Shown: positions 1 to 64,000 of the stretch, piece after piece | How the letters are laid out: every line of letters begins with the position of its first letter | Position numbering within the stretch: position 1 is the stretch's first letter | DNA from: an uncultured Enterococcus sp. | GTDB taxonomy: Bacteria > Bacillota > Bacilli > Lactobacillales > Enterococcaceae | Direction of reading: 5' to 3' | NCBI RefSeq assembly: GCF_913775425.1 | Contig: NZ_CAJYIS010000057.1 | Location: 1-64,000, forward strand | DNA: 64,000 nucleotides | Notes under the pieces: model-generated | Told to the model about the DNA's origin: nothing | What the model saw: the letters and a program-made list of their open reading frames with translations, nothing else | Database searches by the model: none | Program-made: the position numbers and the translations under genes

Positions 1-2
1 TC

Positions 3-1769
3 TTACTGCATATGGGAATCGACACAGTCGATCTAAAAGGGGCTCCTTTTAAAGTCAACGTTTCACAAGGAGAAGAGATTCAAGCTGGAGCACCATTAGC
101 AACAGTCGATTTAGAAAAAGTAAAAGCTGCTGGAAAAGATATTACGATCATTGTTGCGATCACAAATACCCAGCAAATGGTCGATATTTTTGGCGTCAAA
201 ACGAGTCGTGAAGTCCATGCAGGCGAAACGGTCGCCACATTAACGCTCAAAGCAATAACAGCTACTGTGAAAACAGAGCCAGCAAATGATTCAACAGATA
301 AAAATGGATATGCTAAAACGGCACGTCTCGTATTAGCTGCAGTTGGAGGTAAAAAAAATATCACACAACTCATCCACTGTATCACGCGTTTGCGTTTTTA
401 TTTAAAAGATGAAACGATCCCAGATGATGAAGCGATTCGAAAAATTCCAGGTGTGATCGATGTTGCTAGAGCAGGTGGGCAATATCAAGTGGTGATTGGG
501 CAAACAGTCGAAGATGTGTTTAATGAAGCGATTGCCCAATTAGGTGATGGGTTCAGTCAAGCAAACGAAGAACAAACGAAAGTATCATTTAAAGATCAGC
601 ATGGACTATGGGCTAAGACCAAATTTGGAGCAGCAAATCTGATTGGTACAATTACCGGATCGATGATGCCAGTCGTCGGATTGTTGGCAGCTAGTGGGAT
701 GTTAAAAGGGATCTTGACGATTTTAACGACTTGGGGCGGTGTTTCGACCTCATCGCAAACCTATGTGATTATTAGTGCGATGGGGGATGCAACATTTTAT
801 TTCTTACCAGTATTAGTTGGGTTTACCGCAGCACAAAAATTAGGTTCTAATCCTGTAGTCGTTGCGATTATTGGTGCATTTTTGATTTATCCTTCACTGG
901 TCCAAATCTATGCGACAGGTAAATTTTCGTATCATATTTTAGGAATGGGAATCAATTCGAATTTTTTAGGCATCCCGATTCATATTCCACAATATACGTA
1001 TTCGATTTTTCCGATGATTTTTGCAGCTTGGATGGCTGCTAAACTTGAACCATGGATCAAAAGTTGGATGCCAGTCGTATTGAGAATGATCTTTACGCCA
1101 TTAGTTGAGATTTTTTTAGTCGGTATGACAGTCTTGATTGTAGTCGGTCCAATCATTACCTTGATTTCAACAGGTATTTCAAATGGTTTACAAGCATTGC
1201 TTCATTTAAGTTTGCCGTTATCCGGTTTGATTATTGGAGGGTTGTATCAAGTATTGGTAATTTTTGGGTTACACTGGGCAGTTATTCCAATTATTTCGGC
1301 TCAGTTATCCGTTCCCGGTGGTCATTCAGTTTTAAATGGGATTGTTTCGGTTACCATGATCGCTCAAGGTGCCGGAGCGTTAGCGGTATATGTGAAAACA
1401 CGAAATAATGAAAACTTAAAAGGATTGTCAGCATCAGCTGCAATTTCAGCGTTTTGCGGTATTACGGAACCGGCGATGTATGGGGTCAATTTAAAATATG
1501 GGCGTGTCTTTATTACTGCGAGTATGGGAGCTGCTATTGGCGGCCTGGTCAATGGATTATTAAAAGTTGATATGTTTGGCTTTACCGGTTCATTGATTGG
1601 ATTCCCATCTTTTGCAAGTAAAACCGATCCCAATAATTTCTTGTATTTCTGGATCGTATCGGCAATTACGATCATTGCAGCCTTTACTTTGACTTATCTT
1701 TTTGGCTATAAAGAATCAGATGGTCTTCATGAAAAACAAGCACCTAAAAAACGTCATCTCGGTCAATAA
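3..1769 (+). CDS. PTS beta-glucoside/trehalose-type EII, domain order IIA-IIB-IIC; 5' end outside window
   Basis: Frame stays open upstream of the ATG (LLHMGIDTVDLKG, the IIA-Glc His-site region), then IIB motif HCITRLRF, then the multi-TM IIC domain. Confidence 0.85.
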   Translation, partial: LLHMGIDTVDLKGAPFKVNVSQGEEIQAGAPLATVDLEKVKAAGKDITIIVAITNTQQMVDIFGVKTSREVHAGETVATLTLKAITATVKTEPANDSTDKNGYAKTARLVLAAVGGKKNITQLIHCITRLRFYLKDETIPDDEAIRKIPGVIDVARAGGQYQVVIGQTVEDVFNEAIAQLGDGFSQANEEQTKVSFKDQHGLWAKTKFGAANLIGTITGSMMPVVGLLAASGMLKGILTILTTWGGVSTSSQTYVIISAMGDATFYFLPVLVGFTAAQKLGSNPVVVAIIGAFLIYPSLVQIYATGKFSYHILGMGINSNFLGIPIHIPQYTYSIFPMIFAAWMAAKLEPWIKSWMPVVLRMIFTPLVEIFLVGMTVLIVVGPIITLISTGISNGLQALLHLSLPLSGLIIGGLYQVLVIFGLHWAVIPIISAQLSVPGGHSVLNGIVSVTMIAQGAGALAVYVKTRNNENLKGLSASAAISAFCGITEPAMYGVNLKYGRVFITASMGAAIGGLVNGLLKVDMFGFTGSLIGFPSFASKTDPNNFLYFWIVSAITIIAAFTLTYLFGYKESDGLHEKQAPKKRHLGQ

Positions 1770-1771
1770 AA

Positions 1772-1815
1772 AAATCCCCGTCTGTTTGCTAATTGAAGCA
1801 AACAGATGGGGATTT
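1772..1815. terminator. Bidirectional intrinsic terminator
   Basis: AAATCCCCgTCTGTTTGC-loop-GCAAACAGAtGGGGATTT between convergent genes. Confidence 0.85.
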
Positions 1816-2509
1816 AGCTTTGAATAAAAAATTGAGAATAGTCTGGATGATAATAGTTTTTCGAAAAATCAAATGGTTTTCCCGCAGCAGTGTAATAGAG
1901 TTCCTCGATAAATAAAACAGGGTCTTTTACGTTCAGTTCTAAAAAGTGAGCGATATCTTCTTTGACACGAGCAACTTTCAAATATTTATCGGAAAAACCA
2001 ATTTGTAAATTCAACCCTTTTTCTAAATAATCAAAAATCGAATCTTCTGCAATCGCGCGATTTAAAAAGGGGACAATATCTTGTTTATAGTAGGATTGTT
2101 CAAAGCAAAAAACTTGTCCACGAATCGAGTGCACACGTTCAACAAAGTAAATAGGATCACCGACATCGCATTGCAAATTAGTCGCAATCTCTTTAGTTGC
2201 GGCTATGGTTTCTAGTGTAATCACGCGTGATGTTTCATCGGCTGCTTTTAAATCATCCGTAAAGCCACGATTTTGAATCAAGCTGATATACCCACGCCGT
2301 TTTTTTCGGCGTACAAAAATCCCACTACCTTGGACTTGATAGATCACACCACGTTCTTCTAAAAGCTGTAAGGTTTTTAAAATCGTGTTTTTGCTAACAT
2401 CGTACTCTTTGGTTAGTGTTGTGATATTGGCTAAACGTGTTCCTTGTAAGAGGTCTTGTTCTTTGATTGATCGCTCGATTGCTTGAGCGATCTCAATGTA
2501 TTTTGGCAT
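1814..2509 (-). CDS. GntR family transcriptional regulator with UTRA domain
   Basis: N-terminal wHTH (LTKEYDVSKNTILKTLQLLEERGVIYQVQGSGIFV) and UTRA-like C-terminus. Confidence 0.9.
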   Translation of the reverse strand: MPKYIEIAQAIERSIKEQDLLQGTRLANITTLTKEYDVSKNTILKTLQLLEERGVIYQVQGSGIFVRRKKRRGYISLIQNRGFTDDLKAADETSRVITLETIAATKEIATNLQCDVGDPIYFVERVHSIRGQVFCFEQSYYKQDIVPFLNRAIAEDSIFDYLEKGLNLQIGFSDKYLKVARVKEDIAHFLELNVKDPVLFIEELYYTAAGKPFDFSKNYYHPDYSQFFIQS

Positions 2510-2653
2510 GTTCTTCCTCCTAAAAAATAGTCGTCTTTAGTGTACCAAAAAAATAACTATAATTATATATATTTAAACTATTGACGATTGTATGGGTATA
2601 ATTTATTATAATGGTATAAATAAAAAAGTAAAGGTAAAGTTAGGAGAAAATGT

Positions 2654-4537
2654 ATGAGTGGAAAAGTTCGAGATTATTCACAACTAGCAAGTGATATTTT
2701 ACGCTTAGTTGGGCAAGATAATGTGGTTAATGCTACGCGTTGTGCTACTAGATTACGATTGGTACTAAAAGACACACCAAAAGATTTAAAAGAACAATTA
2801 AGTCAATTAACTGGAGTTATTACAGCAGTCGAATCTGGTGGACAAATGCAAATCGTAATCGGAACTCATGTAGGTGAAGTATACGATGCATTTGCAGCTC
2901 AAGGTAATTTTGAAAAAATGTCAGAAGAAGATGTACCAAAAGCATCAGTCATTAACCGGATCATCGCAACGATGTCCGCAGTATTCGCACCATTTATCTA
3001 TATTTTAGCCGCTGCCGGAATCTTACAAGGGATTTTGATTATTGCGAACTTATTTTTTCCAGCATTTGCTGATACGGGTACGTATCAAGTATTTAGTTTT
3101 ATCTCTTGGGCACCATTTACATTCTTACCGATTTTTATTGCGGTCACAGCATCACGCCATTTTAAATCAAATATGTACATTGCAATTGCTTGTTGTGCGG
3201 CTTTGGTATCGCCGACATGGGCTGAAATGGCAAGTTCGATTGCCAATGGACAAAGCATTACATTTTTAAACTTACCATTGACACAAACTGTTTATACATC
3301 TTCAGTATTACCACCACTACTATTAGTGTGGCTACTTTCTTATTTGGAACGTTTTTTAGAAAAACGCATTCCAAGTGTCGTTCGTTCTTTATTAGTACCA
3401 TTAGTTTGTCTAGTGATCATGGTACCTTTAACGATCCTATTGATTGGACCGATTTCTTCTGGAGTAGCCGCAGGGATTGCGAATGGATATAATTTCTTAG
3501 TCGCACATGTACCATTTTTAGCCGCTGCTATTATTGGTGGATTCTGGCAAGTAATTGTTATTTTTGGAGTTCATTGGGGAATTACACCAGTGGTATTAGC
3601 CAACTTTGACATGTATGGTCGAGATTCATTCCAAGCGTTCCAAACAATCGCTGTTATCGCTCAAGTTGGTGCGGTATTGGGTGTATTTTTAAAATCACGC
3701 AATAAAGAAATGAAAAATGTCTCACTATCTGCTTTTATTACAGGAATCTTTGGGATTACTGAGCCCTCGATCTATGGGGTAACACTAAGGTTAAAACGAC
3801 CATTTATTTATGGCTGTATTTCTGGGGGAATTGGAGCAATCGTAGCAAGTTTCTTCAATCCATTTTATTATGCATATGCAGGTTTACCTGGGCCTTTGAC
3901 TATCGTGAATGCAATCAACACAGACAATAAAAGCTCATTTATCGGGATGTTGATTGGTGCAGCCATTGGGTTGGTCGGACCTGTGATTTTGACACAAGTA
4001 TTAGGAACTGGCGAAACAATTTCAGACGATCAAGAATTAACAAAAGAGTTAGGCGATGCTAGTCATATCAATGCAGTTAATGATGCAAAAACACCAGTTT
4101 TTTCTCCACTGGAAGGAAACGTAATACAATTAGTTGACGTACCTGATGCAGTCTTTTCATCTGGTGCAATGGGAAATGGAATTGCTGTAGAACCGACGAA
4201 AGGTCGCGTTATCGCTCCTTTTGATGGGATGGTTTCAGCAGTTTTTGATACAAAACATGCTGTAGGATTAACCTCTAGTGATGGTGTCGAATTGCTTATC
4301 CATGTCGGTTTGGACACGGTCAATATGAAAGGCGATGGATTTGATTGTAAAGTAAAACAAGATCAACAAATTCGTAAAGGCGATGTCTTACTAGAGTTTG
4401 ATCAAGAAAAGATCCATCAAGCAGGCTATCCAAGCACAACGATCGTAGTTGTTCCAAATAGTGGTGATTACGAGAATATGCTGATTACTGAAAAAACAAC
4501 AGTTACACCAAACGATACGATTATTGAATTTAAATAA
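2654..4537 (+). CDS. PTS beta-glucoside-specific EIIBCA
   Basis: IIB motif RCATRLRL, IIC domain, C-terminal IIA (LLIHVGLDTVNMKGDGF). Confidence 0.92.
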   Translation: MSGKVRDYSQLASDILRLVGQDNVVNATRCATRLRLVLKDTPKDLKEQLSQLTGVITAVESGGQMQIVIGTHVGEVYDAFAAQGNFEKMSEEDVPKASVINRIIATMSAVFAPFIYILAAAGILQGILIIANLFFPAFADTGTYQVFSFISWAPFTFLPIFIAVTASRHFKSNMYIAIACCAALVSPTWAEMASSIANGQSITFLNLPLTQTVYTSSVLPPLLLVWLLSYLERFLEKRIPSVVRSLLVPLVCLVIMVPLTILLIGPISSGVAAGIANGYNFLVAHVPFLAAAIIGGFWQVIVIFGVHWGITPVVLANFDMYGRDSFQAFQTIAVIAQVGAVLGVFLKSRNKEMKNVSLSAFITGIFGITEPSIYGVTLRLKRPFIYGCISGGIGAIVASFFNPFYYAYAGLPGPLTIVNAINTDNKSSFIGMLIGAAIGLVGPVILTQVLGTGETISDDQELTKELGDASHINAVNDAKTPVFSPLEGNVIQLVDVPDAVFSSGAMGNGIAVEPTKGRVIAPFDGMVSAVFDTKHAVGLTSSDGVELLIHVGLDTVNMKGDGFDCKVKQDQQIRKGDVLLEFDQEKIHQAGYPSTTIVVVPNSGDYENMLITEKTTVTPNDTIIEFK

Positions 4538-4546
4538 ATAATTTAG

Positions 4547-5992
<1,446 letters not shown>

Positions 5993-5998
5993 TTTTTA

Positions 5999-6027
5999 GC
6001 GCGTAAAAGCTTCTTTTACGCGCTTTT
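5999..6027 (+). terminator. Intrinsic terminator
   Basis: GCGCGTAAAAG-CTT-CTTTTACGCGC followed by TTTT. Confidence 0.85.
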
Positions 6028-6142
6028 GTCTTCTTATGTACACATCTCGGTAATATTTGTAATGTAATTGCAATGAAAGTATTTACAAATAAAAAACTTG
6101 TGCTAGAATTAAATAGAAAGAATGAAAAAAGGACGTGAAGAA

Positions 6143-6964
6143 ATGAAAAAAACGATTGTAATGGGGACTTTAGCAGCTTTATTGATCGCACCTAGTTTAT
6201 TTGGTCAAGTAGTCAGTGCAGAGGATAGCCAAGCAGTAGGTGCAACACCTGTTCAAGAAACTGCAATGGCATCACGTAGTTTACGTAGCGCAAGCGATTT
6301 TGTCATCGATCCAAATGGAAAAAAAGTAACGATTACTGTAGATCCACACACGATCACTACAATTTATGATGAAAAAGGCAACAAATTAGTTCCAGCTGGC
6401 TACGAATCTGGCAATACAAAAATGTATGTTTGGTTTGAATTAAATCGTAAATTACAATCAAATGAACGAATTTACGCACAATCTGTTTCTGTACAAACAG
6501 GAAAAGTGACAGATAAATTATGGGCAACATTTGAACCAGCAGCTCAAACAGATAGTATGCCGATTTACCGAGTGTATAACCCAAACAACGGCGGACATTT
6601 ATATACAGCCAATCAAGCAGAAGCGATGCATGTCGTATCTCTAGGTTGGAATGATGAAAATATTGCTTGGGATGCACCGACGGAAGGTCAACCGATCTAT
6701 CGTTTGTATAACCCGAATAGTGGCGAACATTTTTATACAGTCGATGTTGCCGAATATGATGCAGTAGGTAAAGCTGGATGGAATCAAGAAGGACAAGTCT
6801 TCTTCTCTGATTTAGCTAAACAAGTACCCGTTTACCGTGTCTTTAATCCAAATGCTAAAGGTCCAGGTTCACATCACTATACAACAAGTGCTGGCGAACG
6901 TGATAATTTAGTCAGCATTGGTTGGAAAAATGAAGGAACAGCCTTTTACGGAGTAACAAATTAA
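6143..6964 (+). CDS. Secreted protein with three C-terminal DUF5648-type repeats
   Basis: Signal peptide MKKTIVMGTLAALLIAPSLFGQVVSA; repeats PIYRVYNPNNGGHLYT / PIYRLYNPNSGEHFYT / PVYRVFNPNAKGPGSHHYT. ATG at 6143 preferred over 6122. Confidence 0.8.
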   Translation: MKKTIVMGTLAALLIAPSLFGQVVSAEDSQAVGATPVQETAMASRSLRSASDFVIDPNGKKVTITVDPHTITTIYDEKGNKLVPAGYESGNTKMYVWFELNRKLQSNERIYAQSVSVQTGKVTDKLWATFEPAAQTDSMPIYRVYNPNNGGHLYTANQAEAMHVVSLGWNDENIAWDAPTEGQPIYRLYNPNSGEHFYTVDVAEYDAVGKAGWNQEGQVFFSDLAKQVPVYRVFNPNAKGPGSHHYTTSAGERDNLVSIGWKNEGTAFYGVTN

Positions 6965-6973
6965 TTAAAACAA

Positions 6974-7052
6974 TGAACAAAGCGAAACTAGATGAAAGGA
7001 TTCATAGTGGTTATTTAACGACTAAAATCACGGACATTTAGTTCGCTTTTTT
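6974..7052 (+). terminator. Long branched intrinsic terminator
   Basis: GCGAAACTAGATG ... CATTTAGTTCGC followed by TTTTTT, enclosing two small hairpins. Confidence 0.6.
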
Positions 7053-7120
7053 ATTAACCATTCGTACGTTTCTCTGTTTTGCGCTATAATAAAATCACTT
7101 TCAAGAAAGAAGGGATCACG

Positions 7121-7465
7121 ATGAATCGACATGTGTATTGTTTAACGTACAATGATGAAACTGGTGTTTGGATTGAATCTTTGGATATTAAAGAAGTGCA
7201 AGAAAAATATGTGATCTTAAATGAAGAAAGCCATGTATTCTCACAAAATAAACTTCCACTACACGATCAATATCGCGTACAACAAACAGCAGAGGGTTAT
7301 CTTACTTGGTGCATCGATCGCGAGAATATTTTGAAAATGAAAGCCGATTTTTTACATGATTTAGCGAAAGATTTGACGTATCTCAAACGACAAGCACAAG
7401 CGCTAGAACTTGCGATTGCTGAAGTTGAGCAATTAACGGTTACAAAATGGGAGGTTAGAGAATAG
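7121..7465 (+). CDS. Conserved hypothetical protein
   Basis: ORF with RBS gaaagaaggg before ATG 7121; no recognised domain. Confidence 0.65.
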   Translation: MNRHVYCLTYNDETGVWIESLDIKEVQEKYVILNEESHVFSQNKLPLHDQYRVQQTAEGYLTWCIDRENILKMKADFLHDLAKDLTYLKRQAQALELAIAEVEQLTVTKWEVRE

Positions 7466-7476
7466 GTGGTTTTAAA

Positions 7477-8364
7477 ATGGAATTAAGAGTATTACATTAT
7501 TTTCTATATGTGGCCAATGAAGGCTCGATTACGAAAGCTGCTAAACGGCTTCACCTAACCCAGCCTACTTTGTCACGGCAGTTGAAACAATTAGAAGAAG
7601 AGTTGCAATGTCGCTTATTTGAACGCACACCAAAAGGACTGATATTAACTTCACAAGGCCAGCTTTTAAAACAACATGCCTTGGAAATGTTTCGTTTAGA
7701 AGAAAAAATCAAAGACGAATTCCAACAAGAAAATGAGTTTTCGGGAACGTTGGTGATTGGAGCTGGTGAGTTTCAAAGTATGGGTGAGTTTGCTGAAATA
7801 GTGAAGCTTTTTCAAACTAATCATCCCGCAGTGACGGTTGAATTAGTCAGTGGTAATGCTGATTTTATTCAACAAAAGTTGACTCAAGGATTACTTGATC
7901 TAGGGATCATTTTAGAAGTAAACCAAAAAGAAGGATATACTTCGCTTTATTTTGAAACGAAAGAACAATTTGGAGTCTATGTCGACACGCATCATCCGTT
8001 AGCGACTAAACGCTTGATAAATCTAGCCGACCTAGATCATTATGCTTTATGGCGAAGTAAAAATCAGTCTGTTCAAGCCTATTTGATAGAACATTTAGGC
8101 GCTGACTATCACAATAAAAAGTGGATTGGAGAATATACTTTACTACATAATTGTCTTTACTTTTTAAAGCAAACGGACCAGATCTGTGTATCGTTGAAAC
8201 TTCCGCTGCAGCATCCTGACTTGATTTTTATACCTTTTGAACCAGATCTAAGTTTGAAAACAATCGCGATCTACCAAACGAATCAGTTACGATCCCCACT
8301 AGTTCATGCATTTTTAGAACATCTCAAGTCCATGCTTTTCGTGCATGAGATCAAAAAGAAATAG
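7477..8364 (+). CDS. LysR family transcriptional regulator
   Basis: N-terminal MELRVLHYFLYVANEGSITKAAKRLHLTQPTLSRQLKQLEEEL. Confidence 0.95.
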   Translation: MELRVLHYFLYVANEGSITKAAKRLHLTQPTLSRQLKQLEEELQCRLFERTPKGLILTSQGQLLKQHALEMFRLEEKIKDEFQQENEFSGTLVIGAGEFQSMGEFAEIVKLFQTNHPAVTVELVSGNADFIQQKLTQGLLDLGIILEVNQKEGYTSLYFETKEQFGVYVDTHHPLATKRLINLADLDHYALWRSKNQSVQAYLIEHLGADYHNKKWIGEYTLLHNCLYFLKQTDQICVSLKLPLQHPDLIFIPFEPDLSLKTIAIYQTNQLRSPLVHAFLEHLKSMLFVHEIKKK

Positions 8365-8428
8365 GTATTAGACATTTTATTTATTTTTTTGCATACTATC
8401 TTTAAAAGGAAGATGGAGGAAAATTAAG

Positions 8429-9019
8429 ATGGGAACGTTATATTTAATGCGTCATGGACAGACTTTATTTAATCAATTAGGTAAAATTCAAGGTGCATGT
8501 GATTCGCCTTTGACTGAATTAGGGATTGCTCAAGCGCAACAAGCCCAAACATATTTTCAAGAAAACCAAATTGTATTTGAAAGTATCTATGCTTCAACAC
8601 AAGAACGAGCAGTAGATACTGCAAAAATCGTTGCTAGAACAGAAGAAATCAGAATGCTTAAGGGTCTTAAAGAGTGGAATTTTGGGACGTTTGAAGGCGA
8701 AAGTGAGCGCTTGAATCCTAAGCGCAAACCTGGAGAAACTTCTTATGGTGATTTTTTTGTTCCCTATGGCGGTGAGAGTGCGGATCAAGTCCAAAATCGG
8801 ATGTATGAAACGATCTCCCAACTGATGGACAATTCGACAGGTGGTGCAGTACTTGCAGTTAGTCACGGTGGAGCGATGTATCGATTTATTCAAAAAATCG
8901 TACCAGAAGATATTGTGGCTACACTCCGATTTACGAATTGTTGCATACTAGTTTTTGATTACGCAGAACAAACATTTTCTTTTAAAGGTATCGTTCATCC
9001 TACAACGCCCAATTCTTAA
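8429..9019 (+). CDS. Histidine phosphatase (phosphoglycerate mutase-like) family protein
   Basis: LMRHGQTLFNQLGKIQG motif and later SHGG motif. Confidence 0.9.
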   Translation: MGTLYLMRHGQTLFNQLGKIQGACDSPLTELGIAQAQQAQTYFQENQIVFESIYASTQERAVDTAKIVARTEEIRMLKGLKEWNFGTFEGESERLNPKRKPGETSYGDFFVPYGGESADQVQNRMYETISQLMDNSTGGAVLAVSHGGAMYRFIQKIVPEDIVATLRFTNCCILVFDYAEQTFSFKGIVHPTTPNS

Positions 9020-9062
9020 TTTTTTCTAAAGACCAAGCATCTGGTCTAAATCAACTTAACGT

Positions 9063-9260
9063 TATAATAAAGCCCGATATATAAAGAAAACGATTTATTT
9101 TAAAATAAACTTCACAAAGTATAACGCTTACTTTGTGGGTGGAAGACAGCTGCTACTTTAGTGTGGGAGCTGTTTTTTACTATGGTCCAATAAGCTGTTA
9201 TTTAAGTGAAAGATGACGAAATTGTCAGTTCAACGAACTATCTTGTTCGTGGAATAACAA
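9063..9260 (+). promoter_or_regulatory. Structured leader/intergenic region upstream of oxdC (unassigned RNA element)
   Basis: CACAAAGTA/TACTTTGTG hairpin, ACAGCT...AGCTGT-TTTTTT terminator-like hairpin, then a three-way-junction-like element at 9197-9258. Confidence 0.45.
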
Positions 9261-9310
9261 AGTAAAGTTCGCTAAACTAGTAGTATAAATTTAGAAAGTA
9301 GGGTAAAGGT

Positions 9311-10474
9311 ATGACAAATGAACGAGTAGAACCATTTCGAGAATCAGATGGCAAAGGTTGGATCGATCATGGACCACGTAATCTTATGCGTGACCAAGAA
9401 AATCCAGATATTTTAGTACCACCTGCAACCGATCATGGAACAATTGAAAATTTACGTTTTAGCTATTCAGATGCGCATCAACGATTGGAAGAAGGCGGAT
9501 GGACACGCGAAATCACGAATCGTGAATTACCGTCATCACGTGATGTCGCTGGTGTAAATATGAGTTTGGAACCTGGTGCTTATCGCGAGATGCATTGGCA
9601 CAAAGAAGCAGAATGGGGCTTAATGTTATATGGAAATGCTCGGGTAACGGCAATCGACGAGCATGGTCGCAGTTTTATCGATGATGTAAAAGAAGGAGAT
9701 ATCTGGAATTTTGAGGCTGGGATTCCTCATTCGATTGAAGCTTTAGACCAAGGTTGTGAATTCTTACTTGTTTTTAGCGAACCGGATTTTTCAGAGAATA
9801 ATACGTTCTTAGTTTCAGACTGGCTAGCACATACACCAAAAGATATCGTAGCAGCGAATTTCAAGAAACATATCAGCGATCTAGAAAGTTTCCCAAAATC
9901 AGAAAAATACATTTTTAAAGCAAATGTCCCAGGACCGATTTCAGAAGTCGATCGTCCAAGTAGCCAAGGGACAGTACCTTCACCATTTACTTTCCATATC
10001 GATACATTAGATCCGATCATCTCAGAAGCTGGTAAGGTAAAAATCGTAGACCAAAGTGTCTTTCCAGCAGCGACAACGATTTCCGCTGCTTTTGTAGAAG
10101 TAGAACCAGGTGGCATGCGTGAACTGCATTGGCATCCACAAGCAGCAGAATGGCAATACTATATTCAAGGAAAAGCGAAAATGACGGTCTTTAACTCTGC
10201 AGGTCTAGCACGTACATTTAATTTCCAAGCAGGTGATGTAGGTGTTGTGCCAATCGTTGCTGGTCATTATGTACAAAATATCGGTGATGAACCGTTGCGT
10301 TTTGTAGAAGTCTTCAAAAACCCTGATTATTCAGATATTTCATTGAACAAATGGTTAGGCACCTCACCGGCACAAATGGTTGCCGATCACTTGAATGTGA
10401 CAAAACAATTTGCGGAGTCATTACCTGTACCGGAAACACCACAGCCTGTCATTTGGTATAAACAACCTGAATAA
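9311..10474 (+). CDS. oxdC: Bicupin oxalate decarboxylase family protein
   Basis: Two cupin metal-binding motifs (REMHWHKEAEWGLMLYG; RELHWHPQAAEWQYYIQG) and lid sequence SENNT. Confidence 0.9.
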   Translation: MTNERVEPFRESDGKGWIDHGPRNLMRDQENPDILVPPATDHGTIENLRFSYSDAHQRLEEGGWTREITNRELPSSRDVAGVNMSLEPGAYREMHWHKEAEWGLMLYGNARVTAIDEHGRSFIDDVKEGDIWNFEAGIPHSIEALDQGCEFLLVFSEPDFSENNTFLVSDWLAHTPKDIVAANFKKHISDLESFPKSEKYIFKANVPGPISEVDRPSSQGTVPSPFTFHIDTLDPIISEAGKVKIVDQSVFPAATTISAAFVEVEPGGMRELHWHPQAAEWQYYIQGKAKMTVFNSAGLARTFNFQAGDVGVVPIVAGHYVQNIGDEPLRFVEVFKNPDYSDISLNKWLGTSPAQMVADHLNVTKQFAESLPVPETPQPVIWYKQPE

Positions 10475-10555
10475 AAGCGAAGATTGTCTAGAAAACAAAG
10501 TGTTTCTAGGCAATTTTTATTTGAGTACGCAATACATCAATTAGGAGGAATCGAG

Positions 10556-11257
10556 ATGAACAATCGACGCGTGCCGACATTTCCTGTAATGGAACTGCCA
10601 ATGATCGCATTTTTACTTGCGATAGCTGCCGGATCGATGGATGGATACACTTATTTTATTGGAAAAGCGTTTAGCACAGTGCAATCAGGAAATATTATTT
10701 TAATTGGGCAAACGATTGCGACGAAAAGTTGGGATCACTTGGGAATCGTATTAGTTACTGTCTTATGTTTTGGAATAGGTTCAGTAGCGACTGGAATTTT
10801 AGAAGTGATCGGTGTGAAGAAAAAAGAAGTTTGGGCATTTGAGATTTTGATTATCGAGGCAATTGTATTGATTTTATTAGGTATCTCAGGAGTCAACAAG
10901 CTGTTTGAACCGTTACATCTTTGTATGATCATCTCATTTTTAGCTGGGATGCAAGGAAATGCGTTTCATAAAATCGATGGGATGCTCTATGGAAACGTTG
11001 CGGTGACATTAGTTGTTCAGCTCGCATTTAACTATATCGTTCAAGCTATCGCAGGTCAAAAAGATGCTTTAAAAAATAGTTGGCTATACTTTTTAGTTTT
11101 GATCGGTTTTGCTTGTGGTGGACTAATGGGAACATTTTTAACGAGTCAAATGGGTGAAAAGTCATTATGGTTTACGGCAATCTTTTTACTTGGGATTGCG
11201 ATCTACTCAAAAGTGATTAAAGCAGAAAATCATGCGATCGTGATCGATCCAGATTAG
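10556..11257 (+). CDS. YoaK/DUF1275 family membrane protein
   Basis: Hydrophobic protein with AAGSMDGYTYFIGKAFSTVQSGNIILIG; RBS aggaggaatcgag before ATG 10556. Confidence 0.85.
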   Translation: MNNRRVPTFPVMELPMIAFLLAIAAGSMDGYTYFIGKAFSTVQSGNIILIGQTIATKSWDHLGIVLVTVLCFGIGSVATGILEVIGVKKKEVWAFEILIIEAIVLILLGISGVNKLFEPLHLCMIISFLAGMQGNAFHKIDGMLYGNVAVTLVVQLAFNYIVQAIAGQKDALKNSWLYFLVLIGFACGGLMGTFLTSQMGEKSLWFTAIFLLGIAIYSKVIKAENHAIVIDPD

Positions 11258-11268
11258 GAGTGAAGAAG

Positions 11269-12603
11269 ATGTATGATGTGATTGTGATAGGAAGTGGTCT
11301 AGCTGGTTTAACAGCAGCGTTTGGACTAAAAAAAGCGGGAAAATCTGTACTTGTCATCGAGCAGCGTTATTTTGGAGGTGTTGTCAATAATGCTGGGAGC
11401 ACACGTAAAAAAGAATTGGTGTCGATTTCAAAGCATTTTTTACAAAATCAACGCTACGCTAAATATGGAATCGCGACAAGCGAAACATTAGATTGGGAAA
11501 AAACATTAAATTGGATCAATACGATCGAGGAAAAGGAATCATTAGCACATGAACAAGCGTTAAGCCAAGCTGGTATCGATACACTTTTTGGACAGGCAAC
11601 CTTTGTTTCACCTCATGAAGTCAATGTTGACGGTATCGTGTATCAAGGTAAACAGTTTATCGTGGCAACAGGAGGAGAGGATCGTACCTTTACGTTTGAA
11701 GGCCATGAATTGACTCAGGATAGTGCAGCATTTTTGACACAGGCGACTTTGCCAAAAGAGATTTTATTGATCGGTGCTGGAATTATCTCATTTGCCTTCA
11801 TGACGATCGCCACAGCATTTGGAGCAACTGTCAATGTATGGCAACACAACGATCAAGCATTAAAAATTTTTGATCAAAGTTTCGTACGTCAATTGATTGA
11901 AATCAATAAAAAACGTGGTGTACAATTTGAATTTAATCAAACGATCGAGTCGATTGAACGTTTGGAAAATGGACGATTGAAAGTGACCAGTCAAACAGGA
12001 AAACAACAAGAAGTCGATGCTGTCTATCGTGTAGCAGGTCGAGTGGCTCAAGTGGACCATCTTGTTTTAGAAAAAGCAGCTGTCGAGTATGATCAACATG
12101 GGATTCATGTAAATGACTATCTTCAGACTACACAGCCACATATTTTTGCGTGCGGAGATTGTAATGATCAAGCTGTTCCTAAATTAGCAACGTATGCGGT
12201 ATTACAAGCTCAGTATTTAGTGGATCATCTGGTTCATCAAGAATTGGCACCGATTCGCTATCCATTACCTGCAATGTCAACATTTAGCCAGCCCAAACTA
12301 GCTCAGACTGGTGTCTTGATAAGTGAGGCTTTGATGCATCCTGAACAGTACGAAGTGGAAGAGTTAGATATGGACGATTGGTTAGACAGCCGAAAAATCG
12401 CTGAAGAAGGGGCACGTTTGAAAGTGATCAAACGAAAAAGTGATAACCGTATCGTAGGAGCCACTGCACTTGCTCAGGAAGCTGATTTGTTGATCAATTA
12501 TGTGACACAAGGGTTACATGCCAATTGGACGAAAGAGGAACGTCGAAATCAAGTATATGCTTATCCATCATTAGTCAATGAACTCGATCGCTTTTGGAGT
12601 TGA
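11269..12603 (+). CDS. FAD-dependent pyridine nucleotide-disulfide oxidoreductase family protein
   Basis: VIVIGSGLAGLTAAFGLKKAGKSVLVIEQ dinucleotide fold; IFACGDCND motif near the C-terminus. Confidence 0.85.
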   Translation: MYDVIVIGSGLAGLTAAFGLKKAGKSVLVIEQRYFGGVVNNAGSTRKKELVSISKHFLQNQRYAKYGIATSETLDWEKTLNWINTIEEKESLAHEQALSQAGIDTLFGQATFVSPHEVNVDGIVYQGKQFIVATGGEDRTFTFEGHELTQDSAAFLTQATLPKEILLIGAGIISFAFMTIATAFGATVNVWQHNDQALKIFDQSFVRQLIEINKKRGVQFEFNQTIESIERLENGRLKVTSQTGKQQEVDAVYRVAGRVAQVDHLVLEKAAVEYDQHGIHVNDYLQTTQPHIFACGDCNDQAVPKLATYAVLQAQYLVDHLVHQELAPIRYPLPAMSTFSQPKLAQTGVLISEALMHPEQYEVEELDMDDWLDSRKIAEEGARLKVIKRKSDNRIVGATALAQEADLLINYVTQGLHANWTKEERRNQVYAYPSLVNELDRFWS

Positions 12604-12786
12604 TTCAAAAAGTCATTTGCTATTTAGTAGCAGATGGCTTTTTTTTTTGTCTTTTATGAAACATTATTAAAAATAAAACTAAAAAATGTTGAAATAATAT
12701 TTCTTAAATTGTATACTATAGTTAGAAATATAATTTCAAAATACATACATAACGTACAGATGATTATAATAGAGAGGAAGAATAAT

Positions 12787-13683
12787 ATGACAAAAATCGA
12801 TTTAGATCAATTGGTTACCGAAAGACGCAATGAGCAAACGTCTAATTTAGATGAAATGAGTATTCAAGAAGCATTGGTTATCATGAATCAAGAAGATTTG
12901 AAAGTACCTGAAGCGATTTCGTTTGTTCTACCTGAAATCGAACAAGTGATTATAGCAGTCATTACAGCTTTTAAAGAAGGTGGACGTTTGATTTATATGG
13001 GAGCGGGAACGAGTGGTCGTTTAGGTGTTTTGGATGCGGCGGAGTGTGTACCAACTTTTGGTGTTTCTAGTGAAATGGTCGTAGGTCTTATCGCAGGTGG
13101 TCAACAGGCAATGACGAAAGCCGTAGAGGGTGCAGAAGATTCGACAGCATTAGGCGAAAAAGATTTGATCGAATTGGATCTTAAACAACAAGATATCGTA
13201 ATCGGGATCGCAGCGAGTGGACGTACTCCTTATGTTATCGGTGGCTTGGATTATGCTAGAAAAATTGGCGCAAAAACAGCGAGTTTAGCTTGCAATACGA
13301 ATGCTGAAATTAGTCAACATGCAGATTTTGCGATCGAAGTCGATGCTGGACCAGAATTTTTGACTGGTTCAACACGATTAAAATCAGGTAGTGCGCAAAA
13401 AATGATCTTAAATATGATCTCTACGATTAGTATGATCGGGATTGGAAAAGTCTTTCATAATTTAATGGTCGATGTTCAACCTACGAATGCTAAACTAGTG
13501 GAGCGCTCAAAACGGATCATCATGCAAGCGACTGATGTTTCTTACGAAGTCGCAACGGATTATTTTGAACAAGCTGATCAAGAAGTAAAACTTGCAATTG
13601 TCATGATTTTAACCAACTCTTCAAAGAGCGAAGCACAGAAAAAATTAATTGAAGCAAATGGTTTCATTAAACATACGATTTAA
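12787..13683 (+). CDS. murQ: N-acetylmuramic acid 6-phosphate etherase
   Basis: [23 protein letters not shown] and [18 protein letters not shown]; start at ATG 12787 after RBS gagaggaag. Confidence 0.93.
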
Positions 13684-13757
13684 ATGGATGCGATGTGATC
13701 TAGAATGCCAGAATCCAACGATTCGGGATTTAAGATCATATTACATCCATTTTTTTG
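13684..13757 (+). terminator. Long intrinsic terminator after murQ
   Basis: ATGGATG..ATGTGATCT ... AGATCATAT.ACATCCAT followed by TTTTTT. Confidence 0.75.
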
Positions 13758-13807
13758 TCTAACTCGCTATGGTATACTAGTTCCGTTCAAGAAAGGAAGA
13801 AAGAAAT

Positions 13808-14029
13808 ATGACATTTGAAGAAATCTTACCTGCATTAAAACAAGGAAAAAAAATTATCCGTCAAGGTTGGAGCGGATTTGAATTATATGTGACGCTCGTT
13901 CAAGACGATGTATTTGATGGCTGTCCAGTCACGCCTTACTTTTTGATCAAAACAAGTGATGAAGGATTTTCTAGTTTTGCGCCGACTGTTTGCGATATTT
14001 TAGCCAATGATTGGGTACTAGTGGAATGA
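13808..14029 (+). CDS. DUF2829 (Tad2-like) small protein
   Basis: MTFEEILPALKQGKKIIRQGWSG ... LANDWVLVE, the DUF2829 start and end signature. Confidence 0.8.
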   Translation: MTFEEILPALKQGKKIIRQGWSGFELYVTLVQDDVFDGCPVTPYFLIKTSDEGFSSFAPTVCDILANDWVLVE

Positions 14030-14769
14030 ACCACTATGAATCATTAGCAAAAAAAGTAGTATTGATCACAGGTGTGGCTTCTGGGATCGGTGAAGCGCAA
14101 GCAGCGGCTTTTTTGGCACAAGGAGCTTACGTGTATGGGATCGATAAACAACCGATGATTCGTACGATGGGAGAAAATTTTCATTTTAAACAAGTCGATG
14201 TGACCGATCCTACCCAGCTTGAAGCGGCAGTAATGACTTGTGAGCATACCGTTGGTTCTGTTGATATTTTGGTGAATACGGCAGGGATCTTGGATGAGTA
14301 TCGTCCGCTTTTAGAAACGACAGAGACACTTTTTCAAACAATCTATGAAACCAATTTATTGAGTTATTTTCGTTTGACCAAGCGAGTATTACCGACAATG
14401 CTTGAAAAAGGATCTGGTGTGATCATCAATATGGCTTCGATAGCCGGGTTAGTAGCCGGTGGGGGAGGTATTGCGTATACGACATTCAAGCATGCAGTGG
14501 TCGGATTTACGAAGCAACTTGCTTTAGATTATGCAGATCAAGGGATTTCGGTCAAAGCGATTGCACCTGGTGCGATCAAAACACCGATGAATGCTGCGGA
14601 TTTTCAAGGTGATGGTATGATCGCAAAATGGGTCGCTAAAGAAACACCGGTCAAACGTTGGGCGAGTGCAGATGAAGTTGCCGAGCTGACTTTATTTTTA
14701 GCGAGTGAGCAAGCCAGTTACTTACAAGGGGCAGTTGTTCCGATCGATGGCGGTTGGACGTTGAAATAG
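14026..14769 (+). CDS. SDR family oxidoreductase
   Basis: LITGVASGIGEAQA, YTTFKHAV catalytic region; ATGA overlap with the upstream stop codon. Confidence 0.9.
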   Translation: MNHYESLAKKVVLITGVASGIGEAQAAAFLAQGAYVYGIDKQPMIRTMGENFHFKQVDVTDPTQLEAAVMTCEHTVGSVDILVNTAGILDEYRPLLETTETLFQTIYETNLLSYFRLTKRVLPTMLEKGSGVIINMASIAGLVAGGGGIAYTTFKHAVVGFTKQLALDYADQGISVKAIAPGAIKTPMNAADFQGDGMIAKWVAKETPVKRWASADEVAELTLFLASEQASYLQGAVVPIDGGWTLK

Positions 14770-14808
14770 TTCTTGTTTTCCTGTAAGATAACAACTAGCG
14801 GTAAACGC

Positions 14809-14889
14809 CCTACAACACTTCAGTTGGAACTTATTCCCGTCCTTTGGTTGTAGGTATCAAGCGAGTCGGATAGACTTGTAAAGGAGAAG
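14809..14889 (+). promoter_or_regulatory. preQ1-II (COG4708-type) riboswitch
   Basis: CCTACAAC/GTTGTAGG stem; loop TCCTTT complementary to 3' AAAGGA that includes the SD; hairpin CGAGTC-GGATA-GACTTG between them; directly upstream of a QueT-family gene. Confidence 0.8.
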
Positions 14890-14893
14890 TATT

Positions 14894-15400
14894 TTGGAAA
14901 AGAATCAAGAAGTAACACGTACGCTGACGACAAGTGAAATGGCTAAATTAGCAATCGTTACAGGATTATATGTTGCGATTACCCTTTTGCTTGCAGTAAT
15001 CAGTTTTGGAGCGATTCAAGTTCGCTTATCTGAAATGTTTAATTATCTATCGTTATACAACAAAAAATATATTTGGGCAGTCACACTAGGTGTACTGATC
15101 GCCAATCTATTGTCACCACTTGGCATGTTAGATGTCGTTGTGGGGAGTGTGAGTACATTGATCGTATTATGGATCAATTATTCTCTCACACGTAAAATTC
15201 GATCAAGAAAAATTCAAATGATCGTTACTGCAATCGTTTTTGCTTTTTCGATGTTCACCATCGCGGGACAGTTGACATTAGTGAGTGGGCTACCGTTTTT
15301 CATCAATTGGTTGATTATTGGTTTAGGTGAACTGGCTTCGATGGCAGTCGGTGGTGTGATCATTTACTGGGTCGCTAAACGAATCGACTTTACAAAATAA
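14894..15400 (+). CDS. queT: QueT family queuosine-precursor transporter
   Basis: Small multi-TM protein, AVISFGAIQVRLSEMFNYLSLYNKKYIWAVTLGVLIANLLSPLGMLD; TTG start with SD AAGGAG. Confidence 0.88.
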   Translation: MEKNQEVTRTLTTSEMAKLAIVTGLYVAITLLLAVISFGAIQVRLSEMFNYLSLYNKKYIWAVTLGVLIANLLSPLGMLDVVVGSVSTLIVLWINYSLTRKIRSRKIQMIVTAIVFAFSMFTIAGQLTLVSGLPFFINWLIIGLGELASMAVGGVIIYWVAKRIDFTK

Positions 15401-15421
15401 AATAGATTTAGGGAATAGGAA

Positions 15422-15456
15422 AAAGAACGACTAATTGTTAGTGGTTCTTTTTTTCT
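15422..15456 (+). terminator. Intrinsic terminator
   Basis: AAAGAACGACTAA-TTG-TTAGTGGTTCTTTTTTT. Confidence 0.8.
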
Positions 15457-15504
15457 TTGCAAAATTTCCGTTATAATAAGGTAAACGAAATCAGAGGAGA
15501 GTTT

Positions 15505-16701
15505 ATGAAATTATTACATACTGCCGATTGGCATATTGGACGAACGTTAAACGGGTTTCGTCTTTATGAAGAACAAGTGCATGCTTATGAACAAATCGTG
15601 GCACTAGCTAAAAAAGAACAAGTCGATGGCATCGTGATCGCAGGAGATCTATACGATCGTTCGATTCCACCACTTGAAGCTGTGGAGCTATTAAATCAAA
15701 TGATCGAACGTTTAGTCTGTGAAGAACAGTTTCCAGTTTATGCCATCAGCGGTAATCATGACAGTGCGAAACGACTTAGTTTTGGTCAGACATTTTATTC
15801 GATGGCTGATTTTCATTTAGGTACGTCACTAAAACAAAGTATCTCACCGATCGAAACGCAAGAAGCGCAGGTTTATCTATTGCCTTTTGTCGATCCAAGT
15901 GAGATTCGGATTTTTTGTCAACAAGAATTAGCTGAAACACCAGACGTCGTACAAACGTATAAAACCATCACTCAAGGTGTTACACGTTTGATTAGTGAAA
16001 TGAAGAAAACTATGGATCCATCTAAAAAACAAATCTTGATCACTCACTTTGCAGTTACAAAAACGGTAGAGGATCAAACCTTAACAAATTTGCGTATTTC
16101 AGAAACGACATCGACTGTTGGAGGATTAGCGACTTTACCTAGTCATTTGTTTGCTGATTTTGATTATGTCGCTTTAGGCCATATTCACACGCACTTAGCT
16201 AGTCCAGAAGAGAACATCGTATACAGTGGAAGCCCAATCCATTTTCATAGTCAAGAAGCGCAGCGAGAAAAGCAAAAAGGTGTTTACCTAGTCACACTCG
16301 ATGAACAAGGTGTCACGAAAACCTTTCATCCTTTAACAGTCAAAAAGCCGATCGTGACATTAGCGGCTTCTTTTGAAACATTATGCGATCCACTTTTTTA
16401 TCAAAATCAACCTGTTCAAGCTGCTTGGTTTAGTCTCCATCTTGTCGACTATGATCGCCGTGCTCTAGCAGGTGTCAATATTCGAGCACGCTTAGAAGAA
16501 ATCTACGGTAAAGGGATCGTGGACTTGACGTTTGAAGAACTTGAACGAAACAATCAAGAAAAAACGGTGAGCACAGTTGAAAAAATGGCTCCTGAAGAGA
16601 CGATCGCTACCTTTTACGAAACCATTGCCAAACGTCCTCCGTCTGACTATCAAAAACAGCTGATCGAAACACTTTTAATCAACACAGCAAAGGAGAACTA
16701 A
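15505..16701 (+). CDS. sbcD: Exonuclease SbcD
   Basis: MKLLHTADWHIGRTLNG, GDLYDRSIPP, SGNHDS motifs; start at ATG 15505. Confidence 0.95.
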   Translation: MKLLHTADWHIGRTLNGFRLYEEQVHAYEQIVALAKKEQVDGIVIAGDLYDRSIPPLEAVELLNQMIERLVCEEQFPVYAISGNHDSAKRLSFGQTFYSMADFHLGTSLKQSISPIETQEAQVYLLPFVDPSEIRIFCQQELAETPDVVQTYKTITQGVTRLISEMKKTMDPSKKQILITHFAVTKTVEDQTLTNLRISETTSTVGGLATLPSHLFADFDYVALGHIHTHLASPEENIVYSGSPIHFHSQEAQREKQKGVYLVTLDEQGVTKTFHPLTVKKPIVTLAASFETLCDPLFYQNQPVQAAWFSLHLVDYDRRALAGVNIRARLEEIYGKGIVDLTFEELERNNQEKTVSTVEKMAPEETIATFYETIAKRPPSDYQKQLIETLLINTAKEN

Positions 16702-16702
16702 T

Positions 16703-19700
16703 ATGAAACCTGTGCAACTAGAAGCGACGAATTTTGGACCTTATCGTAAATTGAAATTGAATTTTGAGGATCTAGAGCAAGCACCATTATTTTTGATCAG
16801 TGGGGATACCGGAGCTGGAAAGAGTACTCTTTTTGATGCAATGACCGTTGCATTGTTTTCGCAAACCACAAGTACGCGTAAAGTAGAAGAAATGCGGTCG
16901 ACGTTTGCAACGCCAGAAGATCCATTGACAAAAATCATTTTTTATTTTCGTCAACAAGAAACGCTATATAAAATCGAGCGCGAGATCAAACAAGAAAAAA
17001 AAGCGGCTCGCGGTTCGAAGATTATCGAACACAAGGCTACCGCCAGATTGGTCAGTATCACAGCCGTCGATGGTATAGAACAAGAAGTATTAGCGAGTAA
17101 ACCTAGTGACGTAGGACAGATGATTCAAGAATTGCTGCAAATCAATGCAGAACAATTTAAGCAAATCATCTTACTTCCACAAAATGAAGTGCAAAAATTT
17201 TTACACTCAAAAACCGAAGAAAAATTACCGATCTTAAAAACGATTTTTGGGACACAGATTTTTACAAAATTTACAAAATCTTTGGAGAATGCTTATCGTG
17301 ATGCTAAAAAAGATGCTGAAAGCTTACAGCAAACGCTAGCAGATCTTTATCTTAGTCCAAGCTGGCCAGAAGAGATCAAAGAGCGATTCCAACAAACACC
17401 AGAAGCTGAGAAAAAAACAGTAATGATGGAAGTTTTGGCCCAACATGAAGCGCTTGTAGAAAAACAGCAGAAAACTGTTTTAAACCAGTTAGAGCGATAT
17501 AAACAGCATGAAAAAAGTTATGAACACGCGGCCATCTTTCAAACAAAAGTCGATCGTTTAGCCGAATTAACGACACGTTATCAACAAGAAATCGTAGAGC
17601 TCACTTCTCAGTACCACGAACAAAAAAACGCCTACGCGCAATTTCAACAAGTTCAGCCATTGCTTGCCGTGTTGGAGTATCAAACGCGTGATGAAAAAAA
17701 ATTGAGCGAACTTGATCACGAAATCAAGTCAGTCAAACAACAAATCACTACTACACAAGAAACGCAGCAACAATTAACTGAACAATATGCTTGTTATCAA
17801 GCAAAAGAAGCAGAGATAGCTACAAAACGAACACTTAGCTTACAATTGGAAGAATATGATCAAGCAGCTAAACGGTTGACAGTAGAAACTAACCGAAAAC
17901 AGCAAGCATTCATTCAACTAACAAAACAGCAAAAACAAAAAGAGCATCTGGAAGAACAACTCCAGCGTGTAATTGCTAAACAAGTAGTCTTGAAAGAAAA
18001 TCTGGAGCAACAAGTTGGATATGAAACCGCATTTCATAAGTTTTATCAAATAAAAGAACAATGTTCCAAGTGGCAAGACGAGTTATTAAAGCTTACGACA
18101 ACCCACGACAAACTTGAACAAAGTGAGCAACAATACGCACAGCATCAAGCGTCACTGGCAACTAAAATGCAACAACGCGTTAAGTTAGAAGCGCAAGTCG
18201 TTCATTTAGAAAGCAAACGTCGCAACTTGATGATTGCACAATTACAAGCAGAACTGCGACCAGATGAGCCTTGTATCGTTTGTGGTTCAACTACGCATCA
18301 ACTCAAAACGGATAGTCTTGCAGATGAAAGTCAACTGCTGAAACAGTTGCAAGAACTTGAACTTGTACGTAAAGAGCATCAAGATTGCCAAGTGGCTTGT
18401 GCGCAGCTCGAACAAACACTTCTCACCTTAAAAACACAACAGGAGGAATATCAACAGACGATCGCGCAATTAAAAGTGGAATGTGAAACGCTTTATGGAA
18501 CGCTTACGACGTTTAGTGAATTTTCATTATCTGCAGATGCCTCCATACAAGTCATCAAAACCTATCTAAACGAACAAGAAGAGGCATTAAATCAACAAAA
18601 AGAACAGTACGAAACGCAACTTATACAGATCGAGTCATTTGAACAACAACGTGTGGAATGTGAACAAGCAATCACTGAAAGCAAACGTGAAGAAACACAG
18701 CAACAACTCATTTTTGATGCGGCCAAAGCCGAAATCGAACAACTACATCATGGCTATCCGGATCTTGATTCTGATGGTGACTATCTAAAACAAAAGGAAA
18801 ATTTACAAACGGAGCTTTCGACATATGATGAAGCATGCACTGCATTGAAAAATGAAGAGCGCCAAGTAGCACAGCAAGTTTTGACACTTCAAGTCACACT
18901 CGATCATTTAAAAGAACAACAACTTGCGTATCAACAAGCATTGAGCGAAACAGAGAAAAAAATCGACACGTTGTTACCAGAGGGCATGACGAAACAAACG
19001 GCGATAGAGCAATTAACACAAGTAGAGATTGCAAAAGAATGGGATGCATTTATTCGTCGGTATGAAGAAAAACAAAGTTATTTAGCTGAGGAGATCGCTG
19101 CTTTAAAACAGACGGTCGAATTGCAAGAACCAGTAGATTTAGCTCAGCTAAAAGTTGCAAAAGAACAGGCTGAACAAGTTTATCAAACGAGTATGGCGCA
19201 CTTGACTCGTCTGGAGACGATTTTAGATCAAATGCGACAAGTTGCACATTCGATTACCGCTATTTTAGAGACACAAGGGATCAAAGGCCAACAATTTAAT
19301 GAACTGAGCGAGTTGTATCAAATCATCAAAGGGGTGAAGGGATCCAAGTTGAAATTGGAAACCTATGTCGCCCAAGAATATCTAGAAAAAGTCTTGACCC
19401 ATGCCAATCGTCATTACATCAAACAATTGACTAAAGGAAGATATGAGTTTTTACTAAACACAACTCAAGTGAGTGGCCAACGAGATACCGGGCTAGATAT
19501 CGATATCTTTGACTTTTCAACTGGAACGATTCGTTCAACCAAAACCCTATCTGGTGGAGAGACCTTTATTGCAGCCTTATCGATTGCTTTATCTCTATCT
19601 GAAGTCGTACAAACGACGACAAATGGAGCGTTGATCGATGCTTTGTTTATTGATGAGGGATTTGGTTCACTTGATCGAGATACTCTTGAACAAGCGATGG

Positions 19701-19843
19701 AAGCTTTGGAACAAATTGGTGAAAATCGTATGGTGGGTGTGATCAGTCATGTGGATGAAATGAAAGAACGGATCGGTCAACAAATCTGGATCAAAAAACT
19801 TGGCAATGGCCAGAGTACATTAGCGGTTCAAGAATTAAAATAA
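16703..19843 (+). CDS. sbcC: Exonuclease SbcC
   Basis: Walker A GDTGAGKSTLFD, coiled coils, zinc hook EPCIVCGS, C-terminal LSGGETFIAALSIALSLS and LFIDEGFGSLD. Confidence 0.95.
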   Translation: MKPVQLEATNFGPYRKLKLNFEDLEQAPLFLISGDTGAGKSTLFDAMTVALFSQTTSTRKVEEMRSTFATPEDPLTKIIFYFRQQETLYKIEREIKQEKKAARGSKIIEHKATARLVSITAVDGIEQEVLASKPSDVGQMIQELLQINAEQFKQIILLPQNEVQKFLHSKTEEKLPILKTIFGTQIFTKFTKSLENAYRDAKKDAESLQQTLADLYLSPSWPEEIKERFQQTPEAEKKTVMMEVLAQHEALVEKQQKTVLNQLERYKQHEKSYEHAAIFQTKVDRLAELTTRYQQEIVELTSQYHEQKNAYAQFQQVQPLLAVLEYQTRDEKKLSELDHEIKSVKQQITTTQETQQQLTEQYACYQAKEAEIATKRTLSLQLEEYDQAAKRLTVETNRKQQAFIQLTKQQKQKEHLEEQLQRVIAKQVVLKENLEQQVGYETAFHKFYQIKEQCSKWQDELLKLTTTHDKLEQSEQQYAQHQASLATKMQQRVKLEAQVVHLESKRRNLMIAQLQAELRPDEPCIVCGSTTHQLKTDSLADESQLLKQLQELELVRKEHQDCQVACAQLEQTLLTLKTQQEEYQQTIAQLKVECETLYGTLTTFSEFSLSADASIQVIKTYLNEQEEALNQQKEQYETQLIQIESFEQQRVECEQAITESKREETQQQLIFDAAKAEIEQLHHGYPDLDSDGDYLKQKENLQTELSTYDEACTALKNEERQVAQQVLTLQVTLDHLKEQQLAYQQALSETEKKIDTLLPEGMTKQTAIEQLTQVEIAKEWDAFIRRYEEKQSYLAEEIAALKQTVELQEPVDLAQLKVAKEQAEQVYQTSMAHLTRLETILDQMRQVAHSITAILETQGIKGQQFNELSELYQIIKGVKGSKLKLETYVAQEYLEKVLTHANRHYIKQLTKGRYEFLLNTTQVSGQRDTGLDIDIFDFSTGTIRSTKTLSGGETFIAALSIALSLSEVVQTTTNGALIDALFIDEGFGSLDRDTLEQAMEALEQIGENRMVGVISHVDEMKERIGQQIWIKKLGNGQSTLAVQELK

Positions 19844-19988
19844 ATGTTATTTAATTTCAGAGATAGTATATAGGAAGAAAACCTCTTTCTGTTCATATTT
19901 TTTTTAAGAGACTAATTTTATAACGAAGGACGCTTGTTTTAAAATTGATTCTTTTGTGAAGACATAAAAAAAGGAGTAAGCATCTACC

Positions 19989-20017
19989 TTGAAAACAGTT
20001 ATTTTTTATGATAAGAT
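19989..20017 (+). promoter_or_regulatory. Putative sigma-70-type promoter for the P-type ATPase transcript
   Basis: TTGAAA, 17-nt spacer, TAAGAT. Confidence 0.5.
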
Positions 20018-20044
20018 AAACTTAACTTAATAAAACAAAAGGTT

Positions 20045-20109
20045 GAGCGCAAGCTTCAAGACGTAGTCCCCAAGGGTGAGGGGACGGTCTTGTCGTGCGC
20101 TCTTTTTTT
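20045..20109 (+). promoter_or_regulatory. 5'UTR terminator/attenuator-like extended hairpin
   Basis: GAGCGCA [CAAGAC [GTCCCC AAGGGTGA GGGGAC] GTCTTG] TGCGCTC followed by TTTTTTT, just before the ATPase CDS. Confidence 0.75.
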
Positions 20110-20139
20110 GTGTTCAAAGATGAAAGGATGAGGACATAT

Positions 20140-22890
20140 ATGCTGCATTATAAAAAAGAAAAAGAAATGATTTTAGAGGAATTTTCAGTAGATCCAACGA
20201 CCGGATTATCGCAAAAACAAGTACTTAATCAACGTGAACTTTATGGGGAAAATAAATTACCAGAAGAGGCAGAAGATCCATATTGGAAAGTCTTTTTGAA
20301 AAATTTTAAAGAACCGATTGTGATCGTCTTACTTGGTGCGGTCGTATTATCATTTTTAAGCTCTTATTATGCGTTTAATATCCAAAATGATCCAAAACAC
20401 GGTGTGGAAGCTCTCTATGAAGCGATCGCGATCTTGATTTTGATTTTGATTAATGCTTGTTTAGGTTTTTGGCAAGAAATTAGTGCTCGAAAAAGCTTAA
20501 ATGCGTTAAAGGAGATGAATAATCGACAAACAACCGTGTTGCGCGATGGAAACTGGGAGAAAATCTTAGCAAATGAATTAGTAGTAGGAGACATTGTACG
20601 TGCGCAAGTCGGGGATTTCGTTGAGGCCGACGTTCGATGGATCGAGGCGAATGAATTACAAGTCATCGAATCACACCTAACTGGTGAAGCAGATGCGATT
20701 CAAAAGACGACTGAGGTTATTAGTGAAACGGTTGAAGTCGGGGATCGTATCAATATGGGATTTTCAGGGTCGACTGTATCTAACGGCCAAGGTGTCGGAG
20801 TCGTTGTGGGAGTCGGAAAAGATACGGAACTAGGAAATATTGCCCAATTGATCCAATCAGTTGGATCAAAAAAATCTCCACTACAAAATACAGTCAGCCA
20901 ATTGACCAAAACGTTGATGCTGATTTCAGGCGGGATCGTGGTATTAACGTTTATCGTAGGCATCATTCGTGCTGGTGAATTTAGTATCGATTCGATTACT
21001 TCTGTTTTGTCGACATCGATTGCTTTAGCAGTCGCATCGATTCCTGATGCATTGCCTGCTGTTTTGTCGATCGTCTTGACGATCGGTGCTGCGAAAATGG
21101 CGAAAAATAAAGGCCTGATCAAATCACTAACGAGCGTGGAAACATTAGGTGGTACTTCTTATATTTGTTCAGATAAAACTGGAACATTAACAAAAAATGA
21201 AATGACGGTCGTTAAATTTACAGCGAACGGAACTTCTTATGATGTAACGGGTCTAGGCTATGCGCCAAAAGGGTCAATCGAAACTTTAGCAGCACAACCG
21301 ACAAATGCACAACCGTTCTTATATGGAGCTGTTTTATGTAATGAAGCAACAGTGAAAAACGTCGCTGGTGAATACAAACCTTTTGGAAATCCTACTGAAG
21401 TTGCGTTGACTGTTTTGGGACAAAAAGCTGATGTACAAAAAGATGCATTATTGCGCGATCAAACAATCGTGCGTACGTTACCTTTTACAAGTGATCGTAA
21501 GATGATGAGTGTCGTGATAGAAAATCAAGATGGCTACATGTTGTATACGAAAGGTGCACCTGATGTTGTCTTAAATAAAAGCCAAGGTGTGCTGATCGAA
21601 GATGAAATCGATACGTCAGCACAAGCAAAAACAGATTTTAATACCATCGTAGAAGACTATGCAGAGCAAGCGCTACGTACGTTAGCTGTAGCGTATCGTC
21701 CATTAACAAAAGCACAAGCAATGGATGCGAGCGTAGCAGAATTAGAGCAAGAGTTGATTTTAACTGGAGTAGCAGGGATTATCGATCCTGCCCGTGAAGA
21801 AGTCAAAGAATCAATCAAGACCTTACACGAAGCCAATGTAGAAGTCGTGATGATCACAGGTGATCATGAGAAAACAGCACGAGCAATTGCTTACGAATTA
21901 GGCATCGTAAAGGATAAAGAAGCACCAGTTATTAAAGGTGTCGAATTAGAAGAGATGACAGATGAAGAATTGTTTGAAAAAGTCAAATCAACGAATGTTT
22001 ATGCGCGTGTGTCACCTGAACATAAACAACGAATCGTCAAACAATTACAAGCGCATGGTCAAGTCGTTGCGATGACAGGTGATGGGGTCAATGATGCTCC
22101 AGCATTACGTGTAGCAGATATCGGGATCGCAATGGGGATTGCCGGAACCGAAGTAACAAAAGATTCGGCAGATTTAATTTTGTTAGATGATAAATTTACG
22201 ACGATCGAAAAATCCGTCCAAAGTGGTCGAACGATTTATGGAAATATCAAAAACTTTATGCGTCACGAATTAACGACAAATGTCGCTGAAGTTTTATCAT
22301 TATTGATTGGTCTGTTCTTCTTTACGCATACGATTGGAAACGTTCCTGGAACGACGCCTGTACTGACAGCTTTGATGGTCTTGTGGGTCAATATGGTTAG
22401 TGATGCCGTTCCATCATTTTCGTTAGGATATGATGTAGCGGAATCGGATATCATGAAAGAGCAACCACGTGATCCAAAAGAATCAGTATTGGCCAATTAT
22501 ACATGGTCTCGGGTATTGATTCGTGGGACAGTCATGGGACTTGTGGTATTTGCAGCCTTTTATCTAGCCGCAAAAGCTGGAATGTCAGCAAATGAAGCAC
22601 AAACAGTCGCATTCTTGACTCTAGTTTATGGTCAGTTATGGCATGTTTTTGATGCTCGAAGTTCAAAAACGCTATTTAGACGAAATCCATTTGGGAATCC
22701 TCGTTTGATTGCTGCCGTTGCTTTTGCTGCGATTTCTTCATTCCTGGTAACGATTATTCCATTCTTTAATACCGTCATGGGAACAGCGCCATTAACTTTC
22801 CCAATTTATCTTATGGTTATTTTTATTCCAGCCTTACCAACCTTTATCTTATCTGGAATCAAAGAAATGTTTGGCATCAAAATTTGGTAA
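20140..22890 (+). CDS. Cation-translocating P-type ATPase (calcium-type)
   Basis: CSDKTGTLTKNEMTVVKF, TGDGVNDAPAL, VGDFVEADVRW; start chosen at ATG 20140 (track start 20095 lies inside the hairpin region). Confidence 0.93.
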   Translation: MLHYKKEKEMILEEFSVDPTTGLSQKQVLNQRELYGENKLPEEAEDPYWKVFLKNFKEPIVIVLLGAVVLSFLSSYYAFNIQNDPKHGVEALYEAIAILILILINACLGFWQEISARKSLNALKEMNNRQTTVLRDGNWEKILANELVVGDIVRAQVGDFVEADVRWIEANELQVIESHLTGEADAIQKTTEVISETVEVGDRINMGFSGSTVSNGQGVGVVVGVGKDTELGNIAQLIQSVGSKKSPLQNTVSQLTKTLMLISGGIVVLTFIVGIIRAGEFSIDSITSVLSTSIALAVASIPDALPAVLSIVLTIGAAKMAKNKGLIKSLTSVETLGGTSYICSDKTGTLTKNEMTVVKFTANGTSYDVTGLGYAPKGSIETLAAQPTNAQPFLYGAVLCNEATVKNVAGEYKPFGNPTEVALTVLGQKADVQKDALLRDQTIVRTLPFTSDRKMMSVVIENQDGYMLYTKGAPDVVLNKSQGVLIEDEIDTSAQAKTDFNTIVEDYAEQALRTLAVAYRPLTKAQAMDASVAELEQELILTGVAGIIDPAREEVKESIKTLHEANVEVVMITGDHEKTARAIAYELGIVKDKEAPVIKGVELEEMTDEELFEKVKSTNVYARVSPEHKQRIVKQLQAHGQVVAMTGDGVNDAPALRVADIGIAMGIAGTEVTKDSADLILLDDKFTTIEKSVQSGRTIYGNIKNFMRHELTTNVAEVLSLLIGLFFFTHTIGNVPGTTPVLTALMVLWVNMVSDAVPSFSLGYDVAESDIMKEQPRDPKESVLANYTWSRVLIRGTVMGLVVFAAFYLAAKAGMSANEAQTVAFLTLVYGQLWHVFDARSSKTLFRRNPFGNPRLIAAVAFAAISSFLVTIIPFFNTVMGTAPLTFPIYLMVIFIPALPTFILSGIKEMFGIKIW

Positions 22891-22898
22891 AGAGTTTA

Positions 22899-22933
22899 AG
22901 AAGAGACAAGGAAACTTGTTTCTTCTTTTTTTC
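22899..22933 (+). terminator. Intrinsic terminator
   Basis: AAGAAGAGACAAG-GAAA-CTTGTTTCTTCTTTTTTT. Confidence 0.8.
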
Positions 22934-22983
22934 GATTTTGATTTTTGTTATAGTATAGACATTATAAAAAAAGGAGTAAGAAT

Positions 22984-24318
22984 GTGAAAAACGTTCGTCG
23001 TAAAAAAAGAAAAGCATTCCACTTTTCACCAGCAGAAATTATTACCGGAACCTTTTTAGGATTGATCGTATTAGGAGCGATTCTATTGTCTTTACCTATA
23101 AGTAATCAACAAGAAATCTTAGCACCGATCGATGCATTATTTATTGCAACATCAGCCATTTGTGTTACAGGGTTATCGCCATTATTGATCGACCAACAAT
23201 TTACACTATTTGGGCAAAGTATCTTACTGATACTGATTGAAATCGGTGGCTTAGGATTTATGTCGATTCCGATTTTTATTTATTTTGTTGGTAAAAAACG
23301 GATCCATTTAAGTACGCGTCTTATTTTACGTGAGTCCATGAATATGGAGAGTCGTTCCGGAGAAGTGAAATTAGCTTTAGCTATTTTAAAAATCGCCGGA
23401 AGTATCCAGTTTTTAGGAATTGTATTATTGGCTACCCGTTTTGTTCCAAAATATGGAATCAAGACCGGGTTGTGGTATAGTTTATTTCATGCGATTTCAA
23501 GTTTTTGTAATGCGGGATTTGATTTGTTTGGGACGAGTTTGATCGGCTTTAAAGCAGACCCAATCGTGTTATTGACCATCGGCTTTTTGATTATCGCAGG
23601 AGGCTTGGGCTTTTTAGTTTGGCTAGATATCTTACAGTGGCCACGTAAAAAACTAAGTTTACATAGTCATTTAGCACTGAGAATGACTGGCTTTTTACTC
23701 ATTTTAGGATGGGGGTTGTTTTACGTGATCCAACCTGAAAAAAATGGTTGGATCAGAGCATTAGATGCGTTCTTCTTAAGTGTGACACCACGTACAGCAG
23801 GATTTTTCACGTTAGATTATGCAACGATGGCGCAATCGGGGTTGATGTTGACGATGATGCTGATGTTCATTGGTGGAACATCGGGTTCAACTGCAGGTGG
23901 ATTGAAAACTACGACCTTAGCTGTGTTATTTGCTAAAGTGCGTTCGCTGTTTCGCGGACGTACGCGCACGGAGATTTCAGGACGTACGATTAGAGAATTA
24001 GCAGTTGCTAAAGCGATGACGCTTTTCTTTTTAGGACTTGCAATCTGTACCTTTAGTATCTTTTTGTTGACGTTTACTGAAACAGCTTCTCAAGAAACGA
24101 TCGTAGCCCTAGCCTTTGAAGCGATCTCCGCCTTTGGAACAGTGGGATTGACTATGGGGATCACGGCTGATTTGAGTGTAGTGGGTAAATTGATCATTAT
24201 CAGTTTAATGTTTATTGGTCGAGTTGGAATTTTAACGATTTTGTATTCACTCTCTAGAAAAACCTATCAACAAGAAGTAAAAATCAAGTATCCAGAAGAA
24301 TCCGTTTTATTAGGCTAG
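22984..24318 (+). CDS. TrkH/KtrB family potassium transporter membrane subunit
   Basis: Pore-loop motifs SAICVTGLSPL, SSFCNAGFDLFG, TPRTAGFFTLD; GTG start. Confidence 0.92.
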   Translation: MKNVRRKKRKAFHFSPAEIITGTFLGLIVLGAILLSLPISNQQEILAPIDALFIATSAICVTGLSPLLIDQQFTLFGQSILLILIEIGGLGFMSIPIFIYFVGKKRIHLSTRLILRESMNMESRSGEVKLALAILKIAGSIQFLGIVLLATRFVPKYGIKTGLWYSLFHAISSFCNAGFDLFGTSLIGFKADPIVLLTIGFLIIAGGLGFLVWLDILQWPRKKLSLHSHLALRMTGFLLILGWGLFYVIQPEKNGWIRALDAFFLSVTPRTAGFFTLDYATMAQSGLMLTMMLMFIGGTSGSTAGGLKTTTLAVLFAKVRSLFRGRTRTEISGRTIRELAVAKAMTLFFLGLAICTFSIFLLTFTETASQETIVALAFEAISAFGTVGLTMGITADLSVVGKLIIISLMFIGRVGILTILYSLSRKTYQQEVKIKYPEESVLLG

Positions 24319-24375
24319 TTTAAATTGGTCAAATAGCTGAAATTTTTTTATACTAACAAGTAAGGGGTGAGAAAC

Positions 24376-24564
24376 ATGCTAACAACAGGAGTGATTATCT
24401 TTTTTATTGGGTTGTTCTTTTTAGCCGCAGCAGGGATCAATTATCGCTGGCGTGCCTTTACCAATAAAAAAGCATGGAATGGAATCGCCGTTCCGTTTAC
24501 GATCATTGGCTTGATTATTTTTGTGATCGGTCTAGTAATCATTTATATCAATTATCCACAATAA
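24376..24564 (+). CDS. Small hypothetical membrane protein
   Basis: Two predicted TM segments; RBS aagggg. Confidence 0.6.
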   Translation: MLTTGVIIFFIGLFFLAAAGINYRWRAFTNKKAWNGIAVPFTIIGLIIFVIGLVIIYINYPQ

Positions 24565-24593
24565 AAAAAGTCGCTAGTTTAGCGGCTTTTTTA
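24565..24593 (+). terminator. Intrinsic terminator
   Basis: AGTCGCTAGTTTAGCGGCTTTTTT. Confidence 0.75.
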
Positions 24594-24775
24594 TTTGTTC
24601 AATGAACTATCACTCTTTACAGGTCGCCTTACAAAATTGTTCGGAAATCATCACTGAAAATTATAGATGACATTTTTGATACAAAGTATTATTGGTTTTA
24701 GATAAAAGTTATTTCATGAACAATTTATGTAGCAGGGTTACTACATAGAAGCGTAAATTTAGGGAGGCCAAAAAA

Positions 24776-27343
24776 ATGAGGACTAAAAAAATTTGGATTT
24801 TTTTTATTTCAGTATTTAGTGCTATTTTATTTATAAATAGTTCAACAACGTCTGCTCATGCAGCAGCGAAGCCGTTAGGTCAGTTTTATGGTGGAGATAA
24901 TATCGATTTAGGTGTTTACATAAAAACAAAACAATTTAAATTCTATACGTGGACGATATGTGGGGACCATAGCTTGATGCCACCAGACGACGATAGAAGT
25001 TATCCAGTAACGTATGATCAGTATGATCTGTATGAGGGGATCTCGCAATTTAAAAATCGTAAAAATTCTGGCCCAGAATTATTTAAATCTAAAGATAAGA
25101 TTGTTGCTTCTTGGTTTGCGTTAAGTTTAGATAGCGATGTATTAATGGATTACTATAGAGATAGTTTTTTTGGTGGTAAAACACCGAATGACGTGGAAAA
25201 AAGTTCGTTTGAAACATATAAAAAAATACAACCTTATTTTAGTCAGGGGAAAGAAGAAAACTTTATCTATAATTCTGCTCAGAGTATCTCTTGGGCATAT
25301 ACTAATCCAGGTAGGGTTACTTTTGGTCAATATTATAAAAAAACGCCGTACAGTCAAAAGGCCTATGATTTTAGTAAATCATTCCCGATTCCTGAAGAGA
25401 CTGCTCGCGGATTGAATATAAGAATTGTTGATCAATCAGGTGCAGAAGTCAATAATCAAAATCCTCTAAAGGTAGATTCATCAACTCTTCTTACGGATCC
25501 TTTTCAGTTAACAGGTACCACTAAAGAATATCCAGTTCGAGCAGATCTAACGGGGATGCCTTATACAATTATTGATGCTTCAGGAAAAACGTTAAAAAAT
25601 TATGCTTCTACTGCAGATAAAGCAAGTGGTAAAATCTACAATTATCTTTTACCAGGTCAAGAATACCGAGTAAAAGTCAATGTAGGAACAAATCTACAAA
25701 GTATTCCTAATTTAAATCTGAGTTATCTACGATTAAAAGAAGCCTATTATTATTTGCCAGTAGCTTATAGCGATGGGAACTATAATGACTTTCAACATAT
25801 GTTAGGGTGGAAAATTGAAAAAGTAGATCTATCGATTCTTTTCAAAGTTGAAGTTAAAGAAACACAAGTCGAAGGCGAGAAAAAATGGCAGGATTACAAT
25901 AATAAATTTAATACTCGACCAGATAAAATTACCATCAATTTATTAAAAGATGGTCAGGTTTATAAACAGCAAGAAGTCAGTAAAGAAACCAATTGGAAGT
26001 ATCAATTTGAGCACTTGCCACTTGGTCCTACCTATACGATCACAGAAGAACCTGTTACAGGTTATACGCCAACGATCGTCGGAAACGATATTACGAATAC
26101 CTATGTGAATACAGAAAAAATTAATAAAACTGGACACAAAATTTGGGAGGATTTAGACAATCAGTACAATACACGTCCAGATCATTTGACGTTTGTGTTG
26201 TATCAAAATGACAAAGCAATCGATCGTCAAACAGTAAAACCGGATGCATCTGGAAATTGGAGTTATGCCTTTAATGATTTGCCTAAATATGATGAAAATG
26301 GCGACGAATATAAATATAGAGTCAGTGAAGTTCAAGTAGGTGGGTATAGTACATCTACAAAAACGGATGCGAATGGTGTTAACTTTGTCAATAAACTTAG
26401 ATTAACGGATGTAACTGGTGAGAAAAAATGGAATGATTTAAATAATCAGTACCAACTTCGTCCGGAAAAAATTATAGTTCGGTTGTATCAGAATGATAAA
26501 GAATTTGCTCATCAAGAAGTCAGTTCGCAAACGAATTGGACGTATCATTTCTCAAATCTTCCATTACAAGATAAAAGCGGGAAAAACTATACGTATACCG
26601 TAAACGAAGATCAAGTTTCAGGTTATGAAGCCGTAATCGATGGAACGACAATCACAAATAATCTATTACTGACTGTGATTAAGGGTGAGAAAAAATGGGA
26701 TGACCAAAATAATGCTGCAAATCTCCGACCGACACAAATTGTAGTTGAATTATTACAAAATGGTACGAAAATTAAAGAACAAATCGTCAAAGCAGATAGT
26801 AATGGCAGCTGGTCTTATACCTTCGATAATTTATTAAAACAAGATCAAAATGGGAAAGATTATGTGTATACCGTAAATGAACAAAAAGTTCCTTATTATA
26901 CAACAACAATTGATGGAACAAAGATTACAAATACATTGAAATTGACGGAAATAAAAGGCGAAAAACACTGGATTGATAGCGATAATCAAGCAGGAATGCG
27001 ACCAAAAGAAATCACGATTTGGCTAGTTCGTGAGGGAAAACGGCTTGAAAAGCAAGTGATCCGAGCAGGAAATAATGGGAAATGGACTTATGGGTTTATC
27101 AATCTTCCAATAAATGACGAAAATGGAAAAACCTACACGTATACTATAGAAGAAGAACCTGTAGATAATTATACAACTGCAATTGATGGGACAACGATTA
27201 TCAATACATTTAAATCAAATGGTGTGTTACCGGATACTGGCGGACGTTATAAACAATCGATGATCTATGTAGGACTTGCAATCGTTATTGTTGCAGTTAT
27301 TAGTGGTATTATTTATGTGGTGAAATCTCGTAAAGAATGGTAA
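24776..27343 (+). CDS. LPXTG-anchored surface protein, thioester-domain-like N-terminus and five Cna_B-type repeats
   Basis: Signal peptide; five repeats starting GEKKWQDYNN/GHKIWEDLDN/GEKKWNDLNN/GEKKWDDQNN/GEKHWIDSDN; C-terminal LPDTGG, TM, KSRKEW. Confidence 0.9.
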   Translation: MRTKKIWIFFISVFSAILFINSSTTSAHAAAKPLGQFYGGDNIDLGVYIKTKQFKFYTWTICGDHSLMPPDDDRSYPVTYDQYDLYEGISQFKNRKNSGPELFKSKDKIVASWFALSLDSDVLMDYYRDSFFGGKTPNDVEKSSFETYKKIQPYFSQGKEENFIYNSAQSISWAYTNPGRVTFGQYYKKTPYSQKAYDFSKSFPIPEETARGLNIRIVDQSGAEVNNQNPLKVDSSTLLTDPFQLTGTTKEYPVRADLTGMPYTIIDASGKTLKNYASTADKASGKIYNYLLPGQEYRVKVNVGTNLQSIPNLNLSYLRLKEAYYYLPVAYSDGNYNDFQHMLGWKIEKVDLSILFKVEVKETQVEGEKKWQDYNNKFNTRPDKITINLLKDGQVYKQQEVSKETNWKYQFEHLPLGPTYTITEEPVTGYTPTIVGNDITNTYVNTEKINKTGHKIWEDLDNQYNTRPDHLTFVLYQNDKAIDRQTVKPDASGNWSYAFNDLPKYDENGDEYKYRVSEVQVGGYSTSTKTDANGVNFVNKLRLTDVTGEKKWNDLNNQYQLRPEKIIVRLYQNDKEFAHQEVSSQTNWTYHFSNLPLQDKSGKNYTYTVNEDQVSGYEAVIDGTTITNNLLLTVIKGEKKWDDQNNAANLRPTQIVVELLQNGTKIKEQIVKADSNGSWSYTFDNLLKQDQNGKDYVYTVNEQKVPYYTTTIDGTKITNTLKLTEIKGEKHWIDSDNQAGMRPKEITIWLVREGKRLEKQVIRAGNNGKWTYGFINLPINDENGKTYTYTIEEEPVDNYTTAIDGTTIINTFKSNGVLPDTGGRYKQSMIYVGLAIVIVAVISGIIYVVKSRKEW

Positions 27344-27349
27344 TGAAAA

Positions 27350-27387
27350 TAGAGGGGATGACAGAAGACTGTCATTCCCTCTTATTT
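27350..27387 (+). terminator. Intrinsic terminator
   Basis: GAGGGGATGACAG-AAGA-CTGTCATTCCCTC then TT-rich. Confidence 0.7.
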
Positions 27388-27390
27388 GTA

Positions 27391-28119
27391 TCATAAAAGT
27401 GGCAAGATCCAATTAGCCCACATCCAACTAAACGGTAAAATGAGGATCATTGCTGGAATCATATCGGCAGTGGGAAACATTTTGACTTTAATGATTCGAA
27501 AACCGGTTGCAATCATTAAAACGCCACCGCATGCTTTAAAGTCTAAGATCATTTCGGGTGTAGTAAGGGGGAAAATAAATTTAGCTAGTGAAAATAGCGC
27601 AAAGAAAATGATGAATTGAGGAACTACGATCAATGACACCACAAATCCAAGTTGACTAGCAAAAATCGCCGCTGTAAAAAAATCTAAAATCGATTTAGCG
27701 ATCAAGACAGAATGATCACCAGACATCCCGGAATCTAAGCTGCCATAAATACCTGTACCACTTGCACAAAATAGCACAATGATGGTCACTAAACTTTGGA
27801 TAAAATCATCTTGATCTAAAGCAAGCTTATCATTGTTCATAAACTTACTGATCGGTTTTTGCATCAAGATTGCACCTTTGTCGATCTTATCACCTAAATG
27901 GATCAAAAGACCAAACGCAGTACCTAATACGACCGCAAAGATCACAGCGGGCATATAGACCATTGGGGCAATCGCATACACGCCCATCGCCATGGAACAG
28001 GCGCCAAAAATCATCGTAAGTTCTAATTTAAATTTTTCAGAAACGTGTTGGCCAAATAAAGCACCTAAAATTCCACCTAAAAAAATCGCCGCTGAATTGA
28101 TTATGATTCCTAAAGGCAT
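27391..28119 (-). CDS. DUF554 family membrane protein
   Basis: MPLGIIINSAAIFLGGILGALFG start and hydrophobic architecture. Confidence 0.85.
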   Translation of the reverse strand: MPLGIIINSAAIFLGGILGALFGQHVSEKFKLELTMIFGACSMAMGVYAIAPMVYMPAVIFAVVLGTAFGLLIHLGDKIDKGAILMQKPISKFMNNDKLALDQDDFIQSLVTIIVLFCASGTGIYGSLDSGMSGDHSVLIAKSILDFFTAAIFASQLGFVVSLIVVPQFIIFFALFSLAKFIFPLTTPEMILDFKACGGVLMIATGFRIIKVKMFPTADMIPAMILILPFSWMWANWILPLL

Positions 28120-28246
28120 TGTGTCACTTCCTTTTTATTAGTCTGTGCTCATTGTAACAAGTCATGTTTCAGAACTCAATGCAAAAAAATATTGTGACCT
28201 TATTTACAGATGTTGACGAGTGAGAAAGGGTATGGTACTATTTGCG

Positions 28247-28298
28247 AGAGATTGTTACCGCTTTATTGTGGGCTATACTCTAACTTGGAGAGGGTGGG
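28247..28298 (+). promoter_or_regulatory. RAT-like element overlapping the licT Shine-Dalgarno
   Basis: AGAG-ATTGTTA-CCGC-TTTATT-GTGG-GCTATA-CTCT resembles LicT RAT; CTCT can instead pair with GGAGAGG of the SD region. Confidence 0.55.
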
Positions 28299-28302
28299 TG
28301 CG

Positions 28303-29139
28303 ATGCAGATCAAGAAAGTGATCAACAATAACATAGTCGTCTCAGAAAACACCTCCAGTCAAGAGTTGATCGTCATGGGAAAAGGTCTTGGATTTCAAAA
28401 GAAAATTGGGGATCTGATTCAAAATGATAAGATCGAGAAAGTCTATGCGATTACGACTGAATGGAATGAATCAAAGTTAGCAGAATTGCTGACAGCGATC
28501 CCACTTGAACAAATTCAAGTCGCCAATGAGATCGTAAGTTTTGCCAAAGTCTCTTTAGGAAAAGCGTTGAGTGAAAATCTCTTTTTAACGTTATCTGATC
28601 ATATTCATTTTGCATTGGAGCGTTTTGAAAAAGGGATGGAAATCAAAAATGCTCTTTTATGGGAGATCAAACGTTTTTATAATCATGAATTTTTGATTGG
28701 AAAAGAAGCGTTGCATTTGATTCATGAACGCCTAGGCGTGAAGCTTCCAGAAGATGAAGCAGGCTTTATTGCATTACATATTGTGAATGCTGAACTAACG
28801 AATTCAGATATGACGCAAGTTTCTGAAATGACGCAAACGATCCAAGCGATTTTAACGATCGTCAAATACCATTTTTCAATGGATCTTGATGAATATTCAT
28901 TAAATTATGAACGCTTTGTGACGCATTTAAAATTTTTCGTGCAACGTGTCTTTAGTGGCATTCATTTAGAAGGCGATGAAACAGCACAATTTATGTACGG
29001 GTTAAAAGAACAATATCCTAAAGAATATGCTTGTGCATGTAAAATAGGAGATTATATTCTAAAACACTTTAATCGTAAATTAGATCAAGATGAGTTGATC
29101 TATCTGACGATTCACATTAAACGAATTACGACAAAATAG
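28303..29139 (+). CDS. licT: BglG/LicT family transcription antiterminator
   Basis: MQIKKVINNNIVVSENTSSQELIVMGKGLGFQKK CAT domain and two PRDs. Confidence 0.93.
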   Translation: MQIKKVINNNIVVSENTSSQELIVMGKGLGFQKKIGDLIQNDKIEKVYAITTEWNESKLAELLTAIPLEQIQVANEIVSFAKVSLGKALSENLFLTLSDHIHFALERFEKGMEIKNALLWEIKRFYNHEFLIGKEALHLIHERLGVKLPEDEAGFIALHIVNAELTNSDMTQVSEMTQTIQAILTIVKYHFSMDLDEYSLNYERFVTHLKFFVQRVFSGIHLEGDETAQFMYGLKEQYPKEYACACKIGDYILKHFNRKLDQDELIYLTIHIKRITTK

Positions 29140-29199
29140 GATTGTTACTGTTCGGCAGGCTAGACCTAACTATGGAAAACCATAGTTGGGTCTTTTTTT
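29139..29199 (+). promoter_or_regulatory. RAT antiterminator overlapping an intrinsic terminator
   Basis: GGATTGTTACTGTTCGGCAGGCTAGACCT followed by overlapping AGACCTAACTATGG-AAAA-CCATAGTTGGGTCTTTTTTT. Confidence 0.9.
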
Positions 29200-29233
29200 A
29201 TACTTTAAGTTATTTAATTAAGGAGGAACTCAA

Positions 29234-31132
29234 ATGGATTATAACAAATTAGCAATGACGATCATCGAACAAGTTGGCGGCGAAAAAAATATCAAAGGGT
29301 TGACGCATTGTGCGACGAGATTACGCTTTAATTTGCACGATGATCAAAAAGCCAATGATGAAACGTTAAAAAATACAGCAGGTGTGATGGGAGTTACGAT
29401 TGCTGGTGGCCAGTACCAAGTCATTATCGGAAGTGATGTGGCGAATGTTTATAAAGCCATTATGAATCAAATCAACATCCAAGACAATGAAGTGCCAGAA
29501 GATACAACCAAGAAATCGGTTTTCTCAAAAGTGATCGATACGATCACAGGGATTTTTACACCGATCTTACCAGCAATTACGGCAGCTGGGATGTTAAAAG
29601 CGGTCCTATCGATTTTAGTTGTCTTTAAGGTGTTGACGGTCGATGCCCAAAGTTATCAAATTTTAAATTTCATGGCCGATGCTGCTTTTTATTTCTTGCC
29701 GATCTTACTGGCAGCTTCTTCTGCACAAAAGTTTAAAACGAATATGTATCTCGCGATGATGTTAGGCGGAATCTTACTCCATCCGACATTTATTACGATG
29801 GTCAATGCAGTCAAAGAAGGGGGCGGATCGATTGCATTATTTGGTCTTCCCATCGCCGCAGTGTCCTATTCTTCATCGGTAATCCCAATCATTTTGACTG
29901 TTTGGCTATTGTCTTACGTGGAGCCATTTGCGGATCGTATCTCACCAAATGTCATCAAATTCTTTAGTAAACCCTTGATCTCAATTGCGATTGTGGGAAC
30001 AGTCAGTCTAGTTGTTTTAGGTCCTTTAGGATATTATTTAAGTGAATTATTATCTTCAGGAATTAAATCTCTTGAAACGGTAAGTCCTTGGATCGTACCA
30101 TTGATCATTGGAACGTTTACGCCGTTATTTATTGCTACTGGAACACATTACGGGTTAGTACCGATTGGTATCAATAACCGTGTCACAACAGGGTATGATA
30201 CAGTCATTTATCCGGGAATGCTAGCCTCTAATGTCAGCCAAGGGGCCGCATCACTAGCAGTTGGCGTGAAAACCAAAGACAAAGCCATCAAACAATTGGC
30301 CTTTTCAGCAGGATTGACCGGGATTTTTGGGATCACTGAACCAGCATTATATGGGGTCAATTTACGCTTTAAAACCCCACTATACGCTTCAATGATCGGT
30401 GGAGGTGTCGGTGGCTTATTGATGGGGATTTTACGCGTACGTAATTTTTCCGGTGGTTCACCAGGTTTATTGACACTACCTAGTTATATTGGTGATAATA
30501 CCTTAAGCTATTTCTACTACGCATGTATTGGTGCTGCAGTAAGTATTGTGGTCACGTTTATCTTAACGTTGATCTTATACCGCGATAAAGTCACCGAAAT
30601 TCAAACAGCCGATGCCCAACTAGAAGCAGCGACGAAAGAACCTAAAGCAAATGAAAATCCAAATAGTTTAGCCAAAACAACGACCTTGATCACATCACCA
30701 ATGACAGGAAATGTTATCCCACTAGCTGAAATCCAAGACGGGATGTTTTCAGAAGAGATTTTAGGAAAAGGAATGGCGATCATTCCAACTGAAGATACTG
30801 TTTATGCACCATTTAATGGAACGGTAAGTGCGATTTTTGATAGTGGACATGCGATTGGATTGACGAGTGAAACGGGTGTTGAATTGTTGATCCATGTAGG
30901 CATTGATACGGTTCAACTTGATGGTGCCGGGTATCATTATCTAGTAACAAAAGGACAAACCGTTACCCAAGGAGAGGCTTTATTGACATTTGATCTAGGT
31001 ATCATAACTAAAGCTGGATACAATCCAGTAACCCCAGTTGTGATCACGAACTCGGTCGATATGACAGAAATTATGCCGATCCAAACGGGTGAAATCACAG
31101 CGAAATCTGATTTGATGCGTGTGATAAAATAG
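29234..31132 (+). CDS. PTS beta-glucoside-specific EIIBCA
   Basis: LTHCATRLRF IIB, IIC, IIA LLIHVGIDTVQLDGAGY; downstream of RAT. Confidence 0.93.
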   Translation: MDYNKLAMTIIEQVGGEKNIKGLTHCATRLRFNLHDDQKANDETLKNTAGVMGVTIAGGQYQVIIGSDVANVYKAIMNQINIQDNEVPEDTTKKSVFSKVIDTITGIFTPILPAITAAGMLKAVLSILVVFKVLTVDAQSYQILNFMADAAFYFLPILLAASSAQKFKTNMYLAMMLGGILLHPTFITMVNAVKEGGGSIALFGLPIAAVSYSSSVIPIILTVWLLSYVEPFADRISPNVIKFFSKPLISIAIVGTVSLVVLGPLGYYLSELLSSGIKSLETVSPWIVPLIIGTFTPLFIATGTHYGLVPIGINNRVTTGYDTVIYPGMLASNVSQGAASLAVGVKTKDKAIKQLAFSAGLTGIFGITEPALYGVNLRFKTPLYASMIGGGVGGLLMGILRVRNFSGGSPGLLTLPSYIGDNTLSYFYYACIGAAVSIVVTFILTLILYRDKVTEIQTADAQLEAATKEPKANENPNSLAKTTTLITSPMTGNVIPLAEIQDGMFSEEILGKGMAIIPTEDTVYAPFNGTVSAIFDSGHAIGLTSETGVELLIHVGIDTVQLDGAGYHYLVTKGQTVTQGEALLTFDLGIITKAGYNPVTPVVITNSVDMTEIMPIQTGEITAKSDLMRVIK

Positions 31133-31135
31133 ATA

Positions 31136-31172
31136 AAAAAGACCTGACAGCATTTGCTGTCAGGTCTTTTTG
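31136..31172. terminator. Intrinsic terminator
   Basis: AAAAAAGACCTGACAG-CATTTG-CTGTCAGGTCTTTTT. Confidence 0.9.
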
Positions 31173-31511
31173 TTAAAATCGTATCCAACGCGTACTCATA
31201 TTGGCATCATAAGGACGTGTCACGTTGATATGGTCTTTTTCGAGATGGCATTCTTTACAGATCAGTTCTTGCAATTGCGATGTCGATAGAGCTACAGTTC
31301 CCTGATAGGTTGATTGATCGTAAGGTGTCCATTCGGTTAAGCTTTGCACTTTTTGATTCGCTAAAAACGCTAGACTATCCGCTTCTGTTTTAAAGGTTAC
31401 CAAAGCATCATTTGTTGTTGTTTGGTAAACCGGTGATCGATTCATTCTAAAAATCACGATAAACACGATAGCTAACATACCGATTCCAAGTACTTCCCAC
31501 ATGGTGATCAC
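31173..31511 (-). CDS. Hypothetical membrane-anchored protein
   Basis: One N-terminal TM then soluble part; no recognised domain. Confidence 0.65.
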   Translation of the reverse strand: MITMWEVLGIGMLAIVFIVIFRMNRSPVYQTTTNDALVTFKTEADSLAFLANQKVQSLTEWTPYDQSTYQGTVALSTSQLQELICKECHLEKDHINVTRPYDANMSTRWIRF

Positions 31512-31760
31512 TCCTTAAAAGCTTTTTCTTTAGTATACGCTTTTTTTAAAGTTCAATCACTAATAACTAGTTTCCACTGTATAGGTTTCTAAAAATTCTT
31601 CTTCTTTTTTTAGTAAAGGAACGATTTGATAATCTAAAGTGACGATTTTGGGTACATAGCTTTCTAATTGAGCAGCAGGTATAGTAAATTGAGTTGTAAT
31701 CATAAACAACACTCCTTTAGTTGGTATACACAGAGTATAAAAGCCCAACCTTAACTTTAC

Positions 31761-32222
31761 CTAAACTAGATCAACCGATAATGAATAATCAGTAACGACA
31801 AAGCCCACTTTTTCATAGACATGTAAGGCGCGCTGGTTGTGACCAAAAACATGCAAGGATAATTTGGTTGCACCTAGGTCATGACAAAACGTTTTGATAG
31901 CGTGCATCGCTTCTTGACCATAGCCTTTTCCACGATGCTGTTCGAATAGTAAAAAGTCATACACAAAGGCTTCTTCGGATTTTAAACCGTCAAAGTAAAC
32001 CCATGTATACCCAATAACTTCTTGAGCTCGCTCAATCATCAATAAATAATGGCCTGTAGTTGCTAAGCCATCGGGTAATAATGTTGCGAAACTTTCTTTT
32101 GAACGTGCAAGTGCTTCTGTTTTACTCCAAGTGTTTGCTTTGACTTTATCTTCTGCGAAATCTTTAATAGCCTGTTCTAGGTAATCTGGATAAATTGCTT
32201 GTGTCATAGGGATCAGTTTCAT
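31761..32222 (-). CDS. GNAT family N-acetyltransferase
   Basis: LFEQHRGKGYGQEAMHAIKTF and HVFGHNQRALHVYEKVGF; RBS aaaaaggagcg before ATG at 32222. Confidence 0.9.
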   Translation of the reverse strand: MKLIPMTQAIYPDYLEQAIKDFAEDKVKANTWSKTEALARSKESFATLLPDGLATTGHYLLMIERAQEVIGYTWVYFDGLKSEEAFVYDFLLFEQHRGKGYGQEAMHAIKTFCHDLGATKLSLHVFGHNQRALHVYEKVGFVVTDYSLSVDLV

Positions 32223-32362
32223 GTTGATCGCTCCTTTTTTAGTGTAGTATAGCATGAATACGGCGTAACAAAATTGATAGCTAAAAAAAAGAACAATCAA
32301 TGGCTCTTTTCTCTTCATTTTAGTACGTTTACCATGAAGCTTGAAAGAAAGGAAGATTTTTT

Positions 32363-32734
32363 ATGCGTGTCTGTAGAGAAGGACTAAAATATATCCCACT
32401 GGTCATGATTCTATCTTTCTTTATTTTAGCCGCTGATCGCACTGGAAAGCTTGGTATTTTTGGCACGTTGATTACTTTAATGATTGACCCACAAAATTTT
32501 GCCCTAAAATATGACATTCAATTAAAAAAACAACTACAACGAAAAATCTACTATTTTCGCGATCTTTCTTTAAGTATTTATTGTAGTTGGTATGCGACGT
32601 ATATCGTGAATCGTTTTGCACACTATGAAATTCCTTGGATCAATTGGATCGTTCCTAGCTGTTTCTTTTTACTGATTTGGTGGCATTTACGTTATCTTAT
32701 ACCGAAAACGATGAACTACCTCAATCAAAAATAG
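32363..32734 (+). CDS. Hypothetical membrane protein
   Basis: ORF with several hydrophobic segments, ends at a terminator. Confidence 0.6.
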   Translation: MRVCREGLKYIPLVMILSFFILAADRTGKLGIFGTLITLMIDPQNFALKYDIQLKKQLQRKIYYFRDLSLSIYCSWYATYIVNRFAHYEIPWINWIVPSCFFLLIWWHLRYLIPKTMNYLNQK

Positions 32735-32766
32735 CCTCCTTCATTGTGAAGGAGGCTATTTTTTAA
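32728..32766. terminator. Bidirectional intrinsic terminator
   Basis: AAAATAGCCTCCTTCA-TTG-TGAAGGAGGCTATTTTTT between convergent genes. Confidence 0.88.
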
Positions 32767-34370
32767 GCTTTACGTTTCTTTTTGTTTAGTCCAAATGTTA
32801 AGAAGAAACTCAAAAGCATTACTAAAGATGAAATTCCAATCGTTTTGCCTACACTGGTTGTAAATTTAGCATCGATTTTTTCAAATACTTTTGTTTTCGT
32901 ATCTTGTGTGATATTTAATTTTTCAGCAGGTACTTCTCGTAAACTTGGAATCGAAGAACCAGCACTATCGACAACGGATTTTTCAACCATCGTTTGGACT
33001 GGTTGGGCTAATTCAAATTGGTTTAAGGAAGAAGGGATATCGTGTTGTAAATAGCTGACAAAAATCGTTCCGATAATAGCGATCCCTAAAGCAGATCCGA
33101 TTTGACGAATCGTAGATTGAACAGAAGAAGCTTGTCCAGATTGAGTCGTAGGGACATCTTGTAAGACGATCGAGGTCAACTGTGCTGAAGCAAGTCCTAA
33201 TCCAAAACCATACACCACTAACCATAAGATGATGACCCATAAAGCAATGCCAGGATCGACCGTTAGAAAGAAGCCAACAAACCCAATCGTTTCAAGTAAT
33301 AGCCCCAATGAAACAACAAAACGAGCAGACGTTTTTTGAACGATAAATGAAGCAGATCCTCCGGCAAAAAAGGCACCCACACCCATCACAGCTAAAATTC
33401 CACCAGATTTCATCGGAGAAAGATTTAAAATATTTTGTAAAAATAAAGGCAATAAGAACAATAATCCAGATTCACCGATTGCCACAACACCGGCTACGAT
33501 ATTCCCCAATGAAAAACTTTTGAATGAGAAGAGACTTAAGTTTAACAATACAGATTTTTGTTGTTTCCGCAGATGACTTTCCCAAAATAAGAAAATCGCC
33601 ATCAAAATCAAGCCTGCGGCCAACAAGAAGGGAATAATCGATAATCCTAAAAAGGTTGGATGGCTTTCTTTGACATTCCACCAGCCATAGTTACGTCCTT
33701 CGATGATACCAAATACTAAGAGCAATAAACTTGCTGTAGACAAGATAAAGCCTAAAATATCAAAGCCATTTGTCATTTTTTCCCCATATGTTTCAGGCAA
33801 GACTTTTAAAGCCACTAAGATAATAAAAATGCCAATTGGTAAGTTGATATAAAAAATCCAATGCCAGTTTAGATACGTAGTAAAATAACCTCCAAGTAAT
33901 GGTCCTAAAGCAGCCATACCTGAAATCACAGAACCCCAAACAGCAAAAGCTAAAATTCGATCTTTACCAAAAAACAACGAATTTACTGCAGAAAGAGTAG
34001 TAGGCAAAACGACTGCCCCACCAATTCCTTGTAATGCACGAGCAATCAGCATTGTTGTAATATTGGATGAAAAACTAGCTAAAATAGAGCCAGCAATAAA
34101 AATGATAATTCCAGTAATCAAGACTTTCTTACGACCGACGTGATCGGCAATCCGTCCCATTGTAATCAATAATGCAGAAAAAATTAAAGAGTAAAGTGTG
34201 ATGATCCATTCTGCATCGGTAAAATCTAATTTTAGATCACGCATGATGACAGGTAAGGAGACATTGACGATTGTTCCATCGATAACTACTAATGAAACAG
34301 ATAGTGCTAAAACAGTTAGAGCCCACCATTTATGTGGAAATGGTTTAGTCTTATTTTCCATTTTCTTCAC
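32763..34370 (-). CDS. MFS transporter, DHA2/EmrB-QacA type
   Basis: DGTIVNVSLPVIMRDL, LQGIGGAVVLPTTLS, 14-TM-like length. Confidence 0.92.
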   Translation of the reverse strand: MKKMENKTKPFPHKWWALTVLALSVSLVVIDGTIVNVSLPVIMRDLKLDFTDAEWIITLYSLIFSALLITMGRIADHVGRKKVLITGIIIFIAGSILASFSSNITTMLIARALQGIGGAVVLPTTLSAVNSLFFGKDRILAFAVWGSVISGMAALGPLLGGYFTTYLNWHWIFYINLPIGIFIILVALKVLPETYGEKMTNGFDILGFILSTASLLLLVFGIIEGRNYGWWNVKESHPTFLGLSIIPFLLAAGLILMAIFLFWESHLRKQQKSVLLNLSLFSFKSFSLGNIVAGVVAIGESGLLFLLPLFLQNILNLSPMKSGGILAVMGVGAFFAGGSASFIVQKTSARFVVSLGLLLETIGFVGFFLTVDPGIALWVIILWLVVYGFGLGLASAQLTSIVLQDVPTTQSGQASSVQSTIRQIGSALGIAIIGTIFVSYLQHDIPSSLNQFELAQPVQTMVEKSVVDSAGSSIPSLREVPAEKLNITQDTKTKVFEKIDAKFTTSVGKTIGISSLVMLLSFFLTFGLNKKKRKA

Positions 34371-34406
34371 CTCAAATTTAATTTTAAATACCTAACGTGG
34401 TCTTAG

Positions 34407-34445
34407 TATACACCTAAAGTGACACTTTGTCACTTTAGGTGTATA
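34407..34445. promoter_or_regulatory. 39-bp perfect inverted repeat (operator-like) over the MFS promoter
   Basis: TATACACCTAAAGTGACA-CTT-TGTCACTTTAGGTGTATA; on the minus strand it contains GTGACA-N17-TATACT. Confidence 0.85.
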
Positions 34446-34478
34446 GGAAATTCGTGAAATTATATAAAAGAATATTTG

Positions 34479-34736
34479 TTATTCTATTTTGTTGGTAAAA
34501 GTTAGCAAAATCAATGAAAAGAATAAAAAAAGTAGTGAAATATATCGAAGAAACATACCGAGTGGAAAAACCCAATTTGTATCAAATAATATCGGAAATA
34601 GTGGTGAAAACACAGTGTGACACCAAGTACTAGAATCTAAAAAAGTTAATAGTATACCCGCTAAAAAGCAATAAATCGCAAGAAGTAAATAGACGGAAAA
34701 TGAACACTGCACACATTTACGACAAATTTTTTTCAT
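34479..34736 (-). CDS. Small hypothetical membrane protein
   Basis: Two to three hydrophobic segments; RBS aaaggagc before ATG. Confidence 0.6.
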   Translation of the reverse strand: MKKICRKCVQCSFSVYLLLAIYCFLAGILLTFLDSSTWCHTVFSPLFPILFDTNWVFPLGMFLRYISLLFLFFSLILLTFTNKIE

Positions 34737-34885
34737 ACGTAAAGCTCCTTTTTAAGAAATAGATAATATTAGTATACCTGATGTGCTGTGAATCATATGA
34801 CTAGATGCTTCAAAATAAAAAATAGAAACCGTTTTCTTCAAAAATGGTATAATAGGCAAAGAATTTAATGAAAAGGAGCAGATCT

Positions 34886-35764
34886 ATGAGCGAATTTTTA
34901 GAGATTCCGACTTGGCCTTTGTCATTACCCTTTCGTGCGTTTGAAAATGAAGGTGAAGTCGTTGTCCCTCCACATTGGCATAAAGAAATCGAAATTATTC
35001 ATGTGGTAGAAGGAAGCGTTACGATCGGTTATCGAAATCGATTATTTCAAGTGCACCAAGGAGAGATATTCATATTTGCTAGCGGAGAAACGCATTACTT
35101 TTTAGCTTCTCCAAACAGTAAACGACGTGTCTTTCAGTTTGATTTAAACTTAATCCGCAATGGAACGAACTATGATATTTCGAGCAACGAAGTGATCCAC
35201 CGTTTTCAATTATCTAGTTTTTATAGTGTTGAATGGACAGAAGAACTTCGTCAAAAGATGATGACGACACTCACTAAGTTATTTGACGAAATGGTGCAAC
35301 TTAACAGTGGATATAGTTATATGATCACAAGTTTATTATTTGAGATTATTGTCTTGTATTGTCGTGAAATGCCTTTACGTGATGCAACAAAAGAAGAGAG
35401 TTTTGTAGAAGCTACAGTTAATCAAGAAGCTTTAGAACGATTGAATCAAGTGTTTATCTATGTAGAACAACAATTCGATACGCCCATCACGTTAGATGAA
35501 GTTGCCGAGGTCGTTGGATTTAGTCCGTATTATTTTGCTCGCTTTTTTAAAAAACATACTGGTCAGACATTTATACAATTTCTAACGACGTATCGGATCA
35601 ATCAAGCCAAATATATTTTAGCCAATGAAAAATGTCCGATGATCGAAGTAGCAGAACGGGCGGGTTTTCATAGTGTGAAAACATTTCATCATGTCTTTAA
35701 AGAACAAGTTGGGATTTCACCATTAAAATTTCAAAAGACAATATTCGGGAATAAGTCCACTTAA
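34886..35764 (+). CDS. AraC family regulator with N-terminal cupin domain
   Basis: PPHWHKEIEIIHVVEGSVTIGY and two HTHs ending VGISPLKFQK; ATG 34886 after aaaggag. Confidence 0.92.
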   Translation: MSEFLEIPTWPLSLPFRAFENEGEVVVPPHWHKEIEIIHVVEGSVTIGYRNRLFQVHQGEIFIFASGETHYFLASPNSKRRVFQFDLNLIRNGTNYDISSNEVIHRFQLSSFYSVEWTEELRQKMMTTLTKLFDEMVQLNSGYSYMITSLLFEIIVLYCREMPLRDATKEESFVEATVNQEALERLNQVFIYVEQQFDTPITLDEVAEVVGFSPYYFARFFKKHTGQTFIQFLTTYRINQAKYILANEKCPMIEVAERAGFHSVKTFHHVFKEQVGISPLKFQKTIFGNKST

Positions 35765-35833
35765 ATCAAGGAAGAAACCGTTCACTATTTTTTGTAGGAT
35801 AAAGACATACAAAAGATAGCGGAGGGTTTTTTT

Positions 35834-36922
35834 ATGACATTAAAAGTAGGGATTATCGGATGTGGCGGAATCGCCAATGGGAAACATTTACCAGCTTTAA
35901 GTCAGGTTTTAGAAGTCGAGCTGGTGGCATTTTGTGATATCGAAGTAGAACGGGCGGTAAAAGCAAAAGAGCAATACGGAACAAAGGATGCAACTGTTTA
36001 TGCCGATTACAAAGAAATGATAACGGATACAGAAATCGATGTCATTCACGTGTGCACGCCAAATAATTCCCATGCAGAGATTACGATTGCAAGCTTAGAG
36101 GCAAACAAACATGTGATGTGCGAAAAGCCAATGGCCAAAACAAGTACAGAAGCAAGAGCGATGATTGAAGCTGCGAAAAAAAGTGGGAAAAAATTGACGA
36201 TTGGCTATCAAAATCGTTTCCGAACAGATTCTACTTATTTACATGAAGTCTGCCAAGAAGGTGGATTAGGTGAGATCTACATGGGCAAAGCGCATGCGGT
36301 CAGAAGAAGAGCAGTCCCTACTTGGGGAGTTTTCTTAGATGAAGAAGCACAAGGTGGTGGTCCACTGATCGATATTGGGACACACGCTCTAGACCTTACA
36401 CTATGGATGATGAACAACTATCGTCCAAAATACGTTGTGGGCAATACGTACCATCATCTATCACAAATAAAAAATGCAGCCAATGCTTGGGGCTCTTGGG
36501 ATCCAGAAAAATTTACAGTGGAAGATGCTGCCTTTGGATTTGTGGTCATGGAAAATGGTGCAACGATCTCATTGGAAGCGAGTTGGGCATTGAATAGTTT
36601 AGATGTAAAAGAAGCAAAAACGACTTTGATGGGAACAAAAGGTGGAGCAGATATGAATGATGGTCTGACCTTAAATGGGGAAGATCATGGTCTATTATTT
36701 GAAAAGAAAATCGAACTTGAAACAGGTGGCGTTGATTTTTATGAAGGAGAAGGGAATGATCCTGCTGTTTTAGAAGCACGCTCATTTGTCCAAGCTATTT
36801 TGAATAATACCGATCCAGTTGTAAAACCAGAAGAAGCCTTGGTAGTGACAGAGATTTTAGAAGCAATCTACGAATCTGCCCGAACGGGTGAACCAGTGAT
36901 GATGAAAGGAGCACACGTATGA
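35834..36922 (+). CDS. Gfo/Idh/MocA family oxidoreductase
   Basis: [40 protein letters not shown]. Confidence 0.93.
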
Positions 36923-37632
36923 TCCACGTTACGATTTGGAATGAGTTTCGACATGAGCAAACAGATGAGAACGTTAAAAAAGTCTATCCAGATGGCATCC
37001 ATGAACAACTAAAATCTTTTTTACAAGAAGAATTCGTTGTCCAAACGGCTACGCTAGATGAAGCTGAACACGGCCTAACAGAAGCGCGTCTAAATGAAAC
37101 AGATGTGCTGATTTGGTGGGGACATCTTGCTCATGATGAAGTATCAGATGCTATCGTTGAACGCGTATATTCCCGTGTTCTTCAAGGAATGGGACTGATT
37201 GTACTCCATTCAGGACATTTTTCTAAAATCTTTAAAAAATTGATGGGGACATCTTGTGATCTGAAATGGCGTGAAGCCAATGAGCGTTGTCGTATTTGGA
37301 ATATTGCACCAAGCCATCCGATTACACAAGGAATTGGTGAAATGATCGAACTAGAACAAGAAGAGATGTACGGGGAGCACTTTGATATTCCCGCACCAGA
37401 TGAATTGATTTTCTTGAATTGGTATCAAGGTGGAGAGGTTTTTCGAGGTGGATGTACGTATTATCGTGGGAATGGAAAAATATTCTATTTCCAACCAGGG
37501 CATGAAACCTATCCTTCTTACTACCATGAAAAAGTTCGACGCGTAATCAAAAATGCGATTCACTGGGCAAATCCAACTGATAGTGTCTACCCTACTTATG
37601 GACATCATGTAGCCCTTGAACAATTAAATTAG
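36919..37632 (+). CDS. ThuA domain protein (trehalose utilisation family)
   Basis: [46 protein letters not shown] overlap with the upstream gene. Confidence 0.88.
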
Positions 37633-37647
37633 GGTGGTGATTGTTAG

Positions 37648-38388
37648 ATGAAAATCAGTTTACAACTATGGAGCATTCAAGATGCCGTAAAAGAAGATCT
37701 ACTAGCTACATTAAAACAAGTTAAACGATTTGGCTACGATGGAGTTGAATTTGCAGGCTATTTTGATCATTCCGCTGAAGACATCAAAATGTGTCTAGAT
37801 GAATTAGGATTAGAAGTATCCGGGACCCATTATCCGATTGAACAATTAGAAGAGCATTTTGAAGAAGTTCTTCTTTTTGAAGAGACGATTGGCAATCATA
37901 ATTTGATCGTACCTTATCTAGATGGACACACGGTTGAAGAGTGGGGAAACTATGCGAAACGTATGGCCAGGATCCAAGAAAAATTAGTCGGTACTCCATT
38001 TCGTCTAGGTTACCATAATCACGCGCATGAATTTGATGTTACCCCACACGCATTTGATATCTTGTTAGAAAAAGTTCCTACTTTGGCATTAGAAGTTGAT
38101 ACGTTTTGGGTAGCCTATGCTAAATATCCGGTGATTGCCTTTTTGGATCAATACCAAAAAAATATCAACTGGCTACACATAAAAGATATGCAAGAAGAAC
38201 CGATTGAAAGTACCGAGATTTCTTCAGGAGTTTTACCAATCAAAACCTATCTAAAGTGGGCAAAACAACATGAAATGGAGTGGTTGATTATCGAACAAGA
38301 AGCGTTTCAGCGGTATGTTCCTTTAGAAAGTGCACAAAAAAATTATCGAGCACTCGAAATATTACGTATAGAAAGCGAGGGAAACTAA
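37648..38388 (+). CDS. Sugar phosphate isomerase/epimerase (xylose isomerase-like TIM barrel)
   Basis: ISLQLWSIQDAVKEDLLATLKQVKRFGYDGVEFAG, GYHNHAHEF, WLHIKDM. Confidence 0.9.
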   Translation: MKISLQLWSIQDAVKEDLLATLKQVKRFGYDGVEFAGYFDHSAEDIKMCLDELGLEVSGTHYPIEQLEEHFEEVLLFEETIGNHNLIVPYLDGHTVEEWGNYAKRMARIQEKLVGTPFRLGYHNHAHEFDVTPHAFDILLEKVPTLALEVDTFWVAYAKYPVIAFLDQYQKNINWLHIKDMQEEPIESTEISSGVLPIKTYLKWAKQHEMEWLIIEQEAFQRYVPLESAQKNYRALEILRIESEGN

Positions 38389-39357
38389 ATGAAATTAGGT
38401 GTTTTTACGCCATTATTTAATGAGCTAAGTTTTGACGATATGCTAGAAGAAGTAGCAAAACGAGAGTTGCAAACCATCGAAATCGGTACAGGAGGATTTC
38501 CCGGAAATGCACACTGTGACATTGATGCCTTATTGGCTAGTAGTGAAAAAAGAACAGAATATCTTCATCGTTTAGCAGACAAAAATTTAACGATCAGTGC
38601 CTTTAGTGCCCATAATAATCCACTATCTCCTGATCCAAAAGAAGCAAAAATTGCCGATGAACTATTACAAAAAACGATTCGTCTGGCAAGTTTAATGCAT
38701 GTACCAGTAGTCAATGGATTTTCGGGCATTTCAGGTGGGAATGCAACCGATACAAGTGTCAATTGGCCGGTATTGCCATGGCCGACTGAGTATGGCGATA
38801 ACTATCACTACCAGTGGGAAAAGAAGTTGATCCCGTATTGGCAAATGATCAATGAGCAGTGTGAGCATGCTAGTGTGAATATTGGAATCGAACTTCATGG
38901 TGGTTTTTTAGCACACACTCCTTACACGATGCTGAAATTACGCGATGCAGCGGGCAAACATATTGGCTGTAATCTAGATCCTTCTCATCTATGGTGGCAA
39001 GGGATCGATCCGGTAGCGGCGATCAAAATTTTAGGTAAAGAACAAGCGATCCATCATTTTCATGCAAAAGATACGTATTTGGATCAAGACAATATCAACA
39101 TGTACGGATTAACGGATATGCAACCATACGATCAAGTCCAGACTCGTGCTTGGACGTTTCGTTCTGTTGGATGTGGGCATTCGATGACAGAATGGTCGAA
39201 TATCATCAGTGCCTTACGTCTATATGATTATGACTATGTTTTAAGTATTGAACATGAAGATCCGTTGATGTCGATCGCAGAAGGATTTGATCGTGCAGTA
39301 ACAAATTTAAAATCGATTATGATCAAAGAACAACCGACGAATCTTTGGTGGACATAA
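38389..39357 (+). CDS. Sugar phosphate isomerase/epimerase (TIM barrel)
   Basis: MKLGVFTPLFNELSFDDMLEEVAKRELQTIEIGTGGFPGNAHCD, HHFHAKDTYLD. Confidence 0.9.
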   Translation: MKLGVFTPLFNELSFDDMLEEVAKRELQTIEIGTGGFPGNAHCDIDALLASSEKRTEYLHRLADKNLTISAFSAHNNPLSPDPKEAKIADELLQKTIRLASLMHVPVVNGFSGISGGNATDTSVNWPVLPWPTEYGDNYHYQWEKKLIPYWQMINEQCEHASVNIGIELHGGFLAHTPYTMLKLRDAAGKHIGCNLDPSHLWWQGIDPVAAIKILGKEQAIHHFHAKDTYLDQDNINMYGLTDMQPYDQVQTRAWTFRSVGCGHSMTEWSNIISALRLYDYDYVLSIEHEDPLMSIAEGFDRAVTNLKSIMIKEQPTNLWWT

Positions 39358-39369
39358 AGGAGATAAACG

Positions 39370-40425
39370 ATGCATAAAACATTACATTTAGGCTTGATTG
39401 GTTATGGTGGGATGGGGAGCTATCATCTGCATACATTGATTCCAAAAGAATTGTTTGAGATCGGCGGTATCTATGATATCGATGACTTCAAAAAAACTAA
39501 AGCAAAAGAAAATGGACTCCCAGTCTATGAATCCGTAGAAGAGTTGATTGCAGATCCACTGATCGATGTCGTTTTGATTGCAACGCCTAATGATAGTCAC
39601 TGTAAATTAGCGATTCAAGCATTGCAAGCAAAAAAACATGTGATTTGTGAGAAACCAGTGATGATGACGACAAAAGAACTAGACCAGGTTCTCGCAACAG
39701 CAAAAAAAGAAGATCGTCAATTTATCGTACATCAAAATAGACGTTGGGATGAAGACTTTCTTGCGGTAAAAGAGCTGTATCACACGAAGAAAATCGGGGA
39801 AATCTTTCAAATTGAATCACGTGTGCAAGGCGCAAATGGTATTCCTGGTGACTGGCGCCATGAAGCAAAGCATGGTGGTGGAATGCTACTTGATTGGGGA
39901 GTTCATTTATTAGATCAATTGCTTTATCTAATCGATTCTAAAGTGATTTCTGTGATGGCGGATCTAAGTTTCGTTTTAGGTAATGAAGTTGATGATGGAT
40001 TTCTTGCGTATCTTTACTTTGAAGATGGGACACGCGCTATCGTTGAAGTCGGGACGACGAATTTTGTGACATTACCACGTTGGTATGTCAAAGGATTTGA
40101 AGGCACGATGCGCATCGATGGTTGGGATTTATCTGGTGAAATCGTATCGCAAACAGGAACGATCGATCATCATCATTTGATCCCAATAAAAGCAGGTGCT
40201 GGTTTGACGAAGACGATGGCGCCTCCATCTGAAGAAGCAACGACGAGTGATGAAATCAAGACACCAACTAAACCAGAAGCGTCGTTTTATGAAAATGTCT
40301 ACCGCGTTATTTTACACGGTGAAGAACCTATTGTGAAAAATGACGAAGTAAGACGTGTACTGGCTTTGATCGAACGACTATTTGAGTCACATGAACAACG
40401 CCAAATTTTACCATTTGAATTATAA
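39370..40425 (+). CDS. Gfo/Idh/MocA family oxidoreductase
   Basis: LGLIGYGGMGSYHLHTL, IATPNDSHCKLAI, HVICEKPVMMT. Confidence 0.92.
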   Translation: MHKTLHLGLIGYGGMGSYHLHTLIPKELFEIGGIYDIDDFKKTKAKENGLPVYESVEELIADPLIDVVLIATPNDSHCKLAIQALQAKKHVICEKPVMMTTKELDQVLATAKKEDRQFIVHQNRRWDEDFLAVKELYHTKKIGEIFQIESRVQGANGIPGDWRHEAKHGGGMLLDWGVHLLDQLLYLIDSKVISVMADLSFVLGNEVDDGFLAYLYFEDGTRAIVEVGTTNFVTLPRWYVKGFEGTMRIDGWDLSGEIVSQTGTIDHHHLIPIKAGAGLTKTMAPPSEEATTSDEIKTPTKPEASFYENVYRVILHGEEPIVKNDEVRRVLALIERLFESHEQRQILPFEL

Positions 40426-40428
40426 GAT

Positions 40429-40466
40429 AACACCCTCTTTCATTTTTTAGAAAGGGGGTGTTGTTG
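40429..40466 (+). terminator. Intrinsic terminator
   Basis: AACACCCTCTTTC ... GAAAGGGGGTGTT then TT-rich. Confidence 0.7.
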
Positions 40467-40492
40467 TATACTAAATAAAAGGGGTGACCGCT

Positions 40493-41386
40493 ATGAATGC
40501 AATTAATGTACAGAATATTTCAAAGTTCTATCAGCAAAAACCTGCAATTCAAGACGTTTCGTTTACCGTTAAAGAAGGAGAAGTATTTGGATTTATCGGT
40601 CCAAATGGTGCTGGAAAATCGACAACGATCAAAACGATGCTTGATTTTATTCAACCAGATCAAGGTACAGTCGAGATCTTTGCAATGGATCACCATCAAA
40701 AGGCTAAAGAGATTCGTCAGTGTACAAGTTACGTGTCGAGCGATGTGCGCTTTTATTCAAATTTGACAAGTCTACAAATCATGCGTGTCGTAGCCAATAG
40801 TTATCAGCTGTCTAAAATCGAGCAAGAAAAGCAGTTTGCCTACTACATCAAGTTATTCTCAATGGACGTTACAAAAAAAATGAATCAGCTCTCCTTAGGA
40901 AATAAAAAGAAATTAGCTTTAGCCTGTGGGTTACTGACCACTCCTAGATTATTGATCTTAGATGAGCCAACAAATGGATTAGATCCATTAATGCAACATC
41001 GTTTCTATGAAGAATTGACTCGTCATCGTCAAAATGGCATGACAATTTTTTTATCCAGTCATGATTTAACTGAGATAAAACGACAAGCAGATCGAGCAGC
41101 ATTCATTAAAGAGGGAAAAATCGTTACTATTGAAGAGATTAATCAAGAACAAGAAGGTATGATCATTTCTATTACAGGGGATCATTTACCAATCGATGCT
41201 TTCAAACGGATTAATGCTAAGGTATTAGAACAAGATCAACATACCGTAAGGCTTTGGTATAATGGGAAACGAGAACCATTGTTTTCTTTATTAGTCCAAA
41301 AAGAAATTCGCCAGTTTACTATTACTGAGCCTGAATTAGAAGACCGCTTTTTAACACTGTATGAAGATAAGGAGGAGCGGGGATGA
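40493..41386 (+). CDS. ABC transporter ATP-binding protein
   Basis: GPNGAGKSTTIKTMLD, LSLGNKKKLALACGLL, LLILDEPTNGLDP. Confidence 0.94.
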   Translation: MNAINVQNISKFYQQKPAIQDVSFTVKEGEVFGFIGPNGAGKSTTIKTMLDFIQPDQGTVEIFAMDHHQKAKEIRQCTSYVSSDVRFYSNLTSLQIMRVVANSYQLSKIEQEKQFAYYIKLFSMDVTKKMNQLSLGNKKKLALACGLLTTPRLLILDEPTNGLDPLMQHRFYEELTRHRQNGMTIFLSSHDLTEIKRQADRAAFIKEGKIVTIEEINQEQEGMIISITGDHLPIDAFKRINAKVLEQDQHTVRLWYNGKREPLFSLLVQKEIRQFTITEPELEDRFLTLYEDKEERG

Positions 41387-42204
41387 TCATCGAATTAGAG
41401 TGGCGACAAATGCTAAAAAGTCTGGTGATTTGGACGATTATCTTTACATTAGTCATCTGGGGATTTTCCGCAATCTATCCTCAAATGCATACATCCGCCT
41501 TTAGTGAGTTGGTCAATGGGAAAGTCGATAGTTTATCACCTGCGCTATTAAAAACATTTAATATTGAAGGAAGCGGAATTGCAAGTTTTACAACAGCAAT
41601 CGGTTTTTTTGCTTATTATTTCCAATACTTATTTTTAGCAGCTTGCTGTTTCGTATTGCTCAACAGCACACAGGAATTGATCAAAGAAGAATCCGATGGA
41701 ACGATTGAATTTTTATATGCGCTACCGATTACTCGAAGCGAGATTTTCGTTAAAAAGGTTGGGTTGGTCTTAGTAAACAGTGCCCTTTTTTGGTTAATCG
41801 CTTTTCTTAATGCATTAGGAGCGACAGTGTGGTTTAAAGCAACAAGTGATCATACCAATCAAATCATTCAAAAATTAAGTTTGATCTTTGGACAAGAACT
41901 GGTCGTTTTATGGCTATTGATCAGTATCGGTTTTTTCTTATCTAGTTGGCTAAAATCAAATCGCCAGAGTATAGGGATCAGTCTAGGAATCGTATTTGGT
42001 ATTTACTTGATAGGAATCTTATCTGCCTTGACGGATACCTTTGCTTGGTTAGAAAACTGGTCATTTATTCACCGAACGTTGCCTAGTAAACTAATCACAG
42101 ATTCTCTTTCTATTTATTATAGTATTGGATTAGTTGGTCTAGGAGCTTTGTTTTTATTAGGCGGTTATGCTCGTTATACAAAAAAAGATTTAGTCAATAA
42201 ATAA
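41383..42204 (+). CDS. ABC-2 type transporter permease
   Basis: Six-TM-like hydrophobic protein, ATGA overlap with the ATPase gene. Confidence 0.85.
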   Translation: MIIELEWRQMLKSLVIWTIIFTLVIWGFSAIYPQMHTSAFSELVNGKVDSLSPALLKTFNIEGSGIASFTTAIGFFAYYFQYLFLAACCFVLLNSTQELIKEESDGTIEFLYALPITRSEIFVKKVGLVLVNSALFWLIAFLNALGATVWFKATSDHTNQIIQKLSLIFGQELVVLWLLISIGFFLSSWLKSNRQSIGISLGIVFGIYLIGILSALTDTFAWLENWSFIHRTLPSKLITDSLSIYYSIGLVGLGALFLLGGYARYTKKDLVNK

Positions 42205-42409
42205 GCAATATGGGGGTGTGATAGAAATCTGTTACACCCCTAAACATCGAATAAACGTTGTTCTAGAATATTCTTTTTTTGACTGAAGTCTTGAGACTAT
42301 CGACTGCTATCACAAGCTCATCTTTTTCTTGAAAAAATACAAGTTTCTTGCAAAAAAAATTAAAGTTCTTTATAGTGATATAGATTGTTATCGATATGGA
42401 GGCGAGGAT

Positions 42410-42709
42410 ATGGAACATGAGTTACTTTCAATCAGACTCAAAGCATTAACGGATCCAAATCGACGTAAGATTTTGACGTTATTACAACAAGAAGCCAAAT
42501 GTGCTTGTGAGATTTTGCCACATTTTGAATTTACTCAACCAACGCTTTCTCATCATATGAAGATTTTAGAACAAGCAGGTTTTGTAAGTGTGGAAAAACG
42601 CAAATCTTGGCATTATTATAAACTTCATGAAGAAGCAATGGTGAATGTATTACATGATCTAAGCACATTGAGCAACAATAATGAATCGAATAAAGGAGCA
42701 CACATATGA
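42410..42709 (+). CDS. ArsR family regulator with CxC motif
   Basis: RLKALTDPNRRKILTLLQQEAKCACEILPHFEFTQPTLSHHMKILEQAGFV; RBS ggaggcgagg. Confidence 0.9.
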   Translation: MEHELLSIRLKALTDPNRRKILTLLQQEAKCACEILPHFEFTQPTLSHHMKILEQAGFVSVEKRKSWHYYKLHEEAMVNVLHDLSTLSNNNESNKGAHI

Positions 42710-43638
42710 CCTATGCACTAGAAATAAAAGGACTGAAAAAAGTTTATGCATCTGGAGTAGAAGCGCTAAAAGGAATTGATTTGACAGTTGAAGCAGGTGA
42801 TTTTTATGCCTTGCTTGGACCAAACGGAGCAGGAAAATCGACAACAATTGGAATCATGACCTCTTTAGTTAACAAAACTGCAGGTAGCGTGACGATTTTT
42901 GGATATGACCTAGATAAAGATCTAGTGAAAGCAAAACAACAGATTGGCTTAGTACCGCAAGAATTTAATTTTAATCCGTTTGAAACAGTGCAACAAATCG
43001 TAGTGAATCAAGCTGGATATTACGGTGTACCGAGAAAAGAAGCTTTGCGTCGTAGCGAAAAGTATTTGAAACAATCCAATCTATGGGAAAAGCGTAACGA
43101 GAGAGCACGAATGCTTTCAGGAGGTATGAAACGACGTTTGATGATTGCGCGTGCATTGATGCACGAACCGAAACTATTGATTTTAGACGAACCAACAGCG
43201 GGTGTAGATATTGAGTTACGCCGTGAAATGTGGACGTTCTTACGTGAATTAAATGAACAAGGAACGACAATTATTTTAACAACACATTATTTGGAAGAGG
43301 CAGAAATGCTTTGTCGTAATATTGGGATTATTCAATCAGGTCAAGTTATTGAAAATACAAGTATGAAAGAATTGCTTGCTAAATTACAATATGAAACGTT
43401 TATCTTTGATTTGGAACCTTTTGATACGAAACCAGTCATTACTGGATATGCACATCAGTTTGAAGATGAGCGAACACTAGAAGTCGAAGTCGAACGTAAT
43501 CAAGGTGTCAATCATGTCTTTGAACAATTGTCTACGCAAGGTGTTAAGGTCTTATCGATGCGCAATAAATCAAATCGCTTAGAAGAGTTGTTTTTAAAAA
43601 TCACAGAAGACAAGCAAGTGGAGGCAGATCATGTTTAA
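42706..43638 (+). CDS. ABC transporter ATP-binding protein
   Basis: GPNGAGKSTTIGIMTSL, LSGGMKRRLMIARALMHEPKLLILDEPTAGVD. Confidence 0.95.
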   Translation: MTYALEIKGLKKVYASGVEALKGIDLTVEAGDFYALLGPNGAGKSTTIGIMTSLVNKTAGSVTIFGYDLDKDLVKAKQQIGLVPQEFNFNPFETVQQIVVNQAGYYGVPRKEALRRSEKYLKQSNLWEKRNERARMLSGGMKRRLMIARALMHEPKLLILDEPTAGVDIELRREMWTFLRELNEQGTTIILTTHYLEEAEMLCRNIGIIQSGQVIENTSMKELLAKLQYETFIFDLEPFDTKPVITGYAHQFEDERTLEVEVERNQGVNHVFEQLSTQGVKVLSMRNKSNRLEELFLKITEDKQVEADHV

Positions 43639-44401
43639 TCTTTATTTAACAGCATTAAAAAGTTTGGCAGCAAAAGAAACAAATCGTTATATGCGGATTT
43701 GGGTACAAACTCTCGTACCGCCGGTGATTACGACATCGTTATATTTCATCATTTTTGGTAATTTAATTGGTGGCCGTATTGGAGAAATGGGTGGTTTTTC
43801 TTATATGGAGTTCATCGTACCAGGTTTGATCATGATGTCTGTAATTACAAGCTCTTATTCAAATGTCGCCTCTTCTTTCTTTTCGCAAAAATTTCAAAAA
43901 AATATTGAAGAATTACTTGTAGCGCCCGTACCGACTCACGTGATCATTTGGGGATTTATTTTTGGAGGTTTAGGTCGTAGTATTTTAGTAGGAGCATTAG
44001 TAACCTTGATTTCGTTATTTTTTGTTCCTTTACATGTTTTTTCTTGGGCTATCGTCATTGTAACTGTTCTTATGACGGCTATCGTATTCTCATTGGCGGG
44101 ATTACTAAATGGAATCTTTGCGCAATCGTTTGATGATGTCTCGATCGTGCCGACTTTTGTATTGCAACCATTGACTTATTTAGGTGGTGTCTTTTATTCA
44201 GTGACAATGTTGCCTCCCTTTTGGCAAGCTGTCTCAAAAATCAATCCGATTGTCTACATGGTATCAGGATTTCGCTATGGTTTTTTAGGGACGATCGATG
44301 TTAATATTTGGATTTCATTAGGAATCTTAGTATTGTTCATCCTTGTATTATATACAGCAAGCTTTTATTTAATTGAACGCGGAAGAGGCTTAAGAAGCTA
44401 A
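43631..44401 (+). CDS. ABC-2 type transporter permease
   Basis: Hydrophobic permease typical of drug/polysaccharide exporters; overlaps the ATPase gene. Confidence 0.9.
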   Translation: MFNLYLTALKSLAAKETNRYMRIWVQTLVPPVITTSLYFIIFGNLIGGRIGEMGGFSYMEFIVPGLIMMSVITSSYSNVASSFFSQKFQKNIEELLVAPVPTHVIIWGFIFGGLGRSILVGALVTLISLFFVPLHVFSWAIVIVTVLMTAIVFSLAGLLNGIFAQSFDDVSIVPTFVLQPLTYLGGVFYSVTMLPPFWQAVSKINPIVYMVSGFRYGFLGTIDVNIWISLGILVLFILVLYTASFYLIERGRGLRS

Positions 44402-44437
44402 AAAAAACGTCATGAGGGGGACTCATGACGTTTTTTT
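44401..44437. terminator. Bidirectional intrinsic terminator
   Basis: AAAAAAACGTCATGAG-GGGGA-CTCATGACGTTTTTTT. Confidence 0.92.
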
Positions 44438-44575
44438 GTACCCTTTTTTTAGGGAGTTGGGTACGGGTTATATGGAGGAAGTGATAAATTAGAAAAACTA
44501 ATCGTAGTTATATAAGTTGGGGGCTTATATAACTTATGCTTCAAGGGGATGAAAGCATCACTTCTATGTCTATAT
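44401..44575 (-). ncRNA. Candidate structured small RNA with C-rich loops (unassigned)
   Basis: Four-way-junction fold 44477-44565 (closing stem GGAAGTG/CACTTCT; arms ATTAG/CTAAT, 11-bp AGTTATATAAG/CTTATATAACT, ATGCTT/AAGCAT), hairpin 44438-44464, shared terminator; minus-strand loops are CCCC-rich and a CCTCC lies in a single-stranded segment. Confidence 0.5.
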
Positions 44576-44651
44576 AATACGCTCAGAAACGTAAAATTAC
44601 TACGAACAAAACTGTAAACTCACCTTACATAAACGTTATATTATTTTTTTA

Positions 44652-44682
44652 TTGACCTTGACGTAACGTTAGGGTGTATGCT
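44652..44682 (+). promoter_or_regulatory. MerR-type promoter with 19-bp spacer
   Basis: TTGACC-N19-TATGCT with dyad ACCTTGACGT/AACGTTAGGGT in the spacer. Confidence 0.8.
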
Positions 44683-44702
44683 CAAACTAAAGGAGGAAGA
44701 CG

Positions 44703-45449
44703 ATGGAAAAATATAACATTAAAGAACTCGCGACTTTGTCTGGAGTAAGTAGCAGGACGTTACGTTATTATGATCAAATTAAGCTATTATCTCCTTTGAC
44801 CCGTACTAGTGCTGGATATCGACTATATGGTACGAAAGAGGTCGACCGTTTACAACAAATTTTAGTTTACAAAAAACTTGGATTTTCTTTACAGCAGATC
44901 CAACAATTACTTGATCAACCCACAACTACCCAACTTATATTATTTGAACAGCAATATCAAGCGCTGAAACAAATGAAACAGCAAATCGAATTGCAGTTAA
45001 ACACATTGGAAAAAACGATTGCTTATCAAAAAGGAGATGTTCAGATGAACGACCAGGAAAAATTTATTGGATTGAAAGAAGAAAAACTTATCCAACAGCA
45101 AGAGTATCAAGCAGAAAGTAGTACGAAATACGGAGAAGCTATCGTTAATAAGACAATTGAACACTTAGAAAAAAAAGCAGAACATGATTTTCAAACAGCT
45201 GAAGCAATCGAGCAACAGTTGATGGTATTGCTCAAAAATCAAGTACTATCTCTTGATGAGCAAACACAAATCGTAGCATTGCATAAACAATGGTTGCAGC
45301 ACTACACGCCATATTATAATAAAGATTATCATCGACAACTTGCTGATTTATATTTAGAAGATGAACGATTTCAAAAGTATTACGATCAAAAAGCTGGTGA
45401 GGGTGCAGCTAAGCGCTTAAGTGAAAGTATCCACTCGCTTTTACTCTAG
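44703..45449 (+). CDS. MerR family regulator with TipAS-like domain
   Basis: YNIKELATLSGVSSRTLRYYDQIKLLSP; C-terminal TipAS-type helical domain. Confidence 0.9.
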   Translation: MEKYNIKELATLSGVSSRTLRYYDQIKLLSPLTRTSAGYRLYGTKEVDRLQQILVYKKLGFSLQQIQQLLDQPTTTQLILFEQQYQALKQMKQQIELQLNTLEKTIAYQKGDVQMNDQEKFIGLKEEKLIQQQEYQAESSTKYGEAIVNKTIEHLEKKAEHDFQTAEAIEQQLMVLLKNQVLSLDEQTQIVALHKQWLQHYTPYYNKDYHRQLADLYLEDERFQKYYDQKAGEGAAKRLSESIHSLLL

Positions 45450-45545
45450 CGATAAAAAGGTGTTAGCGTAAATAAGACAGTCAGAATAATTTGTCATAAA
45501 ATCATCTTTTTTTGCAAAAAATAGAGTAAAATGGCTCGCTTTTTA

Positions 45546-45582
45546 TGTAACTAGTCATAATATGACTATATGGTATGTTACA
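45546..45582. promoter_or_regulatory. Nested inverted repeat (operator-like)
   Basis: TGTAAC-TAGTCATA-A-TATGACTA-n8-GTTACA. Confidence 0.5.
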
Positions 45583-45614
45583 CTCCTTTTTGTGAAGAAC
45601 GAGAGGAGGAAATC

Positions 45615-45800
45615 ATGATGCATGAAATTCAAAAAAATGAGATTTATTTTTCGAAAGTGATTGGACAAGAAGAATCATATCATGTGCGAGTACGTACGAT
45701 TTTAGAGCGTACAGCAGTGGTTGAGATCCAAGAGTTAAATGAGTTACCGGCGCTAGTCTTATTAGAAGATCTGCAAGTAGCGAATCTTCAAGAAGCTTAA
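45615..45800 (+). CDS. Small conserved hypothetical protein
   Basis: RBS gaggaggaa before ATG; 61 aa. Confidence 0.6.
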   Translation: MMHEIQKNEIYFSKVIGQEESYHVRVRTILERTAVVEIQELNELPALVLLEDLQVANLQEA

Positions 45801-45846
45801 TTGCTTAAGTGAACAAATATTGCTATACTAAACCGAATATATTGAA

Positions 45847-45875
45847 AAACAGTAGCCAAGTCTACTGTTTTTTTA
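45847..45875 (+). terminator. Intrinsic terminator
   Basis: AAACAGTAG-CCAAGT-CTACTGTTTTTTT. Confidence 0.8.
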
Positions 45876-45900
45876 AATCTAAATAGATTGAGGGAAAGAA

Positions 45901-46641
45901 ATGCGCAATATTAAAATGACGATTGAATATGATGGTACTCGGTATCAAGGGTGGCAACGCTTAGGGAACACTGATAAAACGATCCAAGGGAAAATCGAAA
46001 ACATTATCAAGCAGTTGACAGGAGAAACAATCGAGATCGTAGGTTCCGGTCGGACCGATGCAGGGACACATGCGTTAAATCAAGTTGCAAATTTTAAAAC
46101 GAATTACACAGGTGACCTAACAGAGATGCTTGAATTTTTCCATAAATATCTACCACAAGACATTGTTGTCAAAAAAGTTGAAGAAGTACCGGAACGATTC
46201 CATGCTCGCTACAATGCAAAAGGAAAGACATATAGCTATTATCTATGGAATGATCCGATTCCCTCAGCGTTTGAGCGCCATTATAGCTACCATTATCCAG
46301 AAACATTAAACCTCGATGCCATGCAAAAAGCTGCCGCATTGTTATGTGGTACTCACGATTTTGCTGGTTTCTCGGCTTTGAAAAAGACGAAAAAATCAAC
46401 TGTACGTACAATAGAGGACATTCGCATCGAGCGTGAAGGACGTAAACTCCATTTCACCTTTACAGGAAATGGATTCTTGCATAAAATGGTCCGAATACTT
46501 GTAGGAACACTAGTCGAAATTGGAACAGGACAGATGAAGATCGACCAGATCAATACGATTTTTGAACATAAAGTACGTAGCGAAGCAGGGGAAACGATGC
46601 CCGCACAAGGTCTATTTTTGGATTTTGTAAAATACGATTAA
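45901..46641 (+). CDS. truA: tRNA pseudouridine(38-40) synthase TruA
   Basis: MTIEYDGTRYQGWQRL, GSGRTDAGTHALNQVANF. Confidence 0.95.
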   Translation: MRNIKMTIEYDGTRYQGWQRLGNTDKTIQGKIENIIKQLTGETIEIVGSGRTDAGTHALNQVANFKTNYTGDLTEMLEFFHKYLPQDIVVKKVEEVPERFHARYNAKGKTYSYYLWNDPIPSAFERHYSYHYPETLNLDAMQKAAALLCGTHDFAGFSALKKTKKSTVRTIEDIRIEREGRKLHFTFTGNGFLHKMVRILVGTLVEIGTGQMKIDQINTIFEHKVRSEAGETMPAQGLFLDFVKYD

Positions 46642-46865
46642 AACTAAACGATTCAAAATGAGTACGAAAAGATTAAGTTTCTCTTATAGAATAAAATAAA
46701 CAGCAGTATACCCTATACTTTTAAGTGCAAACGTTGTATGATAGAGAAGTAGTATATTTGAACATTAATCAATTGGTAATTTTTAGCAACACCAAAATTC
46801 CTCTTTTTTAATCAAGAAATTATTGCAAAAAAATGATTGTGCATAGCACAAGGAGGAATTTTATT

Positions 46866-47066
46866 ATGAACAACGGTACAGTAAAATGGTTTAACGCAGA
46901 CAAAGGTTTTGGATTTATCACTAAAGAAGACGGACAAGATGTTTTTGCTCACTTCTCAGCAATCCAAGGTGAAGGTTTCAAAACTTTAGAAGAAGGTCAA
47001 GCAGTGACTTTCGATGTTGAAGAAGGTCAACGTGGTCTTCAAGCAACAAACATCCAAAAAAACTAA
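46866..47066 (+). CDS. csp: Cold shock protein (CspA family)
   Basis: [49 protein letters not shown]. Confidence 0.96.
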
Positions 47067-47079
47067 AACTTACTTATTC

Positions 47080-47113
47080 AACACGATTCAAGGTTCTTGA
47101 ATCGTGTTTTTTT
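47080..47113 (+). terminator. Intrinsic terminator
   Basis: AACACGATTCAAG-GTT-CTTGAATCGTGTTTTTTT. Confidence 0.88.
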
Positions 47114-47147
47114 AATAAGATAAAACATTTAAGGAGAGGTCTAAATT

Positions 47148-47348
47148 ATGGTATTTAATACTTGGAAAAAGGTTGTTCCTTCTGAAAAAGGCGAGGCGTT
47201 TCATGTAGGACAAAAAGTATCTGTAGTCGCTAACTCTCAAGCAGCGGTTGGAACAATCGATGCGTTACTAGTCAATACGGCAGTCGTTTTAATGGAAGCA
47301 GAACAAGAAAAGCAAGTTGTTAAATACGAAAATTTAGTCATTTTATAA
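47148..47348 (+). CDS. Small hypothetical protein, possibly DUF2187-like
   Basis: GQKVSVVANSQAAVGTIDALLVNTAVVLMEAEQEKQVVKYENLVIL resembles small SH3-like DUF2187 proteins; family call is weak. Confidence 0.55.
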   Translation: MVFNTWKKVVPSEKGEAFHVGQKVSVVANSQAAVGTIDALLVNTAVVLMEAEQEKQVVKYENLVIL

Positions 47349-47383
47349 ATCTCAAAACCACTAATAAAATAGTGGTTTTTTCT

Positions 47384-47434
47384 ATTGACAAAAAAGCGAG
47401 TCGGGAGTAACATACACTTATGAAATCGATATCA
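47384..47434 (+). promoter_or_regulatory. Promoter (TTGACA-N17-TAACAT) followed by LacI-type operator
   Basis: Operator TGAAATCGATATCA at 47421-47434 between promoter and RBS. Confidence 0.75.
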
Positions 47435-47448
47435 TAAAGGAGGAGAAT

Positions 47449-48447
47449 ATGGCAACGATCAAACAAGTCGCAGAGCGCGCTGGATTGTCTGTTGCGACAG
47501 TATCGAGATATTTAAACAACCATCCCTATATCTCTGAAGAGAAACGCGAAAAAATCAAGCAAGCTATGTTAGAACTCGATTATACACCTAGTAGTATAGC
47601 CACTCAGTTACGCTCTAAAAAAAATACTATGATCGGCGTGGTGGTTTCAAGACTGACGAATCCGTTTTTTTCTTACTTGATTGATACGATTGAACAACAA
47701 GCAAAAAAACAAGGGTATCAAGTTTTGATCATGCAAACCTATGACGATGAGCATGCCCAGTTAAAAATGTTGGAGCTATTGAAGCAACATGTGATAAGCG
47801 GTGTGATTTTGTGTTCTGTTGAAGGAAAAATTGAAACAATCGAACAATATTTGACTTATGGTCCAATCGTGTTGTGCAATGAGGAGATTCGGGATAGTCG
47901 ATTGCCGCAAGTGTTTACTAGACAAGAAGAAGCCACATTTAATGCTACAGAGTATCTGATTAAAAAAGGATATCATAAAATTTCCTACTGTACAGGTGGT
48001 ACTTTGGTTAATGGTGGGCATGGAAATGCTAGAACAACAGGATTTGAACGCGCATTGCATGCACATCAGCTGTCGATTCAAAAAGATTGGATTTTTAAAC
48101 AAGTCCATACGAAACAAGATGGAGAGAACGTCGCTCGAAAACTATTGACTATGCCTACAGCTAAACAGCCTGATGCTATTTTTACAAGTAGTGACGAAGT
48201 AGCTAGTGGCGTGCTGAAAGTATATCTAGAGGCGGGTAAATCAATTCCAGCTGATTTAGCAATCTTGGGTTTTGACAATCAACCGTATTCAGATTTATTA
48301 GCTGTTCCTTTAACGACGATCGAGCAACCGGTTAAAGGGTTAGGAGAAGAAGCTACGAATCTTTTGTTAGCAAAAATCGAAGAAAAAAAATACCATATCA
48401 AAGAAGAGCATTTAGTCTTGAAATTGATTAAACGAAAGTCAGTTTAA
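47449..48447 (+). CDS. LacI family transcriptional regulator
   Basis: MATIKQVAERAGLSVATVSRYLNNHPYISEEKREKI. Confidence 0.95.
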   Translation: MATIKQVAERAGLSVATVSRYLNNHPYISEEKREKIKQAMLELDYTPSSIATQLRSKKNTMIGVVVSRLTNPFFSYLIDTIEQQAKKQGYQVLIMQTYDDEHAQLKMLELLKQHVISGVILCSVEGKIETIEQYLTYGPIVLCNEEIRDSRLPQVFTRQEEATFNATEYLIKKGYHKISYCTGGTLVNGGHGNARTTGFERALHAHQLSIQKDWIFKQVHTKQDGENVARKLLTMPTAKQPDAIFTSSDEVASGVLKVYLEAGKSIPADLAILGFDNQPYSDLLAVPLTTIEQPVKGLGEEATNLLLAKIEEKKYHIKEEHLVLKLIKRKSV

Positions 48448-48468
48448 GACTTTTGTTTTTCAACTTTA

Positions 48469-48482
48469 TGAAATCGATACCA
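48469..48482 (+). promoter_or_regulatory. Second LacI-type operator
   Basis: TGAAATCGATACCA abutting the GH13 RBS. Confidence 0.7.
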
Positions 48483-48497
48483 CAAGGAGGAAACAAA

Positions 48498-50162
48498 ATG
48501 GACAAACAAGCAAATTGGTGGAAAGAAGCCGTAGTGTATCAAATTTATCCTAAAAGTTTTTACGATAGCAATCAAGATGGAATTGGAGATATTAGAGGAA
48601 TTATTGAAAAACTACCTTATCTAGCTGATTTAGGTATTACAATGTTATGGATTTGTCCGATTTTCTCGTCTCCAATGGTCGATAATGGATACGATATTAG
48701 TGATTTTAAAGGAATCCAAGAAGAATTTGGGACGATGGATGATGTGAATCAGTTGATTGAAGTTGCAGATAGCTACCACATTAAAATTATTTTAGATTTA
48801 GTAGTTAATCACACTTCTGATCAACATCCATGGTTTCAAGCAGCTTTGAGTAATCCTGATAGTCCATATCGAAAGTATTATATTTTTAAAGAAGGAAAAA
48901 AAGGACAAGTTCCTAATAATTGGCGCTCGATATTTGGTGGTAGTGTATGGGAAAAAGTAGCAAACGAAGACAATATGTACTATTTTCATACATTTGATAA
49001 ACGTCAACCAGATCTAAACTGGGAAAATTCAATTTTACGTCAAGAAATTTATGATATGGTCAATTGGTGGTTGGCCAAAGGTATCGCAGGATTTCGAATT
49101 GATTCGATTACGTTTATAAAAAAGGATCAAGACTATGAAAATGCACCTGTAGATGGGGCAGATGGTTTAGCCAGCGTGAAGCATAAGGGCAGAAACCGTC
49201 CAGGAATCGAAGTATTTTTACAAGAATTAAATGAGAAAACGTTCCAACACTTTGATTGTGTAACTGTGGGTGAAGCTCCAGGCGTGACGTATGCTGAATA
49301 CGACCAGTTCATAGGTGAAACAGGCTATTTTGATATGATATTCGATTTTCATTATGCCGACATAGATGTAGAAAATGGTAGCGAATGGTTTCGACAACGT
49401 GATTGGAAAGTATCAGAACTCACTGAACTTCTGAAAATAAGTCAAGAAGAGTTACAAAAAAATGGTTGGGGAGCAAATTTTTTAGAAAATCATGACCAAC
49501 CTCGTTCATTGTCTAAGTATATCCGTGATCCAAAATTTCAAAATAATATTGGGGCCACCGCATTGGGCACATTATTCTTCTTTTTAAGAGGGACTCCTTT
49601 TATCTACCAAGGTCAAGAAATTGGGATGGTAAACGCTAAAAGAGAAACGATTGATGCATTTGATGATGTTTCAAGCATCGATAATTATAAACGAGCGTTG
49701 TTAGAGGGATATTCAAAAAAAGAGGCCCTACATTTTGTCAATCTACGTTCTAGAGATAACAGTCGTACACCTTTCCAATGGGATGATCGTCCATTTGCAG
49801 GATTCTCAACGGTTGAACCATGGCTTGATCTAGCACAAGTTTCTTCAACGATTACATTAAAAAATCAGCTTACAGATAGTACTTCAGTATATCATTACTA
49901 TAAACATATGATTGCATTAAGAAATCATTCTTCGTATAGCCAGACATTGATTTATGGAAAAATCAACTTTAAAATGGTTCATCCGGAAGTGGTTTGTTAC
50001 CAAAGAAAAGCAGATAAAACAGTCACGATCTATGTGAACTTATCCAGTAAAACGATCGATATTGACTTACCATCTGAAGCATTGTATTTGTTATCCAACT
50101 ATTCTACTAGTAAAAATGGAAGATTAGCACCATATCAAGCATTAGTATTGGAGGAAAGATAA
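48498..50162 (+). CDS. GH13 alpha-glucosidase / alpha-phosphoglucosidase family
   Basis: WWKEAVVYQIYPKSFYDSNQDGIGDIRGI, DLVVNHTSDQHPWF, GFRIDSI, FLENHDQPR; ATG 48498 after aaggagg. Confidence 0.92.
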   Translation: MDKQANWWKEAVVYQIYPKSFYDSNQDGIGDIRGIIEKLPYLADLGITMLWICPIFSSPMVDNGYDISDFKGIQEEFGTMDDVNQLIEVADSYHIKIILDLVVNHTSDQHPWFQAALSNPDSPYRKYYIFKEGKKGQVPNNWRSIFGGSVWEKVANEDNMYYFHTFDKRQPDLNWENSILRQEIYDMVNWWLAKGIAGFRIDSITFIKKDQDYENAPVDGADGLASVKHKGRNRPGIEVFLQELNEKTFQHFDCVTVGEAPGVTYAEYDQFIGETGYFDMIFDFHYADIDVENGSEWFRQRDWKVSELTELLKISQEELQKNGWGANFLENHDQPRSLSKYIRDPKFQNNIGATALGTLFFFLRGTPFIYQGQEIGMVNAKRETIDAFDDVSSIDNYKRALLEGYSKKEALHFVNLRSRDNSRTPFQWDDRPFAGFSTVEPWLDLAQVSSTITLKNQLTDSTSVYHYYKHMIALRNHSSYSQTLIYGKINFKMVHPEVVCYQRKADKTVTIYVNLSSKTIDIDLPSEALYLLSNYSTSKNGRLAPYQALVLEER

Positions 50163-50163
50163 A

Positions 50164-52026
50164 ATGGGGACGATAGATTATAAAGAAATCGGAGAACGTA
50201 TCATTGAGGCTGTTGGCGTAGAGAATATTGAGTCGATGACGCATTGTGCGACAAGATTACGTCTAGAAGTTCGTGATCGTGATGCGATCGATGATAGTCA
50301 AGTGGAATTGATCGATCAAGTAAAAGGCGTGTTTTTCAATGCGGGACAGTATCAAATTATTTTAGGAACAGGTATCGTTAATAAGGTATACGAGCAAATT
50401 ACGGCTCAGTACCAATTTACAGAACGCAATAAAGATGATATTTCTAGACAATCTGCATCAGGATTACAAGTAGCGATTCGAAATATTGCAGATATTTTTG
50501 TACCGATTATTCCTATTTTAGGTGCCACAGGTTTATTTCTTGGACTAAAAGGTGTTGTTTTAAATGAACAAGTTTTGGGGTTGTTTAATGCTACTGCTGC
50601 GGACATCCCTCAGTGGTTTACGGCGATTTTAACTGTACTCACGGACACAGCTTTTGGTTTTTTAACTGCTTTTATTTGCTGGTCAGCTTTTAAAAAAATT
50701 GGTGGTCTACCGATTATCGGATTTTTGATTGGACTAATGCTTGTTTCACCAGCACTTCCTAATGCATATGCAGTGGCCAATGGTACTGCCGAACCTATTT
50801 TAGCATTCGGGATTATTCCCTTGGTTGGATATCAAGGATCTATTTTGACAGCATTGATCACTGGGATTCTAGGCGCAATGCTAGAGAAAAAATTACGTAA
50901 AGTAATGCCGAATTCTATGGATTTGATTTTTACGCCATTTGTAGTTATTTTACTGTCGGTTTTTTTAGCATTATTTATTTTAGGGCCGATCGTCCATGGA
51001 TTTGAGTCACAAGCCATTAAAGCTATCGAATGGTTCTTGCATCTTCCATTTGGTATTGGAGGATTAATTATTGGGTTCTTATATCCGATTGCTGTCATGA
51101 CGGGGATGCACCATATGTTTATTGCGATTGAGACATCTTTGATTGCTTCAACAGGATTTAATCCACTGATTACCGTTTGTGCGATGTACGGATTTTCCAA
51201 TGCGGCTGTTTGTTTAGCTATTGCGCTAAGAAGTAAAAGTCAGGCATTCAAAACAGCAGGGATCTCGGCTACTGCAACACAAATTTTAGGAGTGAGTGAA
51301 CCAGCCTTATTCGGGGTGGTGATGCGTACAGGAATGAGAGCGATTGGTGTGATGGTCGTAAGTTCCGCATTAGGTGGAATGGTACTCTCGTTACTCGGGA
51401 TTCAAGCGAACAGCTATGGTTTGGCTGTATTACTATCCCCTCTAATGTATATTTATAGTCCTTATCAACTAAGTGTTTACATCATTGTTGGTTTAGGAAC
51501 ATTTATCTTGGCCTTTATTTTGACACAATTATTTGTATTAAAAAAAGCAACGACATCGACTAAGACAATTTCTCAAGCAGACAAGAAAACGGTCAGCACA
51601 TATCAAGTGTTACCTCCAGTCGAAGGAGAAATTGTACCGCTTGAAGAAGTCAATGATCCAGTATTTTCAAATAAATTGATTGGTGAAGGATTCGGAATCT
51701 ATCCTGAATCTAACTTGATTAAGGCACCGATCAGTGGTGAAATTGTAATGGTCGCGCCAACAAAACATGCATTTGGTATTCGTGATGAATCAGGATTTGA
51801 ACTTTTAGTTCATATGGGAATCGAAACTGTCGAGTTGAATGGATCGCCTTTTGAGTTAAAGATAAACGTAGGAGATAAAGTCGAGCAAGGTGTAGAGATT
51901 GGAACGATGGATCGTAAAGACATTATAAATCAACATAAAGATCCGACGGTCATAGTGATTGCAACAAGTGCACAACAGCCAATCACAACAATTGAATATT
52001 CGATACCATTATTGACTTTTTCATAA
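50164..52026 (+). CDS. PTS EIIBCA, beta-glucoside/sucrose superfamily
   Basis: MTHCATRLRLEV IIB, IIC, C-terminal IIA LLVHMGIETVELNGSPF. Confidence 0.92.
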   Translation: MGTIDYKEIGERIIEAVGVENIESMTHCATRLRLEVRDRDAIDDSQVELIDQVKGVFFNAGQYQIILGTGIVNKVYEQITAQYQFTERNKDDISRQSASGLQVAIRNIADIFVPIIPILGATGLFLGLKGVVLNEQVLGLFNATAADIPQWFTAILTVLTDTAFGFLTAFICWSAFKKIGGLPIIGFLIGLMLVSPALPNAYAVANGTAEPILAFGIIPLVGYQGSILTALITGILGAMLEKKLRKVMPNSMDLIFTPFVVILLSVFLALFILGPIVHGFESQAIKAIEWFLHLPFGIGGLIIGFLYPIAVMTGMHHMFIAIETSLIASTGFNPLITVCAMYGFSNAAVCLAIALRSKSQAFKTAGISATATQILGVSEPALFGVVMRTGMRAIGVMVVSSALGGMVLSLLGIQANSYGLAVLLSPLMYIYSPYQLSVYIIVGLGTFILAFILTQLFVLKKATTSTKTISQADKKTVSTYQVLPPVEGEIVPLEEVNDPVFSNKLIGEGFGIYPESNLIKAPISGEIVMVAPTKHAFGIRDESGFELLVHMGIETVELNGSPFELKINVGDKVEQGVEIGTMDRKDIINQHKDPTVIVIATSAQQPITTIEYSIPLLTFS

Positions 52027-52100
52027 ACAAGAAAGAGACGCAATCAGCTATAAGAAACCAGTCGAAGGAACTACTTCTGGGATATTATTTATGCAATTTT

Positions 52101-52138
52101 AAGGGGATGTGACAATAGTTTGTCACATCCCCTTTTTT
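52101..52138. terminator. Intrinsic terminator, B-type hairpin of the dispersed repeat family
   Basis: AAGGGGATGTGACA-ATAGTT-TGTCACATCCCCTTTTTT. Confidence 0.9.
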
Positions 52139-52142
52139 GCTT

Positions 52143-53294
52143 TTATTCGCCCCAATAGGTAGCAGCGATTTTTTGTCCTTGTTTGATTTTCGCCCATTGT
52201 TGTTCATGGGATAATTCGTTTCCGCAATCACAAGAAGCGAAACCGCATTGATGCGAAAGGTATAGCCGTTCTTTAGGTAAAATACTACTTGCTTGGTCTA
52301 ATAAACGAAAGACTCGTTCTTCGTCATCTAAATGATTGGTCTTACTAGAAAGTAGACCAAGGACAACTTCTGTTTCTGGACGATCTTGCAACACTTTCAA
52401 AGCTTCAAGATCCCCTGCACGTTCATCATCCCATTCTAAAAAGAAGCGATCATAATGTTGATCACGTAAAAATTTTTCTGCAATCGCTTGATACGTGCCA
52501 TTAGAAGCATGACGGCTTTGATAATTTCCGCGACAATTATGTGTCCAAACTTCTAAATTTAATTGATGCGCATAATCGATAATCTCATTATTTACTGCTA
52601 CAAACTCATCTGCTAAATCTTCCAAGCCTTTTGTGCCAGCTTTAAAAAAGCTTTTCTCATTGTCTTCTGCAAATAACTCCCATAAACAGTCATCGAATTG
52701 AACGATTTTTCCGCCCACTTTAGCAAACTCATCTAAAAATTCTTTGTAAGCATTTAAGACAGCGAGTTTTAAGTCAGCTTTAGTCTTGTAGACTTGATCG
52801 GGTCCAAATAATTGATTGAAAACGACCAATTCAGTAAATGCATGAGCCGCACCCCAGACAGTGATTTTTGTTGGTGTATCTTTGGCTTGTGCTTGAACGG
52901 CTTTAAAAATTTCGATAAAGTGATGATTTTTTCCTGAGAGTGGTGCGGTAATGCGGATTCCAATATCTTTTCTCGTTTCAAAATCACCACCGTCTAAGTC
53001 TTCAAAAGAATACCCATTGTCTGCGATAAAACGCTCGATCCCATCAAATCCCCATAAAAAATCTAGATGCCACATAGATTTTGATAGTTCTCCATCTGTG
53101 ACGATACTGATTCCTTCAGCCTTTTGTTTTTCCACGATCGCTTCAATCGCTTGCGATTCAACTTCTTGATAACCCTCAAAGTCCTCATAAAAAGGGTATT
53201 GAATATCCTCGCGATGTTCGATTTGTTGTTTATATTGTAATAAATCCTCTGGTCTAAGTAGTGAACCCACTAATTGAAAACGATCTGTTGTCAT
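52143..53294 (-). CDS. Cobalamin-independent methionine synthase-like (MetE C-terminal domain family, YxjG/YxjH type)
   Basis: VGSLLRPEDLLQYK, IVTDGELSKSMWHLDFLWGFDGI, C-terminal LSHQCGFASCDCGNELS metal-binding motif. Confidence 0.9.
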   Translation of the reverse strand: MTTDRFQLVGSLLRPEDLLQYKQQIEHREDIQYPFYEDFEGYQEVESQAIEAIVEKQKAEGISIVTDGELSKSMWHLDFLWGFDGIERFIADNGYSFEDLDGGDFETRKDIGIRITAPLSGKNHHFIEIFKAVQAQAKDTPTKITVWGAAHAFTELVVFNQLFGPDQVYKTKADLKLAVLNAYKEFLDEFAKVGGKIVQFDDCLWELFAEDNEKSFFKAGTKGLEDLADEFVAVNNEIIDYAHQLNLEVWTHNCRGNYQSRHASNGTYQAIAEKFLRDQHYDRFFLEWDDERAGDLEALKVLQDRPETEVVLGLLSSKTNHLDDEERVFRLLDQASSILPKERLYLSHQCGFASCDCGNELSHEQQWAKIKQGQKIAATYWGE

Positions 53295-53403
53295 AATATT
53301 TTTCCCCCTGTTTATGTGTTAGAAGAAGTGTAACAAAAATTTTAAAATAAAAATAATAGCTATTTACTTAATCTAGTTATAGCTTTTTTTTATAGTAAGC
53401 GTA

Positions 53404-53437
53404 ATTCTTACATTATTGTAGGGTCGATTGTAAGAAT
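53404..53437. promoter_or_regulatory. Inverted repeat in divergent intergenic region
   Basis: ATTCTTACA-n16-TGTAAGAAT. Confidence 0.45.
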
Positions 53438-53613
53438 CGTTAAACTTTCTTAAGATATTCGAATGTTTTTTTTTCTGAAATAAAAATAAGATTTAATAGG
53501 GTGAAACTATATATTGTAAGTTATTTTATCGTAAAAATTTGGTTTTCTTTTGTCGCAAGAAATAAAGCGCGCTATACTCCAAGTGAATTAATGATCAAAG
53601 AGGAGGAATTTAT

Positions 53614-54504
53614 ATGACAATCAATAAAATTGTAGTAGCAGGCGCAGGTGTATTGGGTGCGCAAATCGCTTTTCAAACTGCTTACCATGAGAAGGAAGTA
53701 TGGGTATACGATATCAAACAAGAATTCTTAGAGCGTGCCAAAGAAAATATGTCACGTTATCAAACGATTTATGCTAACTATTTCCAAACACCTCAACAAG
53801 CAAAAGACGCATTGACTAGATTACATTTTACGACAGATTTAAATGAAGCCGTAACCGATGCTGACTTAGTGATCGAAGCTGTTCCTGAGGTACTTAGCAT
53901 TAAACAAGCGCTATTTCAACAACTAGGTAAACTTGCCCCTGAAAAAACGATTTTGGCAACTAATACATCAACGATGCTACCAAGTCAGTTGGCTGATATT
54001 AGTGGGCGTCCAGAAAAAGTATTGGCTTTACATTTTGCCAATGAGATTTGGGTATATAATACGGCAGAGATTATGGGACAAAAACATACAGATCCAAAGA
54101 TTTTACAGATGGTGGTTAACTTTGCTAAAGAAATCGGGTTAATTCCGATTCAATTGCATAAGGAGCAACCAGGATATGTACTAAATACGATGATTATGCC
54201 ATTACTAGATAGTGCAATGTTTCTTTGGGTAAATGGTGTAAGTGATCCTCAAACCATTGACAAAGATTGGATGATTTCGACTAAAATGGCGATGGGACCA
54301 TTTGGTATGATCGATATGATTGGAATGAAAACGCAATACGATGTACTATTGCATCGCATTGAAATGGGAGAGACACAGCTTCAACCATTAGCAGATCGTG
54401 TGAAAAAAGAATTCATCGACCAAAATAAATTAGGAATCAGTACAAATGAAGGATTCTACCACTATCCATCACCAGCATTCATGAATCCAAACTTTTTACG
54501 TTAG
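53614..54504 (+). CDS. 3-hydroxyacyl-CoA dehydrogenase family protein
   Basis: VVAGAGVLGAQIAFQTAYHEKEVWVYD, VIEAVPEVLSIKQALFQQLG, TNTSTMLPSQLA. Confidence 0.9.
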   Translation: MTINKIVVAGAGVLGAQIAFQTAYHEKEVWVYDIKQEFLERAKENMSRYQTIYANYFQTPQQAKDALTRLHFTTDLNEAVTDADLVIEAVPEVLSIKQALFQQLGKLAPEKTILATNTSTMLPSQLADISGRPEKVLALHFANEIWVYNTAEIMGQKHTDPKILQMVVNFAKEIGLIPIQLHKEQPGYVLNTMIMPLLDSAMFLWVNGVSDPQTIDKDWMISTKMAMGPFGMIDMIGMKTQYDVLLHRIEMGETQLQPLADRVKKEFIDQNKLGISTNEGFYHYPSPAFMNPNFLR

Positions 54505-54520
54505 ATAAAAAATGACTGTG

Positions 54521-54661
54521 AAATAAGCCGAATAATTCCGATAACAGCTTCACATTTTTCGGTAATTATTTGGCTTATTTTAAAGAGAAGTTACTTTGGA
54601 AACAATGTGTATCCGATTTTTTAGAGTCTGTGACAGACTCCCGTCAGATTTCTTTTTTTCT
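54521..54661. repeat. Bipartite palindromic repeat, copy 1
   Basis: 60-bp A palindrome AAATAAGCCGAATAATTCCGA...TCGGTAATTATTTGGCTTATTT, spacer, degenerate B hairpin and T-run; aligns with 60764-60898. Confidence 0.8.
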
Positions 54662-54714
54662 TTGCATTCTCAACTGAAAATCGGTATCGTTAAAGAAAAA
54701 AAGGAAGTGAAACA

Positions 54715-55317
54715 ATGGCGATTCTAATTTTTCTATTATTGCTTTATTTTATTCGAGAACAGTTTGAGTTTAGTGTAGTAAAAAAGTTTACGTATTTCTT
54801 TTTGCCGGGATTTTCATTGATCCAAGTGTTTTTAGTATTTGAGCCGTCGCAAAAAAGTTGGTTGATTTTAGGGATTGCGATTATTGCTGGAGCATTAGTT
54901 GGCTATTATCAAGCAAGATATTCGAATATCTTGCAAGAACTAACGCCTGTTTATTATTTCTATGAAGATGGAAAAGAACGAAAAATTTATAAAAAGGTAG
55001 TGCTAGTCAAAGGAGGGCATCATTATTTATACGGCTGGTTTGCGATCTTTTTTGTTCAAGTATTTATTCAAATTGTGATTTTGACACAGCAAGAAGATCT
55101 GACTCATCACTTATATGAAGAATTATTAAATGATTTATTTAGCATTTATCGTTTTCAAGGGTTAGAAGAAAAATCAGATAGTTGGTATGCTTGGGCATTG
55201 TACGGTGCATCGAGTTTGTTTTATCTTTTCTTTTTAATGAAAAAATTTCCGAAAGTCAAAGAGATTTTATTTCACACAGACAAGGAAGAACTGGTAGAAG
55301 AGGAGAAAATAGCATGA
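54715..55317 (+). CDS. Hypothetical membrane protein
   Basis: Multi-TM ORF; RBS ggaagtg before ATG. Confidence 0.65.
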   Translation: MAILIFLLLLYFIREQFEFSVVKKFTYFFLPGFSLIQVFLVFEPSQKSWLILGIAIIAGALVGYYQARYSNILQELTPVYYFYEDGKERKIYKKVVLVKGGHHYLYGWFAIFFVQVFIQIVILTQQEDLTHHLYEELLNDLFSIYRFQGLEEKSDSWYAWALYGASSLFYLFFLMKKFPKVKEILFHTDKEELVEEEKIA

Positions 55318-55973
55318 AACAATTTAGTCGTATTTGTTTGTTGATTGGTGTGATCAGTGATTTTTTAACTCCTTATGTTCTAGGATTATTTGATCCGACA
55401 GTAAATCAATTTAAGGACGTCATGAGTTTGATTGGAGATGTGGGAAGTCCTGTACGAACAGCTTTTTTGATTTGGTCAGTGGTTGCGGGAAGTTTTTATT
55501 GTTTGGGATTGCCTTACCTTTATCAAGTTGCACGACCAGTATCAAAAGTAGCTGCATGGTTATTGGTACTTTCCATCGCTTTGTATGGAGTGGGAGATTG
55601 TATTTTTACAGGCTTATTTAGTGTCGATACACATGAAGCAACTTGGAATTTTTCAACTTGGGTACATAATGTGGGATCTGGTGTTGGGTATACAGGATTC
55701 TTCGTGTTTCCTTTGTGTGCTGCTTTATTTACTAAACGAAAACCAAATATACAGCAAACCCGTGTATATCTTGGCTTTTTTGGCTTAAGTGTTCTCTTTG
55801 CACTAGTGTATGCATTCGCTCGAATCCCAGCATTACAACAAACCGTGATATTCGGCCAATTAGGCTTATGGCAACGTGTTAGTTTTTTGTTTAATTATTT
55901 TCCGATTTTATATTTTATTTGGCAAGAAAACAGCCGTCAAAAGAAACCCTTTTCAAAAAGTATGGTAAAATAA
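55315..55973 (+). CDS. DUF998-like membrane protein
   Basis: Multi-TM ORF, ATGA overlap with the upstream gene; ATG 55315. Confidence 0.65.
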
Positions 55974-56000
55974 AATCATCTTGGTGTTGGAGGGAATAAT

Positions 56001-56912
56001 ATGAAGCAAGTACCTTTTGGAAGTAGTGGACAAGAAGTTTCAGCAGTGATTTTAGGTTGCATGCGGTTAGTTAATGCAGAAAATCCAACTGCTGTTATCG
56101 AAGAAGCAGTGGCGCAAGGAATCAATTTTGTAGACCATGCGGATATTTATGGGCAAGGTGAATGCGAAAGTATTTTTGGTCGTTCGTTAAAAGAAGCTTC
56201 ATTTTCTCGTGAAGATATTTTTATTCAAAGTAAATGTGGGATTCGTAAAGGCTTTTTTGATTTTTCAAAAGAACACATTATTGAATCAGTCGATGCGAGT
56301 TTAAGTCGTTTAGGCGTGGAATATTTGGATGCTTTATTATTGCACCGTCCCGATACTTTAGTTGAGCCAGAGGAAGTAGCAGAAGCATTTGATCAGTTAG
56401 AAGCACAGGGGAAAGTTCGTTATTTTGGTGTGAGCAATCAAAAACCGATGCAAATTGAGTTGCTAAAAAAACATTTAGCCCAACCAATCATGGCAAACCA
56501 ACTACAATTTGGAATTAAACATACCGGTATGATTGATCAGGGGATTCATGTCAATATGCAAGATGAAGCGAGTATCGATCATGATGGAAGTATTCTAGAT
56601 TACTCTCGTTTACATGATCAAACGATTCAAGCTTGGTCACCTTATCAGTATGGCTTTTTTGAAGGTGTCTTTATTGGAAATGAAAAATTCCCAGAGTTGA
56701 ATCACGTTCTTGACAAAATTGCTCAAGCACATGATATTACAGCGACTGGGCTTGCAACAGCTTGGATTTTACGTCATCCAGCAAACATGCAAGTCATTGC
56801 TGGTACTATGAATCCGCAACGTATCAAGGAAATTGCCAAAGCATCTGAGATCGTACTCTCACGCGAAGAGTGGTACGAGATCTATCGTGCAGCAGGCAAT
56901 ATCTTACCATAA
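56001..56912 (+). CDS. Aldo/keto reductase
   Basis: GINFVDHADIYGQGECESIFGRSLKE, YLDALLLHRPD, YFGVSNQKP. Confidence 0.93.
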   Translation: MKQVPFGSSGQEVSAVILGCMRLVNAENPTAVIEEAVAQGINFVDHADIYGQGECESIFGRSLKEASFSREDIFIQSKCGIRKGFFDFSKEHIIESVDASLSRLGVEYLDALLLHRPDTLVEPEEVAEAFDQLEAQGKVRYFGVSNQKPMQIELLKKHLAQPIMANQLQFGIKHTGMIDQGIHVNMQDEASIDHDGSILDYSRLHDQTIQAWSPYQYGFFEGVFIGNEKFPELNHVLDKIAQAHDITATGLATAWILRHPANMQVIAGTMNPQRIKEIAKASEIVLSREEWYEIYRAAGNILP

Positions 56913-57111
56913 TTATCGAAGGCATCGTTCACTTTTTATTATTTGGACGGTGTTTTTTTTGCCTTTTAAAAAAAGTAAGCGGATAATAAACGAATGATTT
57001 TTTGTTAAATGTGAATAAAATATGAAAAAAGTATTGAGATTTTGTTGCGGAACAGGTAATCTATAGGTGAATCGAAGACAAACTTCTAATTAAAAGAAAG
57101 TAGGGTTATGT

Positions 57112-59286
57112 GTGAGAAAGACGAGTAAAGGATTGTTCATGTTTTCTGCTGTATTAGGACTAGGAGTATTTGCAGCACAAGCACCATCAGTAGATGCAGC
57201 TGAAGTTCCAGTTCAAATTTTGGGGATTAATGATTTTCATGGAGCATTAAGTACTACAGGTAGCTATTATGATGGTTCTGGAAATAAAACAAGTGGTGCG
57301 GGAACTGCAGCATTATTAGCAGGGTATTTTAACCAAGCGACTAAAGATTTTGAAACGCAGCATCAAGGTGGTGTGTCTTTACGTGTGCAAGCTGGAGATA
57401 TGGTCGGAGCAAGCCCAGCGAACTCTGGTTTATTGCAAGATGAGCCTACGATGCGTGTGCTACAAGCAATGGACTTTTCGGTTGGGACACTTGGAAACCA
57501 TGAGTTTGATGAAGGGTTAGCTGAATACAATCGTATTTTAATTGGCGCTGCTCCAAGTGCAAGTGACAACTTTTACGATATCGTCAATCAATATAACAAA
57601 GACTTTACACAAGATCAATTAGCTGGGAAATATGATGTTGTGATTGCAAACGTCAAAAATAAAACAGATGGATCAAATCCATTTGGTTGGAAAGACTATA
57701 CCGTCAAAGAATATGATGCAAATGGTGAAAAAGTACGTATTGGCTTTATCGGTGTCGTAACGACTGAAATTCCAAACTTAGTACTAGCTGCAAATCATCA
57801 AGAATATACGTTCACTGATCCAGCTGAAGCTGTGGCAAAAAGTGCACAAGCATTAGTCGAAAATGAAAAAGTCAATGCAATTATTGTATTAGGCCATACA
57901 CCATCAACACAAACTGGTGAAAATACGGCAGCAGGCGAAACGGTGGACATTATTAATAAAGTGAACCAATTGTATCCAAATAACCATGTAGATGCTTATT
58001 TCGCAGGTCACAATCATGTTTATACAAATGCGGTAGTTGGGAATACTCGTGTGGTTCAATCGACTTCACAAGGTAAAGGCTATATCGATTTACAAGGTGT
58101 ATATGATACAACTACACAAGATTTTGTTGCAACACCAACAGCTACTGTTAATCCCGTCAAACCAGGTGGGATAGTTCAACCTGATCAAACGGTTCAAGCT
58201 ATCGTTGACGATGCGTCTAATCGTGTGAAAACAGTAACTGAAGAAAAGATTGGACAAGCGGCTACTGCAGAAGCAATTACGCGTAGTGTCAATGAATTAG
58301 GAGAGTCACCAGTTGGAAATCTGATTACGGATGCTCAAGTTTACATGGCCAATCAAGAAGGAGCACCGGGTGCGGATTTTGCGATTACAAATAATGGTGG
58401 GATACGAGCAGATTTAGCTGTAGCTGCAGATGGCACGATTACTTGGGGAGCTGCTCAAGCAGTCCAACCGTTTGGAAACATTATGCAAGTTGTCAAAATG
58501 TCAGGTGCACAATTGCGTGATGCCTTAAATCAGCAAACATTTAGCTATGATGCCACAACAGGTCAGAGCAATGGCTATTTCCTACAACAATCAGGTTTCA
58601 CTTACACAGTTAAAGAAAATCCAGATGATGCGACTCATCCTTATATTGTTGATAAAATGATGAAAAAAGATGGTCAAGCTATCAACGATAATGATGTATA
58701 TAAAGTGGTGATCAATGACTTCTTATATGGTGGCGGTGATGGATTTACAGCATTCACTAAAGGAGAATTAGTTGGGGCGATGGCGCCAGATACCGAAACA
58801 TTTATTGGGTATATCGAAGCGTTAACAGCTAACAAACAACAAATCTCAGCGAAAATTGAAGGTCGTAAAACACTAGCTTCTACTGTTCAAACAACTGCGA
58901 TTTATCGTACGTATAATCCAAATAGCGGTGAGCATTTCTATACGACACATGAAGGTGAGAAAAATGATTTAGTGAAAGCTGGCTGGAAGTTTGAAGGAAT
59001 TAGCTGGCAATCGCCTACAGCTGGAACAGCTGTTTACCGTTTGTACAATAAAAATGCCGGTGACCATCACTATACGACTTCTGAAAAAGAGCGCGATGAA
59101 TTAGTGAAAGTGGGCTGGAAAGCTGAAGGAACGAGCTTCTATTCAGGTGGAGAAAAACAAATTTATCGTCTATACAATAAATTTGCTAAAGCCGGTGCAC
59201 ATCACTATACGCTATCTCAAGAAGAACGTGATAGTTTAGTAAATGTTGGTTGGAAAGCTGAAGGTGTAGGTTTCTTTGGTTATTAA
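57112..59286 (+). CDS. Secreted 5'-nucleotidase/2',3'-cyclic phosphodiesterase with three C-terminal DUF5648-type repeats
   Basis: Signal peptide; ILGINDFHGAL, GNHEFDEGL, GHNHVY metallophosphatase motifs; C-terminal AIYRTYNPNSGEHFYTT / AVYRLYNKNAGDHHYTT / QIYRLYNKFAKAGAHHYT. Confidence 0.9.
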   Translation: MRKTSKGLFMFSAVLGLGVFAAQAPSVDAAEVPVQILGINDFHGALSTTGSYYDGSGNKTSGAGTAALLAGYFNQATKDFETQHQGGVSLRVQAGDMVGASPANSGLLQDEPTMRVLQAMDFSVGTLGNHEFDEGLAEYNRILIGAAPSASDNFYDIVNQYNKDFTQDQLAGKYDVVIANVKNKTDGSNPFGWKDYTVKEYDANGEKVRIGFIGVVTTEIPNLVLAANHQEYTFTDPAEAVAKSAQALVENEKVNAIIVLGHTPSTQTGENTAAGETVDIINKVNQLYPNNHVDAYFAGHNHVYTNAVVGNTRVVQSTSQGKGYIDLQGVYDTTTQDFVATPTATVNPVKPGGIVQPDQTVQAIVDDASNRVKTVTEEKIGQAATAEAITRSVNELGESPVGNLITDAQVYMANQEGAPGADFAITNNGGIRADLAVAADGTITWGAAQAVQPFGNIMQVVKMSGAQLRDALNQQTFSYDATTGQSNGYFLQQSGFTYTVKENPDDATHPYIVDKMMKKDGQAINDNDVYKVVINDFLYGGGDGFTAFTKGELVGAMAPDTETFIGYIEALTANKQQISAKIEGRKTLASTVQTTAIYRTYNPNSGEHFYTTHEGEKNDLVKAGWKFEGISWQSPTAGTAVYRLYNKNAGDHHYTTSEKERDELVKVGWKAEGTSFYSGGEKQIYRLYNKFAKAGAHHYTLSQEERDSLVNVGWKAEGVGFFGY

Positions 59287-59392
59287 ACTCGACAAGCAGA
59301 TGAATTTCATCTGCTTGTTTTTTATTGAGCAAATCGGTTTCTTTATTTTTTGAAAGGGCTTATCATAGAAATCAAGAAGGAGTGTGAGTGAG

Positions 59393-59929
59393 ATGACGAC
59401 ACAATATGAAAAAGCAATTTTTGCAGGTGGCTGTTTTTGGTGTATGGTTCATCCTTTTGACGAATATCCTGGAGTGATTTCAGTCGTATCAGGATATACA
59501 GGAGGACATGTGGTCAACCCTTCATATGAACAAGTGACTACAGGAACTACTGGGCATACGGAAGCAGTTGAAATTACGTACGACCCTAATGTTTTACCTT
59601 ATGAAAAATTAGTTGAGATTTATTGGCAACAAACAGATCCGACTGATGCATTTGGTCAGTTTGCTGATCGTGGTGATTCTTATCGTCCAGTTATTTTTTA
59701 CACGACTCCAGAGCAAAAAGAAATTGCCGAAGCTTCTAAACAAGCACTAAACGATAGTGGTAAATTTGATACACCCGTTGTGACAAATATCGAAGCCGCA
59801 CAACCGTTTTATCCGGCCGAAGACTATCATCAAGATTACTATAAAAAAAATAGTTTTCATTATGGATTGTACCGAGAAGGATCAGGTCGAGGTAAATTTT
59901 TAAGAAAACATTGGAAAGATGCGCAATAA
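59393..59929 (+). CDS. msrA: Peptide-methionine (S)-S-oxide reductase MsrA
   Basis: [34 protein letters not shown] 59393 preferred. Confidence 0.95.
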
Positions 59930-59941
59930 AAGGTGGGATAA

Positions 59942-60730
59942 ATGATGTATGAAGACTTAGTTGGTAAAGTAGTGGTGGTTACAGGTGGTTCTAAAGGAAT
60001 CGGAACGGCGATTGCAGAACGCTTAGGCAAAGAGAAGATGAAGGTCATCATCAATTATCGTTCAGATGACGATGGAGCGGATGAGGCTGTTCAATTAGTT
60101 GAAAAAGCTGGTGGACAAGCGATAGCTGTTCAATCTGACATCAGTACAGAAGAAGGTGTAGCTACCTTGATCAAAACGGCTATCGAACATTATCAAAGAC
60201 TAGATGTGTGGATCAATAATGCAGGGATGGAAAATCAACACCCAACACATCAGCTTAGTTTAGAAGACTGGCAACAAGTGCTTGATGTCAATTTGACGGG
60301 GGTATTTATCGGTTCGAAAGCTGCCTTAGCTTACTTTGTCGAACAAAATATTCCAGGTGTGATCTTAAATATCTCTTCAGTTCATGAACAGATTCCATGG
60401 CCGACTTTTGCACACTATACTGCATCAAAATTTGGTGTGAAAGGCTTTACGCAAGCAATCGCAATGGAATATGCGAACAAGAATATTCGAGTCAATAGTA
60501 TTGGGCCTGGTGCTATTGAAACACCGATCAATGCTGACAAATTCGAAGATGCACAAAAACGTGCAGAAACGGAAGTGATGATTCCAATGCAACGTATCGG
60601 AGATCCAGAAGAAGTTGCGGCAGCAGCAGCTTGGTTGATTTCTAAAGAAGCAAGTTATGTGACAGGAGTTACGTTGTTTGTTGACGGTGGAATGACACTA
60701 TATCCAGCGTTTCAAGATGGTAAAGGCTAA
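59942..60730 (+). CDS. SDR family oxidoreductase (glucose 1-dehydrogenase-like)
   Basis: VVVTGGSKGIGTAIAERLGKEK, NNAGMENQ, YTASKFGVKG. Confidence 0.92.
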   Translation: MMYEDLVGKVVVVTGGSKGIGTAIAERLGKEKMKVIINYRSDDDGADEAVQLVEKAGGQAIAVQSDISTEEGVATLIKTAIEHYQRLDVWINNAGMENQHPTHQLSLEDWQQVLDVNLTGVFIGSKAALAYFVEQNIPGVILNISSVHEQIPWPTFAHYTASKFGVKGFTQAIAMEYANKNIRVNSIGPGAIETPINADKFEDAQKRAETEVMIPMQRIGDPEEVAAAAAWLISKEASYVTGVTLFVDGGMTLYPAFQDGKG

Positions 60731-60763
60731 ATGTAGATTATGGTAGAAGCGGGTAACCTAAAG

Positions 60764-60898
60764 AAATAAGCCAAATAATTCCGATAGTGGTTTCACCTGT
60801 TTTGGGAATTATCTAGCTTATTTCTAAAGAAGTGACTTCTTGAACGCTATTTATTTGATTGCTAAGGGATGTGACAGATTTTGGTCACATCCTTTTTT
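60764..60898. repeat. Bipartite palindromic repeat, copy 2
   Basis: 60-bp A palindrome AAATAAGCCAAATAATTCC...GGGAATTATCTAGCTTATTT, spacer, B hairpin AAGGGATGTGAC...GTCACATCCTTTTTT. Confidence 0.85.
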
Positions 60899-61780
60899 AG
60901 TGTCGAACGTCTCCTTTGAAAAAGAGAGCAACCGTTCCAGGACCAGTATGAGAGCCAATTACCGTTCCAATCGAAAAAATAGTGATATGATCACGAAGTT
61001 CTGGGAAAGTAGAAGTTAGTTGTGTTTTTAAGGCTAAAGCGTCATCTAAGCAATCTGAGTGAGAAATAAAACAGTGCGGTATATTATCTAAATCTTGCAC
61101 ATGTATTTGGAATTGCTCACAAAGTGCGCGAATGGCCTTTTTCTTACCTCGTACTTTATGATGAGGTGTTAACATTCCTTTAGCATCCATCATCATGATT
61201 GGACAAATATGTAAGGCGCCACCAATCGCTGCTGTCGTTGCACTAATGCGACCACCACGTTTGTAGTGTGATAGATCGGTTGAAAAAAACCAATGTTGGA
61301 TGTGCAAACGTGTCTTTAACGCAAACACTACCGTTTCATTTAGGCTAGCACCTTGTTGTTTTTGTTTTGCTACTTCTAAAAGCAATAAACCATAACCTGA
61401 AGAAGCAGCTAGAGAGTCAATAATCTCGATTGATCGATCAGGAAATTGTTCTTTTAAGAGTTCTTTTGCCATACAAGCAGATTGGTAATCGCCAGAAAGA
61501 CCAGAAGAAAAAGCGATATGTAGGATATCTTTTCCCGCTTTTAAAAAGGGAATGAAAAATTCACAGTAAGCAGCAGGATTGTTTTGTGAAGTCGTAGGCA
61601 TTGCGCCATGTTTTATTGCTGTATAAAATTCGCTATAAGTCATACTTTGGCCAAAGTCATCGACGTATTGTGTCTCATTTAGTTGAAAATGAAAGGGAAG
61701 ATAAGCAATCGAATATTCGGCTAGTTGTGCCAAAGAAAGATCGACTGTAGAGCTACAAGTAAGTTGATAGTCGGGCATAA
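60897..61780 (-). CDS. DegV family (fatty acid-binding) protein
   Basis: CSSTVDLSLAQLAEYSIAYLPFHFQLNE, IAFSSGLSGDYQSA; ATG at 61780 with upstream ggagg. Confidence 0.9.
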
Positions 61781-61853
61781 AAAACCTCCAGTTATGTGCC
61801 ATAAAACTAAGAAATACGCTCATACAAAAATGTATGAGCGTATTTAGTATAGA

Positions 61854-64000
61854 TTATAAAGTTTTCCATGTCCAATCCGTTACTTCAGGAATATCCATAC
61901 CATTTTCACGGATATAGTCATGGTGATAGGCTAATGTATCATCCATTTTTGCCATAAACTCGTGTGCTTTTTCGCCAAATACATGAGCAGCTGCATCTTT
62001 AGCTAGGTGGAAACGATCCAATTCGCTAAACACACGCATATCAAATGGTGTCGTGATATCACCATTTTCACGATAACCATGAATCAACACATGATGGTTT
62101 TTGCGATCAAAGAAGATATCACGGATCATATTTTCGTAACCGTGGAAAGCAAATAACACAGGTTTATCTGTCGTGAAGTACTCGTCGAATTCTTCGTCGC
62201 TCAAGCCACGTGGATCAATTGACGGATGACGTAATTTTAATAAATCCACGATATTGATGAACCGGATTTTAAGTTCAGGGAATGCTTCATGTAAAATAGA
62301 AACCGCAGCCAACGCTTCTAAGTTTGGTTCGGTACCAGCTGCAGCTACAACTAGATCAGGTTCCTCATGTTCAGCCACCGTACTTGCCCAGTCGATAATC
62401 TTTAATCCTTCATTGACTAGGATCTCTGCTTCTTTGGCAGAATAAAATTGCGGGCGTGGATGTTTAGATGAGACGATCAAGTTGATGACTTGCTCATCTT
62501 GTAGAGCTTTATCCATTGCGGCCATTAAACTATTGGCATCTGCTGGTAAATATTCTCGGATAAATTCAGGTTTTTTCTCAGCTAAATGCGTCAAAATACC
62601 TGGATCTTGATGTGTGTAACCATTGTGATCTTGTTGAAAAACAGTTGAAGTTGAGATCACATTTAACGATGGATAGCGTTTGCGCCAAGCATGTTCATTA
62701 GCTTTACGCATCCATTTAAAGTGTTGTGTCAGCATCGAATCCACGACACGTAAAAATGATTCATAGCTTGCAAAGAAACCGTGGCGACCAGTTAATACAT
62801 AGCCTTCTAAAAATCCTTCTGCTTGATGTTCTGATAGTTGTCCGTCGATAACACGGCCGACTGAACTTTGCCACTCATCATCGCTATTTTTAGGTTCTAA
62901 CCATTGACGATCAGTCACATCAAACACTTTGTTCAAACGATTAGATTTTGTCTCATCAGGTCCAAAGATACGGAAATTTTTCGGATTATGTTTCACGATA
63001 TCACGCGCGTGTTCACCAAAGACGATCATATCTTGCGCCATGATTGCACCGGGTGTTGTCGTATCTACAGCATATTGTTTCCAGTCGGGCATAACAAGTG
63101 GTTTAGGATCGAGTCCACCTGTTGTGATCGGGTTGGTCGACATTCTACGGTCGCCTTTTGGTGCCATTTCTTTTAATTCATCGATTAATTTTCCTTCTGA
63201 AGTAAATAGTTCTTCAGGACGATAAGATTTCAACCAATCGACCAATTTGTCGATATGTTCCATATGATGTGCATCCACTGGGATTGGGACTTGATGAGCT
63301 CGGAACGTTCCTTCGATTTTTTCATGATCCCATTCTTTCGGTCCAGTCCAACCCTTTGGTATTCTAAATAAAATGACTGGCCAATGTGGCATTTGAGCGT
63401 CTTTCGCGGGATGTTTGCGTGCTTCTTCTTGGATAGTATGGATCTCTTCAATCACGTGATCTAAGGTTTCGGCCATGATCGGGTGTACTTTTTTAGGATC
63501 GTCACCTTCGACGATATGCGGTTTCCAACCCATCCCTTCGAAATATTTGATCAAATCTTCATTTGATTTGCGTGATAGAATCGTTGGATTGGAAATTTTT
63601 CCGCCATTTAAGTAAAGAATCGGCAATACCGCTCCATCGTTTACAGGATTGATAAAGGTATTTGAAAACCAACCAGCAGCTAAAGGTCCAGTTTCCGATT
63701 CACCATCACCAATCACAGTCGCTGCAATCACATCTGGATTGTCTAAGATCGCACCAGTCGCATGTGACAAGGCATATCCTAGTTCGCCACCTTCATGGAT
63801 CGATCCAGGTGTCTCAGGTGCTGCATGTGAGGCGATACCTCCAGGGAATGAAAATTGTTTAAACAACTCTTTCAGCCCATGCTTATCCGCCGAGATTTTA
63901 GGATAAATTTCTGAATAACTACCATCTAAATAAGAATTTGAAACCATCACTTGTCCACCGTGACCAGGACCAGAAATAAAAAACATATTCAAATCATACT
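61854..64000 (-). CDS. xfp: Xylulose-5-phosphate/fructose-6-phosphate phosphoketolase, N-terminus outside window
   Basis: [54 protein letters not shown]; frame open to window edge. Confidence 0.95.

Follow-up and report, generated by a model that had tools for sequence, protein, structure and literature searches.

The leader hairpin of an enterococcal P-type cation ATPase gene is very probably a Na+-I riboswitch

The closest described relatives of the element reported here are RNAs of the Na+-I (DUF1646) riboswitch class. The "53 mgtA" RNA of L. garvieae Lg2 binds Na+ with a KD of about 15 mM, as determined by in-line probing, the "66 kefB" RNA of C. acetobutylicum supports Na+-dependent read-through, and no tested member of the class accepts alkaline earth ions (White et al. 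2022, PMC9337991). The same authors suggest that "K+" and "Mg2+" transporters linked to Na+ riboswitches could be Na+ transporters, and they allow for variants of the class with altered ligands (PMC9337991). Beyond that study, a literature search returned no paper on the ATPase described here under Na+ riboswitch control.

Within a window of Enterococcus DNA (the whole stretch analysed, 64 kb in length), a hairpin lies between a promoter-like site and the start of a gene for a cation-pumping P-type ATPase. We conclude with high confidence that this hairpin belongs to the Na+-I (DUF1646) riboswitches and works as an ON switch on transcription of the ATPase gene, and we infer that the RNA of the window itself responds to Na+. 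The element adds an instance to an established class, in which an L. garvieae RNA, apparently from the same gene family, has already been tested. The features of the locus are as follows.

19989..20017, + strand: promoter-like site of the sigma-70 type, TTGAAA-N17-TAAGAT with an extended -10 TG (sequence, consensus scan)
20041..20085, + strand: probable Na+-I riboswitch aptamer, RF03071 (Rfam cmscan, 40.5 bits, full model 1-55)
20043..20059, + strand: aptamer helix P1, UUGAGC[GCAA]GCU-U-CAA, with a GNRA-type GCAA tetraloop (Rfam alignment, 23 homologs)
20066..20085, + strand: aptamer helix P2, GUCCCC-AAGGGUGA-GGGGAC, with the conserved loop AGGGUGA (covariation, 23 homologs)
20045..20109, + strand: predicted intrinsic terminator, with outer stem 20045-20051/20096-20102, inner stem 20057-20062/20087-20092, P2 inside and the T7 run 20103-20109 (minimum-energy fold)
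20123..20133, + strand: putative ribosome-binding region AAAGGATGAGG (sequence)
20140..22890, + strand: the regulated gene, a P2-type cation ATPase of 916 aa with PDALP in TM4 (Pfam Cation_ATPase_N / E1-E2_ATPase / Cation_ATPase_C)
22984..24318, + strand: TrkH-type K+ uptake protein, the next gene, possibly co-regulated (TIGR00933 above cut-off)

A preliminary description of this DNA had named the promoter, the stacked hairpin, the T7 run and the ATPase start, all of which proved correct base for base; the stems stand as named there, but the element begins four bases earlier, with GGTT from 20041. The promoter hexamers TTGAAA (19989-19994) and TAAGAT (20012-20017) are separated by a 17-nt spacer, with TG before the -10 hexamer, and this 9/12 consensus match is suggestive only, five sites having been found against 1.7 expected. 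From 20041 the sequence reads GGTTGAGCGCAAGCTTCAAGACGTAGTCCCCAAGGGTGAGGGGACGGTCTTGTCGTGCGCTC, followed by the T7 run and the ATPase ATG at 20140. The hairpin stacks an outer stem (GAGCGCA, 20045-20051, with TGCGCTC, 20096-20102), an inner stem (CAAGAC, 20057-20062, with GTCTTG, 20087-20092) and an apical stem (GTCCCC, 20066-20071, with GGGGAC, 20080-20085) around the loop AAGGGTGA at 20072-20079. The 72 nt from 20041 to 20112 have a minimum free energy of -32.1 kcal/mol, compared with -20.1 +/- 2.7 in dinucleotide shuffles (z -4.5), and none of 200 shuffles matched this stability. A rule-based scan reported no terminator at the leader, which is not contrary evidence, as its loop and stem limits are unsuited to an interrupted hairpin.

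RF03071 was the sole Rfam family to reach its gathering score in the window (Rfam 15), with an E value of 6.2e-5 over the whole window and 3.4e-7 over the local stretch. Its score of 40.5 bits equals the gathering score exactly, and independent support was therefore sought from orthologs. Several features that mark membership of RF03071 were found: P1 and P2 with the conserved blocks GGUUG, UUCAAGA and the loop AGGGUGA; linkage to Na+ or cation transport genes, namely the P-type ATPase and, at a second copy, a CPA2 Na+/H+ exchanger; and mutual exclusivity of aptamer and terminator, predicted from sequence in 23 of 23 homologs. The conserved GA at 20060-20061 lies directly 3' of P1, and the P1 bulge has one base in the window RNA and in the L. 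garvieae ortholog, compared with two in the RF03071 consensus. Earlier, the hairpin had been taken for an attenuator of an unassigned or different class, a reading overturned by the RF03071 match at gathering score, so that a supposed orphan attenuator is removed and the Na+-I class gains an instance. The Mn2+ riboswitch yybP-ykoY also occurs before P-type cation ATPases, and its earlier dismissal holds. The conserved pieces GGUUG, UUCAAGA and AGGGUGA, which had gone unrecognised, are the aptamer. No yybP-ykoY match was found at gathering score in the window, nor at E up to 1 in 19850-20200, where this permissive threshold yielded, besides RF03071, only chance microRNA or sRNA matches.

The element lies shortly 5' of the start codon in all 12 named full-length ATPase orthologs (from E. 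sulfureus, at 93% protein identity, E. hermanniensis, E. devriesei, four Lactococcus, Companilactobacillus, three Ligilactobacillus and a Lactobacillus bin), and every full-length ortholog examined, down to about 69% identity, is preceded by it. A protein search across 398 genomes of the order returned further ATPase orthologs bearing the element. The alignment of ortholog leaders that the preliminary description had proposed shows covariation in P2 and conservation of the AGGGUGA loop, and the hairpin structure is conserved in all 23 homologs aligned. In P2, two-sided changes occur in four of the six pairs, with 95-96% of cells paired; there are 23 two-sided cells compared with 6.5 in shuffles, a value reached by none of 500 shuffles, and sliding the P2 partners lowers pairing from 95% to 42-63%. 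P1 is almost invariant, so its covariation is little informative.

Decisive support comes from the L. garvieae ortholog, because the "53 mgtA" RNA of strain Lg2 binds Na+ (PMC9337991). In strain EP01 (L006), an ATPase 76% identical to that of the window is preceded by the same element, with like aptamer blocks, one-base P1 bulge and terminator topology. The comparison used EP01 whereas the tested RNA is from Lg2, and we infer that the two loci are the same; as far as this can be checked, through the EP01 ATPase, the gene family is shared. The L. garvieae RNA differs from that of the window in its species and in its P2 and linker sequences, and of the two it is the L. garvieae RNA for which Na+ binding is known. 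The EP01 element (L006:879-923) scores 33.1 bits in Rfam, below the gathering score of 40.5, which shows that the RF03071 cut-off is conservative and misses true members, and that the 40.5 bits of the window are not weak. The alignment of model R1 includes the window element, whose 75-bit score there is not independent evidence. An ortholog-based model recovered both copies in the source genome, and RF03071 matches were found in at least 103 of the 106 genomes of the family, the counts of the Rfam-based whole-genome search being lower bounds, as its first-look filter omitted the window element.

These data also bear on whether the RNA might be a variant of the DUF1646 fold that has shifted to another cation (for example Ca2+, Mg2+ or Mn2+), in keeping with the annotation of the ATPase. 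Such a shift is compatible with the RF03071 score lying only at the cut-off, with the Ca2+/Mg2+-type name of the downstream gene and with the specificity changes that White et al. allow for (PMC9337991), yet we consider it very unlikely: the blocks required for Na+ binding, the P1 base and the GG of the P2 loop, vary little or not at all among the 23 homologs, an L. garvieae RNA of the class binds Na+ while an L. garvieae ATPase ortholog carries the same element, and the second element of the genome precedes a Na+/H+ exchanger. Less probable still is that the hairpin simply ends the sbcCD transcript and that the ATPase promoter follows it, an alternative of a kind that the preliminary description had raised. 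The hairpin does share its strand with sbcC, at a distance of 200 nt from that gene, and is shaped as a strong terminator, but the promoter-like site is 5' of it, with none found between hairpin and start codon, and a simple terminator has no need of aptamer blocks or their covariation; sbcC neighbours the ATPase in this genus alone, but the element tracks the ATPase across families and stays with it where sbcC was not found alongside, which leaves no room for a mere sbcC terminator. Protein-bound hairpin attenuators occur in Bacillota, but a protein-responsive attenuator or ribosome-mediated leader is the least probable reading of all, as the conserved blocks are those of a class that binds Na+ directly and the 100-nt leader contains no recognisable leader peptide.

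As a Na+-I riboswitch, the leader would have to choose between two folds of unequal strength. The aptamer, P1 plus P2, has a predicted energy of -16.0 kcal/mol, much weaker than the terminator at -32.1 kcal/mol, which requires switching to be kinetic. In all 23 homologs, the predicted terminator of the minimum-energy fold consumes both P1 strands and retains P2 as its tip. Both aptamer helices are fully transcribed by about 20085, ahead of the downstream strands at 20087-20102. During transcription, P1 and then P2 would fold first. At high Na+, the conserved P1 base would be held to the P2 loop, P1 would persist, and polymerase would read into the ATPase gene; as the terminator requires both P1 strands, a Na+-held P1 would block it and leave the gene ON. 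At low Na+, P1 would open, its 5' strand GAGC and the loop GCA would pair with UGCGCUC, and the conserved CAAGA(C) would pair with GUCUUG, giving a long terminator tipped by P2 that would stop transcription within the U7 run and release a short RNA of some 80-85 nt. Once expressed, the pump would reduce cytoplasmic Na+, probably aided by TrkH, the K+ importer encoded next to it. The conditional terminator and cation-responsive attenuator earlier placed between promoter and ATPase is supported in kind by this model.

Like the window RNA, the kefB RNA combines an aptamer of the same class with an ON switch acting through an intrinsic terminator. According to the published text, however, the kefB terminator forms at the expense of P2, whereas that of the window keeps P2 and loses P1, and kefB controls a napA-like antiporter rather than a P-type ATPase. 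The P1-competing form is thus predicted to be a small difference in expression platform from the published case.

The ATPase contains all domains of a P2-type cation ATPase and is annotated as calcium or magnesium type. It misses the Ca2+ NCBIfam cut-offs (TIGR01522, 587 against 798 bits; TIGR01116, 572 against 703; TIGR01517, 489 against 507) and falls below those for Na/K, fungal Na+ and Mg2+ ATPases. Its best solved relative is the Listeria Ca2+-ATPase LMCA1 (lmo0841; E 6.8e-161), which reads PEALS, NLGA and NLVND in TM4, TM5 and TM6, compared with PDALP, NVAEV and NMVSD in the window ATPase. The TM4 glutamate of PEGL or PEAL is absent from every member of the clade to which the window ATPase belongs, all of which carry PDALP or PDAMP, whereas PE is found in 14 of 14 P2-type ATPases from outside the clade in this order. 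NVAEV in TM5 and NM(V/I)SD in TM6 are the further motifs of the clade, with NLVTD, NLVND and NVVAD in TM6 among other ATPases.

Of the 35 tree rows that make up the clade, 29 carry the Na+-I element and six do not, and six of the 29 (L066 and five of a more distant branch) have weaker model scores, of 24-53 bits. No element was found before the 14 P2-type ATPases from outside the clade, and the same result was obtained for two LMCA1-like genes from this order (L087, L088), so that among the ATPases compared the riboswitch occurs only in the PD clade. As this is a single clade with full support (100/100), it represents one evolutionary association, not many independent ones. The riboswitch marks a distinct clade of P-type ATPases, probably misnamed, in which D replaces the glutamate at the cation site of Ca2+ pumps. 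Its presence before a "calcium" pump raises the prospect that the protein in fact exports Na+. The presence of PDALP or PDAMP where related Ca2+-type pumps have PE makes a Na+ exporter plausible, and the chances that the window ATPase is one appear about even. We would give similarly balanced weight to the broader proposal that the riboswitch-marked clade (Enterococcus, Lactococcus, lactobacilli) is an overlooked bacterial family of P-type primary Na+ exporters that carry Ca2+ or Mg2+ pump annotations, and that its riboswitches have P1-competing terminators rather than the published P2-competing kind. If true, a primary Na+ pump would be under direct Na+ control, which would bear on how enterococci and lactic acid bacteria tolerate salt.

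The second Na+-I element of the genome lies on another contig (C82:2105-2177, - strand; L001), scores 41.6 bits in Rfam, is located 5' of a NapA-type CPA2 Na+/H+ exchanger, and shows the same P1-competing terminator layout as at the ATPase. In Ligilactobacillus, a Na+/H+ antiporter adjoins the ATPase and each gene has its own Na+-I element (L010, 425 and 1776; L011 and L013, 2541 and 3894). Another genome of the same genus (G001; L016, L018, L019, L020) contains four Na+-I matches, two of them before paralogous copies of the ATPase. Among the loci compared, TrkH lies directly 3' of the ATPase in this genus only. Downstream of TrkH and a 65-aa membrane protein, the window encodes a large surface protein (24776-27343) with five Cna_B domains and an LPDTG sorting signal.
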